From: Reyranella sp.
GTDB taxonomy: Bacteria; Pseudomonadota; Alphaproteobacteria; Reyranellales; Reyranellaceae
Direction: 5' to 3'
Assembly: GCF_004297405.1 (NCBI RefSeq)
Contig: NZ_SCVC01000031.1
Coordinates: 62,001-126,000, forward strand
DNA length: 64,000 nucleotides
Part shown: piece by piece, positions 1 through 64,000 of the stretch
How the letters are laid out: the number at the start of each line of letters is the position of its first letter
Position numbering within the stretch: position 1 is the stretch's first letter
Notes under the pieces: model-generated
The model's database searches: none
What the model saw: the letters and a program-made list of their open reading frames with translations, nothing else
What the model was told of the DNA's origin: nothing
Position numbers and translations under genes: made by a program

Positions 1-1467
1 CTTCACGTCGTGGCAGCGGCCCCATTCGTTCACCACGGATCGCTCGGGATCGGTGCCCATGCGAGCGGTGCCGAGCAGGTGCCAGCCGCTGTTGGGCACA
101 TGTTCCCGGAAGACGGTGTGGGCGCCGGCCTGCTTCAGGATCTCCTCGGCGCGCGTGTGGGCGTGATCCAGCATCTTCCGGCTGTTCTCGCCGACCGTGT
201 AGTCGATCTTGGGAGCAGGGATACCGTCGGAGTCCTTCAGCACCGGGTCGAGCGTCACCCGGTTGTGCTCCTCCGGCAGATCCTCGCAGATGCCCGCGAG
301 ATAGATGCGGTGGTTGAGCAGGCTGCGATAGACCTTGTGATGATCCTCGCCCCAGGGCAGGCGGCCGGCCGCCGTGCTGCTGATCGCCTCGACGATCGAG
401 CCCATGCCGCGGCCGAACTGGAAGATGTAGCCGCGTACGAAGTCGCGCGCCTTGTCGGTCTCGTAGAATTCGTGGCTCCACAGGCAGAGCGGCGGGCCGT
501 GGTTGCCGTCCAGCGGCTCGTCGACATAGCCGTAGGTGAAGGCATAGGGGTGGAACATCAGGTTCTTGCCGACGAGCCCGCTCGAATTGGCGACGCCGTT
601 GGGGAACTTGCCCGACTGCGAGTTGAGCATCAGCCGCGGTGTGCCGACGCCGTTGCAGGCGATGATCACCATCTCGGCCGCCTGGAACTGCTCCTTGCCC
701 TCGGCATCGTAGTAGATCACGCCGGTCGCCATGCCGTTGTTGTCGACGGTGATCTCGCGCACGCGGGCGCGGGTGCGCAGCTCGACGCCGGCGCGCAACG
801 CCATCGGCCAGTAGGTGATGTCGGTGCTGGCCTTGGCGCCCTGCGCGCAACCCGGTGTGCAGTGGCCGAGGTTGAGGCAGCGGCCGCGACCTTCGTAGTC
901 GACCGTGGCAATCGAGGTATCCGACGGCCACCAGTGCCAGCCGAGCTGGTTCATCGCCGTGCCGAAGCGCTGACCCGACTTGCCGAGCGGTATCGGCGGC
1001 ATGGGCGGCTGCTTGGCCGGATAGGCGGGATCGCCTGCCAGGCCCGAGACGCCGGTCATGCGGTCGTTCTCGGCGAAGAACGGTTCCAGCGTCTCGTAGT
1101 CGATCGGCCAGTCGTCGGCGACGCCGTCGAGCGTCTTCACCTTGAAGTCGCTGGGATGCAGGCGCGGATAGTGCGCCGTGTACATGATCGTGCTGCCACC
1201 GACGCCGTTGAAGTTCACGACCTTGATCGGCGAGTTGGCGTCGTTGATCGGATAGTCGGTCTCGCGTGCCCGGCGGTTGGGATTGATGGCGAAGTCACTG
1301 AACAGGCGTGCCTCCCAGTCGCGGCCGTTGCTGGGATAGTCGGTCGGCTTCACCCAGTCGCCCTGCTCCAGGCAGAGGATGCGCATCTTGGTATCGGCGA
1401 GGCTCCACGCCACCGCGGCCCCCGACGCCCCGGAACCGATGATCAGGACGTCGACTTTCTCGTTCAT
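1..1467 (-). CDS. GMC-family FAD oxidoreductase, C-terminus cut by window edge
   Basis: Glucose-methanol-choline oxidoreductase, probably oxidising an alcohol or sugar alcohol using FAD. The protein starts MNEKVDVLIIGSGASG, which gives the FAD-binding GSGASG at residues 11-16. The family's C-terminal active-site segment is present, with His463 in GWHLLGTARMGTDP. The frame stays open to position 1, so only the last few dozen residues are missing. Most similar by eye to gluconate 2-dehydrogenase large-subunit-like GMC proteins, which often work with a small gamma subunit and a cytochrome; neither is visible here. It is transcribed away from the TctC receptor at 1597. The substrate is unknown. 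Confidence 0.88.
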   Translation of the reverse strand, partial: MNEKVDVLIIGSGASGAAVAWSLADTKMRILCLEQGDWVKPTDYPSNGRDWEARLFSDFAINPNRRARETDYPINDANSPIKVVNFNGVGGSTIMYTAHYPRLHPSDFKVKTLDGVADDWPIDYETLEPFFAENDRMTGVSGLAGDPAYPAKQPPMPPIPLGKSGQRFGTAMNQLGWHWWPSDTSIATVDYEGRGRCLNLGHCTPGCAQGAKASTDITYWPMALRAGVELRTRARVREITVDNNGMATGVIYYDAEGKEQFQAAEMVIIACNGVGTPRLMLNSQSGKFPNGVANSSGLVGKNLMFHPYAFTYGYVDEPLDGNHGPPLCLWSHEFYETDKARDFVRGYIFQFGRGMGSIVEAISSTAAGRLPWGEDHHKVYRSLLNHRIYLAGICEDLPEEHNRVTLDPVLKDSDGIPAPKIDYTVGENSRKMLDHAHTRAEEILKQAGAHTVFREHVPNSGWHLLGTARMGTDPERSVVNEWGRCHDVK

Positions 1468-1596
1468 GGCGCTTTTTCTCCCGTGCGGCGGCGGCAGAGA
1501 CTAGGCCGCATGGCGAGCTGGCTGCAAGCGATTGGCGTGACGCTTTGGCGGGCGGCTGTTAGCGTCTGTGCAACGGGGATTGGGAGGAAACAAAAC

Positions 1597-2583
1597 ATGT
1601 TCGACAAATCTGTTCGTCGTCGCCGTTTGCTTGCCGGTGCGGGCGCCGCACTTCTCGCGCCGTCGCTGGTGCGTGCACAGGATGCGTATCCGAATAAGCC
1701 GATCAAATTCGTCGTGCCGTGGACGCCCGGCGGAGCGACCGACAATATCTCGCGCATCGTCACTGCCCGGATGTCGGAGCTGCTGGGCCAGCAGGTCATG
1801 ATCGACAACAAGCCAGGCGGCGGCGGCACGATCGGCACCGACGCCATCGCCAAAGCTGCCCCCGACGGCTACACGATCGGCCTCGTCACAGTGTCCATGT
1901 TCACCATGGCGCCCGCGCTCTACGCCAAGCTGCCCTATGACCCGGTGAAGGATTTCTCGCCAATGGCGGGCATGTCGATGTGGCCCAACATGCTGGTGGT
2001 CCATCCCAGCCTGCCGGTGAAGACCGTGCCGGAGCTGATCGCCCTCCTGAAGGCCAATCCCGGCAAGTACAATATGGCTTCGTCCGGTTCGGGTACGACG
2101 ATCCATCTTGCGGGCGAGATGTTCAAGCAGATGACCGGCACCGACATGGTGCATGTGCCCTACAAGGGTAGCGCCGGTGCGTTGCAGGACCTGATCGCGG
2201 GCCAGACCCACATCATGTTCGACAACATGCCGAGCTGCTGGCCGCATGTGCAGGCAGGCAAGCTCAAGGCACTGGGCGTCACGAGCCGCGAGCGCAGCAA
2301 GGCGGCGCCCAACATTCCGGCCATCATCGAGTTCGTGCCGAACTATGTCGTCGAGGTCTGGATGGGCCTCGGCGGTCCGGCCGGTGTGCCTCAGCCGATT
2401 ATCGACAAGCTGGCCGCTGCAGGAACCAAGGCCCTGGAGGCTCCTGAGGTGAAGGAGAAGCTTGCGGCTCTCGGCAGCGATCCCTGGCCGATGCCGCCCA
2501 AGGGGCTGCATGACCGCATCGTCAGCGAAATCGCGGTCTGGGCGCCCATCGTCAAGGCGTCGGGCGCCAAGGTCGACGGCTGA
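1597..2583 (+). CDS. TctC/Bug-type periplasmic substrate-binding receptor
   Basis: Tripartite tricarboxylate transporter receptor of 328 aa. It has a twin-arginine-like signal (RRRR at 7-10, hydrophobic run to 25, likely cleavage after Ala27, VRA-QD). The mature part begins YPNKPIKFVVPWTPGGATD, the usual start of this family, and the length is typical. ATG 1597 is chosen because it follows a GGGAGG Shine-Dalgarno at 1582-1587; the longer upstream frame is only the antisense of the GMC gene. No TctA/TctB membrane genes are adjacent, so it is an orphan receptor, as is common where this family has expanded. The ligand is probably a carboxylate, but this cannot be read from sequence. Confidence 0.93.
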   Translation: MFDKSVRRRRLLAGAGAALLAPSLVRAQDAYPNKPIKFVVPWTPGGATDNISRIVTARMSELLGQQVMIDNKPGGGGTIGTDAIAKAAPDGYTIGLVTVSMFTMAPALYAKLPYDPVKDFSPMAGMSMWPNMLVVHPSLPVKTVPELIALLKANPGKYNMASSGSGTTIHLAGEMFKQMTGTDMVHVPYKGSAGALQDLIAGQTHIMFDNMPSCWPHVQAGKLKALGVTSRERSKAAPNIPAIIEFVPNYVVEVWMGLGGPAGVPQPIIDKLAAAGTKALEAPEVKEKLAALGSDPWPMPPKGLHDRIVSEIAVWAPIVKASGAKVDG

Positions 2584-2603
2584 CGACAGGCTGCGATCCT
2601 GCC

Positions 2604-2936
2604 GTGAGGCCAATCCTCCTCGCCGCATTGGTCCTGCTCGCGATGACTGCGCCGGCTGCTTTGCCGGCGCAGGATCTCGACGCGATCCTGGCGCGCTTCA
2701 ATGCCGCACGAAAAACAGCGCCGGAGGAAATCGCGGCCTACATGGATCGCGCTGAAGGCTGCTGGCATTTCGCGGGTGAGGAGCCATACAACGCCGCCCG
2801 GCGCGCCGAGATCAATCGGGCCCTGACCGAGCTGAAATGCACGACGCTCAAGGCCGATGGACAGGCATTGCGCCGGAAATATGCACGGTCAGCGCCGGCG
2901 CTTGCGGCCCTCGATGCCGCAGCGGCACTGGAATGA
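2604..2936 (+). CDS. small secreted protein of unknown function
   Basis: A 110-residue protein with a GTG start. Residues 1-22 form a clear Sec-type signal peptide ending LPA-QD. The mature part is helical and charged, with two cysteines (53 and 79) that could form a disulfide. It begins 20 nt after the TctC receptor stop and runs in the same direction, so co-transcription is likely. I recognise no family. Confidence 0.6.
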   Translation: MRPILLAALVLLAMTAPAALPAQDLDAILARFNAARKTAPEEIAAYMDRAEGCWHFAGEEPYNAARRAEINRALTELKCTTLKADGQALRRKYARSAPALAALDAAAALE

Positions 2937-2982
2937 GCCGATAAAGATCGTATTCGCGCTACGACTCTCTATATAGAGCGCC

Positions 2983-3162
2983 ATGGCAAGCGACACATTC
3001 GGCAAGCATATGGTGTGGACGGTAGATCCGCGCACCAACAACGAAATCGGCATCGGCTACTCGACCCTTGCGGAGGCAGAGGCGGAAGCCGTGAAGCTGG
3101 CAGACGTGGGCTACAAGATCCTCCGGATCGTTCCCACCTCGCTGCCCAAGCCCAACTCCTGA
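2983..3162 (+). CDS. small conserved-looking protein, 59 aa, unknown
   Basis: Short ORF starting MASDTFGKHMVWTVDPRTNN and ending PTSLPKPNS. The composition is protein-like: an alanine/glutamate helix (LAEAEAEAVKLADVG) followed by a short beta segment (YKILRIV). No strong ribosome binding site is visible, and the next gene is convergent. Function unknown. It is included because the amino-acid make-up is unlike the arginine/proline-rich shadow frames around it. Confidence 0.5.
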   Translation: MASDTFGKHMVWTVDPRTNNEIGIGYSTLAEAEAEAVKLADVGYKILRIVPTSLPKPNS

Positions 3163-3184
3163 GGTTCGCGGGCCCCGAAGGGCC

Positions 3185-3853
3185 CTACTTCAGCTCATAG
3201 GCGTCGATCAGCCACGGCTCGTGCGCCGCTGCATCGATCCATTCCTTCATTGCGGGATGGCCGAGGACGGCGGTGCAATAGGCGTCCGCGTCCGAATCGA
3301 GCGTCACGCTGTAGGTTTTGAAGCGCGTCACGACAGGCGCGAACATTGCATCGGCGGCGCCGAAGGTGCCGAACAGGAACCCGTCGTCCTTCTGGAATGC
3401 GCCGGCGAAGCGCTTGCGGCAGTCGCGCCACAGGCCCGTGATGCGCTCGATGTCGGCGCGCACGCCAGGCGTCATGCCTTTGCCGGGGAACGAGGCGCGG
3501 ATGTTCATCGGCATGTTGTTGCGCAGGTCCATGAAGCCCGCATGCATCTCGCAGGAGATGGCGCGGGCATGAGCGCGTGCCGCTGCCGAAGGCGGCCAGA
3601 GGCCGACTTCGGGTTTGAGGTCGTTGAGATACTCGGCAATCGCCAGCGACTCCCAGACCGCCAACCCGCGATGAAGCAACACCGGCACACGACCCGAAGG
3701 CGAATGCTTGCGGATGGTCGCCAGCGTTTCGGGCCGGTCGAGCGGCACCACGATCTCGTCGAACTCGATGCCTGCGATCTTGGCCATCAGCCAGCCGCGC
3801 AGCGACCATGACGAATAGTTCTTGTTGCCGATCACGAGGGTGAAGTCGGCCAT
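3185..3853 (-). CDS. glutathione S-transferase family protein
   Basis: GST of 222 aa. The N-terminal thioredoxin-like domain opens TLVIGNKNYSSWSLRGWL, where the YSSWS stretch at 13-17 is the probable glutathione-activating serine region. SGRVPVL (cis-Pro loop) and WESLAIAEYL (gamma-glutamyl contact) follow, then an all-helical C-terminal domain. A strong GGAGGG lies just upstream of ATG 3853. Likely a cytosolic detoxification or thiol-transfer enzyme; the substrate is unknown. It is divergent from the aminopeptidase at 3932. Confidence 0.9.
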   Translation of the reverse strand: MADFTLVIGNKNYSSWSLRGWLMAKIAGIEFDEIVVPLDRPETLATIRKHSPSGRVPVLLHRGLAVWESLAIAEYLNDLKPEVGLWPPSAAARAHARAISCEMHAGFMDLRNNMPMNIRASFPGKGMTPGVRADIERITGLWRDCRKRFAGAFQKDDGFLFGTFGAADAMFAPVVTRFKTYSVTLDSDADAYCTAVLGHPAMKEWIDAAAHEPWLIDAYELK

Positions 3854-3931
3854 ACGCCCTCCATCTCACTGAGCTTGCCAGTGCGAGAGTTTCGCCGGCA
3901 ATCTTAACCGTTGCACTACAGGATTGTGAGC

Positions 3932-5326
3932 ATGGCCATGTCGTTGCCGTTCGTCGACCGTTCTTCTTCTTCTTTGCCCCTGCAGTTTGTGGGCCAATCG
4001 ACGTGGCGAGGATGGCTGAAAGAGCAGAGCGCTGCACGACGCGGCTGGATCGAATCCCTCGGTATTGCGGGCGTGCCGGGTGATCTCGTGGTTCTGCCGG
4101 GACGCGATGGTAAGGCTGCAGGTGCAGTCCTTGTGCTCTCCAATACGCCAACCCTTTGGGACTTCGGCGCACTGGCGACCAAGCTGCCGCCGGGCACATG
4201 GAAGTTCGCGGGGAAGTTTGCCAGAGACATGGCGCCCGTCTCGCCGACCGACGCGGCCGTCGCGATCGGGCTCGGCGCCTGGCGCTTCGAACGATATCGC
4301 AGCAAGAAGGGCAAGGTGGCGCCGCGCATCGTGTGGCCCGAGGGTGCGGACAAGGCGCGCGCGACGGCGATGGTCGAAGCGCTCTCGCTGGCGCGCGATC
4401 TCATCACCACACCATCCTCTGACATGGGACCGGCCGAGCTGGCTGCTGCCGTGCAGGGGGTCGCCAAGAAGAACAAGGCGAAGGTGAAGGTGATCACCGG
4501 CGACGATCTGCTGAAGCGGAACTTTCCGATGGTCCATGCGGTGGGCCGCGCGTCGACACGCGCGCCGCGCCTCATCGATCTCGTGTGGGGCCGCGAGAAG
4601 GATCCCAAGGTCACGCTGGTCGGCAAGGGTGTGTGCTTCGACACGGGCGGCCTCGATCTCAAGCCCTCGACCGGCATGCTGATGATGAAGAAGGACATGG
4701 GCGGTGCGGCGACGATGCTCGCTGTCGCCGCGATGGTGATGGCTGCCAAGCTGCCGGTGCGGTTGCGGCTTCTGATCCCTGCGGTCGAGAACTCGGTGTC
4801 GGGCAATGCCTTCCGGCCGATGGACGTGGTGCCGACGCGCAAGGGCATCACCGTGGAGATCGGCAACACCGATGCCGAGGGCCGCCTGATCCTGTGCGAC
4901 GCCCTGCACGAGGGCGCTTCGGAAAAGCCCGCGATGATGGTCGATTGCGCGACGCTGACCGGTGCGGCGCGCGTTGCGTTGGGCACCGACCTGCCGGCGC
5001 TGTTCTGCAACGATGATGCATTGGCGCGTGACCTGCTGGCGCAGGGCGAGGCCGTGACAGACCCGATGTGGCGCATGCCGCTGTTCGCGGGCTATCGCCG
5101 CCTGCTCGACAGCAAGGTGGCCGACATCAACAACGTGTCGGCCGGCGGCTTCGGCGGCGCCATCACGGCTGCGCTCTACCTCAAGGAGTTCGTGCCCGAC
5201 GACGTGCCATGGGCCCATATCGACATGATGGCGTGGAACAACACCAGCCGGCCGGGTCGTCCCGAAGGCGGCGAAGCTCAGGCCGCCCGCGCGATCTTCA
5301 CCACGATCGAGAAGAAGTTCGGCTAG
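3932..5326 (+). CDS. leucyl aminopeptidase family protein (peptidase M17)
   Basis: Cytosolic dizinc aminopeptidase of 464 aa. The M17 signature NTDAEGRL is at 312-319, giving ligands Asp314 and Glu316 and catalytic Arg318. Lys232 and Asp237 in GKGVCFDTGG and Asp255 in MKKDMGG complete the metal site, so it should be active. The N-terminal domain is shorter and more divergent than in PepA. ATG 3932 is preferred over the in-frame TTG at 3911 because AGGA lies 8 nt before it. Expected to remove N-terminal residues during peptide turnover. It stands alone, convergent with the dehydrogenase at 5333. Confidence 0.92.
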   Translation: MAMSLPFVDRSSSSLPLQFVGQSTWRGWLKEQSAARRGWIESLGIAGVPGDLVVLPGRDGKAAGAVLVLSNTPTLWDFGALATKLPPGTWKFAGKFARDMAPVSPTDAAVAIGLGAWRFERYRSKKGKVAPRIVWPEGADKARATAMVEALSLARDLITTPSSDMGPAELAAAVQGVAKKNKAKVKVITGDDLLKRNFPMVHAVGRASTRAPRLIDLVWGREKDPKVTLVGKGVCFDTGGLDLKPSTGMLMMKKDMGGAATMLAVAAMVMAAKLPVRLRLLIPAVENSVSGNAFRPMDVVPTRKGITVEIGNTDAEGRLILCDALHEGASEKPAMMVDCATLTGAARVALGTDLPALFCNDDALARDLLAQGEAVTDPMWRMPLFAGYRRLLDSKVADINNVSAGGFGGAITAALYLKEFVPDDVPWAHIDMMAWNNTSRPGRPEGGEAQAARAIFTTIEKKFG

Positions 5327-5332
5327 ACGATC

Positions 5333-6268
5333 TCAATAGCCCGTCTTCGGATCGACGGTGTGAAGGAGCGGCTGGCCGGCGCGCATCCGCTTGATGTTCT
5401 CGATCACCCCCGGCGAGGCGGTGCGCGGGTTGGTGGCGCCAGCGATGTGCGGCGTCACCTGCACCTTGGGGTGCGTCCAGTAGGGATGATCCTGCGGCAA
5501 CGGCTCGACGTTGAACACGTCCAGCGCCGCGCCGCTGATCTGGCCTGAGTCGAGGGCCGCCAGCAGCGCTTCGTCCACGACATGGCCGCCGCGCGCCATG
5601 TTGATGAAATAAGCCCCCTTCGGCAGCGCGGCGAACGCTTTGGCGTCGAGCAGGCCGCGCGTGTCGCGCGTCAGCGGCAGGACGTCGATCAGGATGTCGG
5701 TGCGCGCCAGAAAGCGGGCAAGTCCGTCGGTGCCGTGAAACGTCTCGATACCGGGCAGACTCTTGGCCGTGCGGCTCCAGCCTGCAGTCGGGAAGCCGAG
5801 CGCGGCGAATTTGCCGGCAGTATCCTGGCCAATCGAACCGAGGCCCATGACGCCGATACGGCGGTGGATGGTGTCGACGAAGTCCTCGGGCTTCCATTGC
5901 CGGGCGCGCTGGCTGGCGGCGTATTTGTCGATCTCACGATGATGCCGCAGCGCCCAGTAGATGGCGTATTCGCTCATCTGCCCGACCAGGCCGTCATCCA
6001 TGATGCGCACGATCGGCACGCCGGTGGGCAGGCGATCGTCGGCCAGCAAATGGTCGACACCCATGCCGAGCGACACGATCAGCTTCACATTGGGAAAGGA
6101 CGCAATCAGCCCGGCCGGCGGCTTCCAGGCCAGCACGACTTCGATGCGCTCTTTGTCGCCAAGATTGTCGAGGGTGCGGAAGTCGACAGGCCCCAGCCCT
6201 GCCTCGAGGACCTTCTTCCAGTGAACGCCGTCGGTATCGCGGCTGATATAGGCGATAGCGCCGGCCAT
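5333..6268 (-). CDS. D-2-hydroxyacid dehydrogenase (glyoxylate/hydroxypyruvate reductase type)
   Basis: NAD(P)-dependent reductase of 2-oxoacids, 311 aa. The Rossmann motif is GLGSIG in VMGLGSIGQDTAG. The catalytic Arg is in NMARGGHV, the Glu in FNVEPLP and the His in TPHIAG, so the Arg-Glu-His triad is intact. The short length and lack of a long N-terminal substrate domain resemble GhrA. ATG 6268 has AGAGGA upstream; an earlier in-frame start would add 51 low-complexity residues. It lies 25 nt after the TAXI receptor gene (start 7268) on the same strand, so the receptor may import its 2-oxoacid substrate; that link is inference. Confidence 0.9.
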   Translation of the reverse strand: MAGAIAYISRDTDGVHWKKVLEAGLGPVDFRTLDNLGDKERIEVVLAWKPPAGLIASFPNVKLIVSLGMGVDHLLADDRLPTGVPIVRIMDDGLVGQMSEYAIYWALRHHREIDKYAASQRARQWKPEDFVDTIHRRIGVMGLGSIGQDTAGKFAALGFPTAGWSRTAKSLPGIETFHGTDGLARFLARTDILIDVLPLTRDTRGLLDAKAFAALPKGAYFINMARGGHVVDEALLAALDSGQISGAALDVFNVEPLPQDHPYWTHPKVQVTPHIAGATNPRTASPGVIENIKRMRAGQPLLHTVDPKTGY

Positions 6269-6293
6269 GAAATCCTCTCTATGTGGGATGGTT

Positions 6294-7268
6294 CTATTTC
6301 GGGATGGTCGCGGGATCGAGCTTGATCCCCTTCTCCTTGTAATAGCGCACGGCACCAGGATGGAAGGGCAGGAACGTGTTGCGCGTGGCGTTGGCGGCGA
6401 TTGTATCTTTGGCGGCGGCATGTGCCCGCAGCATCGTCGGGTTGTTCTCCAGCACGGTCTTGGTGATCAGATAGGCCATGTCGTCGGACATGTCCTTGCT
6501 GGCAATCGCAAAGTTATAGAGGCCGACTGTCTTCTGATCCGTGGTTTGCTGCTTGTAGATTCCCTTGGGGATCGTCGAGTCGGTGAATTCCACCATCGCC
6601 TTGCGGATGCGGGCGATCTCGTCGGGCGTCCAGGTATAGAAGACGACCTTCTGCTCGGCATCGAGCTCGGTGAAGGCCGGAACCGGCGCGCCGGCGCCGA
6701 AGCAGAAGGCATCGAGCAGGCCGTCCTTGAGCTGATTGCTCATGTCCACGCTCTGGCCGTTGCGGATGGAGACCTTCATGGCCAGCGCATCGAAGATCAT
6801 CGGGAAATAAGTTCCCGCCGTGCCGGCCTTGGGGCCGACGCCGACGGTCTTGCCGTCGAGCTGCTTGAAGCTCGTGATGCCTGACTTGGCGAGCGACACA
6901 CATTGCATCGGCGTGTCGTACATCGGGAAGAGCGCGCGGATGCTGTCGTACTTCTTGCCCTTGGTCCAGGTAGCCGATCCCTGCATCGCCTGCATCGCGA
7001 CGCCCATGGTCGTCATGCCGAGCCCGATTTTGCCGTCGTCGATCATGATGACGTTCTGGTTTGGCCCTTGCGTCTGCTGCGGGGTGATCTGCAGTCTGGC
7101 CTTGTCGGTCAGGATCTGCGCGACGACACCGCCATAGACGTAATAGGTGCCGCCGACCGATGCCGTTCCGAGGACCAGATTCGACTGCGCGTATGCTCCT
7201 GCTGCCGCTCCCATGACAGTGGTGAGAGCCAGCGCTGCGGCAAACAGGCCGCGGCGAAATCCGGTCAT
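6294..7268 (-). CDS. TAXI-family TRAP transporter solute receptor
   Basis: Periplasmic receptor of 324 aa with a signal peptide ending AYA-QS. The start of the mature protein (LVLGTASVGGTYYVYGG) is typical of the TAXI family, and GVGPKAGTAGTYFP is another family-like segment. Ligands of this family are usually carboxylates or amino acids such as glutamate. No DctQM-type membrane gene is near, so its permease is elsewhere or shared. A GGGAGGG ribosome site precedes ATG 7268. Likely co-transcribed with the 2-hydroxyacid dehydrogenase downstream. Confidence 0.93.
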   Translation of the reverse strand: MTGFRRGLFAAALALTTVMGAAAGAYAQSNLVLGTASVGGTYYVYGGVVAQILTDKARLQITPQQTQGPNQNVIMIDDGKIGLGMTTMGVAMQAMQGSATWTKGKKYDSIRALFPMYDTPMQCVSLAKSGITSFKQLDGKTVGVGPKAGTAGTYFPMIFDALAMKVSIRNGQSVDMSNQLKDGLLDAFCFGAGAPVPAFTELDAEQKVVFYTWTPDEIARIRKAMVEFTDSTIPKGIYKQQTTDQKTVGLYNFAIASKDMSDDMAYLITKTVLENNPTMLRAHAAAKDTIAANATRNTFLPFHPGAVRYYKEKGIKLDPATIPK

Positions 7269-7379
7269 CTTGGCCCTCCCATTTTTCAGCTATTCCGCAA
7301 TTTTATGTCGGTCCGACAACCCTCTCATAGGTTCGTCGCAATCACCCCGCAAGCCTGTCGAGACGCATATGCGCCGGTA

Positions 7380-9010
<1,631 letters not shown>

Positions 9011-9014
<4 letters not shown>

Positions 9015-10030
9015 GCCAGCACCTTGCGCGGATTGAAGGCGTCGCGCACGGCCTCCCCGATGAAGACCAGCAGCGACAACATCAGGGCAATGATGAAGAA
9101 GCCCGTAAACGCCAGCCACGGCGCATTGAGGTTGTTCTTGCCCTGCAACAGCAGCTCGCCGAGCGAGGGGGAGCCGACGGGCAGTCCGAAACCAAGGAAA
9201 TCGAGCGACGTCAGGGTCGTGACCGAGCCGGCCAAAATGAAGGGCAGGAAGGTGAGGCTGGCGGTCATGGCGTTGGGCAGAATATGCCGGAACATGATGC
9301 GGGCATCCATCATGCCCAGCGCCCGGGCCGCCCGCACATAGTCGAAGTTGCGCCCACGCAGGAACTCCGCCCGGACCAGCCCGACCAGCGCCATCCAACT
9401 GAACAGCAACATGATCCCCAGCAGCACCCAGAATCCGGGCTGGATGAAGCTCGCAAGGATGATCAGCAGGTAGAGCGTCGGCATGCTCGACCAGATCTCG
9501 AGGAAGCGCTGCATCAGCAGATCGACCATGCCGCCGAAATAGCCCTGGACCGCACCGGCGGCGATGCCGATCACCGTGCTCAGGATGGTGAGGGCGAGCC
9601 CGAACAGGACCGAAATCCGGAAGCCATAGATCAGCCGGGCCAGCACATCGCGAGCCTGGTCGTCGGTGCCCAGCGGATGGGCCCAGGATGGCGGCAGCAG
9701 TGCCATGCGACCTTCGCCCTTCAGCACGGTGTCGTAGCTGTAGGGAATCGGCGGCCACAGGATCCAGCCCTTTTCCTCGATCGACTTCTGCAGCTCCTGG
9801 TCTGTGTAGACCGCATTGGTCGGGAACTCACCACCGAAGGTGGTCTCGGGATAGTCGCGGATCATCGGCGAGTAGAGCGCGCCGTCGTAGCTGATGAGGA
9901 TCGGCTTGTTGTTGGCCAGCAGTTCGGCAAACAGCGAGACGAAGAACAGCACGCCGAACACGACCAGCGAGATCATGCCGCGCTTGCTCGATTTGAAGGC
10001 CGCGAGCCGGCGCCGGTTGAGCGGGTTCAT
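9011..10030 (-). CDS. yejE: YejE-like ABC transporter inner-membrane permease
   Basis: Permease of 339 aa with an N-terminal anchor helix (MISLVVFGVLFFVSLFAELL), a periplasmic stretch containing the YDTVLKGEGR and HPLGTDDQARDVLAR segments, and a C-terminal transmembrane block. The coupling-loop EAA motif reads RAARALGMMDARIMFRHILP. ATG 10030 shares its A with the TGA of yejB (TGATG). Forms the channel with YejB. Confidence 0.93.
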
Positions 10031-11127
10031 CAGCCGCGCGCCTCGAAATCGATCCGAGGATCGATCAGCGTGTACATGAGGTCGCCCAAGATCCCCATGA
10101 CGAGGCCGATCAGGCCGAAGAAGAAGAGCGTGCCGAACATGATCGGATAGTCGCGATTGAGCGCGGCCTCGAAGCCCAGCAGGCCGATACCGTCGAGCGA
10201 GAAGATCACCTCGATCAGCAGCGAGCCTGTGAACAGCACGCCGATGAAGGCGGCGGGAAAGCCCGCGATCACGATCAGCATGGCATTGCGGAAAACGTGA
10301 CCGTAGAGCACGCGGCGCTCGACCAGCCCCTTGGCGCGTGCCGTCAGCACATATTGCTTGTGGATCTCCTCCAGGAAGGAGTTCTTGGTGAGGAAGGTGA
10401 GCGTCGCGAAACCGCCGATCACCATGGCGCCGATCGGCAATGCCATGTGCCAGAAATAGTCGAGCACCTTGTCGACCAGGCCGAGCGAACTCCAGTCGTC
10501 GGAGACGAGGCCGCGCAGCGGGAACCATTTGAAGTAGCTGCCGCCGGCGAACAGCACGACGAGCAGCAGGGCGAAGAGGAAGCCCGGGATGGCGTTCAGC
10601 ACGATGAGCGTGGTCGAGGTCGAGACGTCGAAGCGTGAGCCGTCACGCACGGCCTTGGCGATGCCGAGAGGGATCGACACGAGATAGATCAGCAGCGTGG
10701 TCCACAGGCCGAGCGAGATCGACACCGGCATCTTCTCGAGCACCAGATCGACGACGCGCTTGTTGCGAAAGAAGCTCTCGCCGAAATCGAAGGTGAGGTA
10801 GTTCCCCATCATCAGGAAGAAGCGTTCGTGCATCGGCTTGTCGAAGCCGTACATCTTCTCGATGCGTTCGATCAGCTCGCGCGGCATCCCGCGGGCGCCA
10901 CGATAGGCGCCGGCCGACTCGCCCGATCCGCCGCGTTGGACCGTCTCGCCGCCGCTCGCGCTGCCGGAGAACCGCTCGGTGGCGCTGATCGCCGTGCCCT
11001 GGATCTGGGCCAGCATCTGCTCCACCGGTCCGCCGGGGGCGGCCTGGATAATGAAGAAGTTGACGACCATGATGCCGAACAGGGTCGGCACCACCAGCAT
11101 CAGACGGCGTAGAATATAGGCGAGCAT
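10030..11127 (-). CDS. yejB: YejB-like ABC transporter inner-membrane permease
   Basis: Permease of 365 aa. It opens MLAYILRRLMLVVPTLFGIM, the characteristic first helix of DppB/YejB proteins. A periplasmic insert rich in Gly/Ser and Arg (about residues 45-80) precedes the core, and the EAA loop reads TARAKGLVERRVLYGHVFRNA. It sits 27 nt after yejA and is translationally coupled to yejE. Confidence 0.93.
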   Translation of the reverse strand: MLAYILRRLMLVVPTLFGIMVVNFFIIQAAPGGPVEQMLAQIQGTAISATERFSGSASGGETVQRGGSGESAGAYRGARGMPRELIERIEKMYGFDKPMHERFFLMMGNYLTFDFGESFFRNKRVVDLVLEKMPVSISLGLWTTLLIYLVSIPLGIAKAVRDGSRFDVSTSTTLIVLNAIPGFLFALLLVVLFAGGSYFKWFPLRGLVSDDWSSLGLVDKVLDYFWHMALPIGAMVIGGFATLTFLTKNSFLEEIHKQYVLTARAKGLVERRVLYGHVFRNAMLIVIAGFPAAFIGVLFTGSLLIEVIFSLDGIGLLGFEAALNRDYPIMFGTLFFFGLIGLVMGILGDLMYTLIDPRIDFEARG

Positions 11128-11154
11128 CTCAGCGTGACTTCGCGATGACGCTCG

Positions 11155-13014
11155 TCACTTCTTCTCCCCGCGTTGCAGGGCGCGATCCTTGGCCTCGTCG
11201 ATCCACCAGGTGTCGAAGGCCACGGGCGCGTACTTCGCGCTCTTGGCCGGGCGACCGAAGCGGTTCCAGTAGGCGACATAGGCGGTGTTGCTGTGCCAGT
11301 TGGGCACGACGAAGTGACTCCATAGCAGGACACGGTCGAGTGCCCGCGTGACGTTGATCAGGCTCTCCCGGTCGGGAGCGGCGATCAGGGTCTCGATGAG
11401 TTGGTCGATCGCGGCATCCTTGATGCCGATCGTGTTGCGGCCGCCTTTGTTGTCGGCCGCCTTGGAGCCCCAGAAGTCGCGCTGCTCGTTGCCCGGCGAC
11501 AGCGACTGGCCGAAGCCCTCGACCATCATGTCGTAATCGTATTCGTCCTCACGACGCTTGAACTGCGCCGTGTCGACCGTGCGCACGTTCATGTCGATGC
11601 CGATGCGCTCCAGGTTCTGCTTGTAGGGCAGCGAGACGCGCTCGAAGCTGGCATCGTTCAGCAGCATTTCGAAGGCGAGCTTCTTGCCCGTCTTCGTCTC
11701 GGTCATCTTGCCGTCCTTGATCTCCCAGCCGGCCTCCTTGAGCAGAGCCAGGGCGCGGCGTGCGAGGTCGCGGACATTGCCGGTGCCGTCCGACTCCGGC
11801 AGCTTGAATTCCTTGGTGAAGACCTCGTCGGGGATCTTGCCGCGGAACGGCTCGAGATATTTGAGCTCGGCGGGCGTCGGCAAGCCCGACGAGGCAAGTT
11901 CGGAGTTGCCGAAGAACGAGATGTTCCGTTTGTACATCCCGTAGAACAGGTTCTTGTTGGACCAGGCGAAATCGAACATCGTGGAGATCGCCTCGCGCAC
12001 GCGCCGGTCCTTGAAGAAGTCGCGCCGGGTGTTGAAGGCGAAGCACTGCATACCGGTCGGCAGTTCGTGCGGGATTTCGGCGCGCTGGATGCGCCCGTCG
12101 CGCACCGCCGGAATGTCATAGGCGGTCGCCCAGTTGCGTGCGATGTTCTCCTGGCGCAGGTCGAGGTCGCCGGCCTTGAAGGCTTCGAACTGCACCGTGA
12201 CGTCGCGATAGTATTCGTAGCGGATGACCTCGAAGTTGTTGCGGCCCTTGTTCATCCAAAGGTCCTTGGCCCACCAATCGTCGACGCGGCGATAGGCGAT
12301 CGAACGGCCGACGTCGAAGGAATCGACCTTATAGGGGCCGCTGCCCAGCGGCACTTCGAGCGAGACCTTCTCGAAGTCGCGGCTGGCCCACCATTTCGAG
12401 GGAAGGATCGGAAGCTGGCCGAGGATCAGCGGCAGCTCCTTGTTGCTGCTGTCGCGGAAGGAGAACAGCACCTTGCGGTCGCCGACTTTCTCCGCCTTGA
12501 CCACGTCGTGATAGTAGAGGCCGTAGATCGGCGTGCCCTTGGTCTTCAGAATGTCGAGGGAGAAGATCACGTCCTCGACGGTGATCGGGCTGCCGTCGTG
12601 GAAGCGGGCCTGCGGGCGCAAGTTGAAGGCCACCCAGGAGCGATCCTCCGGCCATTCGATCGTTTCGGCGATCAGCCCGTACTCGGTCGAGGCCTCGTCG
12701 CGCGAATTCCAGCACAAGGTGTCCCAGATCGCCGTGATGCCGGCGGCGGGAACGCTCTTCACGATGAAGGGATGCAGCGAATCGAAGGTGCCGCGGGCGC
12801 CGAGCCGGACGCTGCCGCCTGCGGGCGCGTTCGGATTGAGATAATCCGGTGGCCCGGCATCGGCTTTGTACTTCGGTTCGCCATGCATGGCGAAACCATG
12901 ATTGACGTGAACTTTGCCCTGGGCCTGAGGCGACGTCTGGGCTAGCAGAATGGCCGGCGCGCCGACCCAGAGGGCCGCGCTGCCCATCAGTACGCTGCGC
13001 CGTTTGATCGCCAT
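11155..13014 (-). CDS. yejA: YejA-like extracellular peptide-binding protein
   Basis: SBP_bac_5 oligopeptide-binding lipid-free receptor, 619 aa. It has a signal peptide (MAIKRRSVLMGSAALWVGAP..., cleavage near LLA-QT). The GSVRLGARGTFDSLHPF segment and the later WVAFNLRPQARFHDG block are typical of this family. ATG 13014 is chosen because GGGGAG lies 7-8 nt upstream; an in-frame ATG at 13047 lacks this. First gene of yejABEF, so it should deliver peptides to YejBEF. Confidence 0.93.
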   Translation of the reverse strand: MAIKRRSVLMGSAALWVGAPAILLAQTSPQAQGKVHVNHGFAMHGEPKYKADAGPPDYLNPNAPAGGSVRLGARGTFDSLHPFIVKSVPAAGITAIWDTLCWNSRDEASTEYGLIAETIEWPEDRSWVAFNLRPQARFHDGSPITVEDVIFSLDILKTKGTPIYGLYYHDVVKAEKVGDRKVLFSFRDSSNKELPLILGQLPILPSKWWASRDFEKVSLEVPLGSGPYKVDSFDVGRSIAYRRVDDWWAKDLWMNKGRNNFEVIRYEYYRDVTVQFEAFKAGDLDLRQENIARNWATAYDIPAVRDGRIQRAEIPHELPTGMQCFAFNTRRDFFKDRRVREAISTMFDFAWSNKNLFYGMYKRNISFFGNSELASSGLPTPAELKYLEPFRGKIPDEVFTKEFKLPESDGTGNVRDLARRALALLKEAGWEIKDGKMTETKTGKKLAFEMLLNDASFERVSLPYKQNLERIGIDMNVRTVDTAQFKRREDEYDYDMMVEGFGQSLSPGNEQRDFWGSKAADNKGGRNTIGIKDAAIDQLIETLIAAPDRESLINVTRALDRVLLWSHFVVPNWHSNTAYVAYWNRFGRPAKSAKYAPVAFDTWWIDEAKDRALQRGEKK

Positions 13015-13103
13015 GCGGTGAGCTCCCCGTAACGAGCCTTGTTTCACTTCATATATAGCGTGCCCGAGTTGGGCGGCACTATGGCCGGCGGGTTACATCG
13101 CTG

Positions 13104-14075
13104 TCAGCCATCGCCCTTGATGCCCGCGTCCTTCACCAGCTTGCCGTAGCGGGCATAATCTGCCCTCCACATGGTCAAAATGTCTGCCGGTGAACGCGGC
13201 GTAGGCACTTCGCAGCCGGCCCGGGTCAGACGGCCCTGGGTGTCGCTGCTCTGCAAGGCCTTCATCGCCGACGCGTGCAGGCGATCGACGATGGCGGCCG
13301 GCGTGCCGGTCCGCACCGAGATCACGTACCAGCTCATCACCTGGGCGTCGGCGAAGCCTGCCTCGGCGAAGGTCGGGACATCGGGCAGGGTGGGCAGACG
13401 CTTGTCGGCCAGGACGGCGAGCGCGCGAAGCTTGCCCGACATGACATGCTGAAGGGCGAGCGGGCCGGGCAGCAGGCCGACCTGGAGACGTCCTTCGAGC
13501 AGATCGGTCATTCCCGGCGGGATGCCGCGATAGGGCACCGAGATCATGTCGAACTTGTACTGGTTCTTCAGCAGCTCGGCCGAGAGATGGATCGACGAGC
13601 CGTTACCAGGGTTGAGGTAGTTCAGCTTTCCCGGATTGGCTTTGCCGTACTCGACCAGATCTTTCAGTGTTCTGATCGGCAGCTCTGGATTGACGACCGC
13701 CACCGACGTGGCGATCGCGACCAGGGCGACGGGCTGGAAGTCCGTGAGCGCATCGTAGGGCACGGGCTGCAGGTGCGGCACGACGACATGGGAGAGCGTC
13801 GCCATCAGCCAGGTGTACCCATCGGCCGGCGCCTGCGGGATCATGGCCGTCGCGAGTGTGGAGTTGCCGCCCGGCTTTGGTTCGACGACGACCGGCTGGC
13901 CGAGATCGGCCTGCATGGGATCGGCCAGCGATCGGCTCACGATGTCGACGATGCCACCGACGGGATAGGGCACCAGGAACCGGCTGGGCTTGCTCGGCCA
14001 AGCCTGTGCGCCAACGGGCGCTGCGGCCAATGCCATGGCAGCAGTCAGCGCCGTACGTCGTGTCAGTTCCTTCAT
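13104..14075 (-). CDS. TctC/Bug-type periplasmic substrate-binding receptor
   Basis: Receptor of 323 aa with signal peptide (MKELTRRTALTAAMALAAAP, cleavage near GAQA-W). The mature start WPSKPSRFLVPYPVGGIVDIVSR is the standard TctC opening. ATG 14075 is preceded by GGGAGT. It is divergent from the selenoprotein-CoA-transferase unit at 14187, which suggests it may bind that pathway's carboxylate substrate. This is inference; no TctAB permease genes are present. Confidence 0.92.
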   Translation of the reverse strand: MKELTRRTALTAAMALAAAPVGAQAWPSKPSRFLVPYPVGGIVDIVSRSLADPMQADLGQPVVVEPKPGGNSTLATAMIPQAPADGYTWLMATLSHVVVPHLQPVPYDALTDFQPVALVAIATSVAVVNPELPIRTLKDLVEYGKANPGKLNYLNPGNGSSIHLSAELLKNQYKFDMISVPYRGIPPGMTDLLEGRLQVGLLPGPLALQHVMSGKLRALAVLADKRLPTLPDVPTFAEAGFADAQVMSWYVISVRTGTPAAIVDRLHASAMKALQSSDTQGRLTRAGCEVPTPRSPADILTMWRADYARYGKLVKDAGIKGDG

Positions 14076-14186
14076 GGGGACTCCCTGATCTTTGCGTTGA
14101 TTGCGTCGGAAACTACGGCGCACCTGCTAGCTTGTCATCCGCTACGCGAATTTGACTTCATACCGCTGCAGCGCCAATTTTAAGGC

Positions 14187-15113
14187 ATGTCTGACACGAT
14201 GGATTTCGCGCCGACTTTCGACGTGCCGCTCGAGTATATGAGGCGGACGCGTGAGTATTACCTCGCGCTGGGTTACGACAACCCTTACCGCTGGGCACAC
14301 TATGTCGATGCCCCTTTTCAGCCGCTGAAGAAGCCGCTGAAGGACAGCACCCTGGCGCTGATCACGACGGCTGCTCCCTATCAACCCGACAAGGGTGATC
14401 AGGGGCCTGGCGCTCTCTACAACGCCGGCGCCAAGTTCTACAGCGTCTACTCTGGCGATACATCGGCCGACCACGACACGCGCATCTCCCATATCGGCTA
14501 CGACCGCAAGCATACGACAGCGACCGACAGCAACACTTGGTTTCCGCTGCCGTTGATGCGCGAGTTTGCAAATCAGGGACGCTTCAAGCTGGCATCGCGC
14601 TTTCATGGCGCGCCGACAAATCGCAGCCAGCGCGTGACTCTCGAAACCGATGCGCCGGAGATTCTGGCGCGCTGCCGGCAGGACGCGGTCGATGCCGCAC
14701 TGCTTGTCCCTACTTGACCCGTCTGCCACCAGACCGTGAGTCTGGTCGCTCGATATCTCGAAAGGAACGGCATCCCCACGATCGTAATGGGGGCGGCGAA
14801 GGACATCGTCGAATACGCCGGTGTGCCGCGCTTCCTGTTCAGCGACTTTCCGCTCGGCAATTCCTGCGGCAAGCCGCACGAGCCGGATACACAGCGTTTC
14901 ACGCTCGATCTTTCGTTGAAGGTGCTGGAATCCGCCATCGGTCCCAGGACCACGGTGCAGTCGCCGCTGCGCTGGACCGATGATGGCGACTGGAAGAACG
15001 ACTACAACAATATTGAGCGCATGAGCCCCGAAGAAGTCGCCAAGCGTCGGGCGGAGTTCGACAAGGTCAAGCAGGTTGCGCTCGGTCAGCGTCAGAAGGC
15101 CGGCGTCGCCTGA
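14187..15113 (+). CDS. GrdB/PrdB-like selenoprotein with in-frame UGA (predicted Sec177)
   Basis: One 308-residue protein is encoded if the TGA at 14715-14717 is read as selenocysteine. The part before it ends DAALLVPT and the part after continues PVCHQTVSLVARYLE, so the product has U177-P-V-C180, a redox UxxC motif. The family is that of selenoprotein B of glycine/betaine/sarcosine reductase and D-proline reductase, where Sec or Cys occupies this type of position. A SECIS-like hairpin follows at once (14725-14749). The ATG at 14187 has AAGG very close, and ATG 14199 is an alternative start. The CoA-transferase gene begins 13 nt downstream, with its GAGGAT overlapping this stop, so the full-length frame fits an operon. 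Alternatives are a nonsense mutation or sequencing error. In the known reductases such proteins cleave C-N bonds through a selenol; the substrate here is unknown, and no GrdA/GrdE/PrdA partner is visible. Confidence 0.82.
14725..14749 (+). promoter_or_regulatory. bacterial SECIS-like stem-loop directly after the in-frame UGA
   Basis: A perfect 7-bp stem, ACCAGAC (14728-14734) with GTCTGGT (14740-14746), closes the 5-nt loop CGTGA. It is extended by two further G-C/C-G pairs beyond a C-C mismatch. The loop begins 17 nt after the TGA and has G at its second position. This agrees with the known bacterial SECIS pattern (short stem, small apical loop with an early G, loop about 16-37 nt from UGA). 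It would recruit SelB-Sec-tRNA. Confidence 0.75.
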
Positions 15114-15126
15114 GGATCTCTTTGTC

Positions 15127-16320
15127 ATGAGTAAGCCGTTCGCGGGCATCAAGGTTCTCGACTTCACGCGCGTGCTGGCGGGGCCCTACAGCTCCTACCA
15201 GCTCGCCTTGCTTGGCGCCGACGTGATCAAGGTCGAATCGCTCGAAGGCGACGACATGCGCTTCGGCAGCCGTGCCAACGATTGGGAAAAGCGCGGGCTG
15301 GCCGCTCCCTGGGTGGCGGTGAACGCCGGCAAGCGTTCGATCACACTCGATCTCAAGAAGCCCAAGGCCATCGAGATCATCAAGCGGCTCGCCGCCACGT
15401 CCGACGTGGTGGTTGAGAATTTCCGCCCCGGCGTGATGGACAAGCTCGGCATCGGCTACGAGACGCTGAAGGCGATCAATCCGAAGCTGATCTATTGTGC
15501 CGTGTCGGGCTTCGGTCAGATCGGACCCGACGCCAAGACGGCAGCCTTCGACGGCATGATTCAGGCCATGTCGGGCCTGATGTCGATCACCGGCTTCGAG
15601 AACAACGGTCCGACGCGTGTGGGCTTTGCCGGCGCCGATGTCATGTCGGGCGCCACCGCGGCGCTGGGTATCGCCTCGGCGCTTTTCCAGCGCACCCACA
15701 CCGGCAAGGGCCAGCTCGTCGACGTCGCGATGATCGACGCGGTGATGGGCTATCTCGCCCAGCAGTTCACCGAGCATCTGATGACCGGCCGCGTCCATGG
15801 CCAGGCCGCCAATCTCTCGGTGACGCGCAAGCCCACGGGCAATCTCTTCAAGACCAAGGACGGCTGGATCGTGCTCGCGGTCATGACCGATCCGCAGTTC
15901 CAGCGGCTGATGAAGGTGCTGGGGCGTGAGGATGCGCTGGCCGATCCGCGTTTCGTCGACTGGCCGACGCGCATCCAGAACAACACGGCGCTGCACGAGA
16001 TCGTCGAAGCGGCGATGAAGACCGAGACCTCGGCAACCTGGGGCGAGCGCTTCGCCAAGAACGACATCCCAGCCGGCCGTGTGCTCAGCATTCCGGAAAC
16101 CGCACAGCTCGATCTTTTCAAGCATCGCACCGTGCTGCAGACGGTCGAGACCGAACATGGTCCGATCAAGGTCGTGGGCTCGGGCTTCCGCCTCGAACAT
16201 GGCGGCGGCTCCGTCGAGCGGCCACCGGCCACGCTCGGCCAGCACACCGACGAAGTGTTGAAGGAAGCCGGCTATTCGTCGGCGGAGATCGCCGAGATTC
16301 GCAGCAGCAAGGTCGCCTGA
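15127..16320 (+). CDS. class III CoA-transferase (CaiB/BaiF, formyl-CoA transferase-like)
   Basis: CoA-transferase of 397 aa that would move CoA between carboxylic acids. The N-terminus FAGIKVLDFTRVLAGPYSS is typical of the family. The catalytic aspartate is Asp171 in GFAGADVMSG, aligning with Asp169 of formyl-CoA transferase. KRSITLDLKKP and VVENFRPGVMDKLG are the usual conserved blocks. ATG 15127 has GAGGAT upstream; a longer frame start at 15076 lies inside the selenoprotein gene. It is co-directional and only 13 nt from the selenoprotein gene, implying a common pathway. The specific acid is unknown. Confidence 0.93.
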   Translation: MSKPFAGIKVLDFTRVLAGPYSSYQLALLGADVIKVESLEGDDMRFGSRANDWEKRGLAAPWVAVNAGKRSITLDLKKPKAIEIIKRLAATSDVVVENFRPGVMDKLGIGYETLKAINPKLIYCAVSGFGQIGPDAKTAAFDGMIQAMSGLMSITGFENNGPTRVGFAGADVMSGATAALGIASALFQRTHTGKGQLVDVAMIDAVMGYLAQQFTEHLMTGRVHGQAANLSVTRKPTGNLFKTKDGWIVLAVMTDPQFQRLMKVLGREDALADPRFVDWPTRIQNNTALHEIVEAAMKTETSATWGERFAKNDIPAGRVLSIPETAQLDLFKHRTVLQTVETEHGPIKVVGSGFRLEHGGGSVERPPATLGQHTDEVLKEAGYSSAEIAEIRSSKVA

Positions 16321-16321
16321 G

Positions 16322-17602
16322 CTACCGCCGGAAGCCTTTGAAGTTGACCTCGTAGTTCAGGATCAACCGGTATTCGTTGATCTGCGCGTAGGTGCCATTG
16401 GACCACTGGTCGACATGGGCCATGCGTCCGCGCAACTGCAGAGGCTTCAACCACTCCGGCGCGGATTTCGCCGCCACCTGATACATCAGGTCGAAATCGT
16501 ATTCGTTGTTCTGTGAGAGCGGCAGGCCCGTCGTCGCGTCGAGCGCGCCGCTGCCAAAGGTGCCCGAGGCCAGGAAGGTGAGGCCGGGAATGCCGATGCC
16601 GGCGAAGTCGTAGGTGATGCCCACCTGGAACGCGCGTTCGTTGGCGCGATCGAAGTCCAGGGTGATCTGCTTGGTATAGCCGATCCACTGACCGTAGGGC
16701 GTACGATAGGCCGCGGCACTGCCGGTCTGGGTATAGGCACCCCACAACGAGAACTCTTTCCAGAGGAGATCGGTGCGCACGCCGGCCGACCAGGTGCTGA
16801 AGGGCTGTCCGGTCAGCAGGTTGAGCCCGTTGCTTCCCTGCACCATCAGGTTGCTGGCGAAGCGGAACTTGAGATCGTCGGTGATGTCGAATGTCTTGAC
16901 GATATCGCCATAGCTCGAGGTCAGGATATCCGGCACATAGTAGACAGAGGCGCGCAGTCTGAGATCGTCGACCTTGCCGTACTTGAGGCTGAAGAGGCCC
17001 ATGCCGGCATTGTGGTTCGGCGCGCCGGCGCGCTCGGACATGTTGATGAAGGTCCAGTAGTCCTTCGGCTTGATCGCCGCGACATAGCCCGCGAAGTAAT
17101 CGACCGGCCCCAGCTTGCCGCGCAGCGCATAGGCTTCGAAAGTGATGGGGATCATGCGGTCGTCGTTGGGGTTCACCTCGAGTTCGTCGATGATCTGGCG
17201 ATAGGCGGTGAAGGTCTGGCCCTTGGCGCGAACCGAGGCATAGCCCTGGCCGAGAATGAAGAAGCCGTACTGCCCCGTCTTCAGGAGCTGGGTGCCGCTG
17301 GTGCTGGGCGGCGCCCAGAGTGGCTGCGTCGTGTAGCCGACAGCGCCGATCTGAAGCGTGTCGTAGAGCCAGCCTGACTCGTAGCCGATCCAGCCGCCGC
17401 CTGCCCAGGCCACGTAGTTCGGCGGCGTGACGTTGGTGCGGTCCATGTAGAAGCTGCGCAGATGGACGGTCGCCGTAGCGTCATCATGAATGAAGCTCTT
17501 CAGCGCTTCGCCCAGCGACTGCGCCATTGCCGGCATTGTCACGATGAATGACGACAGCGCCGTCAGGATCCAGAGCCGAAGGCTCAGTCGTCGTGCATGC
17601 AT
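16322..17602 (-). CDS. OprD-family outer membrane porin
   Basis: Beta-barrel porin precursor of 426 aa. The signal peptide ends AMA-QS (cleavage after residue 27). OprD-like blocks are visible: AWAGGGWIGYESGW, the DDRMIPITFEAYALRG loop, and YFAGYVAAIKPKDYWTFINMSE. It probably admits small acidic or amino-acid-like nutrients. The C-terminus reads NYEVNFKGFRR, so it ends in two arginines rather than the usual aromatic residue of outer-membrane barrels. Its stop is one base from the end of the convergent CoA-transferase gene. Confidence 0.82.
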   Translation of the reverse strand: MHARRLSLRLWILTALSSFIVTMPAMAQSLGEALKSFIHDDATATVHLRSFYMDRTNVTPPNYVAWAGGGWIGYESGWLYDTLQIGAVGYTTQPLWAPPSTSGTQLLKTGQYGFFILGQGYASVRAKGQTFTAYRQIIDELEVNPNDDRMIPITFEAYALRGKLGPVDYFAGYVAAIKPKDYWTFINMSERAGAPNHNAGMGLFSLKYGKVDDLRLRASVYYVPDILTSSYGDIVKTFDITDDLKFRFASNLMVQGSNGLNLLTGQPFSTWSAGVRTDLLWKEFSLWGAYTQTGSAAAYRTPYGQWIGYTKQITLDFDRANERAFQVGITYDFAGIGIPGLTFLASGTFGSGALDATTGLPLSQNNEYDFDLMYQVAAKSAPEWLKPLQLRGRMAHVDQWSNGTYAQINEYRLILNYEVNFKGFRR

Positions 17603-17694
17603 TCCGCGAGCGATACCATCCGAACATGACCGATTTGCTGGACTGGCGTTTATCTTTGCTTCCTCTCAACGACCTCGCGCCTTATTCTTCCGCT

Positions 17695-19684
<1,990 letters not shown>

Positions 19685-19706
19685 TCGTCTACTTAGTGTA
19701 GATGGA

Positions 19707-19743
19707 CCGGATGAGGCGGGTTGCCTTGCGCCCGCCTTATCGG
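19707..19743 (+). terminator. GC-rich hairpin after thiC, possible terminator
   Basis: GATGAGGCGGG (19710-19720) pairs with CCCGCCTTATC (19731-19741) with one G-U pair and a 10-nt loop, and can be extended by two base pairs past a bulge. It starts about 25 nt after the thiC stop. No T-run follows, so it may be a weak or Rho-assisted terminator. Confidence 0.45.
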
Positions 19744-19757
19744 TGGGGGAGACTCGT

Positions 19758-19794
19758 GCGGTTCAGTTCGTAGTATATGTAACTGACCGCTTTT
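19758..19794 (+). promoter_or_regulatory. inverted repeat with T-run just before the efflux operon
   Basis: GCGGTTCAGTT (19758-19768) pairs with AACTGACCGC (19781-19790) with a single bulged T, and is followed by TTTT. It ends 18 nt before the mdtA start. It could be an intrinsic terminator of read-through from thiC, an attenuator, or an operator for a regulator not in this window. The A/T-rich spacer (TAGTATATG) could hold a -10 element. Confidence 0.45.
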
Positions 19795-19812
19795 CTAGGG
19801 TGTATCTAGGCG

Positions 19813-21114
19813 ATGAAACGGCTGCGGACCCTGCTCGGGATCGGCCTCGGGCTGGCCATTGTTGCTGGCGCGGGCTGGTATATTTCGCAGTCTGGCTCGG
19901 CGCCGCCCGCCCGCCAGGGGGCTGGGCGTTTCGCCATGGGCGCCGCTGTCCCGGTCGGTCTGGCGACAGTCGCCAAGGGCGATATTCCCATTACAATCAG
20001 GGCTTTAGGCACGGTTACGCCGCTGAACACGGTCAACGTGAAGACCCAGATCACCGGCCAGCTCATGGACGTCTATTTCAAGGAAGGCCAGATGGTGAAG
20101 CAGGGTGACCTGCTCGCTCTGGTCGACCCACGGCCCTACGACGTCGCCCTGCAGCAGGCGATTGGCCAGCAGCAGAAGGACGAGGCGCTGCTTAAGAACG
20201 CCCAGGCCGACCTCGAACGCTACAAGAAGCTGGTCGCTCAGGATTCGATCGCTCGTCAGCAGTATGACACTCAGATTGCCCTGGTGCGGCAGTACGAGGC
20301 GGCGCTGGTCATCGACCAGGCGCTGGTCGATGCGGCCAAACTCAATGTCACCTATACGCGCATCGTGGCGCCGCTCACCGGCAAGATCGGCCTGCGTCTG
20401 GTCGACAAGGGCAACTATGTGACGATGGGCGATGCGACCAGCATCTGCGTTATCATCCAGGTCCAGCCGATCTCGGTGATCTTCACGATCCCCGAAGATA
20501 CTTTGCCGCCGGTGCGCAAGCGGCTGGCGGCCGGCGCCCATCTCGACGTGCGCGTGTTCGACCGGTCGCAGAAGAACGAGCTGGCGCTCGGCCGGCTCGA
20601 TACGACCGACAACGTGATCGACACGACCACCGGCACGGTGCGCCTGCGCGCGGTGTTCGAGAACGCCGACGAGAGCCTGTTTCCCAATCAGTTCGTCAAT
20701 GTCCGCCTGCTGGTCGACACGGTGAAGGATGCGACGGTGGTGCCGATCGCCGCCATCCAGCGCGGCCAGCCCGGCACGTTCGTCTATCTGGTGAAGCCTG
20801 ACGATACGGTGACGATCCGCGTCGTCGAGCTCGGAGTGTCGGACGGGGACAAGATTTCCATCGCGAAGGGCCTGGAGGTTGGCGATCAGGTCGTGGTCGA
20901 TGGCGTCGACCGCCTGCGCGACGGCGCCAAGATACGCCGCCCAGGGGCGATGCCACCGCGCGCCGCGTCCGGTCCGCCGGTCGCCACGGCGCCACCGGGC
21001 GTGAAGGGTCCGGAACAGCAAGGCCAGGGACAACAGGATCAGGGGCGGCGCCAGAAGGCCAACGGTGGCACCGGTGGTGCTGCTGCTGCCCAGCCTTCCG
21101 CACCCAGCCAGTAA
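19813..21114 (+). CDS. mdtA: MdtA-like RND efflux membrane fusion protein
   Basis: Periplasmic adaptor of 433 aa linking the RND pump to the outer membrane channel. It has a membrane-anchoring N-terminal helix (about 6-24), then the barrel-sandwich segment [19 protein letters not shown], a coiled-coil hairpin (about 105-180), and a beta-barrel with the [13 protein letters not shown] segment. The last 70 or so residues are low-complexity, rich in Pro, Gln and Gly. First gene of an mdtABC-OMF operon; the next gene starts 12 nt later. Confidence 0.93.
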
Positions 21115-21126
21115 TCCGGCCGCGAC

Positions 21127-24100
21127 ATGAATCCGTCGCGGATTTTCATCGAACGGCCGGTTGCCACCTCGCTGTTGATGGTGGCGATCATGCTGGTGGG
21201 CATCATTGCCTACCGTTTCCTGCCGCTCTCCGCCCTGCCTCAGGTCGATTATCCGACCATCCGCGTGCTGACGCTCTATCCCGGTGCCAGCCCGGAAGTG
21301 ATGACGACGTCGATCACGGCACCGCTCGAGCGCCAGTTCGGGCAGATGCCGGGTCTCAACCAGATGACGTCGACCAGTTCGGCAGGTGCCTCGGCGATCA
21401 CGTTGCAGTTCGACCTGCAGCTCGGTCTCGATATCGCCGAGCAGCAGGTGCAGGCCGCGATCAACGCCGCAGGCAATCTGCTGCCGGGCGACCTGCCGGC
21501 GCCACCGATCTACGCCAAGGTCAATCCAGCGGACGCCCCGGTCCTGACGCTCGCCGTTACTTCGCGTTCGGAGCCACTCACCAAGGTCCATGATCTGGTC
21601 GACACGCGGCTGGCGCAGAAGATCTCGCAGCTTCCGGGCGTCGGCCTGGTGACCCTCGAAGGCGGGCAGAAGCCCGGCGTGCGCATCCGCGCCAATCCAA
21701 CGGCGCTCGCCGCTTACGGCATCAACATCGACGATCTGCGCACCACGATCTCGAATTCCAACGTGAACACGCCCAAGGGCAACTTCGACGGGCCGGCGCG
21801 CGCGCTCACCATCAACGCCAACGACCAGATCACCGACCCCGACACCTTCCGCGACATCGTCGTGGCCTATCGCAACGGTGCGCCAGTGCGCATCCGCGAC
21901 GTGGCGACGGTCGAGGAGGGGCAGGAGAACAACCGCATCGCGGCGTGGGCCAATAGCGTCCAGGCCGTGATCGTGAACGTCCAGCGCCAGCCCGGCGCCA
22001 ACGTCATCGACGTCGTCGACCGCATCAAGGAGTTGCTGCCGCAGCTCCGCGAAACCCTGCCGAATTCACTCGATGTCGCCGTGCTGACCGACCGCACGGT
22101 GACGATCCGCGCCTCGGTGCGCGACGTGCAGATCGAGCTCACCTTCGCGGTGATCCTGGTCGTGGCGGTGATCTTCGCCTTCCTGGGCGATGCGCGGGCC
22201 ACGCTGATCCCGAGCCTTTCGGTGCCGCTGTCGCTGGTCGGCACCCTGGCGATCATGTATCTCGCAGGCTTCAGCCTGAACAACCTGTCGATCATGGCGC
22301 TGACCATCGCCACCGGCTTCGTGGTCGACGACGCGATCGTGATGATCGAGAACATTGCCCGCTATATCGAGCGCGGCGAGGATCCCAAGGCGGCGGCGCT
22401 GCGCGGTTCTAGGCAGATCGCCTTCACGGTGGTGTCACTCACCGTCTCGCTGATCGCCGTGCTGATCCCGCTCCTGTTCATGAGTGACGTGGTCGGCCGG
22501 CTGTTCAGCGAATTCGCCGTCACCCTCTCCGTCACCATCCTGATCTCTGCCGTCGTGTCGCTGACTTTGGTGCCGATGCTGTGCGCGCAATTCCTGCGCC
22601 AGCGGCCGCATGCAGCGGCGGAACCTGCCATCGCGACCGAGACACGCGCCCATGCGGGCGGCGAGGAACAGGCGATGGGCGCGCGCTGGTTCGCGCGTCT
22701 GATCGACTTCTACGATCGTTGCCTGGTCGTGGTGTTTCGTCATCAGACGCTGACCTTGGTGGTCGCGGTCGGCACGGTGGCGTTGACAGTGTTTCTTTAT
22801 ATCATCGTGCCGAAGGGCTTTTTCCCCGTGCAGGACACCGGCCTGATCCAGGCCGTCACCGAAGCGCCGCAGAGTGTTTCCTTCGACGCCATGAGCAAGC
22901 GCCAGCAGGCGCTGGCCGAGGTCATCCTCAAGGATCCCGATGTCGAGAGCCTAGCGTCCTTCGTCGGCGTCGACGGGACCAACCCGACGCTGAACTCGGG
23001 CCGCATGCTGATCAACCTGAAGCCGCGCGGTGAGCGTTCGCTGTCGGCGACCCAGATCATCCGCCGTTTGCAGCGCGAAGCCTCGTCGGTCATGGGCATC
23101 TCGCTCTACATGCAGCCGGTGCAGGACCTCACCATCGATTCGACGGTCAGCCGCACGCAGTATCAGTTCGTCCTCGAGAGCGCCAAGGTCGATGAGTTCG
23201 ACACCTGGGTGCCGCGTCTGATGGAACGGCTCGGGCGCCTGCCGCAGATCATCGATGTGACGAGCGACCTGCAGAACAAGGGCCTGTCGATGTTCATCCG
23301 GATCGACAGGGATGCGGCGGCACGCTTCGGCATCACCGCCGCCACGATCAACAATGTGCTCTACGACATCTTCGGCCAGCGCATCGTCTCGACCGTCTAC
23401 ACGCAGTCCAACCAGTATCGCGTCATCTATGAAGTCGATCCTGCCTTGGGACGGTCGCTCGAGGCGTTGAACAACCTCTATCTGCCGGGCTCACAGGCCG
23501 GCAAGCAGGTGCCGCTGTCGGCCATCGCCACGTTCGAGGAACGGGCGGCGCCGCTGCGGCTCGACCGCTTCGGCCAGTTTCCGGCCACCACCATCTCCTT
23601 CAACCTGACGCCGGGCTACGCGCTGGGCGATGCGGTCGATGCCATCGTGGCGGCGCAGCGTGAGATCGAGATGCCGCGTTCCATCACGACGCATTTCCAG
23701 GGCGCGGCGCTCGCCTTCCAGAAGTCGCTCGACAGCCAGCTCCTGCTGATCCTGGCGGCCATCGTCACCGTCTATATCGTGCTGGGCGTGCTCTACGAGA
23801 GCTACATCCACCCGATCACGATCCTCTCGACCCTGCCGTCGGCGGGCATCGGCGCGCTGTGGGCGCTGATGCTGGCGGGAAGCGAACTCAGCGTGGTCGC
23901 CATCATCGGTATCGTGCTGCTGATCGGTATCGTGAAGAAGAACGCGATCATGATGATCGACTTCGCCCTCGATGCTGAACGCAACGAGGGCAAGACGCCG
24001 CGCGAGGCGATCCATCAGGCCTGCCTGCTGCGCTTCCGCCCGATCCTCATGACCACCGTCGCCGCTCTGGTCGGGGCACTGCCGCTGATGCTGGGCACCG

Positions 24101-24294
24101 GCACCGGTTCGGAGCTGCGCCAGCCGCTCGGCCTCACCATCGTGGGCGGCCTGATCGTGAGCCAGGTGCTCACGCTCTTCACGACGCCGGTGATCTATCT
24201 CGCTTTCGACCGGCTGGGTCGCCGCCTGCGCGGCCTGCCACCCGATGCGCCACTTCACCCGATCCGTGGTGAGGTGGGCGAGGGCGCGCCGTGA
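21127..24294 (+). CDS. mdtB: MdtB-like RND multidrug efflux transporter subunit
   Basis: Inner-membrane proton-driven pump of 1055 aa with the usual 12-helix, duplicated layout. It begins [20 protein letters not shown]. The proton-relay aspartates are intact in TM4 ([13 protein letters not shown]). Helix-end motifs such as [15 protein letters not shown] and [19 protein letters not shown] occur in the second half. In Mdt-type systems MdtB and MdtC form a heterotrimer. Its end overlaps mdtC as GTGA. Confidence 0.95.
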
Positions 24295-27200
24295 ACCTGT
24301 CGGCGCCCTTCATCGCGCGGCCGGTCGCCACGACCCTGCTGACGATCGGCCTGGCGCTGGCGGGATTGGTGGCTTTCTTCAAGCTGCCGGTGTCGCCGCT
24401 GCCCAAGGTCGATTTCCCGACCATCCTGGTCACCGCCAATCTGCCCGGCGCCTCGCCGGAGACGGTCGCGACCAGCGTGACCACGCCGCTGGAGCGGCGG
24501 CTGGGCGCCATTGCCGGCATTACCGAGATCACTTCGTCGAGCACGGTCGGCAATTCGCGCATCATCCTGCAGTTCGACCTGTCGCGCAGCATCGACGGTG
24601 CAGCGCGCGATGTGCAGGCCGCGATCAATGCAGCGCGCGCCGACATGCCGACCGATCTGCGCAACAACCCGCAGTACCGCAAGATCAACCCCGCCGACGC
24701 GCCGGTCATGGTGATCGCGCTGACGTCGAACACGCTGGGCCAGGGCCGCCTGTACGACGCCGCTTCCAACATCCTGCAGCAGAAGATCAGCCAGGTGGGT
24801 GGGGTCGGGCAGGTCCAGCTCGGCGGCAGTTCCCTGCCGGCGGTGCGGGTCGAGATCAACCCCACGGCCCTCAATAAATACGCCATTGGCCTGGAGAGTG
24901 TGCGTGCTGCCCTCGCGGCGGCCAACGCCAATTCACCCAAGGGCGCGATCGAGCATGGTGACCGCCGCTACCAGATCTATTCGAACGATCAGGCGACCGT
25001 TGCGGACCAATACCGCTCCCTGATCATCGCCTGGCGCAACGGCGCGCCGGTCCGGCTGTCGGACGTGGCCGAGGTGATCGATTCGACCGAAGACATCCGC
25101 AACGAAGGCCAGGCCAACGGCAAGCGTTCGGTGCTGGTGATCATCTACAAACAGCCCAACGCCAACATCATCCAGACGGTTGACGCGATCAAGGAACTGC
25201 TGCCTGAGCTCCAGGCGGCGATGCCCAACGATGTGGACGTCGAGGTGGTGGCCGACCGTACGACCACGATTCGCGCCGCGCTCAAGGAAGTGGGCTCGGC
25301 CCTGGTGATCGGCGTCGTCCTGGTGGTGCTGGTCACCTTCGCCTTCCTGCGCTCGGCGCGGGCCGGTTTCGTCGCGGCGGTCACCGTGCCGGTGTCGCTG
25401 ATCGCCACCTTCGGCGGCATGTACCTCCTGGGCTACAGCCTCAACAACCTGTCGCTGATGGCGATGACCATCGCCGCGGGCTTCGTGGTCGACGACGCGA
25501 TCATCGTGCTGGAGAACGTCTCACGGCACATAGAAGAAGGCATGTCGAGGGTCGAGGCCGCACTCAAGGGCGCCCGCGAGGTTGGCTTCACCGTCGTGTC
25601 GATGAGCCTGTCCCTGATCGCCGTCTTCATCCCGATCCTGCTGATGGGCGGTATCGTCGGCCGCCTGTTCCGCGAATTCGCGGTCACCCTGTCGGTGGCC
25701 ATCATCATCTCCATGGTCGTGTCGCTCACGGCGACGCCGATGATGTGCGCCTATGTGCTGCGTCAGCCGAGCCAGCGGCCGCCAGGCCTGTTCTTCCGGG
25801 TGAGCGAGCGGGCATTCGCGCTGCTGCAGACCCTCTACGGCCGCAGTCTCGGCCTGGTGCTACGCCACCCACTGATCACCATCTTGGTCTTCCTGGGGAC
25901 TGTACTGCTTAACATTCACCTCTACGTCTCCATCCCCAAGGGTTTCTTTCCGCAGCAGGATACCGGCCGCATCGTCGGCGGCATCCGCGCCGACCAGAGC
26001 ATCTCCTTCCAGGCCATGCGCCGGAAGTTCCGCCAGTTCATCGAGATCGTGCGCGCCGATCCGGCGATCGAGAGCGTCGCGGGCTTCACCGGCGGCTTCC
26101 AGACCAACTCCGGCTTTATGTTCGCGACGCTGAAGCCGCTCAGTGAGCGCGACGTTTCGGCCGAGCAGGTCATTGCGCGGCTGCGGCCAAAGCTCGCCCA
26201 GGTGCCGGGCGCGATGCTCTTCCTGCAGTCGGTGCAGGATATCCGGGTCGGCGGCCGGCAGAGCAATGCGCTGTACCAGTTCACCTTGCAGGCCGATTCG
26301 CTGCCCGAGCTCTATACCTGGGGACCGAAGCTGACCGAGGCGCTGCAGAAGGACACGTCCGTCATCACCGACGTCGATTCCGATCAGCAGCAACGCGGCC
26401 TACAGATTAACCTCACCATCGATCGCGACGCGGCGAGTCGGCTCGGCGTGTCGACGCGCAGCATTTCGGCCACGCTCTACGACGCCTTCGGCCAACGTCA
26501 GGTTTCGACGATCTACAATGCGCTCAACCAGTATCACGTCGTCATGGAAGTGGCGCCGCAATGGTGGGAGAGCCCGGAATCGCTGAAGGACATCTATGTC
26601 AGCACCTCGGGCGGGGCGCTGAGTGGCACGCAGACGAGCAGCGGCATTGGCGGCGCCATTGCACCGGCCGCCAACGGCGCCAAAGCTGCTACGACCGATC
26701 CTGCCCAGGCGTTGCGCAATGCCCGGACCAACCAGATCGCCATCGGTGGCCGCAGCGGCGCTTCGACCGGCGCCGCCGTCAGCACGACGGCCGAGACGTT
26801 GATTCCGCTGACGCAGTTGACCCGATACGAATACGGCACCACGCCGTTGGCCGTGAACCACCAGAGCATGTTCGTGGCCAGCACCGTTTCCTTCAACCTG
26901 GCGCCGGGCAAGACCCTGAGCGACGCGGTCACCTATGTGAACGACACGATGCGCGAGATCGGCATGCCGACGACCCTGCATGGCTCGTTCCAGGGCACGG
27001 CGCGCGCCTTCCAGCAATCGCTGAACAACCAGCTCCTGCTCGTCCTGGCGGCGCTGGCCGCGGTCTACATCGTGCTCGGCATCCTCTACGAGAGTTACAT
27101 CCACCCGATCACCATCCTGTCGACCCTGCCATCGGCCGGTGTCGGCGCGTTGCTCGCCCTGCAGTTCTCGGGCGTGGAGTTCAGCATCATCGCCATGATC

Positions 27201-27590
27201 GGCGTCTTGCTGCTGATCGGTATCGTGAAGAAGAATGCCATCATGATGATCGACGTGGCGCTGGAGCGCGAACGTCGCGAAGGGCTCGAGCCGGCGGTGG
27301 CCATCCATGAGGCGGCCCTGCTGCGCTTTCGTCCCATCCTGATGACGACCATGGCCGCGATCCTCGGCGCGCTTCCGCTGGCGCTGGGGTACGGCGACGG
27401 CGCGGAGTTGCGCCGGCCGCTCGGCATCTCGATTATCGGCGGCCTTATCGTGAGCCAGATCCTGACCCTCTATACCACGCCCGTTATTTACCTTTATCTC
27501 GACCGTTTCCGTCGTCGCGATCGCGACCAGCCTAGCCGTGTCGCTCGCGCGCTGGGCTCCTCCGGTGGCCCAACGGGAGCTCCGGCATGA
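24291..27590 (+). CDS. mdtC: MdtC-like RND multidrug efflux transporter subunit with an extra periplasmic loop
   Basis: RND pump of 1099 aa, GTG start overlapping the mdtB stop. The relay motif [13 protein letters not shown] and the [15 protein letters not shown] and [19 protein letters not shown] blocks are intact, so it should be proton-coupled. It is longer than MdtB because of about 65 Gly/Ala/Thr/Ser-rich residues (roughly 772-836), inserted in the second periplasmic domain between DIYVSTSGG and [13 protein letters not shown]. Works with MdtB, MdtA and the outer membrane factor that follows. Confidence 0.95.
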
Positions 27591-29119
27591 GGCGCATCGC
27601 GGCGCTTCTCCCGGTCGTTTTTGTTTCGGGTTGTCTTGTCGGGCCGGACTATGTGCGTCCGCCGCCTGCGACCTTGCCGACGCCGGCCTACAAGGAAGCC
27701 GAACCGGTGACGGGCGCAGCCGCCGTTTTCCAGCCCGCCCAGCCGCGCGACGGCGTCGAACGGGGCCCGTGGTGGCAGAGCTACGGCGATCCGACCCTGG
27801 ATAACCTGGCGGCACAGATCGATGTGTCGAACCAGAATCTGAAAGTGTTCGAGGCCGGCTACCGACGGGCACGGGCGTTGGTCCGACAAGACCAATCGGC
27901 GCTCTTTCCGACGATCAGCGGCACCGGTGCCACGCAACAGGTCGGCACTGGCGGGTTGCGCGGGACGACCGGCTCGACGACGACCATCACGCGCGGCGAC
28001 ACCTCGCAGGGTCAGTTCACGACCGGCGCGACGTTTTCCTGGGAGATCGACGTCTGGGGCAACCTTCGGCGCCAGATCGAAAGCGATTCGGCCGCGGCGC
28101 AAGCGAGCGACGCCGATCTCGCCAATGCCCGGCTGTCGGCGCAGACCGACCTCGCGACGAACTATTTCGGGCTGCGCATCTCCGATGATCGGAAGCGACT
28201 CTTCGAGGAGACTGTGGCCGCCTACGCTCGGTCGATGCAGATCGTGCAGAACCAGGTCGATGCCGGCATCGTCTCGCGAGTCGACCTGGCGCAGGCGCAA
28301 GCGCAGTACGAACAGACGCGCGCCCAGCTCATAAGCGAAGCCATCAACCGTGCCTTGTTCGAGCATGCAATCGCGCTGCTGGTTGGCAAGGCACCATCCG
28401 AGATCGGCATCGAGCCGGCGCGCACGCAGCTCACCGTGCCGACGGTCGAAGCCGGCGTGCCGTCGACTTTGCTCGAACGGCGGCCCGACATTGCCGGTGC
28501 AGAGCGCCGCATGGCCTCGGCCAATGCGCAGATCGGCGTCGCGATCGGCGCTTTCTACCCGCAGATCTCGCTGGGTGCCTCGATCAGCTTCCTGGCCGGT
28601 GGTCTGGGTTCGCTGCTGCAGATTGGCAATGCCGTCTGGTCGGTAGGGCCGCAGCTTGCCGGAACTTTGCTCGACGGCGGCGCTCTCTCCGCGCAGGTCG
28701 AAGGTGCACGGGCCAACTACGATGCCACGGTAGCGACCTATCGCCTGACCATCCTGACGGCGTTCCAGCAAGTCGAGGATGCGCTCGCCCAGCAGCGCAT
28801 CCTGGTGCAGCAGGAGAGGGTTCAGCGCGCCGCCGTCGCTGCCGCGCGCGAAGCCGAGCGCCTGTCGCTCAACCAATATCGCGTCGGCACCGTACCCTAT
28901 ACGACCGTGGTGCAGACACAGGCCACGGCGCTGGCAGCGGAGCAGACGCTGCTCACTATTCGCCTCAATCGCCTTGTCGCCAGCGCGAACCTGGTGAAGG
29001 CGCTGGGCGGCGGGTGGCAGCAGGCGGACCTGCCGGCGGTGACGCCGATTGGTGGCTTGAAGCAGGTAAGCCCGGCGCCGCCGGCCTTGCCGACGCCAGC
29101 CGTTTCGGCGACGCGCTAG
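27587..29119 (+). CDS. outer membrane efflux lipoprotein (OprM/NodT family)
   Basis: TolC-like channel component of 510 aa. A lipobox puts the lipidated cysteine at residue 16 (VFVSGC-LVGPDYVRPP), matching the OprM-NodT start. The duplicated efflux repeats are visible, with SWEIDVWGNLRRQIESDSAA in the first half and ERRPDIAGAERRMASANAQIG in the second. ATGA overlap with mdtC indicates coupled translation. It completes a tripartite drug efflux pump; substrates are not predictable. Confidence 0.94.
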   Translation: MRRIAALLPVVFVSGCLVGPDYVRPPPATLPTPAYKEAEPVTGAAAVFQPAQPRDGVERGPWWQSYGDPTLDNLAAQIDVSNQNLKVFEAGYRRARALVRQDQSALFPTISGTGATQQVGTGGLRGTTGSTTTITRGDTSQGQFTTGATFSWEIDVWGNLRRQIESDSAAAQASDADLANARLSAQTDLATNYFGLRISDDRKRLFEETVAAYARSMQIVQNQVDAGIVSRVDLAQAQAQYEQTRAQLISEAINRALFEHAIALLVGKAPSEIGIEPARTQLTVPTVEAGVPSTLLERRPDIAGAERRMASANAQIGVAIGAFYPQISLGASISFLAGGLGSLLQIGNAVWSVGPQLAGTLLDGGALSAQVEGARANYDATVATYRLTILTAFQQVEDALAQQRILVQQERVQRAAVAAAREAERLSLNQYRVGTVPYTTVVQTQATALAAEQTLLTIRLNRLVASANLVKALGGGWQQADLPAVTPIGGLKQVSPAPPALPTPAVSATR

Positions 29120-29135
29120 GACTCGACAACCGCCA

Positions 29136-29157
29136 GGGAGAAGGATTTTCTTCTCCC
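29136..29157 (+). terminator. hairpin after the efflux operon, possible terminator
   Basis: GGGAGAAG (29136-29143) and CTTCTCCC (29150-29157) form a perfect 8-bp stem around the loop GATTTT, 16 nt after the outer membrane factor stop. No T-run follows. The remaining stretch up to the next gene (29276) holds a second small hairpin (CGGCAA/TTGCCG, 29232-29249) but no riboswitch I can recognise. Confidence 0.5.
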
Positions 29158-29275
29158 GTCGCGGTCTGCAGGCCGGACCTGCCGATCGCGCGTACTGCTT
29201 TGGCAGTCATTGCCTTTGACCACGACACGGGCGGCAACGACGTTTGCCGTTCATCGCAAACAGCGAGGCCAGACA

Positions 29276-30586
29276 ATGACCAACTCCCGCCATCCCGAGA
29301 CTCTGTCGCTGCACGCCGGCTGGCGCGCCGACCCCGTGACCGGTTCGGTCGCGGTGCCGATCCACCAGACCACGTCGTATCAGTTCCGCGACACCGAGCA
29401 TGCCTCGAACCTGTTTGCGCTGAAGGAACTCGGCAACATCTACACGCGCATCGGCAATCCGACGGTCGACGTGCTCGAACAGCGCATCGCCGCGCTCGAA
29501 GGCGGAGCCGCGGCGCTGGCGGTGGGCTCGGGTCAGGCGGCGTCGGCCTTTGCGCTGCAGAACCTGGCGCGGGCCGGCGACAATGTCGTGAGCTCGACCG
29601 ATCTCTACGGCGGCACGTGGAATCTCTTTGCCCATACCCTCAAGGATCAGGGCATCGAGGTGCGCTTCGTCGATCCGGCCGATCCACAGGCCTTCGCCCG
29701 CGCCACTGACGACCGCACACGCGCCTACTACGCCGAGACGCTGCCCAATCCCAAGCTCACGGTCTTTCCGATCAAGGAAGTAGCCGATATCGGTCGCCCG
29801 CTCGGCATTCCGCTGATCGTCGACAATACGGCGGCGCCGATCCTCACGCGTCCGCTCGATCACGGCGCGGCAGTCGTCGTCTACTCGGGCACCAAGTATC
29901 TCGGCGGTCACGGTAATTCGATTGCAGGCCTGATCGTCGATGGAGGCAACTTCGACTGGGCTGCCCATCCCAAGCGCCAACCGGCACTCAACACACCTGA
30001 TCCCAGCTATCACGGCGCTGTCTGGGTCGAGGCGGTGAAGCCGATCGGACCGGTCGCCTATATCATCAAGGCGCGCACGACCTTGTTGCGCGATCTCGGC
30101 GCGCCGCTGGCGCCTTTCAACGCCTTCCTGATCCTGCAGGGCATCGAGACGGTCGCCCTGCGGATGGAACGCCATGTCAAGAACGCACAGGCCGTGGCCG
30201 ATTTCCTGGTCAAACGTCCGGAGGTCGCGAAGGTCATTCATCCCTCGCAGCAGAAGGGTGAGGCGCGGCGTCGGGCGGATACCTATCTGAAAGGCGGCTA
30301 TGGCGGCCTGGTCGGCTTCGAGCTGGCGGCGGGCCGCGAGGCGGGCCGGCGCTTCATCGATTCGCTGAAGCTGCTCTATCACGTCGCCAATATCGGCGAT
30401 GCGCGCAGCCTGGCCATCCATCCCGCCTCGACCACGCACTCGCAGCTCTCCGCCGAGGAGCAGCTCGCGACCGGCGTTTCGGACGGCTATGTGCGGTTGT
30501 CGGTCGGCATCGAGCATATCGACGACATCCTCGCCGATCTCTCGCAGGCTCTCGATGCGGCGGGCAAGCTGAAGCAGGCGGCGTAG
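29276..30586 (+). CDS. metY: O-acetylhomoserine aminocarboxypropyltransferase/sulfhydrylase (MetY-like)
   Basis: PLP enzyme of the Cys/Met metabolism family, 436 aa, expected to make homocysteine (or methionine) from O-acetylhomoserine and sulfide (or methanethiol). The PLP lysine is Lys207 in YSGTKYLGGHG. The N-terminus TLSLHAGWRADPVTGSVAVP and the YTRIGNPTVDVLEQRIAALEGG block are characteristic, and the length fits MetY rather than shorter MetZ/MetB. ATG 29276 is chosen for the AGCGAGG upstream. Stands alone, convergent with the methyltransferase. Confidence 0.92.
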   Translation: MTNSRHPETLSLHAGWRADPVTGSVAVPIHQTTSYQFRDTEHASNLFALKELGNIYTRIGNPTVDVLEQRIAALEGGAAALAVGSGQAASAFALQNLARAGDNVVSSTDLYGGTWNLFAHTLKDQGIEVRFVDPADPQAFARATDDRTRAYYAETLPNPKLTVFPIKEVADIGRPLGIPLIVDNTAAPILTRPLDHGAAVVVYSGTKYLGGHGNSIAGLIVDGGNFDWAAHPKRQPALNTPDPSYHGAVWVEAVKPIGPVAYIIKARTTLLRDLGAPLAPFNAFLILQGIETVALRMERHVKNAQAVADFLVKRPEVAKVIHPSQQKGEARRRADTYLKGGYGGLVGFELAAGREAGRRFIDSLKLLYHVANIGDARSLAIHPASTTHSQLSAEEQLATGVSDGYVRLSVGIEHIDDILADLSQALDAAGKLKQAA

Positions 30587-30593
30587 TGCCTGT

Positions 30594-31451
30594 CTAAATC
30601 GTCGCGACCAGCAGCTCCTCTGCGCTCGACGGACGAAGGCCATCGGTCCTGCCGACAAAGTAACGCTCGGCAAGACTGGAGGCCGATACATGCTCGACCT
30701 GCCGGAAGCCGGCATCACGGGCCAGGGCCAGCATCTCCGTCGGGCTGAAGAAGCTGATGAAGGGCGTCCCTGCAGCCTGCGCGGCTTTCTCCGTCGCCAG
30801 GCGCCGGGCGCGCTCTTCTGAGTCGACGAATTCCAACGGCAGCATGAACGACATGACGAGTGTGGAGCCGCGGGCGAGCGCGGCGGCCCGGCGCAGCGTC
30901 GTCATGATCGCCTCCTTGCTGAGATACATGGTGACGCCGGCCGAGGCCATGATGGCCGGCCGGTCCGAATCGAAGCCCGCAGCCGCGAGCTTCTCCCACC
31001 AGGACCAGCCCGTCTCGAAATCGACCGGCACGAGCCGCAGATACTCGGGGATGCCGAAGCCGGTTTCGATCAGGCGCTGCTGTTTCCAGGCCTGTGCGCC
31101 GGGTTGGTCGACCTCGAATGTTCGTAAGCCGGAGGCGATTTCCGGTCTGCGTTGGACGAAGGTGTCGAGACCGGCGCCCAGGATGACGTACTGGCCAATG
31201 CCACGTCCGATCTGTTCGACGACGAAATCCTCGATGAAGCGCGCGCGAGCAACGATGGAGGCGCGTGCGCGACGCGTGGTCTGCGCATCCATGTCCGGGC
31301 GCTGGCGCCAGCCATCTTCCGGCGTGGCGAGCAGCAAGCCAACTTCGTCTTCGAGTACATGCGGGGGTGGGTCGACCTGGACGTGCAAGGCTCGCCACAA
31401 GGCGACCCTGAGGGCTGTCCCGTCTGGAGCTGCGGTTCGCTCGGCCGGCAT
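30594..31451 (-). CDS. SAM-dependent methyltransferase, leucine carboxyl methyltransferase-like family
   Basis: A 285-residue protein with the SAM-binding motif YVILGAGLDTFVQRRP, the hallmark of the PF04072-type putative methyltransferases. Downstream blocks TFEVDQPGAQAWKQQRL and PAIMASAGVTMYLSKEAI fit the same fold. ATG 31451 is chosen because GGGGGAG lies 6 nt upstream; the in-frame ATG 31466 would overlap this ribosome site. Acceptor substrate unknown. About 100 nt separate it from the nitroreductase gene on the same strand. Confidence 0.85.
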   Translation of the reverse strand: MPAERTAAPDGTALRVALWRALHVQVDPPPHVLEDEVGLLLATPEDGWRQRPDMDAQTTRRARASIVARARFIEDFVVEQIGRGIGQYVILGAGLDTFVQRRPEIASGLRTFEVDQPGAQAWKQQRLIETGFGIPEYLRLVPVDFETGWSWWEKLAAAGFDSDRPAIMASAGVTMYLSKEAIMTTLRRAAALARGSTLVMSFMLPLEFVDSEERARRLATEKAAQAAGTPFISFFSPTEMLALARDAGFRQVEHVSASSLAERYFVGRTDGLRPSSAEELLVATI

Positions 31452-31558
31452 GACGCACTCCCCCATCCGTTTCGATCAGGGTGTGGAATCAATACCGCGT
31501 TGCGATCAGCTTGGAAAAGCCCGCCTCTTCGGCCGTGCCGGTTGAATGCTGCGATGGC

Positions 31559-32167
31559 TTAGCTGGGGTCGACCCACTCCACGACGTGGTCGGTGCGGTC
31601 GGGGCGCGTCAAGGATGGCAAAGACGTTGCCGGTGTACCGACGGTAAGGAAGCCGACCAGATGCGAGGGAGCTTCGAAACCCAGCAGGGCGTTCACGGAC
31701 GGATCGTAGACGTTCGCGCCGGTCACCCACATGCCGCCAAAACCCAGCAGGTGGATCGCGTTCAGCATGTTCATCGCGGCCGCGCCGGCGGAGAGCACCT
31801 GCTCGATCTCGGGAATGTTGCCGCCCTTCACGATCGCGCCGACGGCGATCAGCATCGGGATGCGCCGCACCCAAGCGCGATAGCGTTCGCCGAGGGCTGC
31901 ACCGTTCGCGGGATCGCGTTTGGCGGCGGCTTCGGCCAGGCGTTCACCGAAGGCGAGACGGGCGTCGCCGCGAATGACGACGAAGCGCCAGGGCCGCAGC
32001 TTGCCGTGGTCGGGCGCACGCAGGCCGGCGTCGAGGATCAGGTCGAGGTCGGCACCATCGGGAGCCGGCTCCTGCAGCGGCCCCACCGAGCGGCGGGCCA
32101 GCAGTTGGTCGAGGGTGAGCCGTTGCACATCGCGGCTCTCGGGGAAGGCGGGAGCGGTATCGGGCAT
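31559..32167 (-). CDS. nitroreductase family protein (YdjA-like)
   Basis: FMN-dependent nitroreductase fold of 202 aa. It resembles the small YdjA group: LLARRSVGPLQEP binds FMN phosphate, GLRAPDHGKLRPWRFVVI is the conserved region after it, and GFGGMWVTG is near the C-terminus. Probable cytosolic NAD(P)H oxidoreductase of unknown substrate. ATG 32167 is chosen because the upstream in-frame ATG would run into the dinB leader; the two genes are divergent across 80 nt. Confidence 0.88.
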   Translation of the reverse strand: MPDTAPAFPESRDVQRLTLDQLLARRSVGPLQEPAPDGADLDLILDAGLRAPDHGKLRPWRFVVIRGDARLAFGERLAEAAAKRDPANGAALGERYRAWVRRIPMLIAVGAIVKGGNIPEIEQVLSAGAAAMNMLNAIHLLGFGGMWVTGANVYDPSVNALLGFEAPSHLVGFLTVGTPATSLPSLTRPDRTDHVVEWVDPS

Positions 32168-32247
32168 GGTTAGACTGTATCTGTATTGCGAACGATTGTC
32201 ATTTGCATATCGGCGATACCCAGGGCTCATACCTCTATAATCAGGTC

Positions 32248-33327
32248 ATGGCGGAAACCCCGATCCGCAAGATCATCCATGTCGACATGGACGCTTTCTA
32301 TGCGTCCGTGGAGCAGCGTGACGACCCGGCGTTGCGCGGCCAGCCGGTCGCGGTCGGCGGCCGCCAGCGTGGCGTCGTCATGGCCGCGAGCTACGAGGCG
32401 CGAAAGTTCGGTGTGCGTTCGGCCATGCCCTCGGTCACGGCCAAGCGGATGTGTCCCGAGCTGGTCTTCGTGAAGCCGCGCTTCGACGTCTACAAGGAAG
32501 TGTCGCGCCAGATCCGCGAGATCTTCCTCGACTACACGCCGCTGGTGGAGCCGTTGTCGCTCGACGAGGCCTATCTCGACGTAACGACGAACCTCAAGGG
32601 CATGCCGCTCGCGTCGGAGATCGCCCGCGAGATCCGCGCCCGCATCCTCGAGCGCACCGGCCTCACCGCGTCAGCCGGTATCTCTTACAACAAGTTCCTG
32701 GCCAAGCTCGCGTCGGACCATCGCAAGCCCAACGGCCAGACGACGATCCCGCCCGAGAAAGGTCCGGCCTTCGTCGAGGGCCTGCCGGTGGCGAGATTCC
32801 ATGGTGTGGGACCGAAGACGGCGGAGAAGATGAACCGGCTCGGCATCCATACCGGCGCCGATCTCAAGGCGCAGACGCTCGAATTCCTCGAACAGTATTT
32901 TGGACGCTCCGGCACCTACTACTACGCCATCGCGCGCGGGCATGACGAACGCCGGGTCGTGCCTAACCGGCCGCGCAAGTCGGTCGGCTCGGAGACGACG
33001 TTCATGGAGGATCTTGACCGGCCGCAGGCGGTGGAAGAGGGCGTGGCCTCGGTGCTGGACGATGTCTGGTCCTACTGCGAACGCACCGGCATCGTCGGCC
33101 GCACGGTGACGGTGAAGGTCAAGTATGCCGACTTCCAGATCGTGACGCGCAGCCGCACGCTGTCTGAACCGGTCGGCACGCGCGACATGCTGGAGCGCAC
33201 GAGCCGCGAACTGGTGCGCACGATCTTTCCGTTGGAGAAGAAGGTGCGCCTGCTTGGCGTCTCGCTCTCCAACCTGCACGAGCGCGAGGAGCCCAAAGTG
33301 CCCCCACAGATGACCCTCGCGCTCTAG
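32248..33327 (+). CDS. dinB: DNA polymerase IV (Y-family translesion polymerase)
   Basis: Translesion DNA polymerase of 359 aa. Catalytic carboxylates sit in HVDMDAFYASVEQRDDP and PLSLDEAYLDVT. The helix-hairpin-helix region is FHGVGPKTAEKMNRLGI. The last six residues, QMTLAL, match a beta-clamp binding motif, so the protein appears complete. ATG 32248 is the start aligned with the family. I see no paired GAAC/GTTC alphaproteobacterial LexA box in the 80-nt leader, so SOS control is not supported by sequence. Confidence 0.96.
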   Translation: MAETPIRKIIHVDMDAFYASVEQRDDPALRGQPVAVGGRQRGVVMAASYEARKFGVRSAMPSVTAKRMCPELVFVKPRFDVYKEVSRQIREIFLDYTPLVEPLSLDEAYLDVTTNLKGMPLASEIAREIRARILERTGLTASAGISYNKFLAKLASDHRKPNGQTTIPPEKGPAFVEGLPVARFHGVGPKTAEKMNRLGIHTGADLKAQTLEFLEQYFGRSGTYYYAIARGHDERRVVPNRPRKSVGSETTFMEDLDRPQAVEEGVASVLDDVWSYCERTGIVGRTVTVKVKYADFQIVTRSRTLSEPVGTRDMLERTSRELVRTIFPLEKKVRLLGVSLSNLHEREEPKVPPQMTLAL

Positions 33328-33337
33328 CGATAGAGCG
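33320..33337. terminator. hairpin over the shared convergent stop codons of dinB and the flavoprotein gene
   Basis: CGCTCTA (33320-33326) and TAGAGCG (33331-33337) form a 7-bp stem with a GCGA tetraloop. The dinB TAG (33325-33327) and the opposing TAG (33326-33324) lie inside it. It could act as a two-way terminator, but it lacks a T-run. Confidence 0.4.
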
Positions 33338-34484
33338 GGGCAATCGTAGCCATGGCCGTTGCAGCCTCGCTTCGATCGGGCGCTTCGTCGGCGTTGCCAT
33401 AGCCATACATGTCGTTCCGGCCGGTCTCCTGGACGACGATGCCCTCGGGGTGTGGGAGCATGAGGACGTGTCGATAGAAGAGGCCGTAGCGAACTTCCGG
33501 CTGCGGCATGAGCCAGGCGATCTGGCCACGCACGGGCACCACCGACTCGTCCTTCCACAAGGCACGGGCGCCGTAACCCGTGCAGTTGACGACCACTGGT
33601 TCCCTGAGCCGCGCAAGATCGGCCGGCGTGTCGAACGTCATATCGACGATTTGGCCGCCTTCACGCAGGAAGTCGTCGGTCAGCCGTTGTCCTAATGCGG
33701 CGATATTGAACTGCATGGATGTTCCCACCCGCGCATGGGCCACGGGGAAAGGGTTCTCGTTGGTCGGCAGGTAGCGGTAGGGAGACGTGAGGCCGGCCAG
33801 GCGCTGGCCGTAACTCGCGAAATGAACTTCCTCGGCCGATATGTTCGGTCCGGCGGGCGTCGGCTGTACCGCGTCGTCGAACAGCACATAGCGATCGCTC
33901 ATGGCGACCGGTTCGCCCGGCAGGCCGATATAGCTCTGGTAGGTGGCATAGGAGGTACGCGCCATTTCCTCCCATTGGGCGGGAAAGGTCGGCGTCACGC
34001 TGTCAGTGGCGGCGATGCGTGAGTCCGGCGACCAGGTGCCCGTGGCGCGCGCCGACCGGGTCTGCGGCAGGCGCTCCTTGGCGTAGATCGTCACGCGGGC
34101 GCCGGCGCGGCGCAGCAGGAGGGCCGAGGTAAGGCCAAGGGCACCGCAGCCGATCACCGCGACCTCGCGTGTGCCACCTTCCAGTGCCATGCCGGTGGCG
34201 ATGGTGCTCGACCCCCAGGCAAGCGACCAACCGCTGCCGCCGTGGCCGTAATTGTGAACCACGCGTTTGTCGCCGACCGTTTCGACTTCGAGTCGTGGAC
34301 CGGCCGCACGGAAAGGACGCAGGCACACGGTGATGCGGGCGACGCGGCTCATCTGCAGGCGCAGTGGCGGCAGAGGCGGCGCGCCCGATCTGGTGCCGAT
34401 CGCGCATCCTGCGAGGCCGAGTGCGCCCAGGCTGCCGAGGCCCATGATGACAGTCCGCCGACTGCTTCTCGCCGCCTCGGTCAT
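33324..34484 (-). CDS. D-amino-acid-oxidase-like FAD protein with permuted domain order, predicted exported lipoprotein
   Basis: A 386-residue flavoprotein. The N-terminus has a twin Arg (9-10), a hydrophobic stretch and a lipobox LGLAGC with Cys27, suggesting export. In D-amino-acid oxidases the block LRPxR...HNYGHGG is near the C-terminus and the Rossmann motif is N-terminal. Here LRPFR is at 55-59 and HNYGHGGSGWSLAWG at 77-91, both before the Rossmann motif VIGCGALG (110-117). The C-terminus ends (ATIAPLYR) where the LRPxR block would normally continue. Probably an FAD-dependent oxidase or dehydrogenase of an amine or amino acid. Divergent from the LysR gene at 34562. Confidence 0.82.
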   Translation of the reverse strand: MTEAARSSRRTVIMGLGSLGALGLAGCAIGTRSGAPPLPPLRLQMSRVARITVCLRPFRAAGPRLEVETVGDKRVVHNYGHGGSGWSLAWGSSTIATGMALEGGTREVAVIGCGALGLTSALLLRRAGARVTIYAKERLPQTRSARATGTWSPDSRIAATDSVTPTFPAQWEEMARTSYATYQSYIGLPGEPVAMSDRYVLFDDAVQPTPAGPNISAEEVHFASYGQRLAGLTSPYRYLPTNENPFPVAHARVGTSMQFNIAALGQRLTDDFLREGGQIVDMTFDTPADLARLREPVVVNCTGYGARALWKDESVVPVRGQIAWLMPQPEVRYGLFYRHVLMLPHPEGIVVQETGRNDMYGYGNADEAPDRSEAATAMATIAPLYR

Positions 34485-34561
34485 GCACGCCTCGCTGGGG
34501 ATCCTATGGAAGGTGATTCTAGCGGCTACGCCGCCGCCGCACCACGCGATATGCTGACACG

Positions 34562-35458
34562 ATGATCGACAAGCTCGAGTTCCTGCTGGCGCTGGCGCGG
34601 GAGCAGAATTTCAGCAAGGCTGCGGAGCAATGTGGCGTCACGCAGCCGACATTCTCGGCGGCGATCAAGCAGCTCGAGGATACGTTGGGTGTCATGCTGG
34701 TGCAGCGCACGTCGCGCTTCATCGGCTTCACGACCGAGGGCGAGCATGTCCTCGACTGGGCACGCGGCATCGTCGCCGATGCGCGCGCCATGCGACAGGA
34801 TCTGCAGACCCTGAAGAAGGGCCTGAGCGGCCGGCTGAGAATCGCCGCGATCCCGACCGCATTGCCGATGGTCTCGGCGCTCACCACACCCTTCCGCGCC
34901 AGGCATCCCAACGTCAAGTTCACCATCCTGTCGCGCACGTCCATCGAGATCCTGTCGATGGTCGAAAATCTCGAAGTCGATGCCGGCCTCACTTACATCG
35001 ACAACGAGCCGCTGGGACGCATGCGCACCGTGCCGCTCTATCTCGAGCAGTACCGGCTTCTTACATCGGAGAGCAGCCCGCTCGGCGATCGCGATCAGGT
35101 GACCTGGGCAGAGGTCGCCGACATCCCTCTCTGCCTGCTGACACCGGACATGCAGAACCGCCGTATCATCGACCGCCTGCTTGGCACGTCGAACGGCCGT
35201 GCCGAGCCCACCCTCGAATCCAATTCGATGATCGTGCTGTTCTCGCATGTGCGCACCGGCCGCTGGGCGACGGTGATGCCGGAGAAATTGGCTGATACTT
35301 TGGGCCTCACCGACCATTTACGCGCCATCCCCATCGTCGAACCGTCGGCCGTACACCAGATCGGCCTGGTCGTGCCGCCGCGGGAACCCATGACGCCGCT
35401 CTCGACGGCCCTGGTGGCGGAGGCGACCCAGCTCGCCAAGGTGCTCACGCCGCAATAG
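34562..35458 (+). CDS. LysR-family transcriptional regulator, probable regulator of fds genes
   Basis: LysR regulator of 298 aa. The N-terminal winged helix-turn-helix reads FLLALAREQNFSKAAEQCGVTQPTFSAAIKQLE, and an effector-binding domain follows from about residue 90. It lies 146 nt upstream of, and in the same direction as, fdsGBAD, and a T-N11-A dyad sits between (35486-35502). Formate dehydrogenase clusters of the Fds type often have a LysR gene in this place (FdsR). It is also divergent from the flavoprotein gene across 77 nt, so it could control that instead. Confidence 0.92.
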   Translation: MIDKLEFLLALAREQNFSKAAEQCGVTQPTFSAAIKQLEDTLGVMLVQRTSRFIGFTTEGEHVLDWARGIVADARAMRQDLQTLKKGLSGRLRIAAIPTALPMVSALTTPFRARHPNVKFTILSRTSIEILSMVENLEVDAGLTYIDNEPLGRMRTVPLYLEQYRLLTSESSPLGDRDQVTWAEVADIPLCLLTPDMQNRRIIDRLLGTSNGRAEPTLESNSMIVLFSHVRTGRWATVMPEKLADTLGLTDHLRAIPIVEPSAVHQIGLVVPPREPMTPLSTALVAEATQLAKVLTPQ

Positions 35459-35485
35459 CGGTTTGCCTGGTAATGCGATCCCATT

Positions 35486-35502
35486 GATAGATATGTTCTA
35501 TC
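35486..35502. promoter_or_regulatory. putative LysR operator upstream of fdsG
   Basis: GATAGA (35486-35491) and TCTATC (35497-35502) are perfect inverted repeats with a 5-nt spacer, and contain the T-N11-A pattern typical of LysR binding sites (T35488, A35500). It lies about 100 nt before fdsG, in a leader otherwise without genes. Confidence 0.55.
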
Positions 35503-35604
35503 GCAGCACCGGACAGCTTTATTGAGAGTGCAGTAGCGAAGGCGGATCATCCCTTGTGAAAAAGCCGGCACCAAGCCGGTCAAAACAGGGATGGGAGCCG
35601 ATCG

Positions 35605-36072
35605 ATGCCGACGGCGTGGAACGAAAGCCGGGCCAGTGAAATCATCCGGCGGCACGAGGGCCGGGAAGGGCCGCTGTTGCCAATCCTGCACGATGTGCAG
35701 GCCGAGTTCGGCTGCATCCCCGCACCGGCCATTCCCCAGATCGCCACGGCGCTGAACCTGACGCGGGCCGAAGTCCACGGCGTCGTTTCCTTCTATCACG
35801 ACTTCCGCGAAGCACCGGCCGGGCGGCATGTCCTGAAGCTCTGCCGTGCCGAGGCCTGTCAGTCCATGCAGGGTGAGGCCCTGGCCGATCAGGTGCTGCG
35901 CCATTTCGGCGTGGCGTGGGGCGGCACGACACCCGACGGCCATCTCACCGTCGAAGCCACTTATTGCCTCGGCCTCTGCGCCTGCGCGCCGTCGGCGCTA
36001 CTCGATGGCGAACCGCGTGGCCGGCTCACAACGGCATCGATTGCGGCGCTCGCCGAGGAGATCGGGCGATGA
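35605..36072 (+). CDS. fdsG: NAD-dependent formate dehydrogenase gamma subunit
   Basis: NuoE-like subunit of 155 aa carrying one 2Fe-2S cluster. The ligands are two cysteines in LCRAEACQSM and two in YCLGLCACAPS (Cx4C ... Cx3C). The N-terminal helical part PILHDVQAEFGCIPAPAI is typical. It passes electrons between FdsB and FdsA in the soluble formate:NAD+ oxidoreductase. ATGA overlap with fdsB. Confidence 0.95.
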   Translation: MPTAWNESRASEIIRRHEGREGPLLPILHDVQAEFGCIPAPAIPQIATALNLTRAEVHGVVSFYHDFREAPAGRHVLKLCRAEACQSMQGEALADQVLRHFGVAWGGTTPDGHLTVEATYCLGLCACAPSALLDGEPRGRLTTASIAALAEEIGR

Positions 36073-37613
36073 GCGCATTGCGCATCTTCGTTCCCTGCGA
36101 TGCCGCGGCGCGCGCTGTTGGCGCCGACAGAGTGGCCGCGACCATTCGCGACGAGGCGGCTCGGCACGGTGTCGAGGTCGAGATCGTACGTACCGGCTCA
36201 CGCGGTCTCTTCTGGCTGGAGCCGATGGTCGAGATCGCGACGCCCACGGGGCGGATTGCGTTTGGTTGCGTTACGCCCAACGACGTGCCGGGCCTGTTCG
36301 CGGGCTACAGCCGGTTCGCAGCCAGCCATCCGCTCTGCGTGGGCCGGCCGGAGGAGATCCCCTTCCTCAAGCGCCAGACGCGCATCACCTTTGCTCGTTG
36401 TGGCATCGTCGATCCATTGTCGCTCGACGACTATCGCGCACACGATGGCCTGCGTGGTCTGGAGCGGGCGCGGAGCCTGGGCCCAGCCGGCACCGTGGCC
36501 GAAGTAACGACGTCCGGCCTGCGCGGCCGTGGTGGTGCGGGCTTCCCGACCGGCATCAAGTGGAAGACCGTCGCTGACGCGCCCGCCGACCGCAAATACA
36601 TCGTCTGCAACGCCGACGAGGGCGACTCCGGCACCTATGCCGACCGCATGCTCCTGGAAGGCGATCCCTTCGTGCTGATCGAAGGCATGATCATTGCCGG
36701 CCTCGCGGTCGGTGCGGGCAAGGGCTACGTCTACATCCGCTCCGAGTATCCCGATGCCATCAGGACCTTCTCGAAGGCAGTTGCCGTCGCTGAAGCCGCT
36801 GGCCTCCTGGGCGCGGCGGCGGGCTTCGAGATCGAGGTGAGGGTCGGTGCCGGCGCCTATGTCTGTGGCGAAGAGACGTCGCTGCTGGAAAGCCTCGAAG
36901 GCAAGCGCGGCCAGGTACGCGCCAAGCCGCCGCTGCCGGCGCACAAGGGCCTGTTCGGCCAGCCCACCGTCATCAACAACCTGATCTCGCTCGCGACCGT
37001 GCCGGCGATCCTGGCCGATGGCGCCGAGGCCTATGCCGCACTGGGCATGGGTCGGTCGCGCGGCACCATGCCGATCCAACTCGCCGGCAACGTGAAGCAT
37101 GGCGGCCTTTTCGAAGCGGCCTTCGGACTTACCTTGGGCGAGATCGTCGACGAGATCGGCGGCGGTACGGCGAGTGGCCGTCCGGTGCGTGCGGTGCAGG
37201 TCGGCGGTCCGTTGGGTGCGTACTTCCCGCGCGCCTTGTTCGACACGGCCTTCGACTACGAAGCGTTTGCCGCGCTCGATGGGCTGATCGGCCATGGCGG
37301 CGTCGTGGTGTTCGACGACACTGTCGACATGGCCCGCCAGGCGCGCTTCGCGCTCGAATTCTGTGCCATCGAATCCTGCGGCAAGTGCACGCCCTGCCGC
37401 ATCGGCTCGACGCGCGGCACGGAGACCATGGACAAGATCATCCGTGGCGAGCGGGTTACCGACAATCTCGCGTTGATCACCGACCTTTGCCAGACGTTGA
37501 AGTTCGGCTCGCTCTGCGCGCTGGGCGGCTTCACGCCCTATCCCGTGATGAGCGCCATCAAGCATTTCCCCGAAGATTTCGACCGGCCGCGCCTCGTCGC
37601 GGCGGCCGAGTAA
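36069..37613 (+). CDS. fdsB: NAD-dependent formate dehydrogenase beta subunit (FMN, NADH site)
   Basis: NuoF-like subunit of 514 aa that binds FMN and NAD. The nucleotide site is GLRGRGGAGFPTGIKWK, with FMN contacts in the AGAYVCGEETSLLESLEG block. The 4Fe-4S ligands are ESCGKCTPCRIG plus the Cys in LCALGGF. The thioredoxin-like N-terminal domain lacks the cluster cysteines (IVRTGSRGLFWLEP), as known for FdsB. Start at 36069 is fixed by the ATGA overlap with fdsG. Confidence 0.96.
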   Translation: MSALRIFVPCDAAARAVGADRVAATIRDEAARHGVEVEIVRTGSRGLFWLEPMVEIATPTGRIAFGCVTPNDVPGLFAGYSRFAASHPLCVGRPEEIPFLKRQTRITFARCGIVDPLSLDDYRAHDGLRGLERARSLGPAGTVAEVTTSGLRGRGGAGFPTGIKWKTVADAPADRKYIVCNADEGDSGTYADRMLLEGDPFVLIEGMIIAGLAVGAGKGYVYIRSEYPDAIRTFSKAVAVAEAAGLLGAAAGFEIEVRVGAGAYVCGEETSLLESLEGKRGQVRAKPPLPAHKGLFGQPTVINNLISLATVPAILADGAEAYAALGMGRSRGTMPIQLAGNVKHGGLFEAAFGLTLGEIVDEIGGGTASGRPVRAVQVGGPLGAYFPRALFDTAFDYEAFAALDGLIGHGGVVVFDDTVDMARQARFALEFCAIESCGKCTPCRIGSTRGTETMDKIIRGERVTDNLALITDLCQTLKFGSLCALGGFTPYPVMSAIKHFPEDFDRPRLVAAAE

Positions 37614-37622
37614 GAGGCCACT

Positions 37623-40466
37623 ATGTCCCTCGTTCACGAAATCGACTACGGCACGCCGGTCAGTCGCGCCGAAGAGACGGTAAGCCTCACTATCGACGGC
37701 CACGCCGTCACCGTGCCGGCCGGCACGTCCATCATGCGCGCCGCCGTTGAAGCGGGCATCCAGGTGCCCAAGCTCTGCGCCACCGACTCCGTCGAAGCCT
37801 TCGGCTCCTGCCGGCTATGCCTGGTCGAGATCACCGGCCGCGCCGGGACGCCGGCGTCCTGCACGACACCAGTGGCGGCGGGCATGGTCGTATCGACCCA
37901 GACCGAGCGGCTGAAGCAGGTCCGGCGCGGCGTGATGGAACTCTATATCTCCGACCATCCGCTCGACTGCCTGACCTGCGCCGCCAACGGTGATTGCGAG
38001 CTGCAGGACATGGCGGGCGCTGTCGGTCTGCGCGAAGTGCGCTACGGCTACGAGGGTGAGAACCACACCAAGCAGACGAAGGACGAGTCGAACCCGTATT
38101 TCACGTTCGATCCGTCCAAGTGTATCGTCTGCTCGCGTTGTGTACGCGCCTGCGAGGAAGTGCAGGGCACCTTCGCGCTGACCATCGAAGGCCGCGGCTT
38201 CGACTCCAAGGTCTCGTCCGGCGCGGCTGCCGACAATTTCCTGAGTTCCGAATGCGTCTCCTGCGGCGCCTGTGTCCAGGCCTGTCCGACCGCGACGCTG
38301 TCGGAAAAGAGCGTGATCGACATCGGCATTCCCGAGCATTCGGTCGTCACGACCTGCGCCTATTGCGGCGTCGGCTGCAGCTTCAAGGCCGAGATGCGCG
38401 GCGAAGAGCTGGTGCGCATGGTCCCCTACAAGGACGGCAAGGCCAATCGCGGTCACTCCTGCGTCAAGGGCCGCTTCGCCTGGGGCTATGCCAACCATCG
38501 CGAGCGTATCCTGAAGCCGATGGTGCGAGAGACCATCGACCAGCCCTGGCGCGAGGTGAGCTGGGACGAGGCGATCGGCCGGGTCGCGTCGGAGTTCAAG
38601 CGCCTGCAGGAGACGCACGGACGCCTGGCGATCGGCGGCATCACCTCCTCGCGTTGCACCAACGAAGAGACCTACCTCGTGCAGAAGCTGGTGCGCGGTG
38701 GCTTCGGCAACAACAATGTCGATACCTGCGCCCGCGTCTGCCACTCGCCGACCGGCTTCGGCCTGAGGACCGCCTTCGGCACCTCGGCCGGCACGCAGGA
38801 TTTCGACTCCGTCGAACAGTCTGACGTCATCCTGGTGATCGGTGCCAACCCGACCGATGCGCATCCGGTCTTCGCCTCCCGCATGAAGAAGCGGCTGCGC
38901 CAGGGCGCCCGGCTGATCGTGATCGATCCGCGCCGCACTGACCTCGTGCGCATGCCGCATGTCGCGGCCGACTTTCATCTGCCGCTCCGGCCCGGCACCA
39001 ATGCCGCGATCCTGAATGCGCTGGCCCATGTCATTGTCACCGAAGGCCTGGTCGACGAAACCTTCGTGCGCACCTTCTGCGACCGCGATGCCTTCGAGTA
39101 TTGGGCGGCCTTCGTGGCGGAGGAGCGCAACAGCCCCGAGACGGTCGGCTTGATGGCCGGCGTCTCGCCCGAGGCGATCCGTGGCGCCGCCCGGCTCTAT
39201 GCCGCCGGTCCCAACAGCGCGATCTACTACGGCCTCGGCGTCACCGAGCACAGCCAGGGCACGACCGCCGTCATGGCCATCGCCAACCTCGCGATGGTGA
39301 CCGGCAATCTCGGTCGGCCGGGCGTGGGCGTGAACCCGCTGCGCGGCCAGAACAATGTCCAGGGCTCCTGCGACATGGGCTCATTCCCGCACGAGCTCAG
39401 CGGCTATCGCCACATCTCCGACGATGCGACCCGCACCATGTTCGAGAAGATGTGGGGCCGACCGCTCGACGCCGAGCCCGGCCTGCGCATTCCCAACATG
39501 TTCGATGCGGCGATCGACGGCAGCTTCAAGGCCCTCTACGTGCAGGGCGAGGACATCCTGCAGTCCGATCCCAATACGACCCACGTTGCGGCTGCCCTCA
39601 AGGCGATGGAATGCGTCGTGGTCCAGGACCTGTTCCTGAACGAGACGGCGAACTACGCGCATGTCTTCCTGCCGGGCTCGACCTTCCTCGAGAAGGACGG
39701 GACCTTCACCAACGCCGAGCGCCGCATCAACCGCGTGCGCCGTGTGATGACGCCCAAGAACGGCCTGGCCGACTGGGAGATTACCTTGGCGATCTCCAAG
39801 GCCATGGGTTTCGAGATGCCCTATGCGCATCCCTCGGAAATCATGGACGAGATCGCGCGGCTGACGCCGACCTTCGCCGGTGTTTCCTATGCCCTGCTCG
39901 ACGAGGTGGGCTCGGTCCAATGGCCGTGCAACGAGAAGGCACCGCTCGGCACGCCGGTCATGCATATCGGCGGCTTCGTACGCGGGCGAGGCAACTTCAT
40001 GATCACCGAGTATGTGCCGACGGACGAGCGCACCGGGCCGCGTTTCCCGCTGCTGCTCACCACCGGCCGCATCCTCTCGCAGTACAATGTCGGCGCCCAG
40101 ACGCGGCGCACCGACAACATCGTGTGGCATGACGCGGATGTGCTGGAGATCCACCCGCACGACGCCGAACAGCGCGGCGTACGCGACGGTGATTGGGTGA
40201 AGCTCGACAGTCGCGCTGGCGGTACGACGCTCCGTGCCCAGATCACCGATCGTGTGGCGCCAGGCGTCGTCTACACGACCTTCCACCACCCCGACACGCA
40301 AGCCAATGTCGTGACCACGGAGTTCTCCGACTGGGCGACCAACTGCCCGGAATACAAAGTCACGGCCGTGCAGGTTTCACCCTCCAACGGTCCCAGCGAG
40401 TGGCAGCGTGACTACGCGGCGCAGGCGGATCGCAGTAGGCGGATCGCCAAGGTCGCGGCGGAGTAG
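37623..40466 (+). CDS. fdsA: NAD-dependent formate dehydrogenase alpha subunit, Mo/W-bis-MGD (Cys type)
   Basis: Catalytic subunit of 947 aa oxidising formate to CO2. Domains in order: a plant-type 2Fe-2S domain (SCRLCLVEI), a His-Cys 4Fe-4S motif (HPLDCLTCAANGDC), two ferredoxin clusters (CIVCSRCVRAC and CVSCGACVQAC), a further 4Fe-4S site (CAYCGVGC), then the molybdopterin domains. The metal ligand is Cys373 in CARVCHSPT, so this is the cysteine and not the selenocysteine form. Adjacent to fdsB and fdsD. The operon needs MGD cofactor and its sulfuration. Confidence 0.97.
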   Translation: MSLVHEIDYGTPVSRAEETVSLTIDGHAVTVPAGTSIMRAAVEAGIQVPKLCATDSVEAFGSCRLCLVEITGRAGTPASCTTPVAAGMVVSTQTERLKQVRRGVMELYISDHPLDCLTCAANGDCELQDMAGAVGLREVRYGYEGENHTKQTKDESNPYFTFDPSKCIVCSRCVRACEEVQGTFALTIEGRGFDSKVSSGAAADNFLSSECVSCGACVQACPTATLSEKSVIDIGIPEHSVVTTCAYCGVGCSFKAEMRGEELVRMVPYKDGKANRGHSCVKGRFAWGYANHRERILKPMVRETIDQPWREVSWDEAIGRVASEFKRLQETHGRLAIGGITSSRCTNEETYLVQKLVRGGFGNNNVDTCARVCHSPTGFGLRTAFGTSAGTQDFDSVEQSDVILVIGANPTDAHPVFASRMKKRLRQGARLIVIDPRRTDLVRMPHVAADFHLPLRPGTNAAILNALAHVIVTEGLVDETFVRTFCDRDAFEYWAAFVAEERNSPETVGLMAGVSPEAIRGAARLYAAGPNSAIYYGLGVTEHSQGTTAVMAIANLAMVTGNLGRPGVGVNPLRGQNNVQGSCDMGSFPHELSGYRHISDDATRTMFEKMWGRPLDAEPGLRIPNMFDAAIDGSFKALYVQGEDILQSDPNTTHVAAALKAMECVVVQDLFLNETANYAHVFLPGSTFLEKDGTFTNAERRINRVRRVMTPKNGLADWEITLAISKAMGFEMPYAHPSEIMDEIARLTPTFAGVSYALLDEVGSVQWPCNEKAPLGTPVMHIGGFVRGRGNFMITEYVPTDERTGPRFPLLLTTGRILSQYNVGAQTRRTDNIVWHDADVLEIHPHDAEQRGVRDGDWVKLDSRAGGTTLRAQITDRVAPGVVYTTFHHPDTQANVVTTEFSDWATNCPEYKVTAVQVSPSNGPSEWQRDYAAQADRSRRIAKVAAE

Positions 40467-40471
40467 AAACT

Positions 40472-40705
40472 ATGTCCGCGACAGGGTCGAAAGAGCGGCT
40501 GGTGACCATGGCCAACCAGATCGGCCAGTTCTTCGTGCCACAGCGTCAGGGCGATCCGGCTGCGGCCATTGCCGATCATCTTCGGAAGTTCTGGGACCCG
40601 CGCATGCGGGCGGCTATCGTCGCGCACCTGGAGGCCGGCGGCGAAGGGCTCGATGGCCCGGTCCGCGAAGCTGTCGGACGATTGAAGGAAACGAGCCGCC
40701 CATGA
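40472..40705 (+). CDS. fdsD: formate dehydrogenase delta subunit
   Basis: A 77-residue protein with MANQIGQFF...AAAIADHLRKFWDPRMRAAIVAHL, the characteristic FdsD pattern. It is needed for assembly or stability of the FdsABG complex. Only 5 nt after fdsA: the fdsC chaperone/sulfurtransferase gene that usually lies between fdsA and fdsD is absent. ATGA overlap with the next gene. Confidence 0.93.
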   Translation: MSATGSKERLVTMANQIGQFFVPQRQGDPAAAIADHLRKFWDPRMRAAIVAHLEAGGEGLDGPVREAVGRLKETSRP

Positions 40706-41601
40706 ACATCTTCCTCACCGGCGCCACGGGCTATATCGGCGGCACCGTCGCCCATCGTCTCTTGCAGGATGGCCATAAGCTGCGCGGTCTGGTGCGCGAT
40801 GCCGAGAAGGGCAAGCGCCTCGCGGCCCTCGGCATCGAACCGGTGGCGGGCGGCCTCGACGATGCGGCGATCCTCACCGCCGAAGCGCGCCGTGCAGAGG
40901 CGGTGATCAACACGGCGAACAGCGATCATCGCGGCGCCATCGATGCCCTGATCGAAGGCCTCGCCGGCTCGAACAAGCCGTTCCTGCACACCAGCGGCTC
41001 CAGCATCGTCGCCGACGAGGCGCATGGTGATAAGGCCTCGGACCGCATCTACGACGAGGAGACGCCGCTCGATCCCGTACCGGGCAAGGTAGCGCGCGTT
41101 GCCATCGACAGGGCGATCCGCGACGCCAGCCAGCGAGGCGTGCGCTCGGTCGTTCTCTGCAACACCATGATCTATGGCAACGGCCTCGGCCTGGCGCGCG
41201 ACAGCGCTCAGATCCCGGGGCTGGCAGCACGAGCGCGCAAGACGGGCGTTGTGCGCCATGTCGGCCAGGGGCTGAACATCTGGTCGAATGTCCATGTCGA
41301 GGACGTGGCCGACCTCTACAGCCTCGCGCTCGCCAAGGCGCCGGCCGGGGCTTTCTACTTTGTGGAGAACGGCGAGGCGTCCTATCGCGACATCTGCGTC
41401 TCGATCGCCAAGCGCCTCGGCCTCGCAAGTCCGCAAGCCTGGCCCTTCGCCGATGCGGTCAAGGAACTGGGCGAAAGCAGCGCCGCCTACACCTTTGGCT
41501 CCAACAGCCGTGTCCGCGGCAAGCGCGCCCGCAGTGAGCTGGGCTGGCAGTCGAAGCACAAGTCGGCGACGACGTGGATCGAGACGGAGCTGCCGCTCTA
41601 G
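40702..41601 (+). CDS. NAD-dependent epimerase/SDR-like protein coupled to the fds operon
   Basis: Extended/atypical SDR protein of 299 aa. The nucleotide-binding motif TGATGYIGG is at 6-14 (MNIFLTGATGYIGGTVAHRLL). The usual YxxxK pair is not obvious; DEETPLDPVPGKVAR is in the corresponding region, so it may bind NAD(P)H without classic SDR catalysis. The start at 40702 is fixed by the ATGA overlap with fdsD, so it is very likely translated with the formate dehydrogenase operon. Its role there is unknown. Confidence 0.85.
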   Translation: MNIFLTGATGYIGGTVAHRLLQDGHKLRGLVRDAEKGKRLAALGIEPVAGGLDDAAILTAEARRAEAVINTANSDHRGAIDALIEGLAGSNKPFLHTSGSSIVADEAHGDKASDRIYDEETPLDPVPGKVARVAIDRAIRDASQRGVRSVVLCNTMIYGNGLGLARDSAQIPGLAARARKTGVVRHVGQGLNIWSNVHVEDVADLYSLALAKAPAGAFYFVENGEASYRDICVSIAKRLGLASPQAWPFADAVKELGESSAAYTFGSNSRVRGKRARSELGWQSKHKSATTWIETELPL

Positions 41602-42506
41602 GTTGTGATCTCCGCCACCATGCGCTTCAGAAAGGCTGCATCAGGGTAAACGCCGAAGCCCGCCTGCAGGTTGTCCTTCATATGCTCGGGCTTGCTGGTG
41701 CCGGGAATCACGCAGGTCACGGCAGGATTGGCCAGCACGAACTTGAGCAGGAGCTGCGCCCAGCTCGTGACGCCGATCTCGCCGGCCCACTCGGGGAGCT
41801 TGCGCGGCGAGAGCTTGCGCAGAAGGCCGCCACCGCCGAACGGCTGGTTGACGATCACCGCGATGCCGCGCTCCGCGGCCAGCGGCAGAAGGCGCTGATC
41901 CACCGCGCGGTCGTCGAATGCGTAGTTCAACTGCACAAAGTCCCACTTCTCGGCGCGCATCACGCGCTCCAGCTCGTCGTGTGCGCTTTGCGTGTAATGC
42001 GTGATGCCGAGATAGCGGATGCGGCCGTCCGCCTTCCAGGCCCGCAAGGTCGGCAGGTGGGCGCGCCAGTCCACCAGATTGTGGATTTGCATCAGGTCGA
42101 TGCGGTCGGTGCGCAGCAGTCGTAACGACGCCTGCATCTGGGCGATGCCGCTGTCGCGCCCGCTGGTCCAGACCTTGGTGGCGATGAAGGCCTTGCTGCG
42201 TGCGTTCGCGGCCGTCAGCAGATCGCCGACCACGGCCTCGGCCGCGCCGTACATCGGCGACGTGTCGATCACCGATCCGCCCGCCTCGAAGAGTAAGCGC
42301 AACACTTCGGCGATCGGCACGCGGTCCTCGGGCTTACCACCGACATCGAAGGTGCGCCACGTGCCGACGCCGACGACCGGCAGCAGTTCACCCGAAGAAG
42401 GGATCTTGCGGCGATGCATTTGATTACCTGGTTGCGCCGCAACATGGCGGCCGGCAAGCAGGCCGCCACCGGTGAGGCTCAGCAACGCAGAACGTGTCAG
42501 CTTCAT
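41598..42506 (-). CDS. aldo/keto reductase with N-terminal export signal
   Basis: AKR-fold oxidoreductase of 302 aa. The catalytic tetrad is visible: Asp and Tyr in VIDTSPMYGAAE, Lys in FIATKVW and His in LMQIHNLVDW. Residues 1-24 (MKLTRSALLSLTGGGLLAGRHVAA) resemble a signal peptide, suggesting a periplasmic location, which is unusual but known for some AKRs. Its TAG overlaps the TAG of the convergent SDR gene as CTAG. Substrate unknown. Confidence 0.88.
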   Translation of the reverse strand: MKLTRSALLSLTGGGLLAGRHVAAQPGNQMHRRKIPSSGELLPVVGVGTWRTFDVGGKPEDRVPIAEVLRLLFEAGGSVIDTSPMYGAAEAVVGDLLTAANARSKAFIATKVWTSGRDSGIAQMQASLRLLRTDRIDLMQIHNLVDWRAHLPTLRAWKADGRIRYLGITHYTQSAHDELERVMRAEKWDFVQLNYAFDDRAVDQRLLPLAAERGIAVIVNQPFGGGGLLRKLSPRKLPEWAGEIGVTSWAQLLLKFVLANPAVTCVIPGTSKPEHMKDNLQAGFGVYPDAAFLKRMVAEITT

Positions 42507-42521
42507 GGTCCACCTGCGCCG

Positions 42522-43118
42522 TCAGAGTGCCTGCGAATTGAAGGCTGGTCCATCGAGGCGTGTCATCGCGAAGCAGTTGAGGCGGCCATCGCCGGAGAGT
42601 GCCGGCTCATTGTTGTCGCGTACGACCATAAAACGTTGCTGGGTGAGTAACCGATCTCCTTCGAAGAGTTCGAAGATCCAGGGGCCGGGCATGAACTCCC
42701 AATCCTCTTCGAAGCCGTAGCCGGTGAACTGGGCAACGCCAACGGTTGCGCCGATCACCCTTTCATACGAGGTGACTTCCTTGGATGTGCGAGGAGGCTT
42801 TACCGGCACTGGAAAATGAGTGACCAGCCTCAGGGTCACGAGCGTGCCATCCACCGGGCCGTCGAGACGATAGCGAAAGCCGAACCACAGGTTTCGCCGC
42901 GCCGGTATCGTTGTCGTGCTGAGGATGTGACAGAGATTCGACACCGTCGTTGTCATCACGCCGCTCGGCTGTCGCGACCTCTCGCCGGTGTCGAGCGTGT
43001 AGATGCCGCGTTCCACGATCGTCGCTGTCAGCGGATCTGCAGCACTGACAGTCGAGATGCAGGACAGCAGCGCCAGAAGCGCGAGAGTGGCTGTTCGAAG
43101 CAGTGCCGTGCGTGTCAT
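42522..43118 (-). CDS. DUF3859-like exported protein of unknown function
   Basis: Protein of 198 aa starting MTRTALLRTATLALLALLSC, with a signal peptide ending VSA-AD. The C-terminal block GFEEDWEFMPGPWIFELFEGDRLLTQQRFMVV is the pattern I associate with DUF3859. ATG 43118 is the only start that puts the signal peptide at the N-terminus. It lies 15 nt upstream of the aldo/keto reductase gene on the same strand, so co-transcription is likely. Confidence 0.75.
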   Translation of the reverse strand: MTRTALLRTATLALLALLSCISTVSAADPLTATIVERGIYTLDTGERSRQPSGVMTTTVSNLCHILSTTTIPARRNLWFGFRYRLDGPVDGTLVTLRLVTHFPVPVKPPRTSKEVTSYERVIGATVGVAQFTGYGFEEDWEFMPGPWIFELFEGDRLLTQQRFMVVRDNNEPALSGDGRLNCFAMTRLDGPAFNSQAL

Positions 43119-43308
43119 CGAGACGTCATCATTCCTATGGCTTGGCCATGTTGGCAACGGGGAGAAGCGTTGTCGCCATATTGATGCCGTACGCGAGAGG
43201 TCTTCTATCACTCGCCGCAGGTTCGACAGCATCAACCATTGTCATGGCGCGCTGTCGACACCATGTGGGAGTGGCCACAGACACTTCAGCCCCAAGGGAG
43301 ACCGTGCC

Positions 43309-43512
43309 ATGCCCGAACCCTTCGTCGTCGAAATCTGGGGTCAACCTGCGGGCATCGTCCTGAAGGAAGGCAACGCTTTCCGCTTCCATGCTTATGCGCG
43401 TCCTTTCTTTCAGCTCGACGGTGCGCAGTTCAGCACCCCGGGTCAGGCCAAGCTTGCCGCAGCGCGGCTACAGCCGCCACAGCCGCCGCGCGAAAGTCCT
43501 CGCGCCGAGTGA
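43309..43512 (+). CDS. small protein, 67 aa, unknown
   Basis: Short gene starting MPEPFVVEIWGQPAGIVLKE, then FRFHAYARPFFQLDGAQFSTPGQAK, with a Pro-rich tail. A GGGAG ribosome site lies about 10 nt before ATG 43309. No family I can name with confidence; the sequence looks like a small cytosolic beta-rich fold. Upstream, 43119-43308 holds only the divergent promoter region with the DUF3859 gene and no other feature I can see. Confidence 0.6.
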   Translation: MPEPFVVEIWGQPAGIVLKEGNAFRFHAYARPFFQLDGAQFSTPGQAKLAAARLQPPQPPRESPRAE

Positions 43513-43581
43513 CGTCTTTCACCTTGTCGGTCGAACGGCGTGGCGTTAGTCCACGTCCAGACCTGCAAGGAGAAAGACCCG

Positions 43582-44139
43582 GTGATCAAGCGCAAGCAAC
43601 GAATTCCCCTGCGTGACCTCGCGACCCTGAAGGCCGAGGAACGCGAGGCCGTCGAAAAGAACGCCATGAATGGCCAGGTGTTCAACATCTTCAAGGTGTT
43701 GGCGCACCACCCCAACCTCACCAAGCGCTGGACGCCGTTCGCCGGCCACATCCTCTCCAAGCAGACCCTGCCGTTCCGTGACCGCGAGCTCTTGATCCTG
43801 CGCATCGGCTGGCTGAACCAGGCCGAATACGAGTTCGCCCAGCACGAGCTGATCGCCAAGCGTGGCGGCGTGAGTGATGCCGACGTCGCGAACATCAAGG
43901 AAGGTCCGAAGGCCAGGGGCTGGAACGAGCACGAGGCAGCGCTGATGCAGCTCGCCGACGATCTCTACGAAAACTCCGTCGCCTCCGACGCGACCTGGGC
44001 CACGCTCTCGAAGACCTATTCGACGGAGCAGCTCATGGACGCGGTCTTCACGGTCGGCCAGTACAATCTCGTCTCCTGGGCGCTGAACAGCTTCGGCGTG
44101 CCGCTCGACGATTTCCTGCCGGGCGCCCAGAAGAAGTGA
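43582..44139 (+). CDS. carboxymuconolactone decarboxylase/AhpD-fold family protein
   Basis: A 185-residue protein with the CMD fold: FNIFKVLAHHPNLTKRWTPFAGHIL, then LPFRDRELLILRIGWLNQAEYEFAQHELIAKRGGVSDA-type helices. It lacks the CxxC pair of AhpD, so it is not a thiol peroxidase reductase; activity may be gamma-carboxymuconolactone decarboxylase-like or unknown. GTG 43582 is chosen because AAGGAGA lies 8-10 nt upstream. It is convergent with the TauD gene. Confidence 0.85.
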   Translation: MIKRKQRIPLRDLATLKAEEREAVEKNAMNGQVFNIFKVLAHHPNLTKRWTPFAGHILSKQTLPFRDRELLILRIGWLNQAEYEFAQHELIAKRGGVSDADVANIKEGPKARGWNEHEAALMQLADDLYENSVASDATWATLSKTYSTEQLMDAVFTVGQYNLVSWALNSFGVPLDDFLPGAQKK

Positions 44140-44158
44140 GGAACTAGGGCAGTTCCCC

Positions 44159-45001
44159 TCAGACGAGGGGAACGCCATCCAGCGTGATGCGGTGCATCAG
44201 GCGCCGCTCACCTTGGTAGTCGTTGATCGCGAGATGCCAGGTGGCTCGATTGTCCCAGAAGGCAATCGAGCCTTCGCGCCACTGGAAGCGCGTTTGGAAC
44301 TGCGGCTGCGCGGCGTGGGCGTAGAGATAGTCCAGCAGCGGCTTGCTCTCCTGCGCCGTCCAGCCTTCGAAATGCGTTGTGAATCCCGGATTGACGTAGA
44401 GCGTCTTGCGCTGGGTCCCGGGATGCCGGATCACCACTGGATGGATCGCATCCTGGGTCGCGAGTTCGGCGTTGCCGATGCGGCCCACGGTATCGCGCGC
44501 ATACTGTGCCGTTGCGCCGAACACATGCCGGCTCGAATGTACGGCGCGCATTCCTTCCAGCGTGCGCTTCAATCCATCGGACAGCGCTTCGTAGGCCAGC
44601 GCCATGCTGGCGAACATGGTGTCACCACCGCGCGGCGGGACTTCGCGCGCCAGCAGGACCGACCCCAGCGCCGGCACCTGATCGTAGCTGTGATCGGTAT
44701 GCCAGCCGCCGCCGATGTTGCGCTTCTGGTCGGGCTCCTTGCGAACCTCGGCGATCTCGGGGTGACCCTCAACCGCCTTGAAGAACCGGTTGATGTTGAT
44801 CGGCGCGATGCTTCCGGCGAAGGCGATGTGCTGCTCGGGCGTGAGCTTCTGGTCGCGAAAGAAGATGACGCCGTGTTCAAAGAGCGCGCCACGGATTTCG
44901 TCGGCTTCCGACGGCGTCAGCGGCTTGGCCAGATCGACGCCCAGGATTTCCGCACCCACCGCCCCGGATGTCGGGCGTACGTCGAAATGGGAATTGCGCA
45001 T
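44159..45001 (-). CDS. TauD/TfdA-family Fe(II)/2-oxoglutarate dioxygenase
   Basis: Non-haem iron dioxygenase of 280 aa. The iron ligands are His101 and Asp103 (GWHTDHSYD) and His256 (TWHLAIND); Arg267 or Arg271 in GERRLMHR would bind 2-oxoglutarate. The usual family length and an intact triad suggest an active enzyme oxidising a small sulfonate, phenoxyacid or related compound. GGAGG lies 9 nt before ATG 45001. Divergent from a TetR regulator across a perfect palindrome, so it is probably the regulated target. Confidence 0.93.
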   Translation of the reverse strand: MRNSHFDVRPTSGAVGAEILGVDLAKPLTPSEADEIRGALFEHGVIFFRDQKLTPEQHIAFAGSIAPININRFFKAVEGHPEIAEVRKEPDQKRNIGGGWHTDHSYDQVPALGSVLLAREVPPRGGDTMFASMALAYEALSDGLKRTLEGMRAVHSSRHVFGATAQYARDTVGRIGNAELATQDAIHPVVIRHPGTQRKTLYVNPGFTTHFEGWTAQESKPLLDYLYAHAAQPQFQTRFQWREGSIAFWDNRATWHLAINDYQGERRLMHRITLDGVPLV

Positions 45002-45027
45002 TTGCTTTCCTCCGGTGAAATTCTTAT

Positions 45028-45049
45028 AACTAGAATTATAATTCTAGTT
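45028..45049. promoter_or_regulatory. perfect 22-bp palindrome, likely TetR operator
   Basis: AACTAGAATTA (45028-45038) is followed directly by its exact reverse complement TAATTCTAGTT (45039-45049). This A/T-rich symmetric site stands out in GC-rich DNA and lies between the start codons of the dioxygenase (45001) and TetR (45096) genes. Confidence 0.8.
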
Positions 45050-45064
45050 TTGATTGTCTGGCAA
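45035..45064 (-). promoter_or_regulatory. candidate promoter of the TauD-family gene
   Basis: On the minus strand TTGCCA (45064-45059) and TATAAT (45040-45035) are separated by 18 nt, close to a sigma-70 consensus. The -10 element lies inside the palindrome at 45028-45049, so repressor binding would block it. Confidence 0.5.
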
Positions 45065-45095
45065 GTGCGTCCAACGCAAGGGTGGGGTTCCGGAG

Positions 45096-45758
45096 ATGCT
45101 GGACGAGCAGTTGATCGCCGAGGCGAAGGTGCCGGGGCTGCGGCCGACCCAGCAGCAACGCAGCCGCGCGCTCGTCGTCAGGCTGATGAACGAGGGGCTG
45201 GCGCTCCTGGAGGAGCACGATTTCGACGGCCTCTCGGTCGAGGCGTTGTGCGCGCGCTGCGGGACGACAGTCGGCTCATTTTATGCCCGCTTCGAGAGCA
45301 AGGACGCCTTCGTCGATACCCTGCAGCGGCTAGTGGTCGAGGATCGCCGGCGCGAGCTGGCCGCTCGCTACGGATCGGATCGCATCCCGCGCGATGACCT
45401 CGTCCAGCTCCTGAACTGGATCACCAAGGGCGGCATCATCTGGCTGAAACGGCATCACGGCCTCGTCCGGGCATCGCTGCGCCGCGCCGGCAGCGATCTT
45501 GGAAGCTGGACGCCGATGCGCGAACTCGGCCGTATCCAGGTCGAATATGCCCTGCCCATGATCGTGGATTTGCTCGGCGGAAGGTCGACGCCGGACCTCG
45601 AGCAGCGAATCCGGTTCGCCTTCCAGATCATGTACGGCACCCTGAACAACATGATCCTGATTGATCCAGGGCCGCTCACCCTCCAGGACGCTGCGACGCC
45701 GCGCCTGCTGGCGACGGCCATGCACCGGCTGATTGAACCCGACTCCGGCCACCCCTGA
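45096..45758 (+). CDS. TetR-family transcriptional regulator
   Basis: Regulator of 220 aa. The N-terminal helix-turn-helix is SVEALCARCGTTVGSFYARFESKDAFVDTL, and a helical ligand-binding domain follows. ATG 45096 is preferred to a TTG at 45054, which would fall next to the palindrome; GGGG lies about 8 nt before it. Very probably binds the 22-bp palindrome and represses the divergent dioxygenase gene and itself. Confidence 0.92.
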   Translation: MLDEQLIAEAKVPGLRPTQQQRSRALVVRLMNEGLALLEEHDFDGLSVEALCARCGTTVGSFYARFESKDAFVDTLQRLVVEDRRRELAARYGSDRIPRDDLVQLLNWITKGGIIWLKRHHGLVRASLRRAGSDLGSWTPMRELGRIQVEYALPMIVDLLGGRSTPDLEQRIRFAFQIMYGTLNNMILIDPGPLTLQDAATPRLLATAMHRLIEPDSGHP

Positions 45759-45799
45759 AGCCGCTTGGCAGGCTTGGTGCCCTGACTGGGCATGATTTG

Positions 45800-45822
45800 T
45801 AATTGCGAATTACTCGCAATTA
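45800..45822. promoter_or_regulatory. Fur-like iron-box dyad upstream of the iron-uptake operon
   Basis: TAATTGCGA (45800-45808) and TCGCAATTA (45814-45822) are perfect inverted repeats around ATTAC. The core TGCGAATTACTCGCA resembles Fur-type boxes. It is about 235 nt before the DUF3649-exbBD-tonB operon. In the rest of this gene-free stretch (45759-46056) I see only a small hairpin (TCGTTC/GAACGA, 46031-46045). Confidence 0.55.
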
Positions 45823-46056
45823 ACGTAGACCAGCTATGTCATTTCGACAGCGCATAAGTGACGCAGGTCACTGTAAATCGGCGCCCTCCAATCGTCTTTG
45901 AGACAGGAACCCTCGTTGCCCAGGTTCTTGATGCCTGACTCAGAAGAGAGACTGTCTATTGCCTCCGTTCCTGCCGTTCCACGGAGCAGTGTCGATCTTG
46001 CTGGTCGGAGCTGGCTGCGGCGACGTGCGATCGTTCGCTGAACGACGGTAGCTGTC

Positions 46057-46353
46057 GTGCGCCAGCAAAGCCTCAGGATCGTCCTTCGCCTGCTCGCCGC
46101 CATCGGCGGCGGCTATGCCGTTGCCGCAGGTCTCGCGGCGCTGACGGCTGTGATCCTGTTCGTGACCGGCGGCTTGCCGCGCAGCGAGGCCGTGATCCTC
46201 GCCTCGATGCTGGCCTTCATTTTCTATCTCGCGCTCCTCCTCTGGGCCTTTGCCGAGCGATCCCTGTTGAGACTCTGCTCGATGCTCGTCGCCGCGGGCG
46301 TCGTCTCTTGGGGCGCTGCCATCGGCTTGATGCGTCTGGTCGGCGGAAGCTGA
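46057..46353 (+). CDS. DUF3649-like small membrane protein
   Basis: Integral membrane protein of 98 aa with a GTG start and three predicted helices (about 14-37, 45-65, 71-92). It fits the DUF3649 family, which is found next to PepSY-type membrane proteins in iron-siderophore loci. One nucleotide separates it from the PepSY gene. Function unknown; association with ferric-siderophore use is from family context. Confidence 0.75.
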   Translation: MRQQSLRIVLRLLAAIGGGYAVAAGLAALTAVILFVTGGLPRSEAVILASMLAFIFYLALLLWAFAERSLLRLCSMLVAAGVVSWGAAIGLMRLVGGS

Positions 46354-46354
46354 C

Positions 46355-47893
46355 ATGGAGCCGACCTTCCGGGCCTCGATGAACTGGCTGCACACCTGGA
46401 CCGGTGTGGTCCTGGGTGGCCTGCTGTTCGCGATCTTCTGGATGGGCACGCTCTCCGTGTTCGATCGCGAGATCGATCGCTGGATGGCGCCGGCGACACG
46501 CCTCGTCGTGCCAGACGACAGTCTCCCCGCAGAGAAGTTCCGCCCAGCCATCGAAGCCGCTGCCGCCGCCGGGGCGACGATGTGGACGATCGTGTTCCCG
46601 GAAGAGCGCCAGCCGGTCTATCGCGAGAACTATCGCAGCAAGGACGGCTTTGTCCTGCGTTTCCTCGATCCCGTAACTGGGGCCGCCTTGCCAGACCCCG
46701 GAACCCTGGCTGGCACACGGTTCATCTTCCCCTTCCACTACAGTCTTAATCTCAGAGTCTGGGACATCGGCTACTGGCTGGTCGGTATCGCCGGCATGGC
46801 GATGCTCGTGCTCTGCGTTTCGGGCGTGGTGATCCATCGCAAGATCTTCACCGAGTTCTTCACCTTCAGGGCCGAGAAGAAGCCGCGCCGGCTGATCCTC
46901 GACCTCCACAATGTCACCGGCGTGCTCGGCCTGCCGTTTCACTTCATGATCTCGCTCTCCGGCCTGATCATCTTCTTCTCGATCTATTTTCCGTCGGTCT
47001 GGCAGCTCCCCTTCGATGGCAAGCGCGAGCTGTTCAATCGCGAGACCTGGGGCAACTACAGTCGGCCGAAGGCAGATCAGGCGGCACCTCTTGCGTCTCT
47101 CGATGACATGGTTGCCGAGGCGCGACGTCTCTGGGCGGGTGAGGAGCCGTTCTACATGCGCGTCACCAACCCCGGTGATGCCGCCGCAGTCGTCCAGATT
47201 GGCCGGTCCTATCGGGATGTCGTAACCATGCGCGTCGAAACCCTCTTCTTCGACGCGCCGAGCGGCACTCTCCTGAGCCGCTTCGAAACAGCGCCCGTGG
47301 TGACCGCGCAGCGTTTCATCTCTGGCCTGCACTTCATCCAGTTCCAGCACTGGACCTTACGGTGGATCTATTTCGCACTGGGTCTTGTCGGCTGTGTGCT
47401 GATCGCCACCGGCTATCTCTTCTGGCTGGAATCACGCCGTCGCAAACACACCCAGCTCGGCTTGCGTGGTGTGTCGATCGTCGACGGCCTGACGATCGGC
47501 AGCGTCACCGGCATCATCGCCGCCACGCTTTCCTTCTTTGTCGCCAACCGGCTGCTTCCCGCCGATGCGACAGTCCTGGGCGCAGGCCGTGCTTCGCTCG
47601 AAATGTGGGTCTTCTACCTCGTGTGGCTCGCTACCTTCGCCCATGCCTGGATGCGTCCGCATCGTGCCTGGATCGAGCAATGCTGGGCGATTGCCGCGCT
47701 TGCCGTTGCAGCCGTCGTGCTGAACGGGATCACCACGGGTGATCACCTCGGACGCAGTCTCCTTGATAGCCGTCTTCAGGCTGTCGGCGGCATGGACCTG
47801 CTGCTGCTGATCGGCGCTGCCGTGGCCGCTTTGACGGCGTTGAAGCTCGAATATCGCAAGCCTGACCCGGTGAGAGCGCGACAGCATGCCTGA
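46355..47893 (+). CDS. PepSY-associated TM domain protein, iron-uptake related
   Basis: Inner-membrane protein of 512 aa. The start MNWLHTWTGVVLGGLLFAIFWMGTLSVFDREIDRW is the classic PepSY-associated TM helix, with the HxW-type residues that may bind haem. Further helices lie at about 145-165, 195-215, 335-355, and a cluster near the C-terminus. Such proteins are often proposed to reduce ferric siderophores in the periplasm; no reductase residues can be proven here. Overlaps the next gene by 8 nt. Confidence 0.88.
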   Translation: MEPTFRASMNWLHTWTGVVLGGLLFAIFWMGTLSVFDREIDRWMAPATRLVVPDDSLPAEKFRPAIEAAAAAGATMWTIVFPEERQPVYRENYRSKDGFVLRFLDPVTGAALPDPGTLAGTRFIFPFHYSLNLRVWDIGYWLVGIAGMAMLVLCVSGVVIHRKIFTEFFTFRAEKKPRRLILDLHNVTGVLGLPFHFMISLSGLIIFFSIYFPSVWQLPFDGKRELFNRETWGNYSRPKADQAAPLASLDDMVAEARRLWAGEEPFYMRVTNPGDAAAVVQIGRSYRDVVTMRVETLFFDAPSGTLLSRFETAPVVTAQRFISGLHFIQFQHWTLRWIYFALGLVGCVLIATGYLFWLESRRRKHTQLGLRGVSIVDGLTIGSVTGIIAATLSFFVANRLLPADATVLGAGRASLEMWVFYLVWLATFAHAWMRPHRAWIEQCWAIAALAVAAVVLNGITTGDHLGRSLLDSRLQAVGGMDLLLLIGAAVAALTALKLEYRKPDPVRARQHA

Positions 47894-48206
47894 TTACGTT
47901 TTTCTGATGCTCCTGGTCACCGTGACCTATTTAGGGTTCGCCCTGCTGGCGCTCAGCCAGGATCGGCATTGGCATCATCTCGGTGGCGCCTATCACTGTC
48001 CGAAGCGGGTATTGGTGCTGCTGCGCAGTGTGGGCTACGCCCTGCTCGTAGCGGCGCTGGTCCTGGCAGTGGGACATGAGGGCGCGGGCTTCGGCTCGCT
48101 GCTCTGGGCTACGATGCTCAGCATTGGTGCCGTAGCTGTGGTCTGTACGTTGACTTGGCGTGCCCGGTGGCTGCGTCCGTTGGCGCGTCTCTTCCATCAT
48201 ATCTAA
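47886..48206 (+). CDS. DUF3325-like small membrane protein
   Basis: Protein of 106 aa with three predicted helices. MPDYVFLMLLVTVTYLGFALLALSQDRHWH is the DUF3325-like start. The order DUF3649-PepSY-DUF3325 is a recurrent set in iron acquisition loci. Its role is unknown; exbB follows after 15 nt. Confidence 0.75.
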   Translation: MPDYVFLMLLVTVTYLGFALLALSQDRHWHHLGGAYHCPKRVLVLLRSVGYALLVAALVLAVGHEGAGFGSLLWATMLSIGAVAVVCTLTWRARWLRPLARLFHHI

Positions 48207-48221
48207 GGCTGGCTTCATCAC

Positions 48222-49190
48222 ATGCGCGTTTCTCGTCTGCTTGCCGTTCTGATCTTCCTGCCGACGCTCGCCTTGGCTCAAACGACGCCGCCGCCGGCTG
48301 CAACGCCTCCGACGTCGACCCCGTCGACTTCCACGCCACCTGCCGCCACGCCTCCTGCGACTACATCTCCTGCGACCACACCTCCTGCGACCACACCTCC
48401 TGCAACTACACCTCCCGCGACCACGCCTTCGGCTACCACGCCTCCCGGCGCCCCTCCTGCTTCTTCGACGGAGACGCCGCCGGTTGCCGCGCCACCTGTC
48501 GCATCGCCCACAGCTTCTCCCGTTCCTGCCGCCGCGGCAGCGCTGCCGCGCGATCTGTCGGTGCTGGGCATGTTCCTCGCTGCCGATTGGGTGGTGCAGG
48601 CTGTGATGATCGGCCTGGTCATTGCCTCCGTGCTGACGTGGACGGTGTTCCTCGCCAAGAGCTTCGAGCTTGCCGCCGCGCACCGACGGCAGACGCGCGT
48701 CCTTGCCGCCATCGACAGTGCGCCGTCGCTCGATGCGGCACCTGTCAACGATCTCGTCGCAGCCGCGCAGACCGAACGCAAGCTCAGCGCCGACTCGAAG
48801 GATGACCGCGATGGCTTGAAGGAACGCATCGCATCACGGCTGGAGCGGCTGGAAGCGGCGACGGGGCGTCGTATGCTGAAGGGCACGGGCGTCCTGGCGA
48901 CCATCGGAGCGACCTCGCCGTTCGTGGGGTTGTTCGGCACGGTGTGGGGGATCATGAATTCCTTCATCGGTATTTCGAAGTCGCAGACCACGAATCTCGC
49001 CGTCGTGGCCCCCGGCATCGCGGAGGCCCTGCTGGCGACGGCGCTGGGGCTTGCCGCTGCCATTCCGGCGGTCGTGATCTATAACCACTTCTCCCGGCGC
49101 ATCGCCGCCTACCGCGCCCTGGTGGGCGACACATCGGCTGCCGTTCTCCGCCTCGTGTCGCGGGACGTCGGCAAGTCAGGGGCGAAGTAA
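48222..49190 (+). CDS. exbB: ExbB-type TonB-system proton channel with Thr/Pro-rich N-terminal extension
   Basis: MotA/TolQ/ExbB-family protein of 322 aa, which uses the proton gradient to energise TonB with ExbD. A signal peptide (residues 1-20, ALA-QT) is followed by a Thr/Pro/Ala-rich segment (about 21-105) containing seven TPPAT-like repeats. Then come TM1 (WVVQAVMIGLVIASVLTWTVFL), a cytosolic loop, and TM2-TM3 with the core GATSPFVGLFGTVWGIMNSF. The stop is directly followed by the exbD start. Confidence 0.94.
   Translation: MRVSRLLAVLIFLPTLALAQTTPPPAATPPTSTPSTSTPPAATPPATTSPATTPPATTPPATTPPATTPSATTPPGAPPASSTETPPVAAPPVASPTASPVPAAAAALPRDLSVLGMFLAADWVVQAVMIGLVIASVLTWTVFLAKSFELAAAHRRQTRVLAAIDSAPSLDAAPVNDLVAAAQTERKLSADSKDDRDGLKERIASRLERLEAATGRRMLKGTGVLATIGATSPFVGLFGTVWGIMNSFIGISKSQTTNLAVVAPGIAEALLATALGLAAAIPAVVIYNHFSRRIAAYRALVGDTSAAVLRLVSRDVGKSGAK
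48348..48452 (+). repeat. tandem 15-bp coding repeat in exbB
   Basis: Seven tandem 15-bp units (consensus ACACCTCCTGCGACC) encode TPPAT variants: TPPAT, TSPAT, TPPAT, TPPAT, TPPAT, TPSAT, TPPGA. Units differ by a few bases and stay in frame. Copy number could vary between strains. Confidence 0.9.
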
Positions 49191-49604
49191 ATGTCGGTCA
49201 AGCTGGATCATGGTTCGGACGAACTCGCGGAAAACCACGAGATCAATGTCACGCCTTTCATCGACGTCATGCTGGTGCTGCTCATTATCTTCATGGTGGC
49301 GGCGCCTCTTGCCACGGTCGACGTGCCGGTCGATCTGCCGCTCTCGACGGCCGAGCGACAGCAGAAACCCGACACGCCGCTCTATCTCACGTTGAAAACA
49401 GACCTCTCCTTCGTGCTGAAGGAGCAGCCTGTGAATCGTGAGGAGCTGGCCAAGGCGCTGGACGAGGCGACGGGCGGCAAGAAGGACGAGCGCATCTTCC
49501 TGCGCGCCGACAAGACCGTGCCCTATGGCGAGCTGATGCAGGCCATGAATGTCCTGCGCTCGGCGGGCTATCTGAAGGTTGCTCTGGTCGGATTGGAGCA
49601 ATGA
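49191..49604 (+). CDS. exbD: ExbD-type TonB-system protein
   Basis: A 137-residue protein with one membrane helix near the N-terminus (ITVTPFIDVMLVLLIIFMV-like; the sequence reads INVTPFIDVMLVLLIIFMV) carrying the proton-pathway Asp, and a periplasmic C-terminal domain. TAA of exbB and ATG of exbD touch. It forms the ExbB-ExbD motor for the TonB protein encoded next; ATGA overlap with tonB. Confidence 0.94.
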   Translation: MSVKLDHGSDELAENHEINVTPFIDVMLVLLIIFMVAAPLATVDVPVDLPLSTAERQQKPDTPLYLTLKTDLSFVLKEQPVNREELAKALDEATGGKKDERIFLRADKTVPYGELMQAMNVLRSAGYLKVALVGLEQ

Positions 49605-50341
49605 GGGAGAGTCTGCGCTGGGGTGCCTCGTTTGCCTTCGTGCTGGCCCTGCACGCCGGCGCGGTCGGCATTGCGCTCGGCTGGACGCATTCAGAGGTGC
49701 CATTCGCCCCGCCGCCGGCAGCCATAATGGTGGAGATGGCGCCGCTGCCCGCGGCGCCGGAGGCCACGCCCAACGAGGCGCCGCCGGGCCCCGAGCTCAG
49801 CGAAGTCATACCGGAGCCCGAACCGCCTCCGCCGGTCGAGATGCCACCGCCGGTGATGGCCGAGGTGACGCTGCCCGATCCCGAGCCGCCACCGCCGGTC
49901 GATCTCAAGCCGCCGCCGCCCAAGCCGCCGGAAAAGAAGGTCGAGAAGAAGCCGCCGCAGCCCAAGGTCTCCGCCCCGCAGGCCGCGCCGCAGCAGGCGG
50001 CGGTTGCGGCCGCACCCATGGCCGGTGCGACGCCCGAACCGCCATCCGCGACTTTGCCGACCTGGAAGGGGCTGCTGCTGCGCCACCTCGAGCGACACAA
50101 GCGCTATCCCTCCGAGGCGCAGCGCGCGCGACAGGAAGGCGTGACCTATGTGCGTTTCACCATGAGCCGCGATGGCCGCGTGCTTGCCGCCCGGCTCGAG
50201 CGCGCCTCTGGCGTCTCGTCCCTCGACCAGGAAGGGCTGGAACTCCTGCAGCGCGCCCAACCCCTGCCGCCGTTGCCCTCCGATCAACCAGGCGAAAGCC
50301 TGGAGATCGTCGTGCCGATTCAGTTCTTCCTGAGGCGCTGA
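49601..50341 (+). CDS. tonB: TonB energy-transducing protein
   Basis: A 246-residue protein anchored by an N-terminal helix (FAFVLALHAGAVGIALG). A long Pro/Glu/Lys linker (about 65-130) spans the periplasm, and the TonB C-terminal domain starts near LLLRHLERHKRYPSEAQ, with FTMSRDGRVL and a final VPIQFFLRR strand. It should energise an outer-membrane siderophore or haem receptor. No TonB-dependent receptor gene is in this window. Confidence 0.94.
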   Translation: MRESLRWGASFAFVLALHAGAVGIALGWTHSEVPFAPPPAAIMVEMAPLPAAPEATPNEAPPGPELSEVIPEPEPPPPVEMPPPVMAEVTLPDPEPPPPVDLKPPPPKPPEKKVEKKPPQPKVSAPQAAPQQAAVAAAPMAGATPEPPSATLPTWKGLLLRHLERHKRYPSEAQRARQEGVTYVRFTMSRDGRVLAARLERASGVSSLDQEGLELLQRAQPLPPLPSDQPGESLEIVVPIQFFLRR

Positions 50342-50344
50342 CGC

Positions 50345-51913
50345 TCAGCGCTTCGTCACTTCGACGTTCCAGAAGGCGGTGGTCGAAGGTGGGCGAAGCC
50401 AGCCCTTGGTACGCGAGCTGACGGCCGAGGCGCTGTACCATTCCCCCAGCGGATAATGCGTGCCGAGTTCCATGGCGCGCGCCTGGATCTGCTCGGCGAT
50501 CGCCTTGCGCTTGGCGGCGTCGGGTTCGAGGGCGAAGGCGTTGCGCAGTTCCTCGATCTTGGCGTCGCATGACCAGCCGGCCGACGCCTTGTCACACGCC
50601 GAGTTGAGGAACAGCGACGTGACCGGATTCACCACGTCGAGCACGCCGGTGCTGGAGAGTGTGACGTTCCAGCCGCGATCCTCGGGCGGCTCCTTGCGCA
50701 TCACGCGAGAAAGGTGGGTCTGCCAATCGGCCGGCCGCATGTCGACCTTGAAGCCAACTCTCTCGAGCTGTGCCTTGGCGACGGGCGCGAGGTTGGCGAG
50801 CGAGGCGAGATCGCTCACCTGCAGGAGCACGATCGGGCGTCCGTCGTAGCCGGCCTCCTTGAGCAGTGCCTTGGCCTTGTCGACATTGCCTTCGAGCAGG
50901 CCATTGGTGCCGGCCTCGGTGGCGAGAGGCGTGCCGCAGCCAAAGTAGGTCTTGCAGAGGCGCCAGAACTTCGGATCGCCGACGGCTGCGTCCAGATAGC
51001 CTTTCTGATCGATCGCATAGCCCAGCGCGAGGCGCATCCGCGGATCGTTGAACGGCGGATGGAGCCAGTTGGGCCGCAGCGCGTACTGGCTGGCATAGGC
51101 GCCGCGCTGGACATCGATGCCCTTGCGCTTCTCGACCAGCGGCAGCAGGTCGTGCGCCACCGATTCGAGCGCATCGACTTCGCCATTCTCCAGCGCATTC
51201 ACGGCGGTCTGCGGATCGGCGATCGACGTCCATTCGACCCGGTCGAGCTTGACGACCTTGCCGCCGGCGAAGTTCGCGGGCGGCTCGGCGCGTGGGACAT
51301 ACTTTGGATTCTTCACATAGACGACCTTGTCGCCGGGTCGCCATTCGTCGGCCTTGAAGATGAAGGGACCCGAGCCGGTGGGGTCCTTGAGCTGCTGCGT
51401 GGCCGGCGCCTCGGCGATGCGCTTGGGCATCATGAATGGCACGATGCCGGCGGGCTTGGCGAGCGAGTCGAGCACCAGACCATAAGGCTGGCTCAGCTCC
51501 ATCCGGATCGTCTTGGCGTCAGGCGCGGAAAGCTCCTTCACATGCGCCATCAGCTTGATGCCCATGACGTCGCGGCTGCCCCAGCGCTTCAGCGAGGCGA
51601 TGCAATCCTCCGCCGTCACCGGCGCGCCATCGTGCCAGGAAAGACCATCGCGCAAAGTGAAGCTGTAGACCAGGCCCGCAGGATCGACGGTCCAGGCGCC
51701 GACCATCTGCGGCTGCGGCTTGAGATCGCCATCGAGGCCGAACAGCGTATCGTAAACCATGTAGCCGTGCGTGCGGCTGATCTGTGCCGATGCCCAGATC
51801 GGATCGAGGACCTTGAGGTCGGAATGCATCACGATCTTGAGCGTCGATTGCGCGGACACAGGTGCTGCAAGCAACAGGCCGGCAAGCGCGCCGAGCAGAG
51901 AGCGTAGCTTCAT
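50345..51913 (-). CDS. ABC transporter peptide-type substrate-binding protein
   Basis: SBP_bac_5 receptor of 522 aa with a signal peptide (cleavage after residue 21, VSA-QS). DLKVLDPIWASAQISRTHGYMVYDTLF and YSFTLRDGLSWHDGAPVTAEDC are the family patterns. It is the third gene of a minus-strand set (oxidase, M14 peptidase, this receptor) with a 14-nt gap from the peptidase. The membrane components are not here. Its ligand may be the substrate of the two enzymes. AGAGGAA precedes ATG 51913. Confidence 0.92.
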   Translation of the reverse strand: MKLRSLLGALAGLLLAAPVSAQSTLKIVMHSDLKVLDPIWASAQISRTHGYMVYDTLFGLDGDLKPQPQMVGAWTVDPAGLVYSFTLRDGLSWHDGAPVTAEDCIASLKRWGSRDVMGIKLMAHVKELSAPDAKTIRMELSQPYGLVLDSLAKPAGIVPFMMPKRIAEAPATQQLKDPTGSGPFIFKADEWRPGDKVVYVKNPKYVPRAEPPANFAGGKVVKLDRVEWTSIADPQTAVNALENGEVDALESVAHDLLPLVEKRKGIDVQRGAYASQYALRPNWLHPPFNDPRMRLALGYAIDQKGYLDAAVGDPKFWRLCKTYFGCGTPLATEAGTNGLLEGNVDKAKALLKEAGYDGRPIVLLQVSDLASLANLAPVAKAQLERVGFKVDMRPADWQTHLSRVMRKEPPEDRGWNVTLSSTGVLDVVNPVTSLFLNSACDKASAGWSCDAKIEELRNAFALEPDAAKRKAIAEQIQARAMELGTHYPLGEWYSASAVSSRTKGWLRPPSTTAFWNVEVTKR

Positions 51914-51927
51914 TGTGTTTCCTCTCG

Positions 51928-53004
51928 TTATTGTTCGGCCGCCAGGCCGTTGATCGTCTGCAGGGCGAAGGCGCGGAACTGGCCGAGGACCATGCCCTTC
52001 CAGTCGTCGGCATCGACGTAGAAGGCATTGCGCACGGCACGGCGGATCTCGGCGGACGTCGCGGCCGATGCATCGGGATGGCCTGCGAGCCAGGCTTCAC
52101 CGCGCAACGCGCGCCGCACTTGCGGCGAGGGCAGGGTGCCGTATTCGAGGGTCGACGGGGTGATCGCGACGCCGGGACACTCCTCCGGCGCGCAGCCGGT
52201 GATATGACCCATGGTGCGCGGCGAGACCGACTCGGTGGCCGTGCTGACGATCAGGTCGCGGCCCCACCAGGCGAGCGCGCGGGCGAGCGTCGCTTCGGAA
52301 TGGCGGCCGAAGATCTTCTCACCATGGCCGTAGGGTCCCAACCCGGTATGCACGTCTATCCAGGCGATGTGCCGGCGGTTGGCGCCCTGCCTGCGCACGA
52401 TCCCGCGGATGGTGTGGTTGCTCCAAGCTGGTGCCGTGCCGCTATAGAAGAGGCCGTCGGGATGCCTGGCCTGTCCGCTGGAAATGCCGGGCGCGCGTTG
52501 GTCGGCGAGGCGAGCCATGGTGGCAGTGAGCTGGTTCTCGTTCTCCGAACTCGGCGGCCAAGCGGCGGGCACGAGCAGATCATGGATCTCCTCGTAGACT
52601 GGATTGTCGGGATAGGGCGCCGAGAAGTCGTTGAAGTTGCGGTTGAGGTCGATGTTGTCCTCGTTGGTCCGCTTCAAGTGCGAGAAGCCGAACGGATTGA
52701 CCGCATGGATCAAGAGCAGGGCGATGCCGCGATCATTTGCGCGGTGGGCAAGCTCGTCGTTCAGCAGCGAAAGTTGGCAGGCCGAACCCGAGAAGCCTTC
52801 GGGTCCGTGCGTGCCCGAACTCACGATGAACAGCTTGTCGGCGTCGGCGGCACCCAGCAACGCGGTGTCGGTGCCAATCTCCTCTCCCTCGGCGCCCTTC
52901 AGCGGATGCACATGTGAATCGACAGTTGCGCCTGCCTTGTGCGCAGCGTCGAGGAAGCGTTGTCGCGCCTCGCGATAGGTGGCCGAGAAGAAGGTCGCGC
53001 TCAT
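51928..53004 (-). CDS. DUF2817/M14-type zinc metallopeptidase-like protein
   Basis: A 358-residue protein with carboxypeptidase-like zinc motifs: HxxE at His66 and Glu69 (SSGTHGPEG) and a later His in AWIDVHTGLG. The NEDNIDLNRNFNDF segment is also typical of M14 relatives. Likely cytosolic, as no signal peptide is visible; it may hydrolyse an amide or a small peptide. ATGA overlap with the upstream oxidase gene shows tight coupling. Confidence 0.87.
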   Translation of the reverse strand: MSATFFSATYREARQRFLDAAHKAGATVDSHVHPLKGAEGEEIGTDTALLGAADADKLFIVSSGTHGPEGFSGSACQLSLLNDELAHRANDRGIALLLIHAVNPFGFSHLKRTNEDNIDLNRNFNDFSAPYPDNPVYEEIHDLLVPAAWPPSSENENQLTATMARLADQRAPGISSGQARHPDGLFYSGTAPAWSNHTIRGIVRRQGANRRHIAWIDVHTGLGPYGHGEKIFGRHSEATLARALAWWGRDLIVSTATESVSPRTMGHITGCAPEECPGVAITPSTLEYGTLPSPQVRRALRGEAWLAGHPDASAATSAEIRRAVRNAFYVDADDWKGMVLGQFRAFALQTINGLAAEQ

Positions 53005-54326
53005 CTGATTTTCTCGTCGAAATAATCCAGGGCCCGAAAGGCACCGCCGATCACTGGCAGGAACCAGGGCTTGCCGGAATAGAGCGGAATCGGCGGCAGC
53101 GCAGCATCGGCGAAGGGCAGTTTTCCGCGCAGGCGGCCGGCGATCGACCGGCCGATGGCGTCGCCCAGGAACGGCATCATCGACACGCCCGAGCCGTTGC
53201 AGCCCACCACGAAGTGCAGCCCGTCGAGTTCGCCCGCATGCGGCAAGGCGTCGTAGGTGAAGGCGACGTTGCCTTGCCAGGTGTGCGTCACCTTGATGTC
53301 GGCCAGTTCCGGTAGGCGCTCGACCAGGGCCCGATGCAGGAGTTGGGCGCGCATCTCACCGGGAATCTCGGTGAAGCGGGCGCGGCCGCCGAAGATCACG
53401 CGCTTGCCGTCGGGCGAGAGCCGGTAATAGTGCAGCACGCGGCGCGTCTCGGAGAAGGTCCGCCCCTTGGGGCAGATCTTCGCCGCGAGGCCGGGCGGCA
53501 ACTCCTCGGTGGCGATGATGTGGCTGGCGATCGGCACCAGCCGGCGCTGCAGCGTCGGCGTCAGGCCGCCCGTATAGCCGTTGGTCGCGACCACGACATG
53601 GCGCGCGCGGACTTCGCCCGCTTCAGTCTTGACCCGCCAGCCCTCGCCATCGCGGCTGAGTCCGGTGGCGCGGCAGCCGCCGGCCAGGGTGATCGAGTTG
53701 CGCCGCCGCGCCGCCGCCAGGAGCCCGCCGTAGAACAGGGCGGGATGCAGCTTGCCCGCGGTCTCGAAGACCATGCCGCCATGATAGAAGTCGCTGCCGA
53801 TTTCCTGGCGCTGCTCCTCGCGGCTGATCAGCTTGCAGTCCATGGCGCCGCCCGAACGCAGCTTCTCGAAGCGCGTGCGCAGTCCTTCATAGTGCGAAGC
53901 GGCGCAGGCCCCGAGGAAGCGACCGCGCTGCTCCAGGTGGCAGTCGATCTTCTCCTGCTCGACGAGATCGATCAGTCCTCGATACGCATCGATCGCCCAG
54001 CCGACGACGTCGCGCACCAGCTCCGGCGCATAGTCGAGCGTTCGTCCGGTGAAGCTCTTGCCGATCGACAGCCCGGCGCTCAGCGCGCCGCCGCTGCGGG
54101 TCGAGGCGCCGGTGCCGAATTCACCGGCCTCCAGCACCAGGCTCTGCACACCGCCGTCGGCGAGGGCGCGCGCCGTGGCGAGGCCGGCATAGCCGCCGCC
54201 GACCACCACCACATCGGTCTTGGCCGGCAGCGTCGTCGTCGGAATGGCCTGCGGACGGAACGCCTCCCACCAGTAGGGCTCTTCCTTGAAGTCGCTGCTG
54301 AAGATTGATTGATCAATGGAAGGCAT
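53001..54326 (-). CDS. FAD-dependent oxidoreductase of the DAO family (gamma-glutamylputrescine oxidase-like)
   Basis: Flavoprotein of 441 aa. The Rossmann motif is DVVVVGGGYAGLATARALADGG, near residue 40. The N-terminal YWWEAFRP is typical of PuuB and related amine oxidases, and CNGSGVSMMPFLGDAIG is the C-terminal FAD loop. It probably oxidises an N-substituted amino acid or polyamine adduct. ATG 54326 is used (a GTG at 54332 is also in frame). Divergent from a LysR gene, which may control this three-gene operon. Confidence 0.9.
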   Translation of the reverse strand: MPSIDQSIFSSDFKEEPYWWEAFRPQAIPTTTLPAKTDVVVVGGGYAGLATARALADGGVQSLVLEAGEFGTGASTRSGGALSAGLSIGKSFTGRTLDYAPELVRDVVGWAIDAYRGLIDLVEQEKIDCHLEQRGRFLGACAASHYEGLRTRFEKLRSGGAMDCKLISREEQRQEIGSDFYHGGMVFETAGKLHPALFYGGLLAAARRRNSITLAGGCRATGLSRDGEGWRVKTEAGEVRARHVVVATNGYTGGLTPTLQRRLVPIASHIIATEELPPGLAAKICPKGRTFSETRRVLHYYRLSPDGKRVIFGGRARFTEIPGEMRAQLLHRALVERLPELADIKVTHTWQGNVAFTYDALPHAGELDGLHFVVGCNGSGVSMMPFLGDAIGRSIAGRLRGKLPFADAALPPIPLYSGKPWFLPVIGGAFRALDYFDEKIR

Positions 54327-54426
54327 GAACACGCCCTTGTCTAAAATGCCGATGCAGTGGACTTTTGGCTTGTCGCCCTACAGGGTCAAAGTCATTGTCG
54401 ACCGACTCAAATTCCCTGGAGTTATG

Positions 54427-55323
54427 ATGATCACGTCGCGCCAGCTCGAAGCCTTTCGGGCGATCATGTCCCACGGCACGGTGACGGCGGCGGCCGAACG
54501 GCTGGGCGTGTCGCAGCCCGCGGTGAGCAAGATCCTCGCCGGGCTGGAGCATGAGATCGGCTATCCGTTGTTCACGCGCATCAAGCGTCGCCTGGCGCCA
54601 ACCAGTGAAGCGCGCCTGCTCGAAGCCGAAGTGACGCGCCTCTATCACAGCCTCGAACGGGTGACGGAGGTGGCGCGCGAAATCCGCGAGCGGCAGGTCG
54701 GCGATCTCCTGATCTACTCGACGCCGGCGTTCGGCCGCACCGTCTTGCCCGACGTCCTGGCGACCTTCGTGAAGCGGCACGCCAAGGCGCACATCGTCTT
54801 CCACGTCCGCAGTTCGACCTACATCAATCAGAAGATGATCGACCAGCAGATCGACCTGGGCTTCTCCATGATGCCGTTCGAGCATCCCTCGATGGTCACC
54901 GAGGAGTTGAGCCGCGCCACGGCAGTCTGCGTGCTGCCGGGCGATCATCGGCTGGCGCGACGCAAGGTGATCCGTCCGGCCGACCTGCGCGGCGAACGCT
55001 TCCTGTCCTTTCCGCTCGATGGCCGCATGCGCCATCTGATTGATGCCGTGTTCGAGCAGGAGCGCATCGAGCGGCGTCTGCAGATCGACGTCTATTCCTC
55101 GGCCGATGCCTGTGCGCTGGCGGCCCGCGGGCTCGGTGTTTCGATCGTCGAGCCCTTCACCGCGCGCGACTATCTCAGCGAAGGCATTGCCGTCGTGCCC
55201 TTCGAACCCAGGATCCGCTACCTGTTCCGTGCCATGCGGCCGCGCTATCGCAAGCCGTCGCGTCTGGCCGACGCTTTCCTCGACACCATGAGGACACACC
55301 TGAAAGCGAAAGGCTGGGCCTGA
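54427..55323 (+). CDS. LysR-family transcriptional regulator
   Basis: LysR regulator of 298 aa. The helix-turn-helix region is FRAIMSHGTVTAAAERLGVSQPAVSKILAGLE, and the effector domain starts near residue 90. Two ATG codons are adjacent (54424, 54427); the second is 5 nt from GGAG and is used here. The 100 nt between this start and the divergent oxidase start is the likely operator. Probably regulates the oxidase-peptidase-receptor operon, and perhaps the ABC operon behind it. Confidence 0.92.
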   Translation: MITSRQLEAFRAIMSHGTVTAAAERLGVSQPAVSKILAGLEHEIGYPLFTRIKRRLAPTSEARLLEAEVTRLYHSLERVTEVAREIRERQVGDLLIYSTPAFGRTVLPDVLATFVKRHAKAHIVFHVRSSTYINQKMIDQQIDLGFSMMPFEHPSMVTEELSRATAVCVLPGDHRLARRKVIRPADLRGERFLSFPLDGRMRHLIDAVFEQERIERRLQIDVYSSADACALAARGLGVSIVEPFTARDYLSEGIAVVPFEPRIRYLFRAMRPRYRKPSRLADAFLDTMRTHLKAKGWA

Positions 55324-55327
55324 TCGG

Positions 55328-56128
55328 CTAGGCCGGATCATGCGCCACGAAGAATTCGAGCCCGATCAGCCGTTCCAGCAGCATCACGACCAGCAGCGTC
55401 ACCGCGACCGTCACCGTCGAGATCGCCGCCAGCACCGGTGACGCATTCTCCTGGATGAAAGCATAGATCTGCACCGGCAGGGTCGTGACCTGCGGTCCGG
55501 TGAGGAACATCGTCACCGTCACCTCGTCGAACGAGATGATGAAGGAGAAGAGCAGCGCCGTGACGATGCCGGATCTCGCCAGCGGCAAGGCGATGCCCAG
55601 CGCAATCCGGCGTTCGTCGGCGCCCAGCAGAGAGGCGGCCTCCACGATCTCGCTGTCGATGCGCTGCAAGGCGACCATGATCGGCCGCCAGGCAAAGGGC
55701 AGGGTGCAGACGACATGGGCGACGACGATGCCACTTGCCGTGCCGAGATGACCGCTGAGCGCCAGCACGTTCACCAGCGCAACACCCAGTGCCGCATGCG
55801 GGAAGAACAGCGGCGACATGACGATGAGCTCGAAGGTCGCCAACCAGCGCGGTCTCAACCGATGGCAGGCATAGGCGCCCGCAAAGGCAATGGCCGTCAC
55901 CGTCACGGCGACGATCGCGGCGATGCCAAGGCTGGTGAGGAACGAATCGATCCAGCGCGGATCGGTGGCGGCTTCGGCGTACCAGCGCAGGCTGAGTTCG
56001 CCCGGCGGGAAGCGCAGATAGCCAGCCGCGGCAAAGGAGGTCGCGCCGATCACGACAATGGGCGCCGGCAGGAAGAACAGCAGCGCCAGGGAGCCCGCGC
56101 GGCCGAGCTTGATCAGAGGCGCATTCAT
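55328..56128 (-). CDS. ABC transporter permease (spermidine/putrescine PotC-like)
   Basis: Inner-membrane permease of 266 aa with six predicted helices. The EAA loop reads EAASLLGADERRIALGIALPLARSGI, and SFDEVTVTMFLTGPQVTTLPVQI is the PotC-type pattern. ATG 56128 overlaps the TGA of the other permease. Last gene of an operon running from 60550 on the minus strand; convergent with the LysR gene. Confidence 0.92.
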   Translation of the reverse strand: MNAPLIKLGRAGSLALLFFLPAPIVVIGATSFAAAGYLRFPPGELSLRWYAEAATDPRWIDSFLTSLGIAAIVAVTVTAIAFAGAYACHRLRPRWLATFELIVMSPLFFPHAALGVALVNVLALSGHLGTASGIVVAHVVCTLPFAWRPIMVALQRIDSEIVEAASLLGADERRIALGIALPLARSGIVTALLFSFIISFDEVTVTMFLTGPQVTTLPVQIYAFIQENASPVLAAISTVTVAVTLLVVMLLERLIGLEFFVAHDPA

Positions 56129-56964
56129 TTGTCGGCTTTCGGTACGAGTGCGGCTTCGACGGTGCGCAGCAGCACCAGGCCGAGCCCGCTCAGGATCAGC
56201 AGGCAGAGCGCCCAGGCGGACGCCTTGCTCATGTTGAAGTTGTAGACGACCTCTTGATAAATCTGCGTGCCGGCCATCTTCTGGCGGATGCCGCCCAGCA
56301 GGATCGGCGTCACGATGGCACCCATCGAGGTCAGGAAGGTAATGCTGATGCCGGTGAATACGCCGGGCAGCGACAGCGGCAGCACGACCCTGCGCCAGGT
56401 TTCGAGCGCGCCGGCGCCTAGTGACTCGCTCGCCTCCTCCAGCCGGTTGTCGATCTGCAGCAGCACCGACAAGGTGGCGATGACGGAGAACGGCATCAGC
56501 ACATGGGTGAGGCCGATCACCACGCCGAGATCGTTGAAGATCAGTGGCAGCGGCGACTGGATGACGCCGGCCCAGCGCAGCGCTTCGTTGAGGAAGCCCT
56601 TGGGCCCCAGGATGACCAGCCAGCCATAGGTGCGCACGACCAGGCTGACGAGCCATGGCACCAGCACCACGACCAGCAGTAAGTTGCGCCACTTGGGAAG
56701 ACGCCAGAGCAGCCAGGCGATGGGATAGGCGAGCAATGCCGACGTCAGCGACACGATGGCCGCGATCGACACGGTGCGCAGAAAGACTTCGTGATAGTCG
56801 GCGCGATCGAGGATCTGCTTGAAGTAAGCGAGCGAGAACCCGTCCTTGGTCCAGAAGGCGTGCAGGAAGAGGAGCGCCACCGCCCCCAGGAAGAGCGCGA
56901 GGACCAGCACCGCTGGCAGCAGCAGCCAGCCCAGGCCCCTGGGCGTTGCAGTGGCGCCACGCAT
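56125..56964 (-). CDS. ABC transporter permease (PotB-like)
   Basis: Permease of 279 aa. It starts MRGATATPRGLGWLLLPAVLV, and the EAA loop is EASESLGAGALETWRRVVLPLSLPGV. GIRQKMAGTQIYQEVVYNF is typical of PotB-type proteins. The amidase stop and this ATG are separated by one base (TGAGATG). Forms the channel with the 55328-56128 product. Confidence 0.92.
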   Translation of the reverse strand: MRGATATPRGLGWLLLPAVLVLALFLGAVALLFLHAFWTKDGFSLAYFKQILDRADYHEVFLRTVSIAAIVSLTSALLAYPIAWLLWRLPKWRNLLLVVVLVPWLVSLVVRTYGWLVILGPKGFLNEALRWAGVIQSPLPLIFNDLGVVIGLTHVLMPFSVIATLSVLLQIDNRLEEASESLGAGALETWRRVVLPLSLPGVFTGISITFLTSMGAIVTPILLGGIRQKMAGTQIYQEVVYNFNMSKASAWALCLLILSGLGLVLLRTVEAALVPKADK

Positions 56965-56965
56965 C

Positions 56966-58411
56966 TCAGGCGCCCGCTGCGAAGCCCGGCGGGAACTCGG
57001 CCGATGCGCCGGTCTCGGCGTCGAACGCCTCGGCGAGTCGGATGAGATGCGCTTCCTCATACCATGGCGCCACGAAGTGGATGCCGATCGGCAGGCCCGC
57101 CCTGGAGCGGCCGAACGGGATCGAGATCGCCGGATGGCCCGTCATGTTGAAGGGGATCGTGTAGGTGTACCAGGCGGCGCGCAGGTCACCGAGCGGCTTG
57201 CCGTCGACGACCAGCGGCTTGAACTGGTCCTGCGTGGCGAGCGGCGCCGGCGTCGCCACAGTTGGCGTCAGCAGAAGGTCGGCATCGGCGAACAGACGCT
57301 GCACCGACTTGTAGGCCGTGGTCCGGTCGGCCAGCGCACGACGCAGCATCACCGCGTCGACCGCATCGCCTTCGTCCAGCGTCTTGGCAAAGGAGGGATC
57401 GAGCTCGTCGCGCCGGTTCTTGAGGATGTCGGCGAAGCGCTCGATCTGGTTGGCGCGCAGGACGATGCGCGCCACGTCGAGCTTCCAGTCGACTTCGCGG
57501 CCATCCATTTCCTTGATGTGCGCACCCTGCTTGTCGAGAAAGGCGAGGGCCGCGTCGAGGCGCGCTTCGGTATCGGGATCGAGATAGCCGCCGGTCATGC
57601 GGCGGATCACGGTGACGCGCTTGCCGGCGATCGGATGCTCGCCCGTATTCTCGGGCCAGGCGAAGGGCGTGCGGCCGATGGCGGCGGTCCAGGGGTCGTC
57701 GCGATGGCCGCGCGACATCGACGCCAGGCCCGCGCCGAGATCGGTCGGGTGGCGCGCCATCACGCCGAGATAGGTGAGCTGACCGAACTGGTCGGGCGGA
57801 ACTTCGTGCGGCACGCGGCCAACCGTGGCCTTGAGGCCGTAGATACCGCAGCAGGCGGCCGGAATGCGGCCCGAGCCCGCGCCGTCGGTCGACATGGCAA
57901 TGGGGCCGAGACCCAGGGCGATGGAAACGGCCGCACCGCCGCTCGATCCACCCGACGTGTGCTCGCGATTCCATGGATTGCGCGTGACGCCGTGCAGACG
58001 GCTGTCGGTCAGAACCTTGTGACCGAACTCCGGCGTCGTGGTCTTGGCGAACAGCACGGCATCGGCGGCGCGCCACTGGGCGATCGCGTCGGCGTCGATG
58101 GTCGGAACATTGTCCTTCATGGTGAGCGAGGCGAAGGCCGTCCGCAGCCCCTTGGTCAGGATCAGGTCCTTGGCGGAGACGGGTACGCCCGCCAGCTTGC
58201 CGAAGCCGGTGCCGCGCTTGCGCCGGGCATCGAGCGCATCGGCCGCAGCGCGCGCGCCTTCGGCATCGAGAGTTGCGATCGGGTTGAAGGGTTCGGCCTT
58301 CTTGGTGCGCTCCAGCACCCCCTCGATGAGGTCGCGTGCCGAGACTTTGCCTGAGGTGAAAGCCTCGACATGCTGGGCGACAGTACGGCCGGCGAAATCC
58401 TTGGCGGACAT
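56966..58411 (-). CDS. amidase (amidase-signature family) inside an ABC operon
   Basis: Hydrolase of 481 aa. The Ser-Ser-Lys triad is present: Lys in VSAKDLILTKG, the Gly/Ser-rich loop SGGSSGGAAVS, and the nucleophile Ser in STDGAGSGRIPAACC. It would cleave an amide, releasing ammonia or an amine. ATG 58411 is used; AAAGAAG lies upstream. It lies between the ATPase gene and the first permease gene, so its substrate is probably the compound imported. Confidence 0.93.
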   Translation of the reverse strand: MSAKDFAGRTVAQHVEAFTSGKVSARDLIEGVLERTKKAEPFNPIATLDAEGARAAADALDARRKRGTGFGKLAGVPVSAKDLILTKGLRTAFASLTMKDNVPTIDADAIAQWRAADAVLFAKTTTPEFGHKVLTDSRLHGVTRNPWNREHTSGGSSGGAAVSIALGLGPIAMSTDGAGSGRIPAACCGIYGLKATVGRVPHEVPPDQFGQLTYLGVMARHPTDLGAGLASMSRGHRDDPWTAAIGRTPFAWPENTGEHPIAGKRVTVIRRMTGGYLDPDTEARLDAALAFLDKQGAHIKEMDGREVDWKLDVARIVLRANQIERFADILKNRRDELDPSFAKTLDEGDAVDAVMLRRALADRTTAYKSVQRLFADADLLLTPTVATPAPLATQDQFKPLVVDGKPLGDLRAAWYTYTIPFNMTGHPAISIPFGRSRAGLPIGIHFVAPWYEEAHLIRLAEAFDAETGASAEFPPGFAAGA

Positions 58412-58421
58412 GGTTCTTCTT

Positions 58422-59507
58422 TCAGGTTGAGACGAAGACGGTGAGCGTGTCGGAAGGCACGGCGACACGCACCGTCTTTCCCTCCGCGAGTTCCGCGGCC
58501 TGTGGGGCGCCGGCCATCATCAGCGCCGTGAGTGGCCCCAACGGCGTATCGAGCATCGCCTTCACCGTGGGGCCAAGGCGGTGGAGCACATCGATGCGCG
58601 CCTCGAGCGCGAGCCCATTGTTGGTATCGTTGGCGATCGTGACGGCTTCCGGTCGACAGGCGATCTGGCAGGCAGCGCCTGCCGCCGGCTGTCCGACAAT
58701 GGCCGAAGGCGGCAGGTCGAAGCGATGATGGCCGAGGTCGACCGACACCGACGTGCCGGTCACCGTCGCGATGCGGCCTTCGAGCATGTTGATGTCGCCC
58801 ACGAAGCGCGCGACGAAAGGCGATGCCGGCCGGCGATAGATTTCGCCCGGGCTGCCGACCTGGCGTACGCGGCCGCCTTCCATGACGACGATCGTGTCGG
58901 ACAGCAAGGTCGCTTCTTCCTGGTCGTGCGTGACGAAGACGAAGGTGGTCGCGAGCTGGCGCTGGATCGCCTTCAGCTCGACCTGCAACTGACGGCGGAG
59001 CTGCAGATCGAGGGCGGAGAGGGGCTCGTCGAGCAGCAGGATCGCGGGCTCCAGGGCCAGCGACCGCGCCAGCGCCACGCGCTGCTTCTGGCCGCCGGAG
59101 AGTTGGCCGATGCGGCGGCGCTCGAAGCCCGCCAGCCCAACCAGACCCAGGAAACGCTCGACCTTGGTGGCGATCTCGGCCGTCGGCGCACCACGGACCT
59201 TGAGGCCGTAGGCGACATTTTCGAAGACGTCGAGGTGCGGAAACAGGGCGAGGTTCTGGAAGACCATGCCGATCGGCCGGCGCCGCGGCGTCACGCCCTG
59301 CATTGGTGCACCATCGATGGCGATGGTGCCACGGCTCGCCTCAAGGAAGCCCGCGATCAGACGCAGCAACGTCGTCTTACCGCAGCCCGAGGGACCGAGC
59401 AGGGTCACGAAGCTGCCCCCCTCGATCACGAGGTCGACGTTGCTGAGGACCGTCGTGGCGCCGAATTCCTTTCCGACGCCCGCGACCGTGATTGTGCCTC
59501 GCCTCAC
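58422..59507 (-). CDS. ABC transporter ATP-binding protein (PotA-like)
   Basis: ATPase of 361 aa with Walker A GPSGCGKTT, signature LSGGQKQRVALARSL and Walker B ILLLDEPLSALD, plus a C-terminal TOBE-like domain (GRIATVTGTSVSVDL and following). GTG 59507 overlaps the TGA of the binding-protein gene (GTGA). It energises the permeases at 55328-56964. Confidence 0.94.
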   Translation of the reverse strand: MRRGTITVAGVGKEFGATTVLSNVDLVIEGGSFVTLLGPSGCGKTTLLRLIAGFLEASRGTIAIDGAPMQGVTPRRRPIGMVFQNLALFPHLDVFENVAYGLKVRGAPTAEIATKVERFLGLVGLAGFERRRIGQLSGGQKQRVALARSLALEPAILLLDEPLSALDLQLRRQLQVELKAIQRQLATTFVFVTHDQEEATLLSDTIVVMEGGRVRQVGSPGEIYRRPASPFVARFVGDINMLEGRIATVTGTSVSVDLGHHRFDLPPSAIVGQPAAGAACQIACRPEAVTIANDTNNGLALEARIDVLHRLGPTVKAMLDTPLGPLTALMMAGAPQAAELAEGKTVRVAVPSDTLTVFVST

Positions 59508-60550
59508 TTCTGGACGCCGGACAGCAGCTTCTCGGCGCGATCGACGCGCGCCTCGTTGTGGTCGACGACGACGCTCCAATCCGGCGAATAGAGGCTCTTC
59601 ACGATGTCCTCGTAGGGCCGGCCCAGGGTCTTCTGCAGCTCTTCGGGCAGCTTGACCTTGGAGTTCATCGGCAACCAGCCGTCGAGCAGCGCGGCGCGCA
59701 GCTGCGGCTCGGCGCCGGCGATATAGTTCATCCAGACCAGCGCCTTGTCCTGGTGCTTGGCGCCCTTCGGGACCACCACGACATAGGGCAGCATCAGGAC
59801 GCCTTCCTTCGGCATCACGATGTCGACATTGGCGGCGCCCTGGCGGCGCAAGGCCCAGACACGCGAGGCATAGAAGGGAACGGCGGCGACTTCGCCGCGG
59901 GTCAGCAGCGTGTTCATATGCGCCAGCGAGGTGTAGGTCGCCAGCACGTTGGGCACGATGCGCTCCAGCAGCTTGAAGCCCGGATCGATGTCCTTCTCGC
60001 TGCCGCCCATGGCCTTGGCCATGATCACCGCGTCATAGGGCGCGAGATAGACCGGCCGCGTCACGGAGAGCTTGCCCTTCCACTTGGCGTCGGCCAGCCC
60101 TTGCCAGGAGGCGAAGTCCTCGGCCTTGGCCAGGTCGGTGTTGTAGGCGATCCCGTAGTAGGTGAAGTAGACCGGCAGGCCGACGTGGCGCCCCTTCTTG
60201 TCCTTGGTGAGGAACTTGGGATCAACATCGCCGATACCCGGGAGCTGCTTGTCGTCGAAGGTCTCGATCAGGCCTGCGTTGGAAAGGGCAATCGCCTCGA
60301 AGTAGGTGACCAGCGCCAGATTGTACTGGCTGGCCGCTGCCGGCGAGCGCAGGCCGCCGGCCGGATTCGGCACTTCCACCATCTTGATGGTGAACTTCTC
60401 GGCCGGCGAGAACTGCTTGATGAAGGCCTCGCGCCAGGTGTTGGCGCCGCCGCCGCCCCACACCGCCATGGTGAGTTCCTGTGCCGCGGCACTTCCCGCG
60501 ACGCACACCATGGCGGCGGCGCAAGCCAGCGCCTTCAATCGGTTCATCAT
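59504..60550 (-). CDS. ABC transporter substrate-binding protein (PotD/opine-type)
   Basis: Periplasmic receptor of 348 aa with a signal peptide (about 1-23, AAA-QE). The mature part starts LTMAVWGGGGANTWREAFIKQF. It belongs to the extracellular solute-binding family 1/PotD group, whose ligands are polyamines, opines or related amines. First gene of the minus-strand operon; divergent from a second such system at 60720. Confidence 0.92.
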   Translation of the reverse strand: MMNRLKALACAAAMVCVAGSAAAQELTMAVWGGGGANTWREAFIKQFSPAEKFTIKMVEVPNPAGGLRSPAAASQYNLALVTYFEAIALSNAGLIETFDDKQLPGIGDVDPKFLTKDKKGRHVGLPVYFTYYGIAYNTDLAKAEDFASWQGLADAKWKGKLSVTRPVYLAPYDAVIMAKAMGGSEKDIDPGFKLLERIVPNVLATYTSLAHMNTLLTRGEVAAVPFYASRVWALRRQGAANVDIVMPKEGVLMLPYVVVVPKGAKHQDKALVWMNYIAGAEPQLRAALLDGWLPMNSKVKLPEELQKTLGRPYEDIVKSLYSPDWSVVVDHNEARVDRAEKLLSGVQK

Positions 60551-60719
60551 CGTTTGCCCCCTTCACAACCCCTGTTGTTTCAACGTTAGGCGGGTCTGGC
60601 GATGACGGAGAAATTCATTCGTCCTCCATGGTTATTCCAGAAAGTTATGAGCATGGAAGTTGCTCACTTCGGAAGGCGCTCCTACAGTCGTGTGGAGAAA
60701 ACGAAACAGGGGGTCTGTC

Positions 60720-61784
60720 ATGGACATCAAGCGTCCGCACCGCCGTCACGTTCTTTCGCTTGTGGGAGGCGCCGCAGCCGTCGGCGTATCGGGCCGGGCG
60801 TTCGCCCAGGCAGAGCCGCCCAAGCCCACTCAAATCGTGGTCAATCATTCCGGCGGGTCGATGGGCACCGCCATGCGCAAGGCCTTCTTCAACGGCTTCG
60901 AGAAGAAGTACGGGATCAGGGTCGTCGAAACGAGCCCGGTCGATTTCGGCAAGCTGCGCGCCATGGTCGACTCCGGCAATGTCGAATGGGACCTGACAGA
61001 GATCGGCGGCCAGGATGCCATCCGCGCCTCCAAGCTGAACCTGCTCGACAAGGTCGATCCCAAGGTGGTCGACCGCTCCAAGTATCCGCCGACGGCGCAG
61101 AATCCCAATGTCTTCGCCTCGTCGGTCTATACGACGATCATCGGTTACCGCACCGACGTCTTCAAAGGCGGCACGCATCCCAAGAGCTGGGCGGAATGGT
61201 GGGACGTCAAGAAGTTCCCCGGCGCGCGTTCCATGCGCAACCATCCGACCGACAATCTCGAATTCGCGCTGATTGCTGACGGTGTCCCGAAGGACAAGGT
61301 CTATCCGATCGACTTCGATCGTGCCTTCAAGAAGCTCGACCAGATCAAGCCGCATGTGACGGCATGGTGGTCGACCGGCCAGCAGCCGGCGCAGCTCCTG
61401 CTCGACAAGGAGGTCGTGTTGGCGACCGGCTGGAACGGCCGCTTCTACGACGTGATCAAGAAGGGTGGACCGATCGAGATCGAATGGAACGAGGGTGCCT
61501 TGAAGCAGGGCAGCTTCGCCATCCCGCGCGGTGCCAAGAACCCCTACTGGGCCAACAAGATGCTGGCCGAGCTGGCGGTCCCGCAGCAGCAGGCGGTCTA
61601 TGCCTCGGAGCTGGGTTATCCCGGCCTCAATCTCGAGTCGCTGAACTTCGTCGACGCCAAGGTGAAGCCCTATCTGCCGACCGCGTATCTCGACAAGCAG
61701 TTCTGGATCAGTGACGAGTGGTATGCCGAGAACGGCGCCAAGGCGCAGGAACTATGGAATGCCTGGATGCTGAAGAAGGCGTAA
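60720..61784 (+). CDS. ABC transporter substrate-binding protein (PotD-like), Tat-type signal
   Basis: Receptor of 354 aa with a twin-arginine-like signal (RPHRRHVLSLVGGAAAVGVS, cleavage near AFA-QA). QIVVNHSGGSMGTAMRKAFFNGF and YRTDVFKGGTHPKSWAEWWDVKKFPG are typical of PotD-like proteins. ATG 60720 is chosen for the CAGGGGG upstream. The 169 nt before it (60551-60719) are the divergent promoter region with the other ABC operon; no clear operator was seen. Confidence 0.92.
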   Translation: MDIKRPHRRHVLSLVGGAAAVGVSGRAFAQAEPPKPTQIVVNHSGGSMGTAMRKAFFNGFEKKYGIRVVETSPVDFGKLRAMVDSGNVEWDLTEIGGQDAIRASKLNLLDKVDPKVVDRSKYPPTAQNPNVFASSVYTTIIGYRTDVFKGGTHPKSWAEWWDVKKFPGARSMRNHPTDNLEFALIADGVPKDKVYPIDFDRAFKKLDQIKPHVTAWWSTGQQPAQLLLDKEVVLATGWNGRFYDVIKKGGPIEIEWNEGALKQGSFAIPRGAKNPYWANKMLAELAVPQQQAVYASELGYPGLNLESLNFVDAKVKPYLPTAYLDKQFWISDEWYAENGAKAQELWNAWMLKKA

Positions 61785-61790
61785 CCGGCG

Positions 61791-62849
61791 TTGCGTACAG
61801 GTAAGGGGGCGGGTGAGGGATCGGCCGAACTCCTGATCGAAGGGGTGGCCAAGCGCTTCGGCGATGTCGTGGCGCTTGATCATGTCTCGCTGCAGGTGGC
61901 GCAGGGCGAGCTGCTGACCATCCTGGGCCCCAGCGGCTCCGGCAAGACGACCCTGCTGAAGGTCGTCGCCGGCTTCGAGACGCCCGATGCCGGACGTGTA
62001 ACGGTCGGCGGTGCGAACATCACTGCCCTGCCGCCGGCCAAGCGCGACATCGGCATGGTGTTCCAGAATTACGCGCTCTTTCCGCATCTCTCGGTGAAGG
62101 CCAACGTGGCCTTTCCGCTGGAGATGCGGAACGTCGGCAGGGCCGAGATCGACCGCAGGGTCGGCGAGGCTTTGGCGATGGTCGAGCTTGCGGGCTACGA
62201 GGCGCGTCTGCCCAAGCAGCTTTCCGGCGGTCAGCAGCAGCGAGTCGCTCTCGCCCGCGCCATCGTCTTCAATCCGCGGCTGCTGCTGCTCGACGAGCCG
62301 TTCGGCGCGCTCGACCGCAAACTGCGCGAGACCATGCAGCTCGAGGTGCGCCGCCTGCAGCGCAGGCTCGGGCTCACCACCATCTTCATCACCCACGACC
62401 AGGAAGAGGCGCTGGTACTTTCCGACCGAATCGCGGTGATGAACAAGGGCGCAATCCAGCAGATCGCGACGACGACGGAGATCTACGAGCGTCCGGCCAA
62501 CGATTTCGTCGCCGACTTCGTGGGCGAGAGTAACATCCTGCACGGCACGATGAGCGCGCCCGGCCTCGTCGCCTTGCCCGACGGCCGCAAGCTCATGGTC
62601 GACAGCGAAGCGGCGCCCGGTGCCAAGGTCGGCGTGCTGATGCGGCCGGAGCGTTTCGCGCCCGGCGGCATCAACGAGTTCACCGGCGAGATCGTCGAGG
62701 CGGTCTATCTCGGCACCACGTTCAAGTTGCGGCTGGCCTGTGAGGGCGGGCAGGAGCTGCTGGTCCGCCAGCCGGCGCGCGGCCCGCTGCCCGCCGCTGG
62801 CACGACGATCACCGTCGGCATCGATCCGGAAGCGATCCATGTTTTCTAG
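61791..62849 (+). CDS. ABC transporter ATP-binding protein (PotA-like)
   Basis: ATPase of 352 aa. Walker A GPSGSGKTT, signature LSGGQQQRVALARAI and Walker B LLLLDEPFGALD are intact, followed by a TOBE-like regulatory domain. The apparent start is TTG at 61791, 6 nt after the receptor stop and preceded by AAGAAGG; no in-frame ATG lies before the ATP-binding domain. Works with the permeases at 63003 and 63809. Confidence 0.92.
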   Translation: MRTGKGAGEGSAELLIEGVAKRFGDVVALDHVSLQVAQGELLTILGPSGSGKTTLLKVVAGFETPDAGRVTVGGANITALPPAKRDIGMVFQNYALFPHLSVKANVAFPLEMRNVGRAEIDRRVGEALAMVELAGYEARLPKQLSGGQQQRVALARAIVFNPRLLLLDEPFGALDRKLRETMQLEVRRLQRRLGLTTIFITHDQEEALVLSDRIAVMNKGAIQQIATTTEIYERPANDFVADFVGESNILHGTMSAPGLVALPDGRKLMVDSEAAPGAKVGVLMRPERFAPGGINEFTGEIVEAVYLGTTFKLRLACEGGQELLVRQPARGPLPAAGTTITVGIDPEAIHVF

Positions 62850-62868
62850 GCCGAGAGGAAAGAGAAAA

Positions 62869-62976
62869 CCTCATCCTGAGGAGGCCCGAAGGGCCGTCTC
62901 GAAGGATGGGAACGAGCACCACGCCTGTTGCCCATCCTTCGAGACGCGCCGCTGCGCCGCGCTCCTCAGGATGAGG
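62869..62976. repeat. long palindromic intergenic repeat inside an ABC operon
   Basis: The outer arms CCTCATCCTGAGGAG (62869-62883) and CTCCTCAGGATGAGG (62962-62976) are exact inverse complements. The inner arms GTCTCGAAGGATGGG (62896-62910) and CCCATCCTTCGAGAC (62931-62945) are as well, around a 20-nt loop. GC-rich, partly paired sequence lies between the arms. I recognise this as a dispersed element seen in many Rhizobiales-type genomes. Here it separates the ATPase and first permease genes. Confidence 0.88.
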
Positions 62977-63002
62977 TCGTCTGTTGGGGGACACTCGCGG
63001 CG

Positions 63003-63812
63003 ATGACAACCCGTGCAGCCTGGCCGGCGCTGCCGGCCCTGATCTTGCTGCTGGTCTTCTTCCTGTTTCCCGTCGTGCGCATGCTGGGCTTCAGCGTCGA
63101 GGCGGGCACGCTCGACTGGTACGCTAAGGCGCTGGGCGAGGGGCTTTACCTGCGCGTCTTCTGGAACACCTTCGAGATCGCCCTGCTGGTGACGCTCTTC
63201 TGCCTGCTGCTGGGCTATCCGCTGGGCTTCCTGATGGCCACCACGACGCCGGGTTGGGCGACCTTCGGATTCATCTGCGTCCTGCTGCCGCTTTGGACGT
63301 CGGTCCTGGTGCGCACCTATGCCTGGATGGTGCTGCTAGGCCGCAACGGTGTGCTGAACCGCACACTGATGGAGTCCGGCCTCACGACGGATCCGCTGCC
63401 GCTCCTGCACAACTTCACCGGCGTGCTGATCGGCATGGTGCATGTGCTGCTGCCCTACATGGTGCTGCCGATCTATGGCGCCGTGCGCCGCGTCGATCCG
63501 GCGATCCCGGCGGCGGCGGCCGGCCTTGGCGCTTCAAGTGCGCGCATCTTCTGGCGCATCTACCTGCCGCTCACCTTGAACGGCATCTTCGCCGGCAGCG
63601 TCCTGGTGTTCGTGCTGTCGCTGGGCTTCTTCATCACGCCGGCGCTGCTGGGCGGCGGCCGGGTGATGATGATCGCGGTCCTGATCGAGCAGCAGGTGCG
63701 CGAGACGTTGAACTGGCCTTTTGCCGCGGCGCTTTCGGCGGTGCTGCTGGTCTTCACCTTCGCCGTCTACGCAGTGGCGCAGCGCTTTACGCAGTCGGAG
63801 GCGACGAGATGA
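63003..63812 (+). CDS. ABC transporter permease (PotB-like)
   Basis: Permease of 269 aa with six predicted helices. The start MTTRAAWPALPALILLLVFF and the EAA-type loop AAAAGLGASSARIFWRIYLPLTL are typical. ATG 63003 is used because an upstream start would read into the palindromic repeat. ATGA overlap with the next permease gene. Confidence 0.92.
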   Translation: MTTRAAWPALPALILLLVFFLFPVVRMLGFSVEAGTLDWYAKALGEGLYLRVFWNTFEIALLVTLFCLLLGYPLGFLMATTTPGWATFGFICVLLPLWTSVLVRTYAWMVLLGRNGVLNRTLMESGLTTDPLPLLHNFTGVLIGMVHVLLPYMVLPIYGAVRRVDPAIPAAAAGLGASSARIFWRIYLPLTLNGIFAGSVLVFVLSLGFFITPALLGGGRVMMIAVLIEQQVRETLNWPFAAALSAVLLVFTFAVYAVAQRFTQSEATR

Positions 63813-64000
63813 GCCGCCGTCTCCTCGTCGCGGTCTGCGCGTTGATCTACTTCTTCCTGATGCTGCCGTTGCTGGTGGTGTTCCCGATCTCACTCTCCTC
63901 GGCACCTTACATGCAGTTCCCGCCGCCGGGCTTTTCCTGGCAGTGGTACGAACGCTATCTCGACGATCCGCAATGGATCGACGCGACGTGGCGCTCGCTC
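63809..64000 (+). CDS. ABC transporter permease (PotC-like), 3' end cut by window edge
   Basis: Only the first 64 codons are present: MSRRLLVAVCALIYFFLMLP, then LVVFPISLSSAPYMQFPPPGF, which is the PotC-like first helix and periplasmic start (YMQFPPPGFSWQWY). The start overlaps the preceding permease stop as ATGA. Second permease of the operon starting at 60720. Confidence 0.88.
   Translation, partial: MSRRLLVAVCALIYFFLMLPLLVVFPISLSSAPYMQFPPPGFSWQWYERYLDDPQWIDATWRSL

Follow-up and report, generated by a model that had tools for sequence, protein, structure and literature searches.

An open reading frame on the forward strand of the window, that is, the whole 64,000-nucleotide stretch of Reyranella DNA analysed here, is interrupted by a TGA codon, which raises the question of whether this codon is read as selenocysteine (Sec) and what kind of protein the gene would then encode. 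The frame runs from an ATG at 14187 to a stop codon TGA at 15111–15113, and the TGA at 14715–14717 is its sole internal in-frame stop. Read as Sec, it gives a protein of 308 amino acids with the motif U177-P-V-C180-H181. The first-pass annotation had described one continuous frame around this TGA, with U177-P-V-C180 in the joined product, and had predicted that annotation would split the gene into two truncated genes. It is clear that these points were correct: under the ordinary table 11 the gene falls into two pieces, 14187–14717 (176 amino acids) and an ORF starting with GTG at 14736–15113 (125 amino acids), protein identity was kept on both sides of the TGA in the homologs, and these had Cys or Sec at 177 and a constant Cys at 180.

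A scan of GTDB genomes gave 80 named homologous loci (count totals also take in the gene's own copy, L089). The codon for residue 177 was TGA in 56 of the 80 and TGC or TGT in 24; Cys180, the UxxC partner encoded on the forward strand by the TGC at 14724–14726, was present in 80 of 80 and was invariant in an alignment (A3) that included authentic PrdB. The TGA loci were mostly from Reyranella and its relatives, and the Cys forms were common in Acetobacteraceae and also made up one clade nested among the Reyranella Sec forms. On a tree calculated with the site masked, at least 10 exchanges between Sec and Cys were required, seven of them forced by well-supported branches. The two table 11 pieces would suit a pseudogene, or a sequencing error turning a Cys codon into TGA, but we give this reading practically no chance, as the same TGA was found in 56 named genomes or contigs from independent projects, the protein is conserved on both sides of it, and the stem of the hairpin described below covaries. 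The possibility that resequencing might remove the TGA had been raised at first pass; since genomes from independent projects share the identical codon, a sequencing error is ruled out. Proteins of Roseomonas and Haematobacter that NCBI names 'glycine/sarcosine/betaine reductase selenoprotein B family protein' were 57–63% identical over the full length and belong to the same family, although they have Cys where the Reyranella protein has Sec. One further homolog (L109, genome G076; 56% identical, Cys form) had an in-frame TAG inside the search match.

Directly after the UGA, a candidate SECIS hairpin was found at 14728–14746 on the forward strand, consisting of ACCAGAC (14728–14734), the loop CGTGA (14735–14739) and GTCTGGT (14740–14746), so that the RNA would form a 7-bp stem ACCAGAC/GUCUGGU with the loop CGUGA. 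The perfect stem, the loop and the start 11 nt past the UGA agreed with the first description, the first stem base being the 11th nucleotide after the codon. Its account of the loop position stood only in part: 17 nt do lie between the UGA and the loop, but the loop G (14736) occupies the 19th position downstream of the UGA and not the 17th. The predicted RNA fold of the 45 nt from 14715 to 14759 had an energy of −14.4 kcal/mol (z = −2.0). When codons were randomised synonymously, a 7-bp Watson–Crick stem at such a distance appeared in 0.5% of trials, a result that is only suggestive when taken alone.

The conservation of the hairpin was examined in 25 distinct Sec homologs, including GrdB-like relatives of roughly 420 residues. 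In the stem, 86.9% of cells were paired, compared with 73.2% in shuffles, and there were 27 double changes; the covariation score was 0.413 against 0.151 in shuffles and was reached by none of 500 shuffles. The shuffle counts ignore the relatedness of the sequences, but the slid control, which gave at most 0.094, does not. The loop dinucleotide GU was invariant, and the outermost stem pair was unpaired in 14 of the 25 sequences, which counts against it. Stems of 6–8 bp were seen in 70 of 78 TGA loci, mostly of 6–7 bp, those of the Cys loci measured 2–6 bp, and the hairpin is lost in the Cys homologs. A compensatory change was visible even within one genome, where the paralog on contig 21 has the hairpin ACCAAAC/GUUUGGU. 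Synonymous sites of close Sec homologs were more conserved over the hairpin (0.89 vs 0.70), but one further 11-codon stretch reached 0.90, so we did not use this as proof. Because 56 of the 80 named loci share the TGA and the stem covaries, the combination of TGA and hairpin goes beyond chance.

The machinery for Sec insertion was also present. The absence of selA, selB, selC and selD had been named beforehand as a finding that would speak against a selenoprotein, and all four were found in the genome: a tRNA-Sec gene (selC), SelA (559 bits) and SelB (461 bits), both encoded close to the gene of a formate dehydrogenase alpha subunit that contains a TGA, and an intact SelD joined to a part resembling an oxidoreductase. 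This SelD makes up the C-terminal portion of a 743-residue protein (L092:274-2505) and is of the Cys form; the N-terminal part resembles FAD/NAD oxidoreductases. The formate dehydrogenase-N alpha subunit (L091:989-4093), with its in-frame TGA near selA and selB, gives the genome a selenoprotein of a second kind.

The presence of selA was then compared among 55 alphaproteobacterial genomes. It was detected in 26 of the 28 that carry the gene in its TGA form, in none of seven with Cys copies only and in two of 20 without a copy (Fisher 4e-11), the last 20 being the first listed and not a random draw. Similarly, a high-scoring tRNA-Sec was found in 27 of 28, 0 of 7 and 2 of 20 genomes of the same classes. 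The two genomes with a TGA copy in which selA was undetected (G221 and G265) are perhaps incompletely assembled. The TGA/Cys pattern, the covarying hairpin, the machinery, the co-occurrence with selA and the alignment with the Sec residue of PrdB, described below, together make it very probable that this is a real selenoprotein gene of the SECIS/SelB type. The recoding signals, the machinery and the Sec/Cys exchange are established at the level of sequence, and it is from these that we infer insertion of Sec in vivo: SelB carrying Sec-tRNA would bind the hairpin after the UGA at 14715, Sec would be placed at position 177, and a PrdB-like protein of 308 residues would be made. In many other alphaproteobacteria we noticed a GrdB/PrdB-like TGA gene of roughly 400 residues that adjoins selA, selB or the gene for tRNA-Sec, as though its product were the main client of the Sec machinery in these bacteria (L124:8313-9530; G027 C4, G056 C80, G162 C147, G164 C228, G086 C5, G218 C1, G252 C3 and G259 C4).

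To which family does the protein belong? The gene (14187–15113, forward strand) had been assigned at first pass to a GrdB/PrdB-family selenoprotein. Among the NCBIfam profiles, PrdB (TIGR04483) was the top match with 84 bits (E 9e-24), and the GrdB-type models were weaker. The Pfam model GRDB (PF07355) gave 23.5 bits, above its gathering cut-off of 22, which places the protein in the PF07355 or PrdB/GrdB superfamily. In an alignment with authentic PrdB genes taken from plasmid records, U177 coincided with their TGA codon, residue 151 in two PrdB proteins. The homologs have Cys or Sec at this site, and authentic PrdB has Sec. One of these genes, prdB on plasmid pMP1046A of Ligilactobacillus salivarius (L134:3935-4660), has the TGA at codon 151 and lies in a prdA–prdB–prdD cluster. 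A six-frame GRDB search of the Reyranella genome gave no match; it was set aside, because it stayed silent even though the joined protein scores above the Pfam cut-off.

Homology to PrdB is thus established from these profile and alignment comparisons, and the shared Sec and Cys positions might even suggest that the protein is itself PrdB of D-proline reductase, or GrdB of glycine/sarcosine/betaine reductase, acting as a subunit that reduces a pyruvoyl-bound amine. We consider this very unlikely. The score of 84 bits falls far short of the equivalog cut-off of 300 for PrdB, which the Peptoclostridium PrdB control passed with 310, and the 34 bits obtained with the GrdB equivalog model (TIGR01917) compare with a cut-off of 602. 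The partner PrdA was not matched in the Reyranella genome (G000) or in two relatives (G235 and G155), although the same search was positive in W01 and W02, where the model additionally hits PrdD-like genes nearby and, more weakly, genes of the Grd region. Similarly, GrdA was not matched in these three genomes, and the searches for both partners were positive in Acetoanaerobium. Compared with PrdB of Peptoclostridium, Acetoanaerobium and Ligilactobacillus, the Reyranella protein has the common core, the Sec/Cys column and UxxCH, but it is only about 27–33% identical and about 70 residues longer owing to N- and C-terminal extensions, and its gene has a CoA-transferase gene as neighbour where prdB has prdA, prdD and racemase genes. 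With GrdB it shares the Pfam GRDB domain and UxxC, although the match was confined to the C-terminal part of the model and the scores were far below the GrdB cut-offs. The original assignment therefore holds as to relatedness, but the protein belongs to a separate PrdB-like subfamily and is not GrdB or PrdB itself. Because of the scores below the cut-offs, and because PrdA and GrdA were not found with working controls, this PrdB relative should not be a D-proline or glycine reductase as known.

PrdB-like UxxC selenoproteins are already known as a kind, and the Reyranella protein is a further member. They were predicted in marine metagenomes in 2005 and again in 2008, with 42 PrdB selenoproteins in the Sargasso Sea (PMC1088965) and 235 in the GOS data (PMC2398784), all of them UxxC; the novelty is therefore lower than the first reading implied. 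The 'Proline reductase PrdB' of these studies resembles our protein, by its description, in PF07355, UxxC and its status as a predicted selenoprotein, and was named there by homology only. In reviews, PrdB is counted among the bacterial selenoproteins with the widest distribution. PrdB-like proteins belong to the commonest selenoproteins of the Sargasso and GOS data, although they are named after a subunit of the clostridial proline reductase. A Rhodospirillaceae metagenome contig (L069) carries the Reyranella-type PrdB-like family in the Sec form. Our literature searches on Reyranella selenoproteins and on the family name returned nothing relevant, and neither the missing PrdA nor the CoA-transferase pairing was found described in the literature searched.

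A clue to the role of the protein comes from the adjacent gene, which lies 13 bp downstream on the same strand (15127–16320) and encodes a type III (CaiB/BaiF) CoA-transferase of 397 amino acids. Its predicted catalytic Asp is probably D171, by alignment the position that we take to be the counterpart of the catalytic Asp of formyl-CoA transferase. An adjacent CoA-transferase was seen in 60 of 78 Sec loci and 19 of 32 Cys loci, some of which are too short to show one. In genomes G236 and G173 the best match of the Reyranella enzyme was the linked copy (55–57%; next best 43–45%), and the next-best match in its own genome reached 37%; for this reason, the pairing is orthologous rather than accidental. 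The conserved pair offers a handle on a pathway. The divergent gene upstream (13104–14123, reverse strand; a Bug-type substrate-binding protein by eye) was considered and rejected, its linkage being confined to near relatives.

Many selenoproteins that act as thiol oxidoreductases have the UxxC motif (PMC1088965, PMC2398784), and some homologs, for example those of Roseomonas and loci L071, L076 and L079, have no CoA-transferase next to them. The protein might then be a general UxxC thiol redox protein, such as a peroxide or disulfide reductase, whose metabolic role would have nothing to do with the CoA-transferase. This seems rather unlikely to us, since the linkage of orthologous CoA-transferases is kept across lineages in which the copies resemble each other at about 50 to 57%, and since the protein is a relative of PrdB with no significant thioredoxin-domain match in the Pfam and NCBIfam profile searches. 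That the selenoprotein and the CoA-transferase work in one pathway is, in our opinion, somewhat probable; because of this, an organic acid handled as its CoA ester is the likely substrate or product. These observations would best suit an enzyme that uses Sec and Cys for a reduction within an acid pathway dependent on CoA.

In the predicted structure (pLDDT 90), a strand at residues 170–174 is followed by a helix at 178–193, so that the model puts Sec177 where a helix begins, an arrangement shared with other redox sites. In such a position a selenol would have a lower pKa. No solved relatives were found by sequence search, and Foldseek with the predicted structure returned nothing at E ≤ 0.001. 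The matches from a second aligner were limited to common Rossmann-like ones (best Z 9.3), and for that reason we drew no functional conclusion from the fold.

By analogy with PrdB and UxxC enzymes, U177-P-V-C180-H181 would form the active site. An attack of the selenolate on a substrate is probably followed by resolution of the intermediate by Cys180 as a selenenyl sulfide, and this would be reduced by a cellular thiol system; the enzyme would work without the pyruvoyl subunit of proline and glycine reductases. Tentatively, and as a possibility rather than as the expected outcome, such a pyruvoyl-independent PrdB-type selenoenzyme and a type III CoA-transferase dedicated to it might jointly perform a new Sec-dependent reductive cleavage of an organic acid or its CoA ester, in bacteria that do not ferment amino acids. 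The function is amenable to testing, because the cultured Reyranella massiliensis, R. soli, R. aquatilis and Enhydrobacter aerosaccus carry the gene, and, as near relatives include both Sec and Cys forms, the two residues can be compared in natural proteins.

We also noticed further genes of this kind. The paralog on contig 21 of the same genome (L135; G000:C21:26720-27523, minus strand), a second PrdB-like gene containing a TGA, was 49% identical, and no informative operon was seen around it. In genomes G236 and G156 (L127 and L129), two PrdB-like TGA genes lay within about 6 kb, with a CoA-transferase and an acyl-CoA dehydrogenase, read by eye, between or beside them.

Follow-up and report, generated by a model that had tools for sequence, protein, structure and literature searches.

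The window, by which we mean the whole stretch of 64,000 nucleotides that was analysed, belongs to a Reyranella genome that is 98.8% complete. The nearest named relative is R. massiliensis 521, with 97% identity at the selenoprotein. We take the host to be an alphaproteobacterium of soil and water with an aerobic life style. On the forward strand, an open reading frame whose sole interruption is an in-frame TGA runs to a terminal stop (also TGA) at 15111-15113, and the ATG of a CoA-transferase gene at 15127 is separated from this stop by 13 nucleotides, see Table 1. The preliminary description of the locus as a selenoprotein gene and a CoA-transferase gene had the reading frame, the stop and the start right. 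It also placed a ribosome site over the stop and a TctC gene divergent from 14075; both are confirmed, as GAGGA spans the stop and the TctC gene has its ATG at 14075. Promoter and terminator scans at the locus gave nothing, neither above nor below chance. Further downstream, a TPP riboswitch (69.6 bits) is found at 17690-17814 of the window, upstream of a thiC-like gene at 17864.

Table 1. Features of the selenoprotein/CoA-transferase locus, given in positions of the window.
Feature	Position	Strand	Remarks
PrdB/GrdB-related selenoprotein gene	14187..15113	+	308 aa with predicted Sec177; TIGR04483 84 bits, PF07355 23.5 bits
In-frame UGA, codon 177	14715..14717	+	motif TUPVCHQT; NCPVCHQT in Cys forms
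SECIS-like hairpin ACCAGAC-CGTGA-GTCTGGT	14728..14746	+	stem from 11 nt 3' of the UGA; GU in the apical loop
GAGGA, ribosome-site-like	15112..15116	+	overlaps the selenoprotein stop; from sequence
Family III (CaiB/BaiF) CoA-transferase	15127..16320	+	397 aa; PF02515 396.5 bits, residues 6-374
Asp142 codon of the CoA-transferase	15550..15552	+	matches the conserved D in the family III YD/FD-Q-SGL motif; expected catalytic Asp
Orphan TctC binding protein, divergent	13104..14075	-	PF03401 202 bits; lineage-limited neighbour, probably outside the unit
Oligopeptide-type ABC binding protein (SBP_bac_5)	11155..13047	-	first gene of an ABC operon; often a syntenic neighbour in Reyranella

Under the standard code translation stops at the TGA, and this is all that speaks for a sequencing error or a decaying gene. 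We found TGA at this single position in nearly all of about 60 orthologues of the same genus (82-97% identity), and an in-frame TGA is also kept in paralogues down to about 32% identity. In six genomes of the genus TGC or TGT replaces the TGA in the same locus (NCPVCHQT). Starting 11 nt past the UGA there is a hairpin stem, in which six inner pairs close a CGTG(A/G) loop. Of the distinct Sec genes, 50 out of 50 have the full set of six pairs. Compensatory changes from G-C to A-T occur in seven of the Sec genes and from C-G to T-A in six, and the two most distant Sec genes preserve the pairing with four altered pairs. Among the Cys genes, 0 out of 26 keep all six pairs; a consensus fold was also computed. 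The fold energy of the hairpin by itself is not significant (z -1.4), therefore the case for a SECIS element rests on the covariation and on the loss of the pairs in the Cys forms.

In 53 orthologues, the third codon position takes a share of 0.71 of the changes before the TGA and 0.67 after it, and this similarity indicates that purifying selection continues past the TGA. The genome also contains selA (559 bits), selB (460 bits) and a tRNA-Sec (75 bits) on contig C44, adjoining a formate dehydrogenase-N operon and fdhE in the order fdhN-fdhE-selA-selB-tRNA-Sec. The same TGA in dozens of genomes, the covariation of the hairpin and the selection downstream refute a sequencing error or a decaying gene, to which we give practically no weight. 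The earlier claim of a genuine selenoprotein is borne out by the covariation, its loss in the Cys forms, the presence of selA, selB and tRNA-Sec, and the occurrence of Sec and Cys in one locus. On this comparative evidence, the UGA of 14187-15113 is predicted to encode selenocysteine.

Across 41 homologues with 32-97% identity, U/C177, P178, C180, H181 and Q182 are invariant. The same holds for R189, E192, D206, R215, D220, P222-L223-G224, W36, Y34 and others. The AlphaFold2 model of the selenoprotein, made from an alignment that left out two plasmid-record proteins, is an alpha/beta protein with a pLDDT of 89.8. In the model, Sec177 is located at the start of a helix (178-193) that follows a strand (170-174). 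The fold search with Foldseek found no close solved structure (best E 0.047), and single-sequence and profile searches of the solved structures found no relative. The best VIA-align result, a match to LacI-type periplasmic-binding-protein folds, covers 150 residues and has a Z of 8.4. This match may reflect only the common Rossmann-like arrangement, and it says nothing on function.

The best named family for the selenoprotein is PrdB, with 84.2 bits for TIGR04483 at a cut-off of 300. The GrdB model TIGR01918 gives 36 bits at a cut-off of 65.45, while PF07355 (23.5 bits) is barely over the Pfam cut-off of 22. The PF07355 match covers residues 44-176, i.e. it stops immediately before the Sec, which is part of the reason why the first genome search with this model missed the gene. 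By these scores, the protein belongs to a branch of its own within the PrdB/GrdB superfamily and is not strictly a PrdB or a GrdB. Residues 43-250 can be aligned to residues 19-221 of PrdB, the identity to two clostridial PrdBs is 28-29%, and the Sec/Cys CxxC-type centre is at the same place in both proteins. However, the Reyranella protein is about 70 residues longer, with extra N- and C-terminal parts, and its centre is UPVCHQT, whereas PrdB has a CGTCHRS-type centre. With GrdB (PF07355, TIGR01918) it shares the superfamily, the matches are weak, and the GrdB models have about 430 residues compared with 308. Two plasmid-borne Cys-form relatives carry the NCBI name "glycine/sarcosine/betaine reductase selenoprotein B family protein".

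The classical partners are missing. Glycine, sarcosine and betaine reductases need GrdE, GrdA and GrdC, and the preliminary description noted that neither GrdA, GrdE nor PrdA was present. This is true for the entire genome and not just for the window. The initial genome searches with PF07355 and PF09338 gave no control match, and for PF09338 and PF04723 control records were then included. In these searches, PF09338 (GrdE/PrdA) has no match in the genome but finds both clostridial control records, and PF04723 (GrdA) has no match but finds the Peptoclostridium control record. PrdA is thus absent from an alphaproteobacterial host that carries a PrdB-like protein. A true D-proline or glycine-type reductase, with its pyruvoyl subunit encoded elsewhere, would explain why PrdB is the best named family. 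This reading is largely refuted by a score far under the PrdB cut-off and by the lack of PF09338 and PF04723 proteins in a nearly complete genome with working controls, and we regard it as very unlikely. The genome may still hold an activator without similarity to PF09338.

To describe the neighbourhood in the relatives, we used 55 Reyranella-type loci, all from different genome records and reaching far enough downstream. An orthologous CoA-transferase lies directly next to the selenoprotein gene in 52 of these. Of the three exceptions, L112 is due to a gap in the scaffold, and an apparent gene fusion at L049/L112 was rejected because of a run of N in the scaffold. The pair recurs in other lineages: Acetobacteraceae and eight genomes of a Bradyrhizobium-like genus, which belongs to the same class, have it in the Cys form, and two Rhodospirillaceae MAGs have it in the Sec form. 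For 15 pairs from Acetobacteraceae, Rhodospirillaceae and related MAGs, the intergenic gap ranges from -4 to +11 nt, and in many of these pairs outside Reyranellaceae stop and start overlap. In most of the Bradyrhizobium-like genomes the gap is about 36-40 nt. The genes seen to flank the pair vary from lineage to lineage. The two-gene unit proposed in the preliminary description is therefore supported by the very check suggested there, as it recurs in relatives and among them in carriers of the Cys form. The pair is old and conserved, and it looks like a two-gene operon and a functional unit held by selection.

Some relatives have a selenoprotein-family gene with no adjoining CoA-transferase, namely, at 68% identity, L046-L050 except L049, at 86% L053/L131, and the Cys form L042/L129. 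It follows that the step may not strictly need the transferase, or that the transferase is encoded elsewhere. In L042, the CoA-transferase is gone from between the Cys-form gene and thiC, and palindromic repeats of the GAGGGACC...GGTCCCTC type are found instead. Another alphaproteobacterial Cys form that has no adjoining CoA-transferase (L222) has an AMP-forming acyl-CoA ligase 65 nt upstream on the same strand. As a single case, this fits the same theme as the pairing with a CoA-transferase. In this region (L222:4898-10999) the Cys-form gene is flanked by the ligase on one side and by a UPF0261 gene and a PEP-hydrolase-like gene on the other, and all of these genes have the same orientation.

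The PF02515 match covers the CoA-transferase along its whole length and places it in family III, and D142 aligns with the solved members of the family in the FD-Q-SGL motif. It shares the fold family and the conserved Asp with the succinate-glutarate (NF052585), oxalate/formyl-CoA (Frc, YfdE) and succinyl-CoA:mesaconate transferases, but it scores below each of their equivalog cut-offs. In fact it is under every NCBIfam equivalog cut-off (for NF052585, 288 against 750 bits), hence its donor and acceptor acids cannot be assigned to any characterised substrate class. The genome contains 38 matches to the enzyme overall. In a tree of 33 CoA-transferases adjacent to the selenoprotein gene and 29 of the genome's own paralogues, the 33 form one clade with a support of 100, separate from the paralogues. 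The paralogues are at most 41% identical to the enzyme, compared with 48-55% for distant CoA-transferases from the conserved pair. From the tree and the identities, the enzyme is judged to be a dedicated, orthologous partner of the selenoprotein.

The TctC gene shows a different pattern. Of the 53 Reyranella-type loci that extend far enough upstream, 21 have the orthologous TctC as divergent neighbour, 11 another TctC and 12 an oligopeptide binding protein, while 9 have none of these, i.e. about 40% of the loci have an oligopeptide ABC binding protein or something else. TctC does not adjoin the pair in Acetobacteraceae, Rhodospirillaceae or the Bradyrhizobium-like genus. No TctA or TctB lies alongside TctC at the locus, where the flanks are the selenoprotein gene and the SBP_bac_5/ABC operon. 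The genome has about 109 TctC genes, and 17 of its 38 CoA-transferases are within 2.5 kb of one, compared with 4.2 expected. Although TctC is co-located with CoA-transferases above chance, its variability in Reyranella, its limitation to this lineage and its high copy number make it only a weak hint of an acid substrate, and it does not appear to be part of the unit. The preliminary description had proposed an imported carboxylate that is activated with CoA. The CoA-linked step is a reasonable inference from the dedicated orthologous CoA-transferase, but the use of TctC as evidence for import was overstated.

Among the other neighbours of family members, DyP peroxidase, pantoate ligase, DinB, FtsW, rhodanese, polyprenyl synthetase and glpD were set aside as ordinary chromosomal genes, since different lineages do not share them. 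Amidohydrolases adjoin the pair in one Rhodospirillaceae lineage and in one Acidisphaera; they were rejected as a substrate clue, since they belong to different families.

Our main reading, with a probability of roughly 0.5, is that the locus is a two-gene operon in which a selenoprotein from a PrdA-less branch of the PrdB/GrdB superfamily and its own CoA-transferase would both work on one carboxylic acid. A link of the pair to an acid is likely. That the two enzymes act in series on the acid and its CoA thioester, in a shared acid/CoA pathway, has in our view slightly better than even odds. In the usual, established view, the Sec selenolate of GrdB or PrdB attacks an alpha-carbon that is activated by a carbonyl, the pyruvoyl group of GrdE or PrdA (discussed in PMC10838667). 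As no GrdE/PrdA subunit is found, the substrate must be activated in some other way, for which the simplest candidate is a CoA thioester that the adjacent transferase would make. A precedent is the farACEB operon with the fluoroacetate reductase FarB, which acts on monofluoroacetate and indicates that GrdB-type proteins can handle other alpha-substituted acids and substrates without an amino group (PMC10838667). In such a mechanism, the CoA-transferase would load the acid with CoA, and the thioester would take over from the pyruvoyl Schiff base and open the alpha-carbon to the selenolate of Sec177 (Cys in other lineages). Sec177 would displace a leaving group, which could be an amine, a halide or sulfur. 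The resulting C-Se or selenide-sulfide intermediate would be resolved by Cys180 and a general thiol reductant, and the reduced acyl-CoA would be released to central metabolism without an acyl phosphate. This thioester activation in place of the Schiff base is speculative, and we would bet against it in its detail. Slightly less doubtful, and still tentative, is the broader proposal that the widespread and mostly proteobacterial "PrdB" branch is a Sec- or Cys-dependent acyl-CoA thioester enzyme and not a proline reductase, with a dedicated CoA-transferase in the place of the pyruvoyl activator.

The steps could also run in the reverse order, with the selenoprotein reductively cleaving a free substrate and the CoA-transferase activating the acid product. 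The conserved pair and the single CoA-transferase clade agree equally well with this order, and in GrdB, PrdB and FarB the substrate of the Sec step is a free acid or amino acid (PMC10838667). However, with the PF09338 activators and the acceptor GrdA absent, something else must make the substrate reactive, and we hold the reverse order to be possible at perhaps one chance in a few. A more distant reading is a general thiol-redox or repair enzyme, e.g. a reductase for disulfides or adducts of proteins or small molecules, that shares an operon with the CoA-transferase only for regulation. The UxxC, which in the AlphaFold2 model follows a strand and opens a helix, a weak Thioredoxin_3 match (E 0.097) and conserved paralogues with unrelated neighbours are in line with such an enzyme. 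No thioredoxin fold is among the structural matches listed, which from such weak searches is only a hint. The conservation extends over all 300 residues of the protein, where numerous polar and aromatic positions do not vary, and one orthologous CoA-transferase goes along with it in four families, so that we find a thiol-redox enzyme improbable. Compared with these alternatives, a joint action of both proteins on an acid or its CoA ester remains our preferred reading.

Related proteins have been reported before under another name. The Sargasso Sea survey has 42 Sec UxxC "PrdB" genes (PMC1088965) and the GOS survey 235 Sec and 110 Cys UxxC "PrdB" genes (PMC2398784). From these descriptions the marine proteins resemble the Reyranella branch, being abundant UxxC proteins in Sec and Cys forms (PMC1088965, PMC2398784), and they probably include it. 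Both surveys name the protein proline reductase, and in the passages found neither the lack of PrdA nor a partnership with a CoA-transferase comes up. The MAG L142 has the Sec form together with the CoA-transferase. We found no paper that links a PrdB/GrdB-type protein to a CoA-transferase in a search that had most subscription journals and all preprints outside its scope. The superfamily is therefore already known under doubtful names ("PrdB", "selenoprotein B family"), while what appears undescribed is the operon with its dedicated transferase and without the classical partners.

A partnerless selenoprotein with a dedicated CoA-transferase, in several families and in both Sec and Cys versions, suggests that an acid or its CoA ester undergoes a reaction not yet described. 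Proteins of this branch are probably among the more abundant marine selenoproteins, and they are annotated as proline or glycine reductases. The conserved operon gives a concrete handle on the real reaction: the system is small and can be expressed, close relatives supply it in natural Sec and Cys versions, and cultured, named species such as Reyranella massiliensis and Reyranella soli have it. It would show how glycine/proline-reductase chemistry is adapted to life without a pyruvoyl partner.

The Cys forms in Reyranella seem to have spread by recombination, judging from the alignments and trees. In G035 (L039/L132), DNA identity to the window is about 92-95% on the CoA-transferase side and 65-82% at window positions 14680-14960, and the divergence extends across much of the gene. 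Over window positions 14300-15000, L039/L132 thus has the appearance of an in-situ replacement of a Sec by a Cys allele inside the gene, and L135 and L136 are similar. L135 and L136 carry Cys alleles in different lineages and are 85% identical in the core of the selenoprotein gene and 79% in the CoA-transferase. Between L135 and its nearest Sec relative the pattern is opposite, with 78% and 87%. Five of the six Reyranella Cys forms group together in the selenoprotein tree (support 95), whereas in the CoA-transferase tree three of those loci are placed with different Sec neighbours. Four of the Cys-form genomes (G019, G035, G045, G065) retain a paralogue with an in-frame TGA and all six retain selB, hence the Cys forms did not arise because the Sec machinery was lost.

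The Reyranella genome of the window has a second selenoprotein of the superfamily (contig C21, 26720-27523; L059), with 49% identity, an in-frame TGA and no directly adjoining CoA-transferase. Members of the paralogue clade (44-50% identity) have neighbours other than a CoA-transferase. In L063, L064 and L066, apparent operons place the gene after a luciferase-like monooxygenase and a nitroreductase, and a molybdopterin-binding subunit is encoded downstream of it; the setting is that of a different pathway. Two distant TGA relatives with about 32-33% identity (L072:7998-8621 and L073:8004-8774) have the motif UPACTRA and a GC-rich SECIS-like hairpin. Finally, the family occurs twice in tandem in L075:7902-9648 (G026, contig C62), and both copies have an in-frame TGA.
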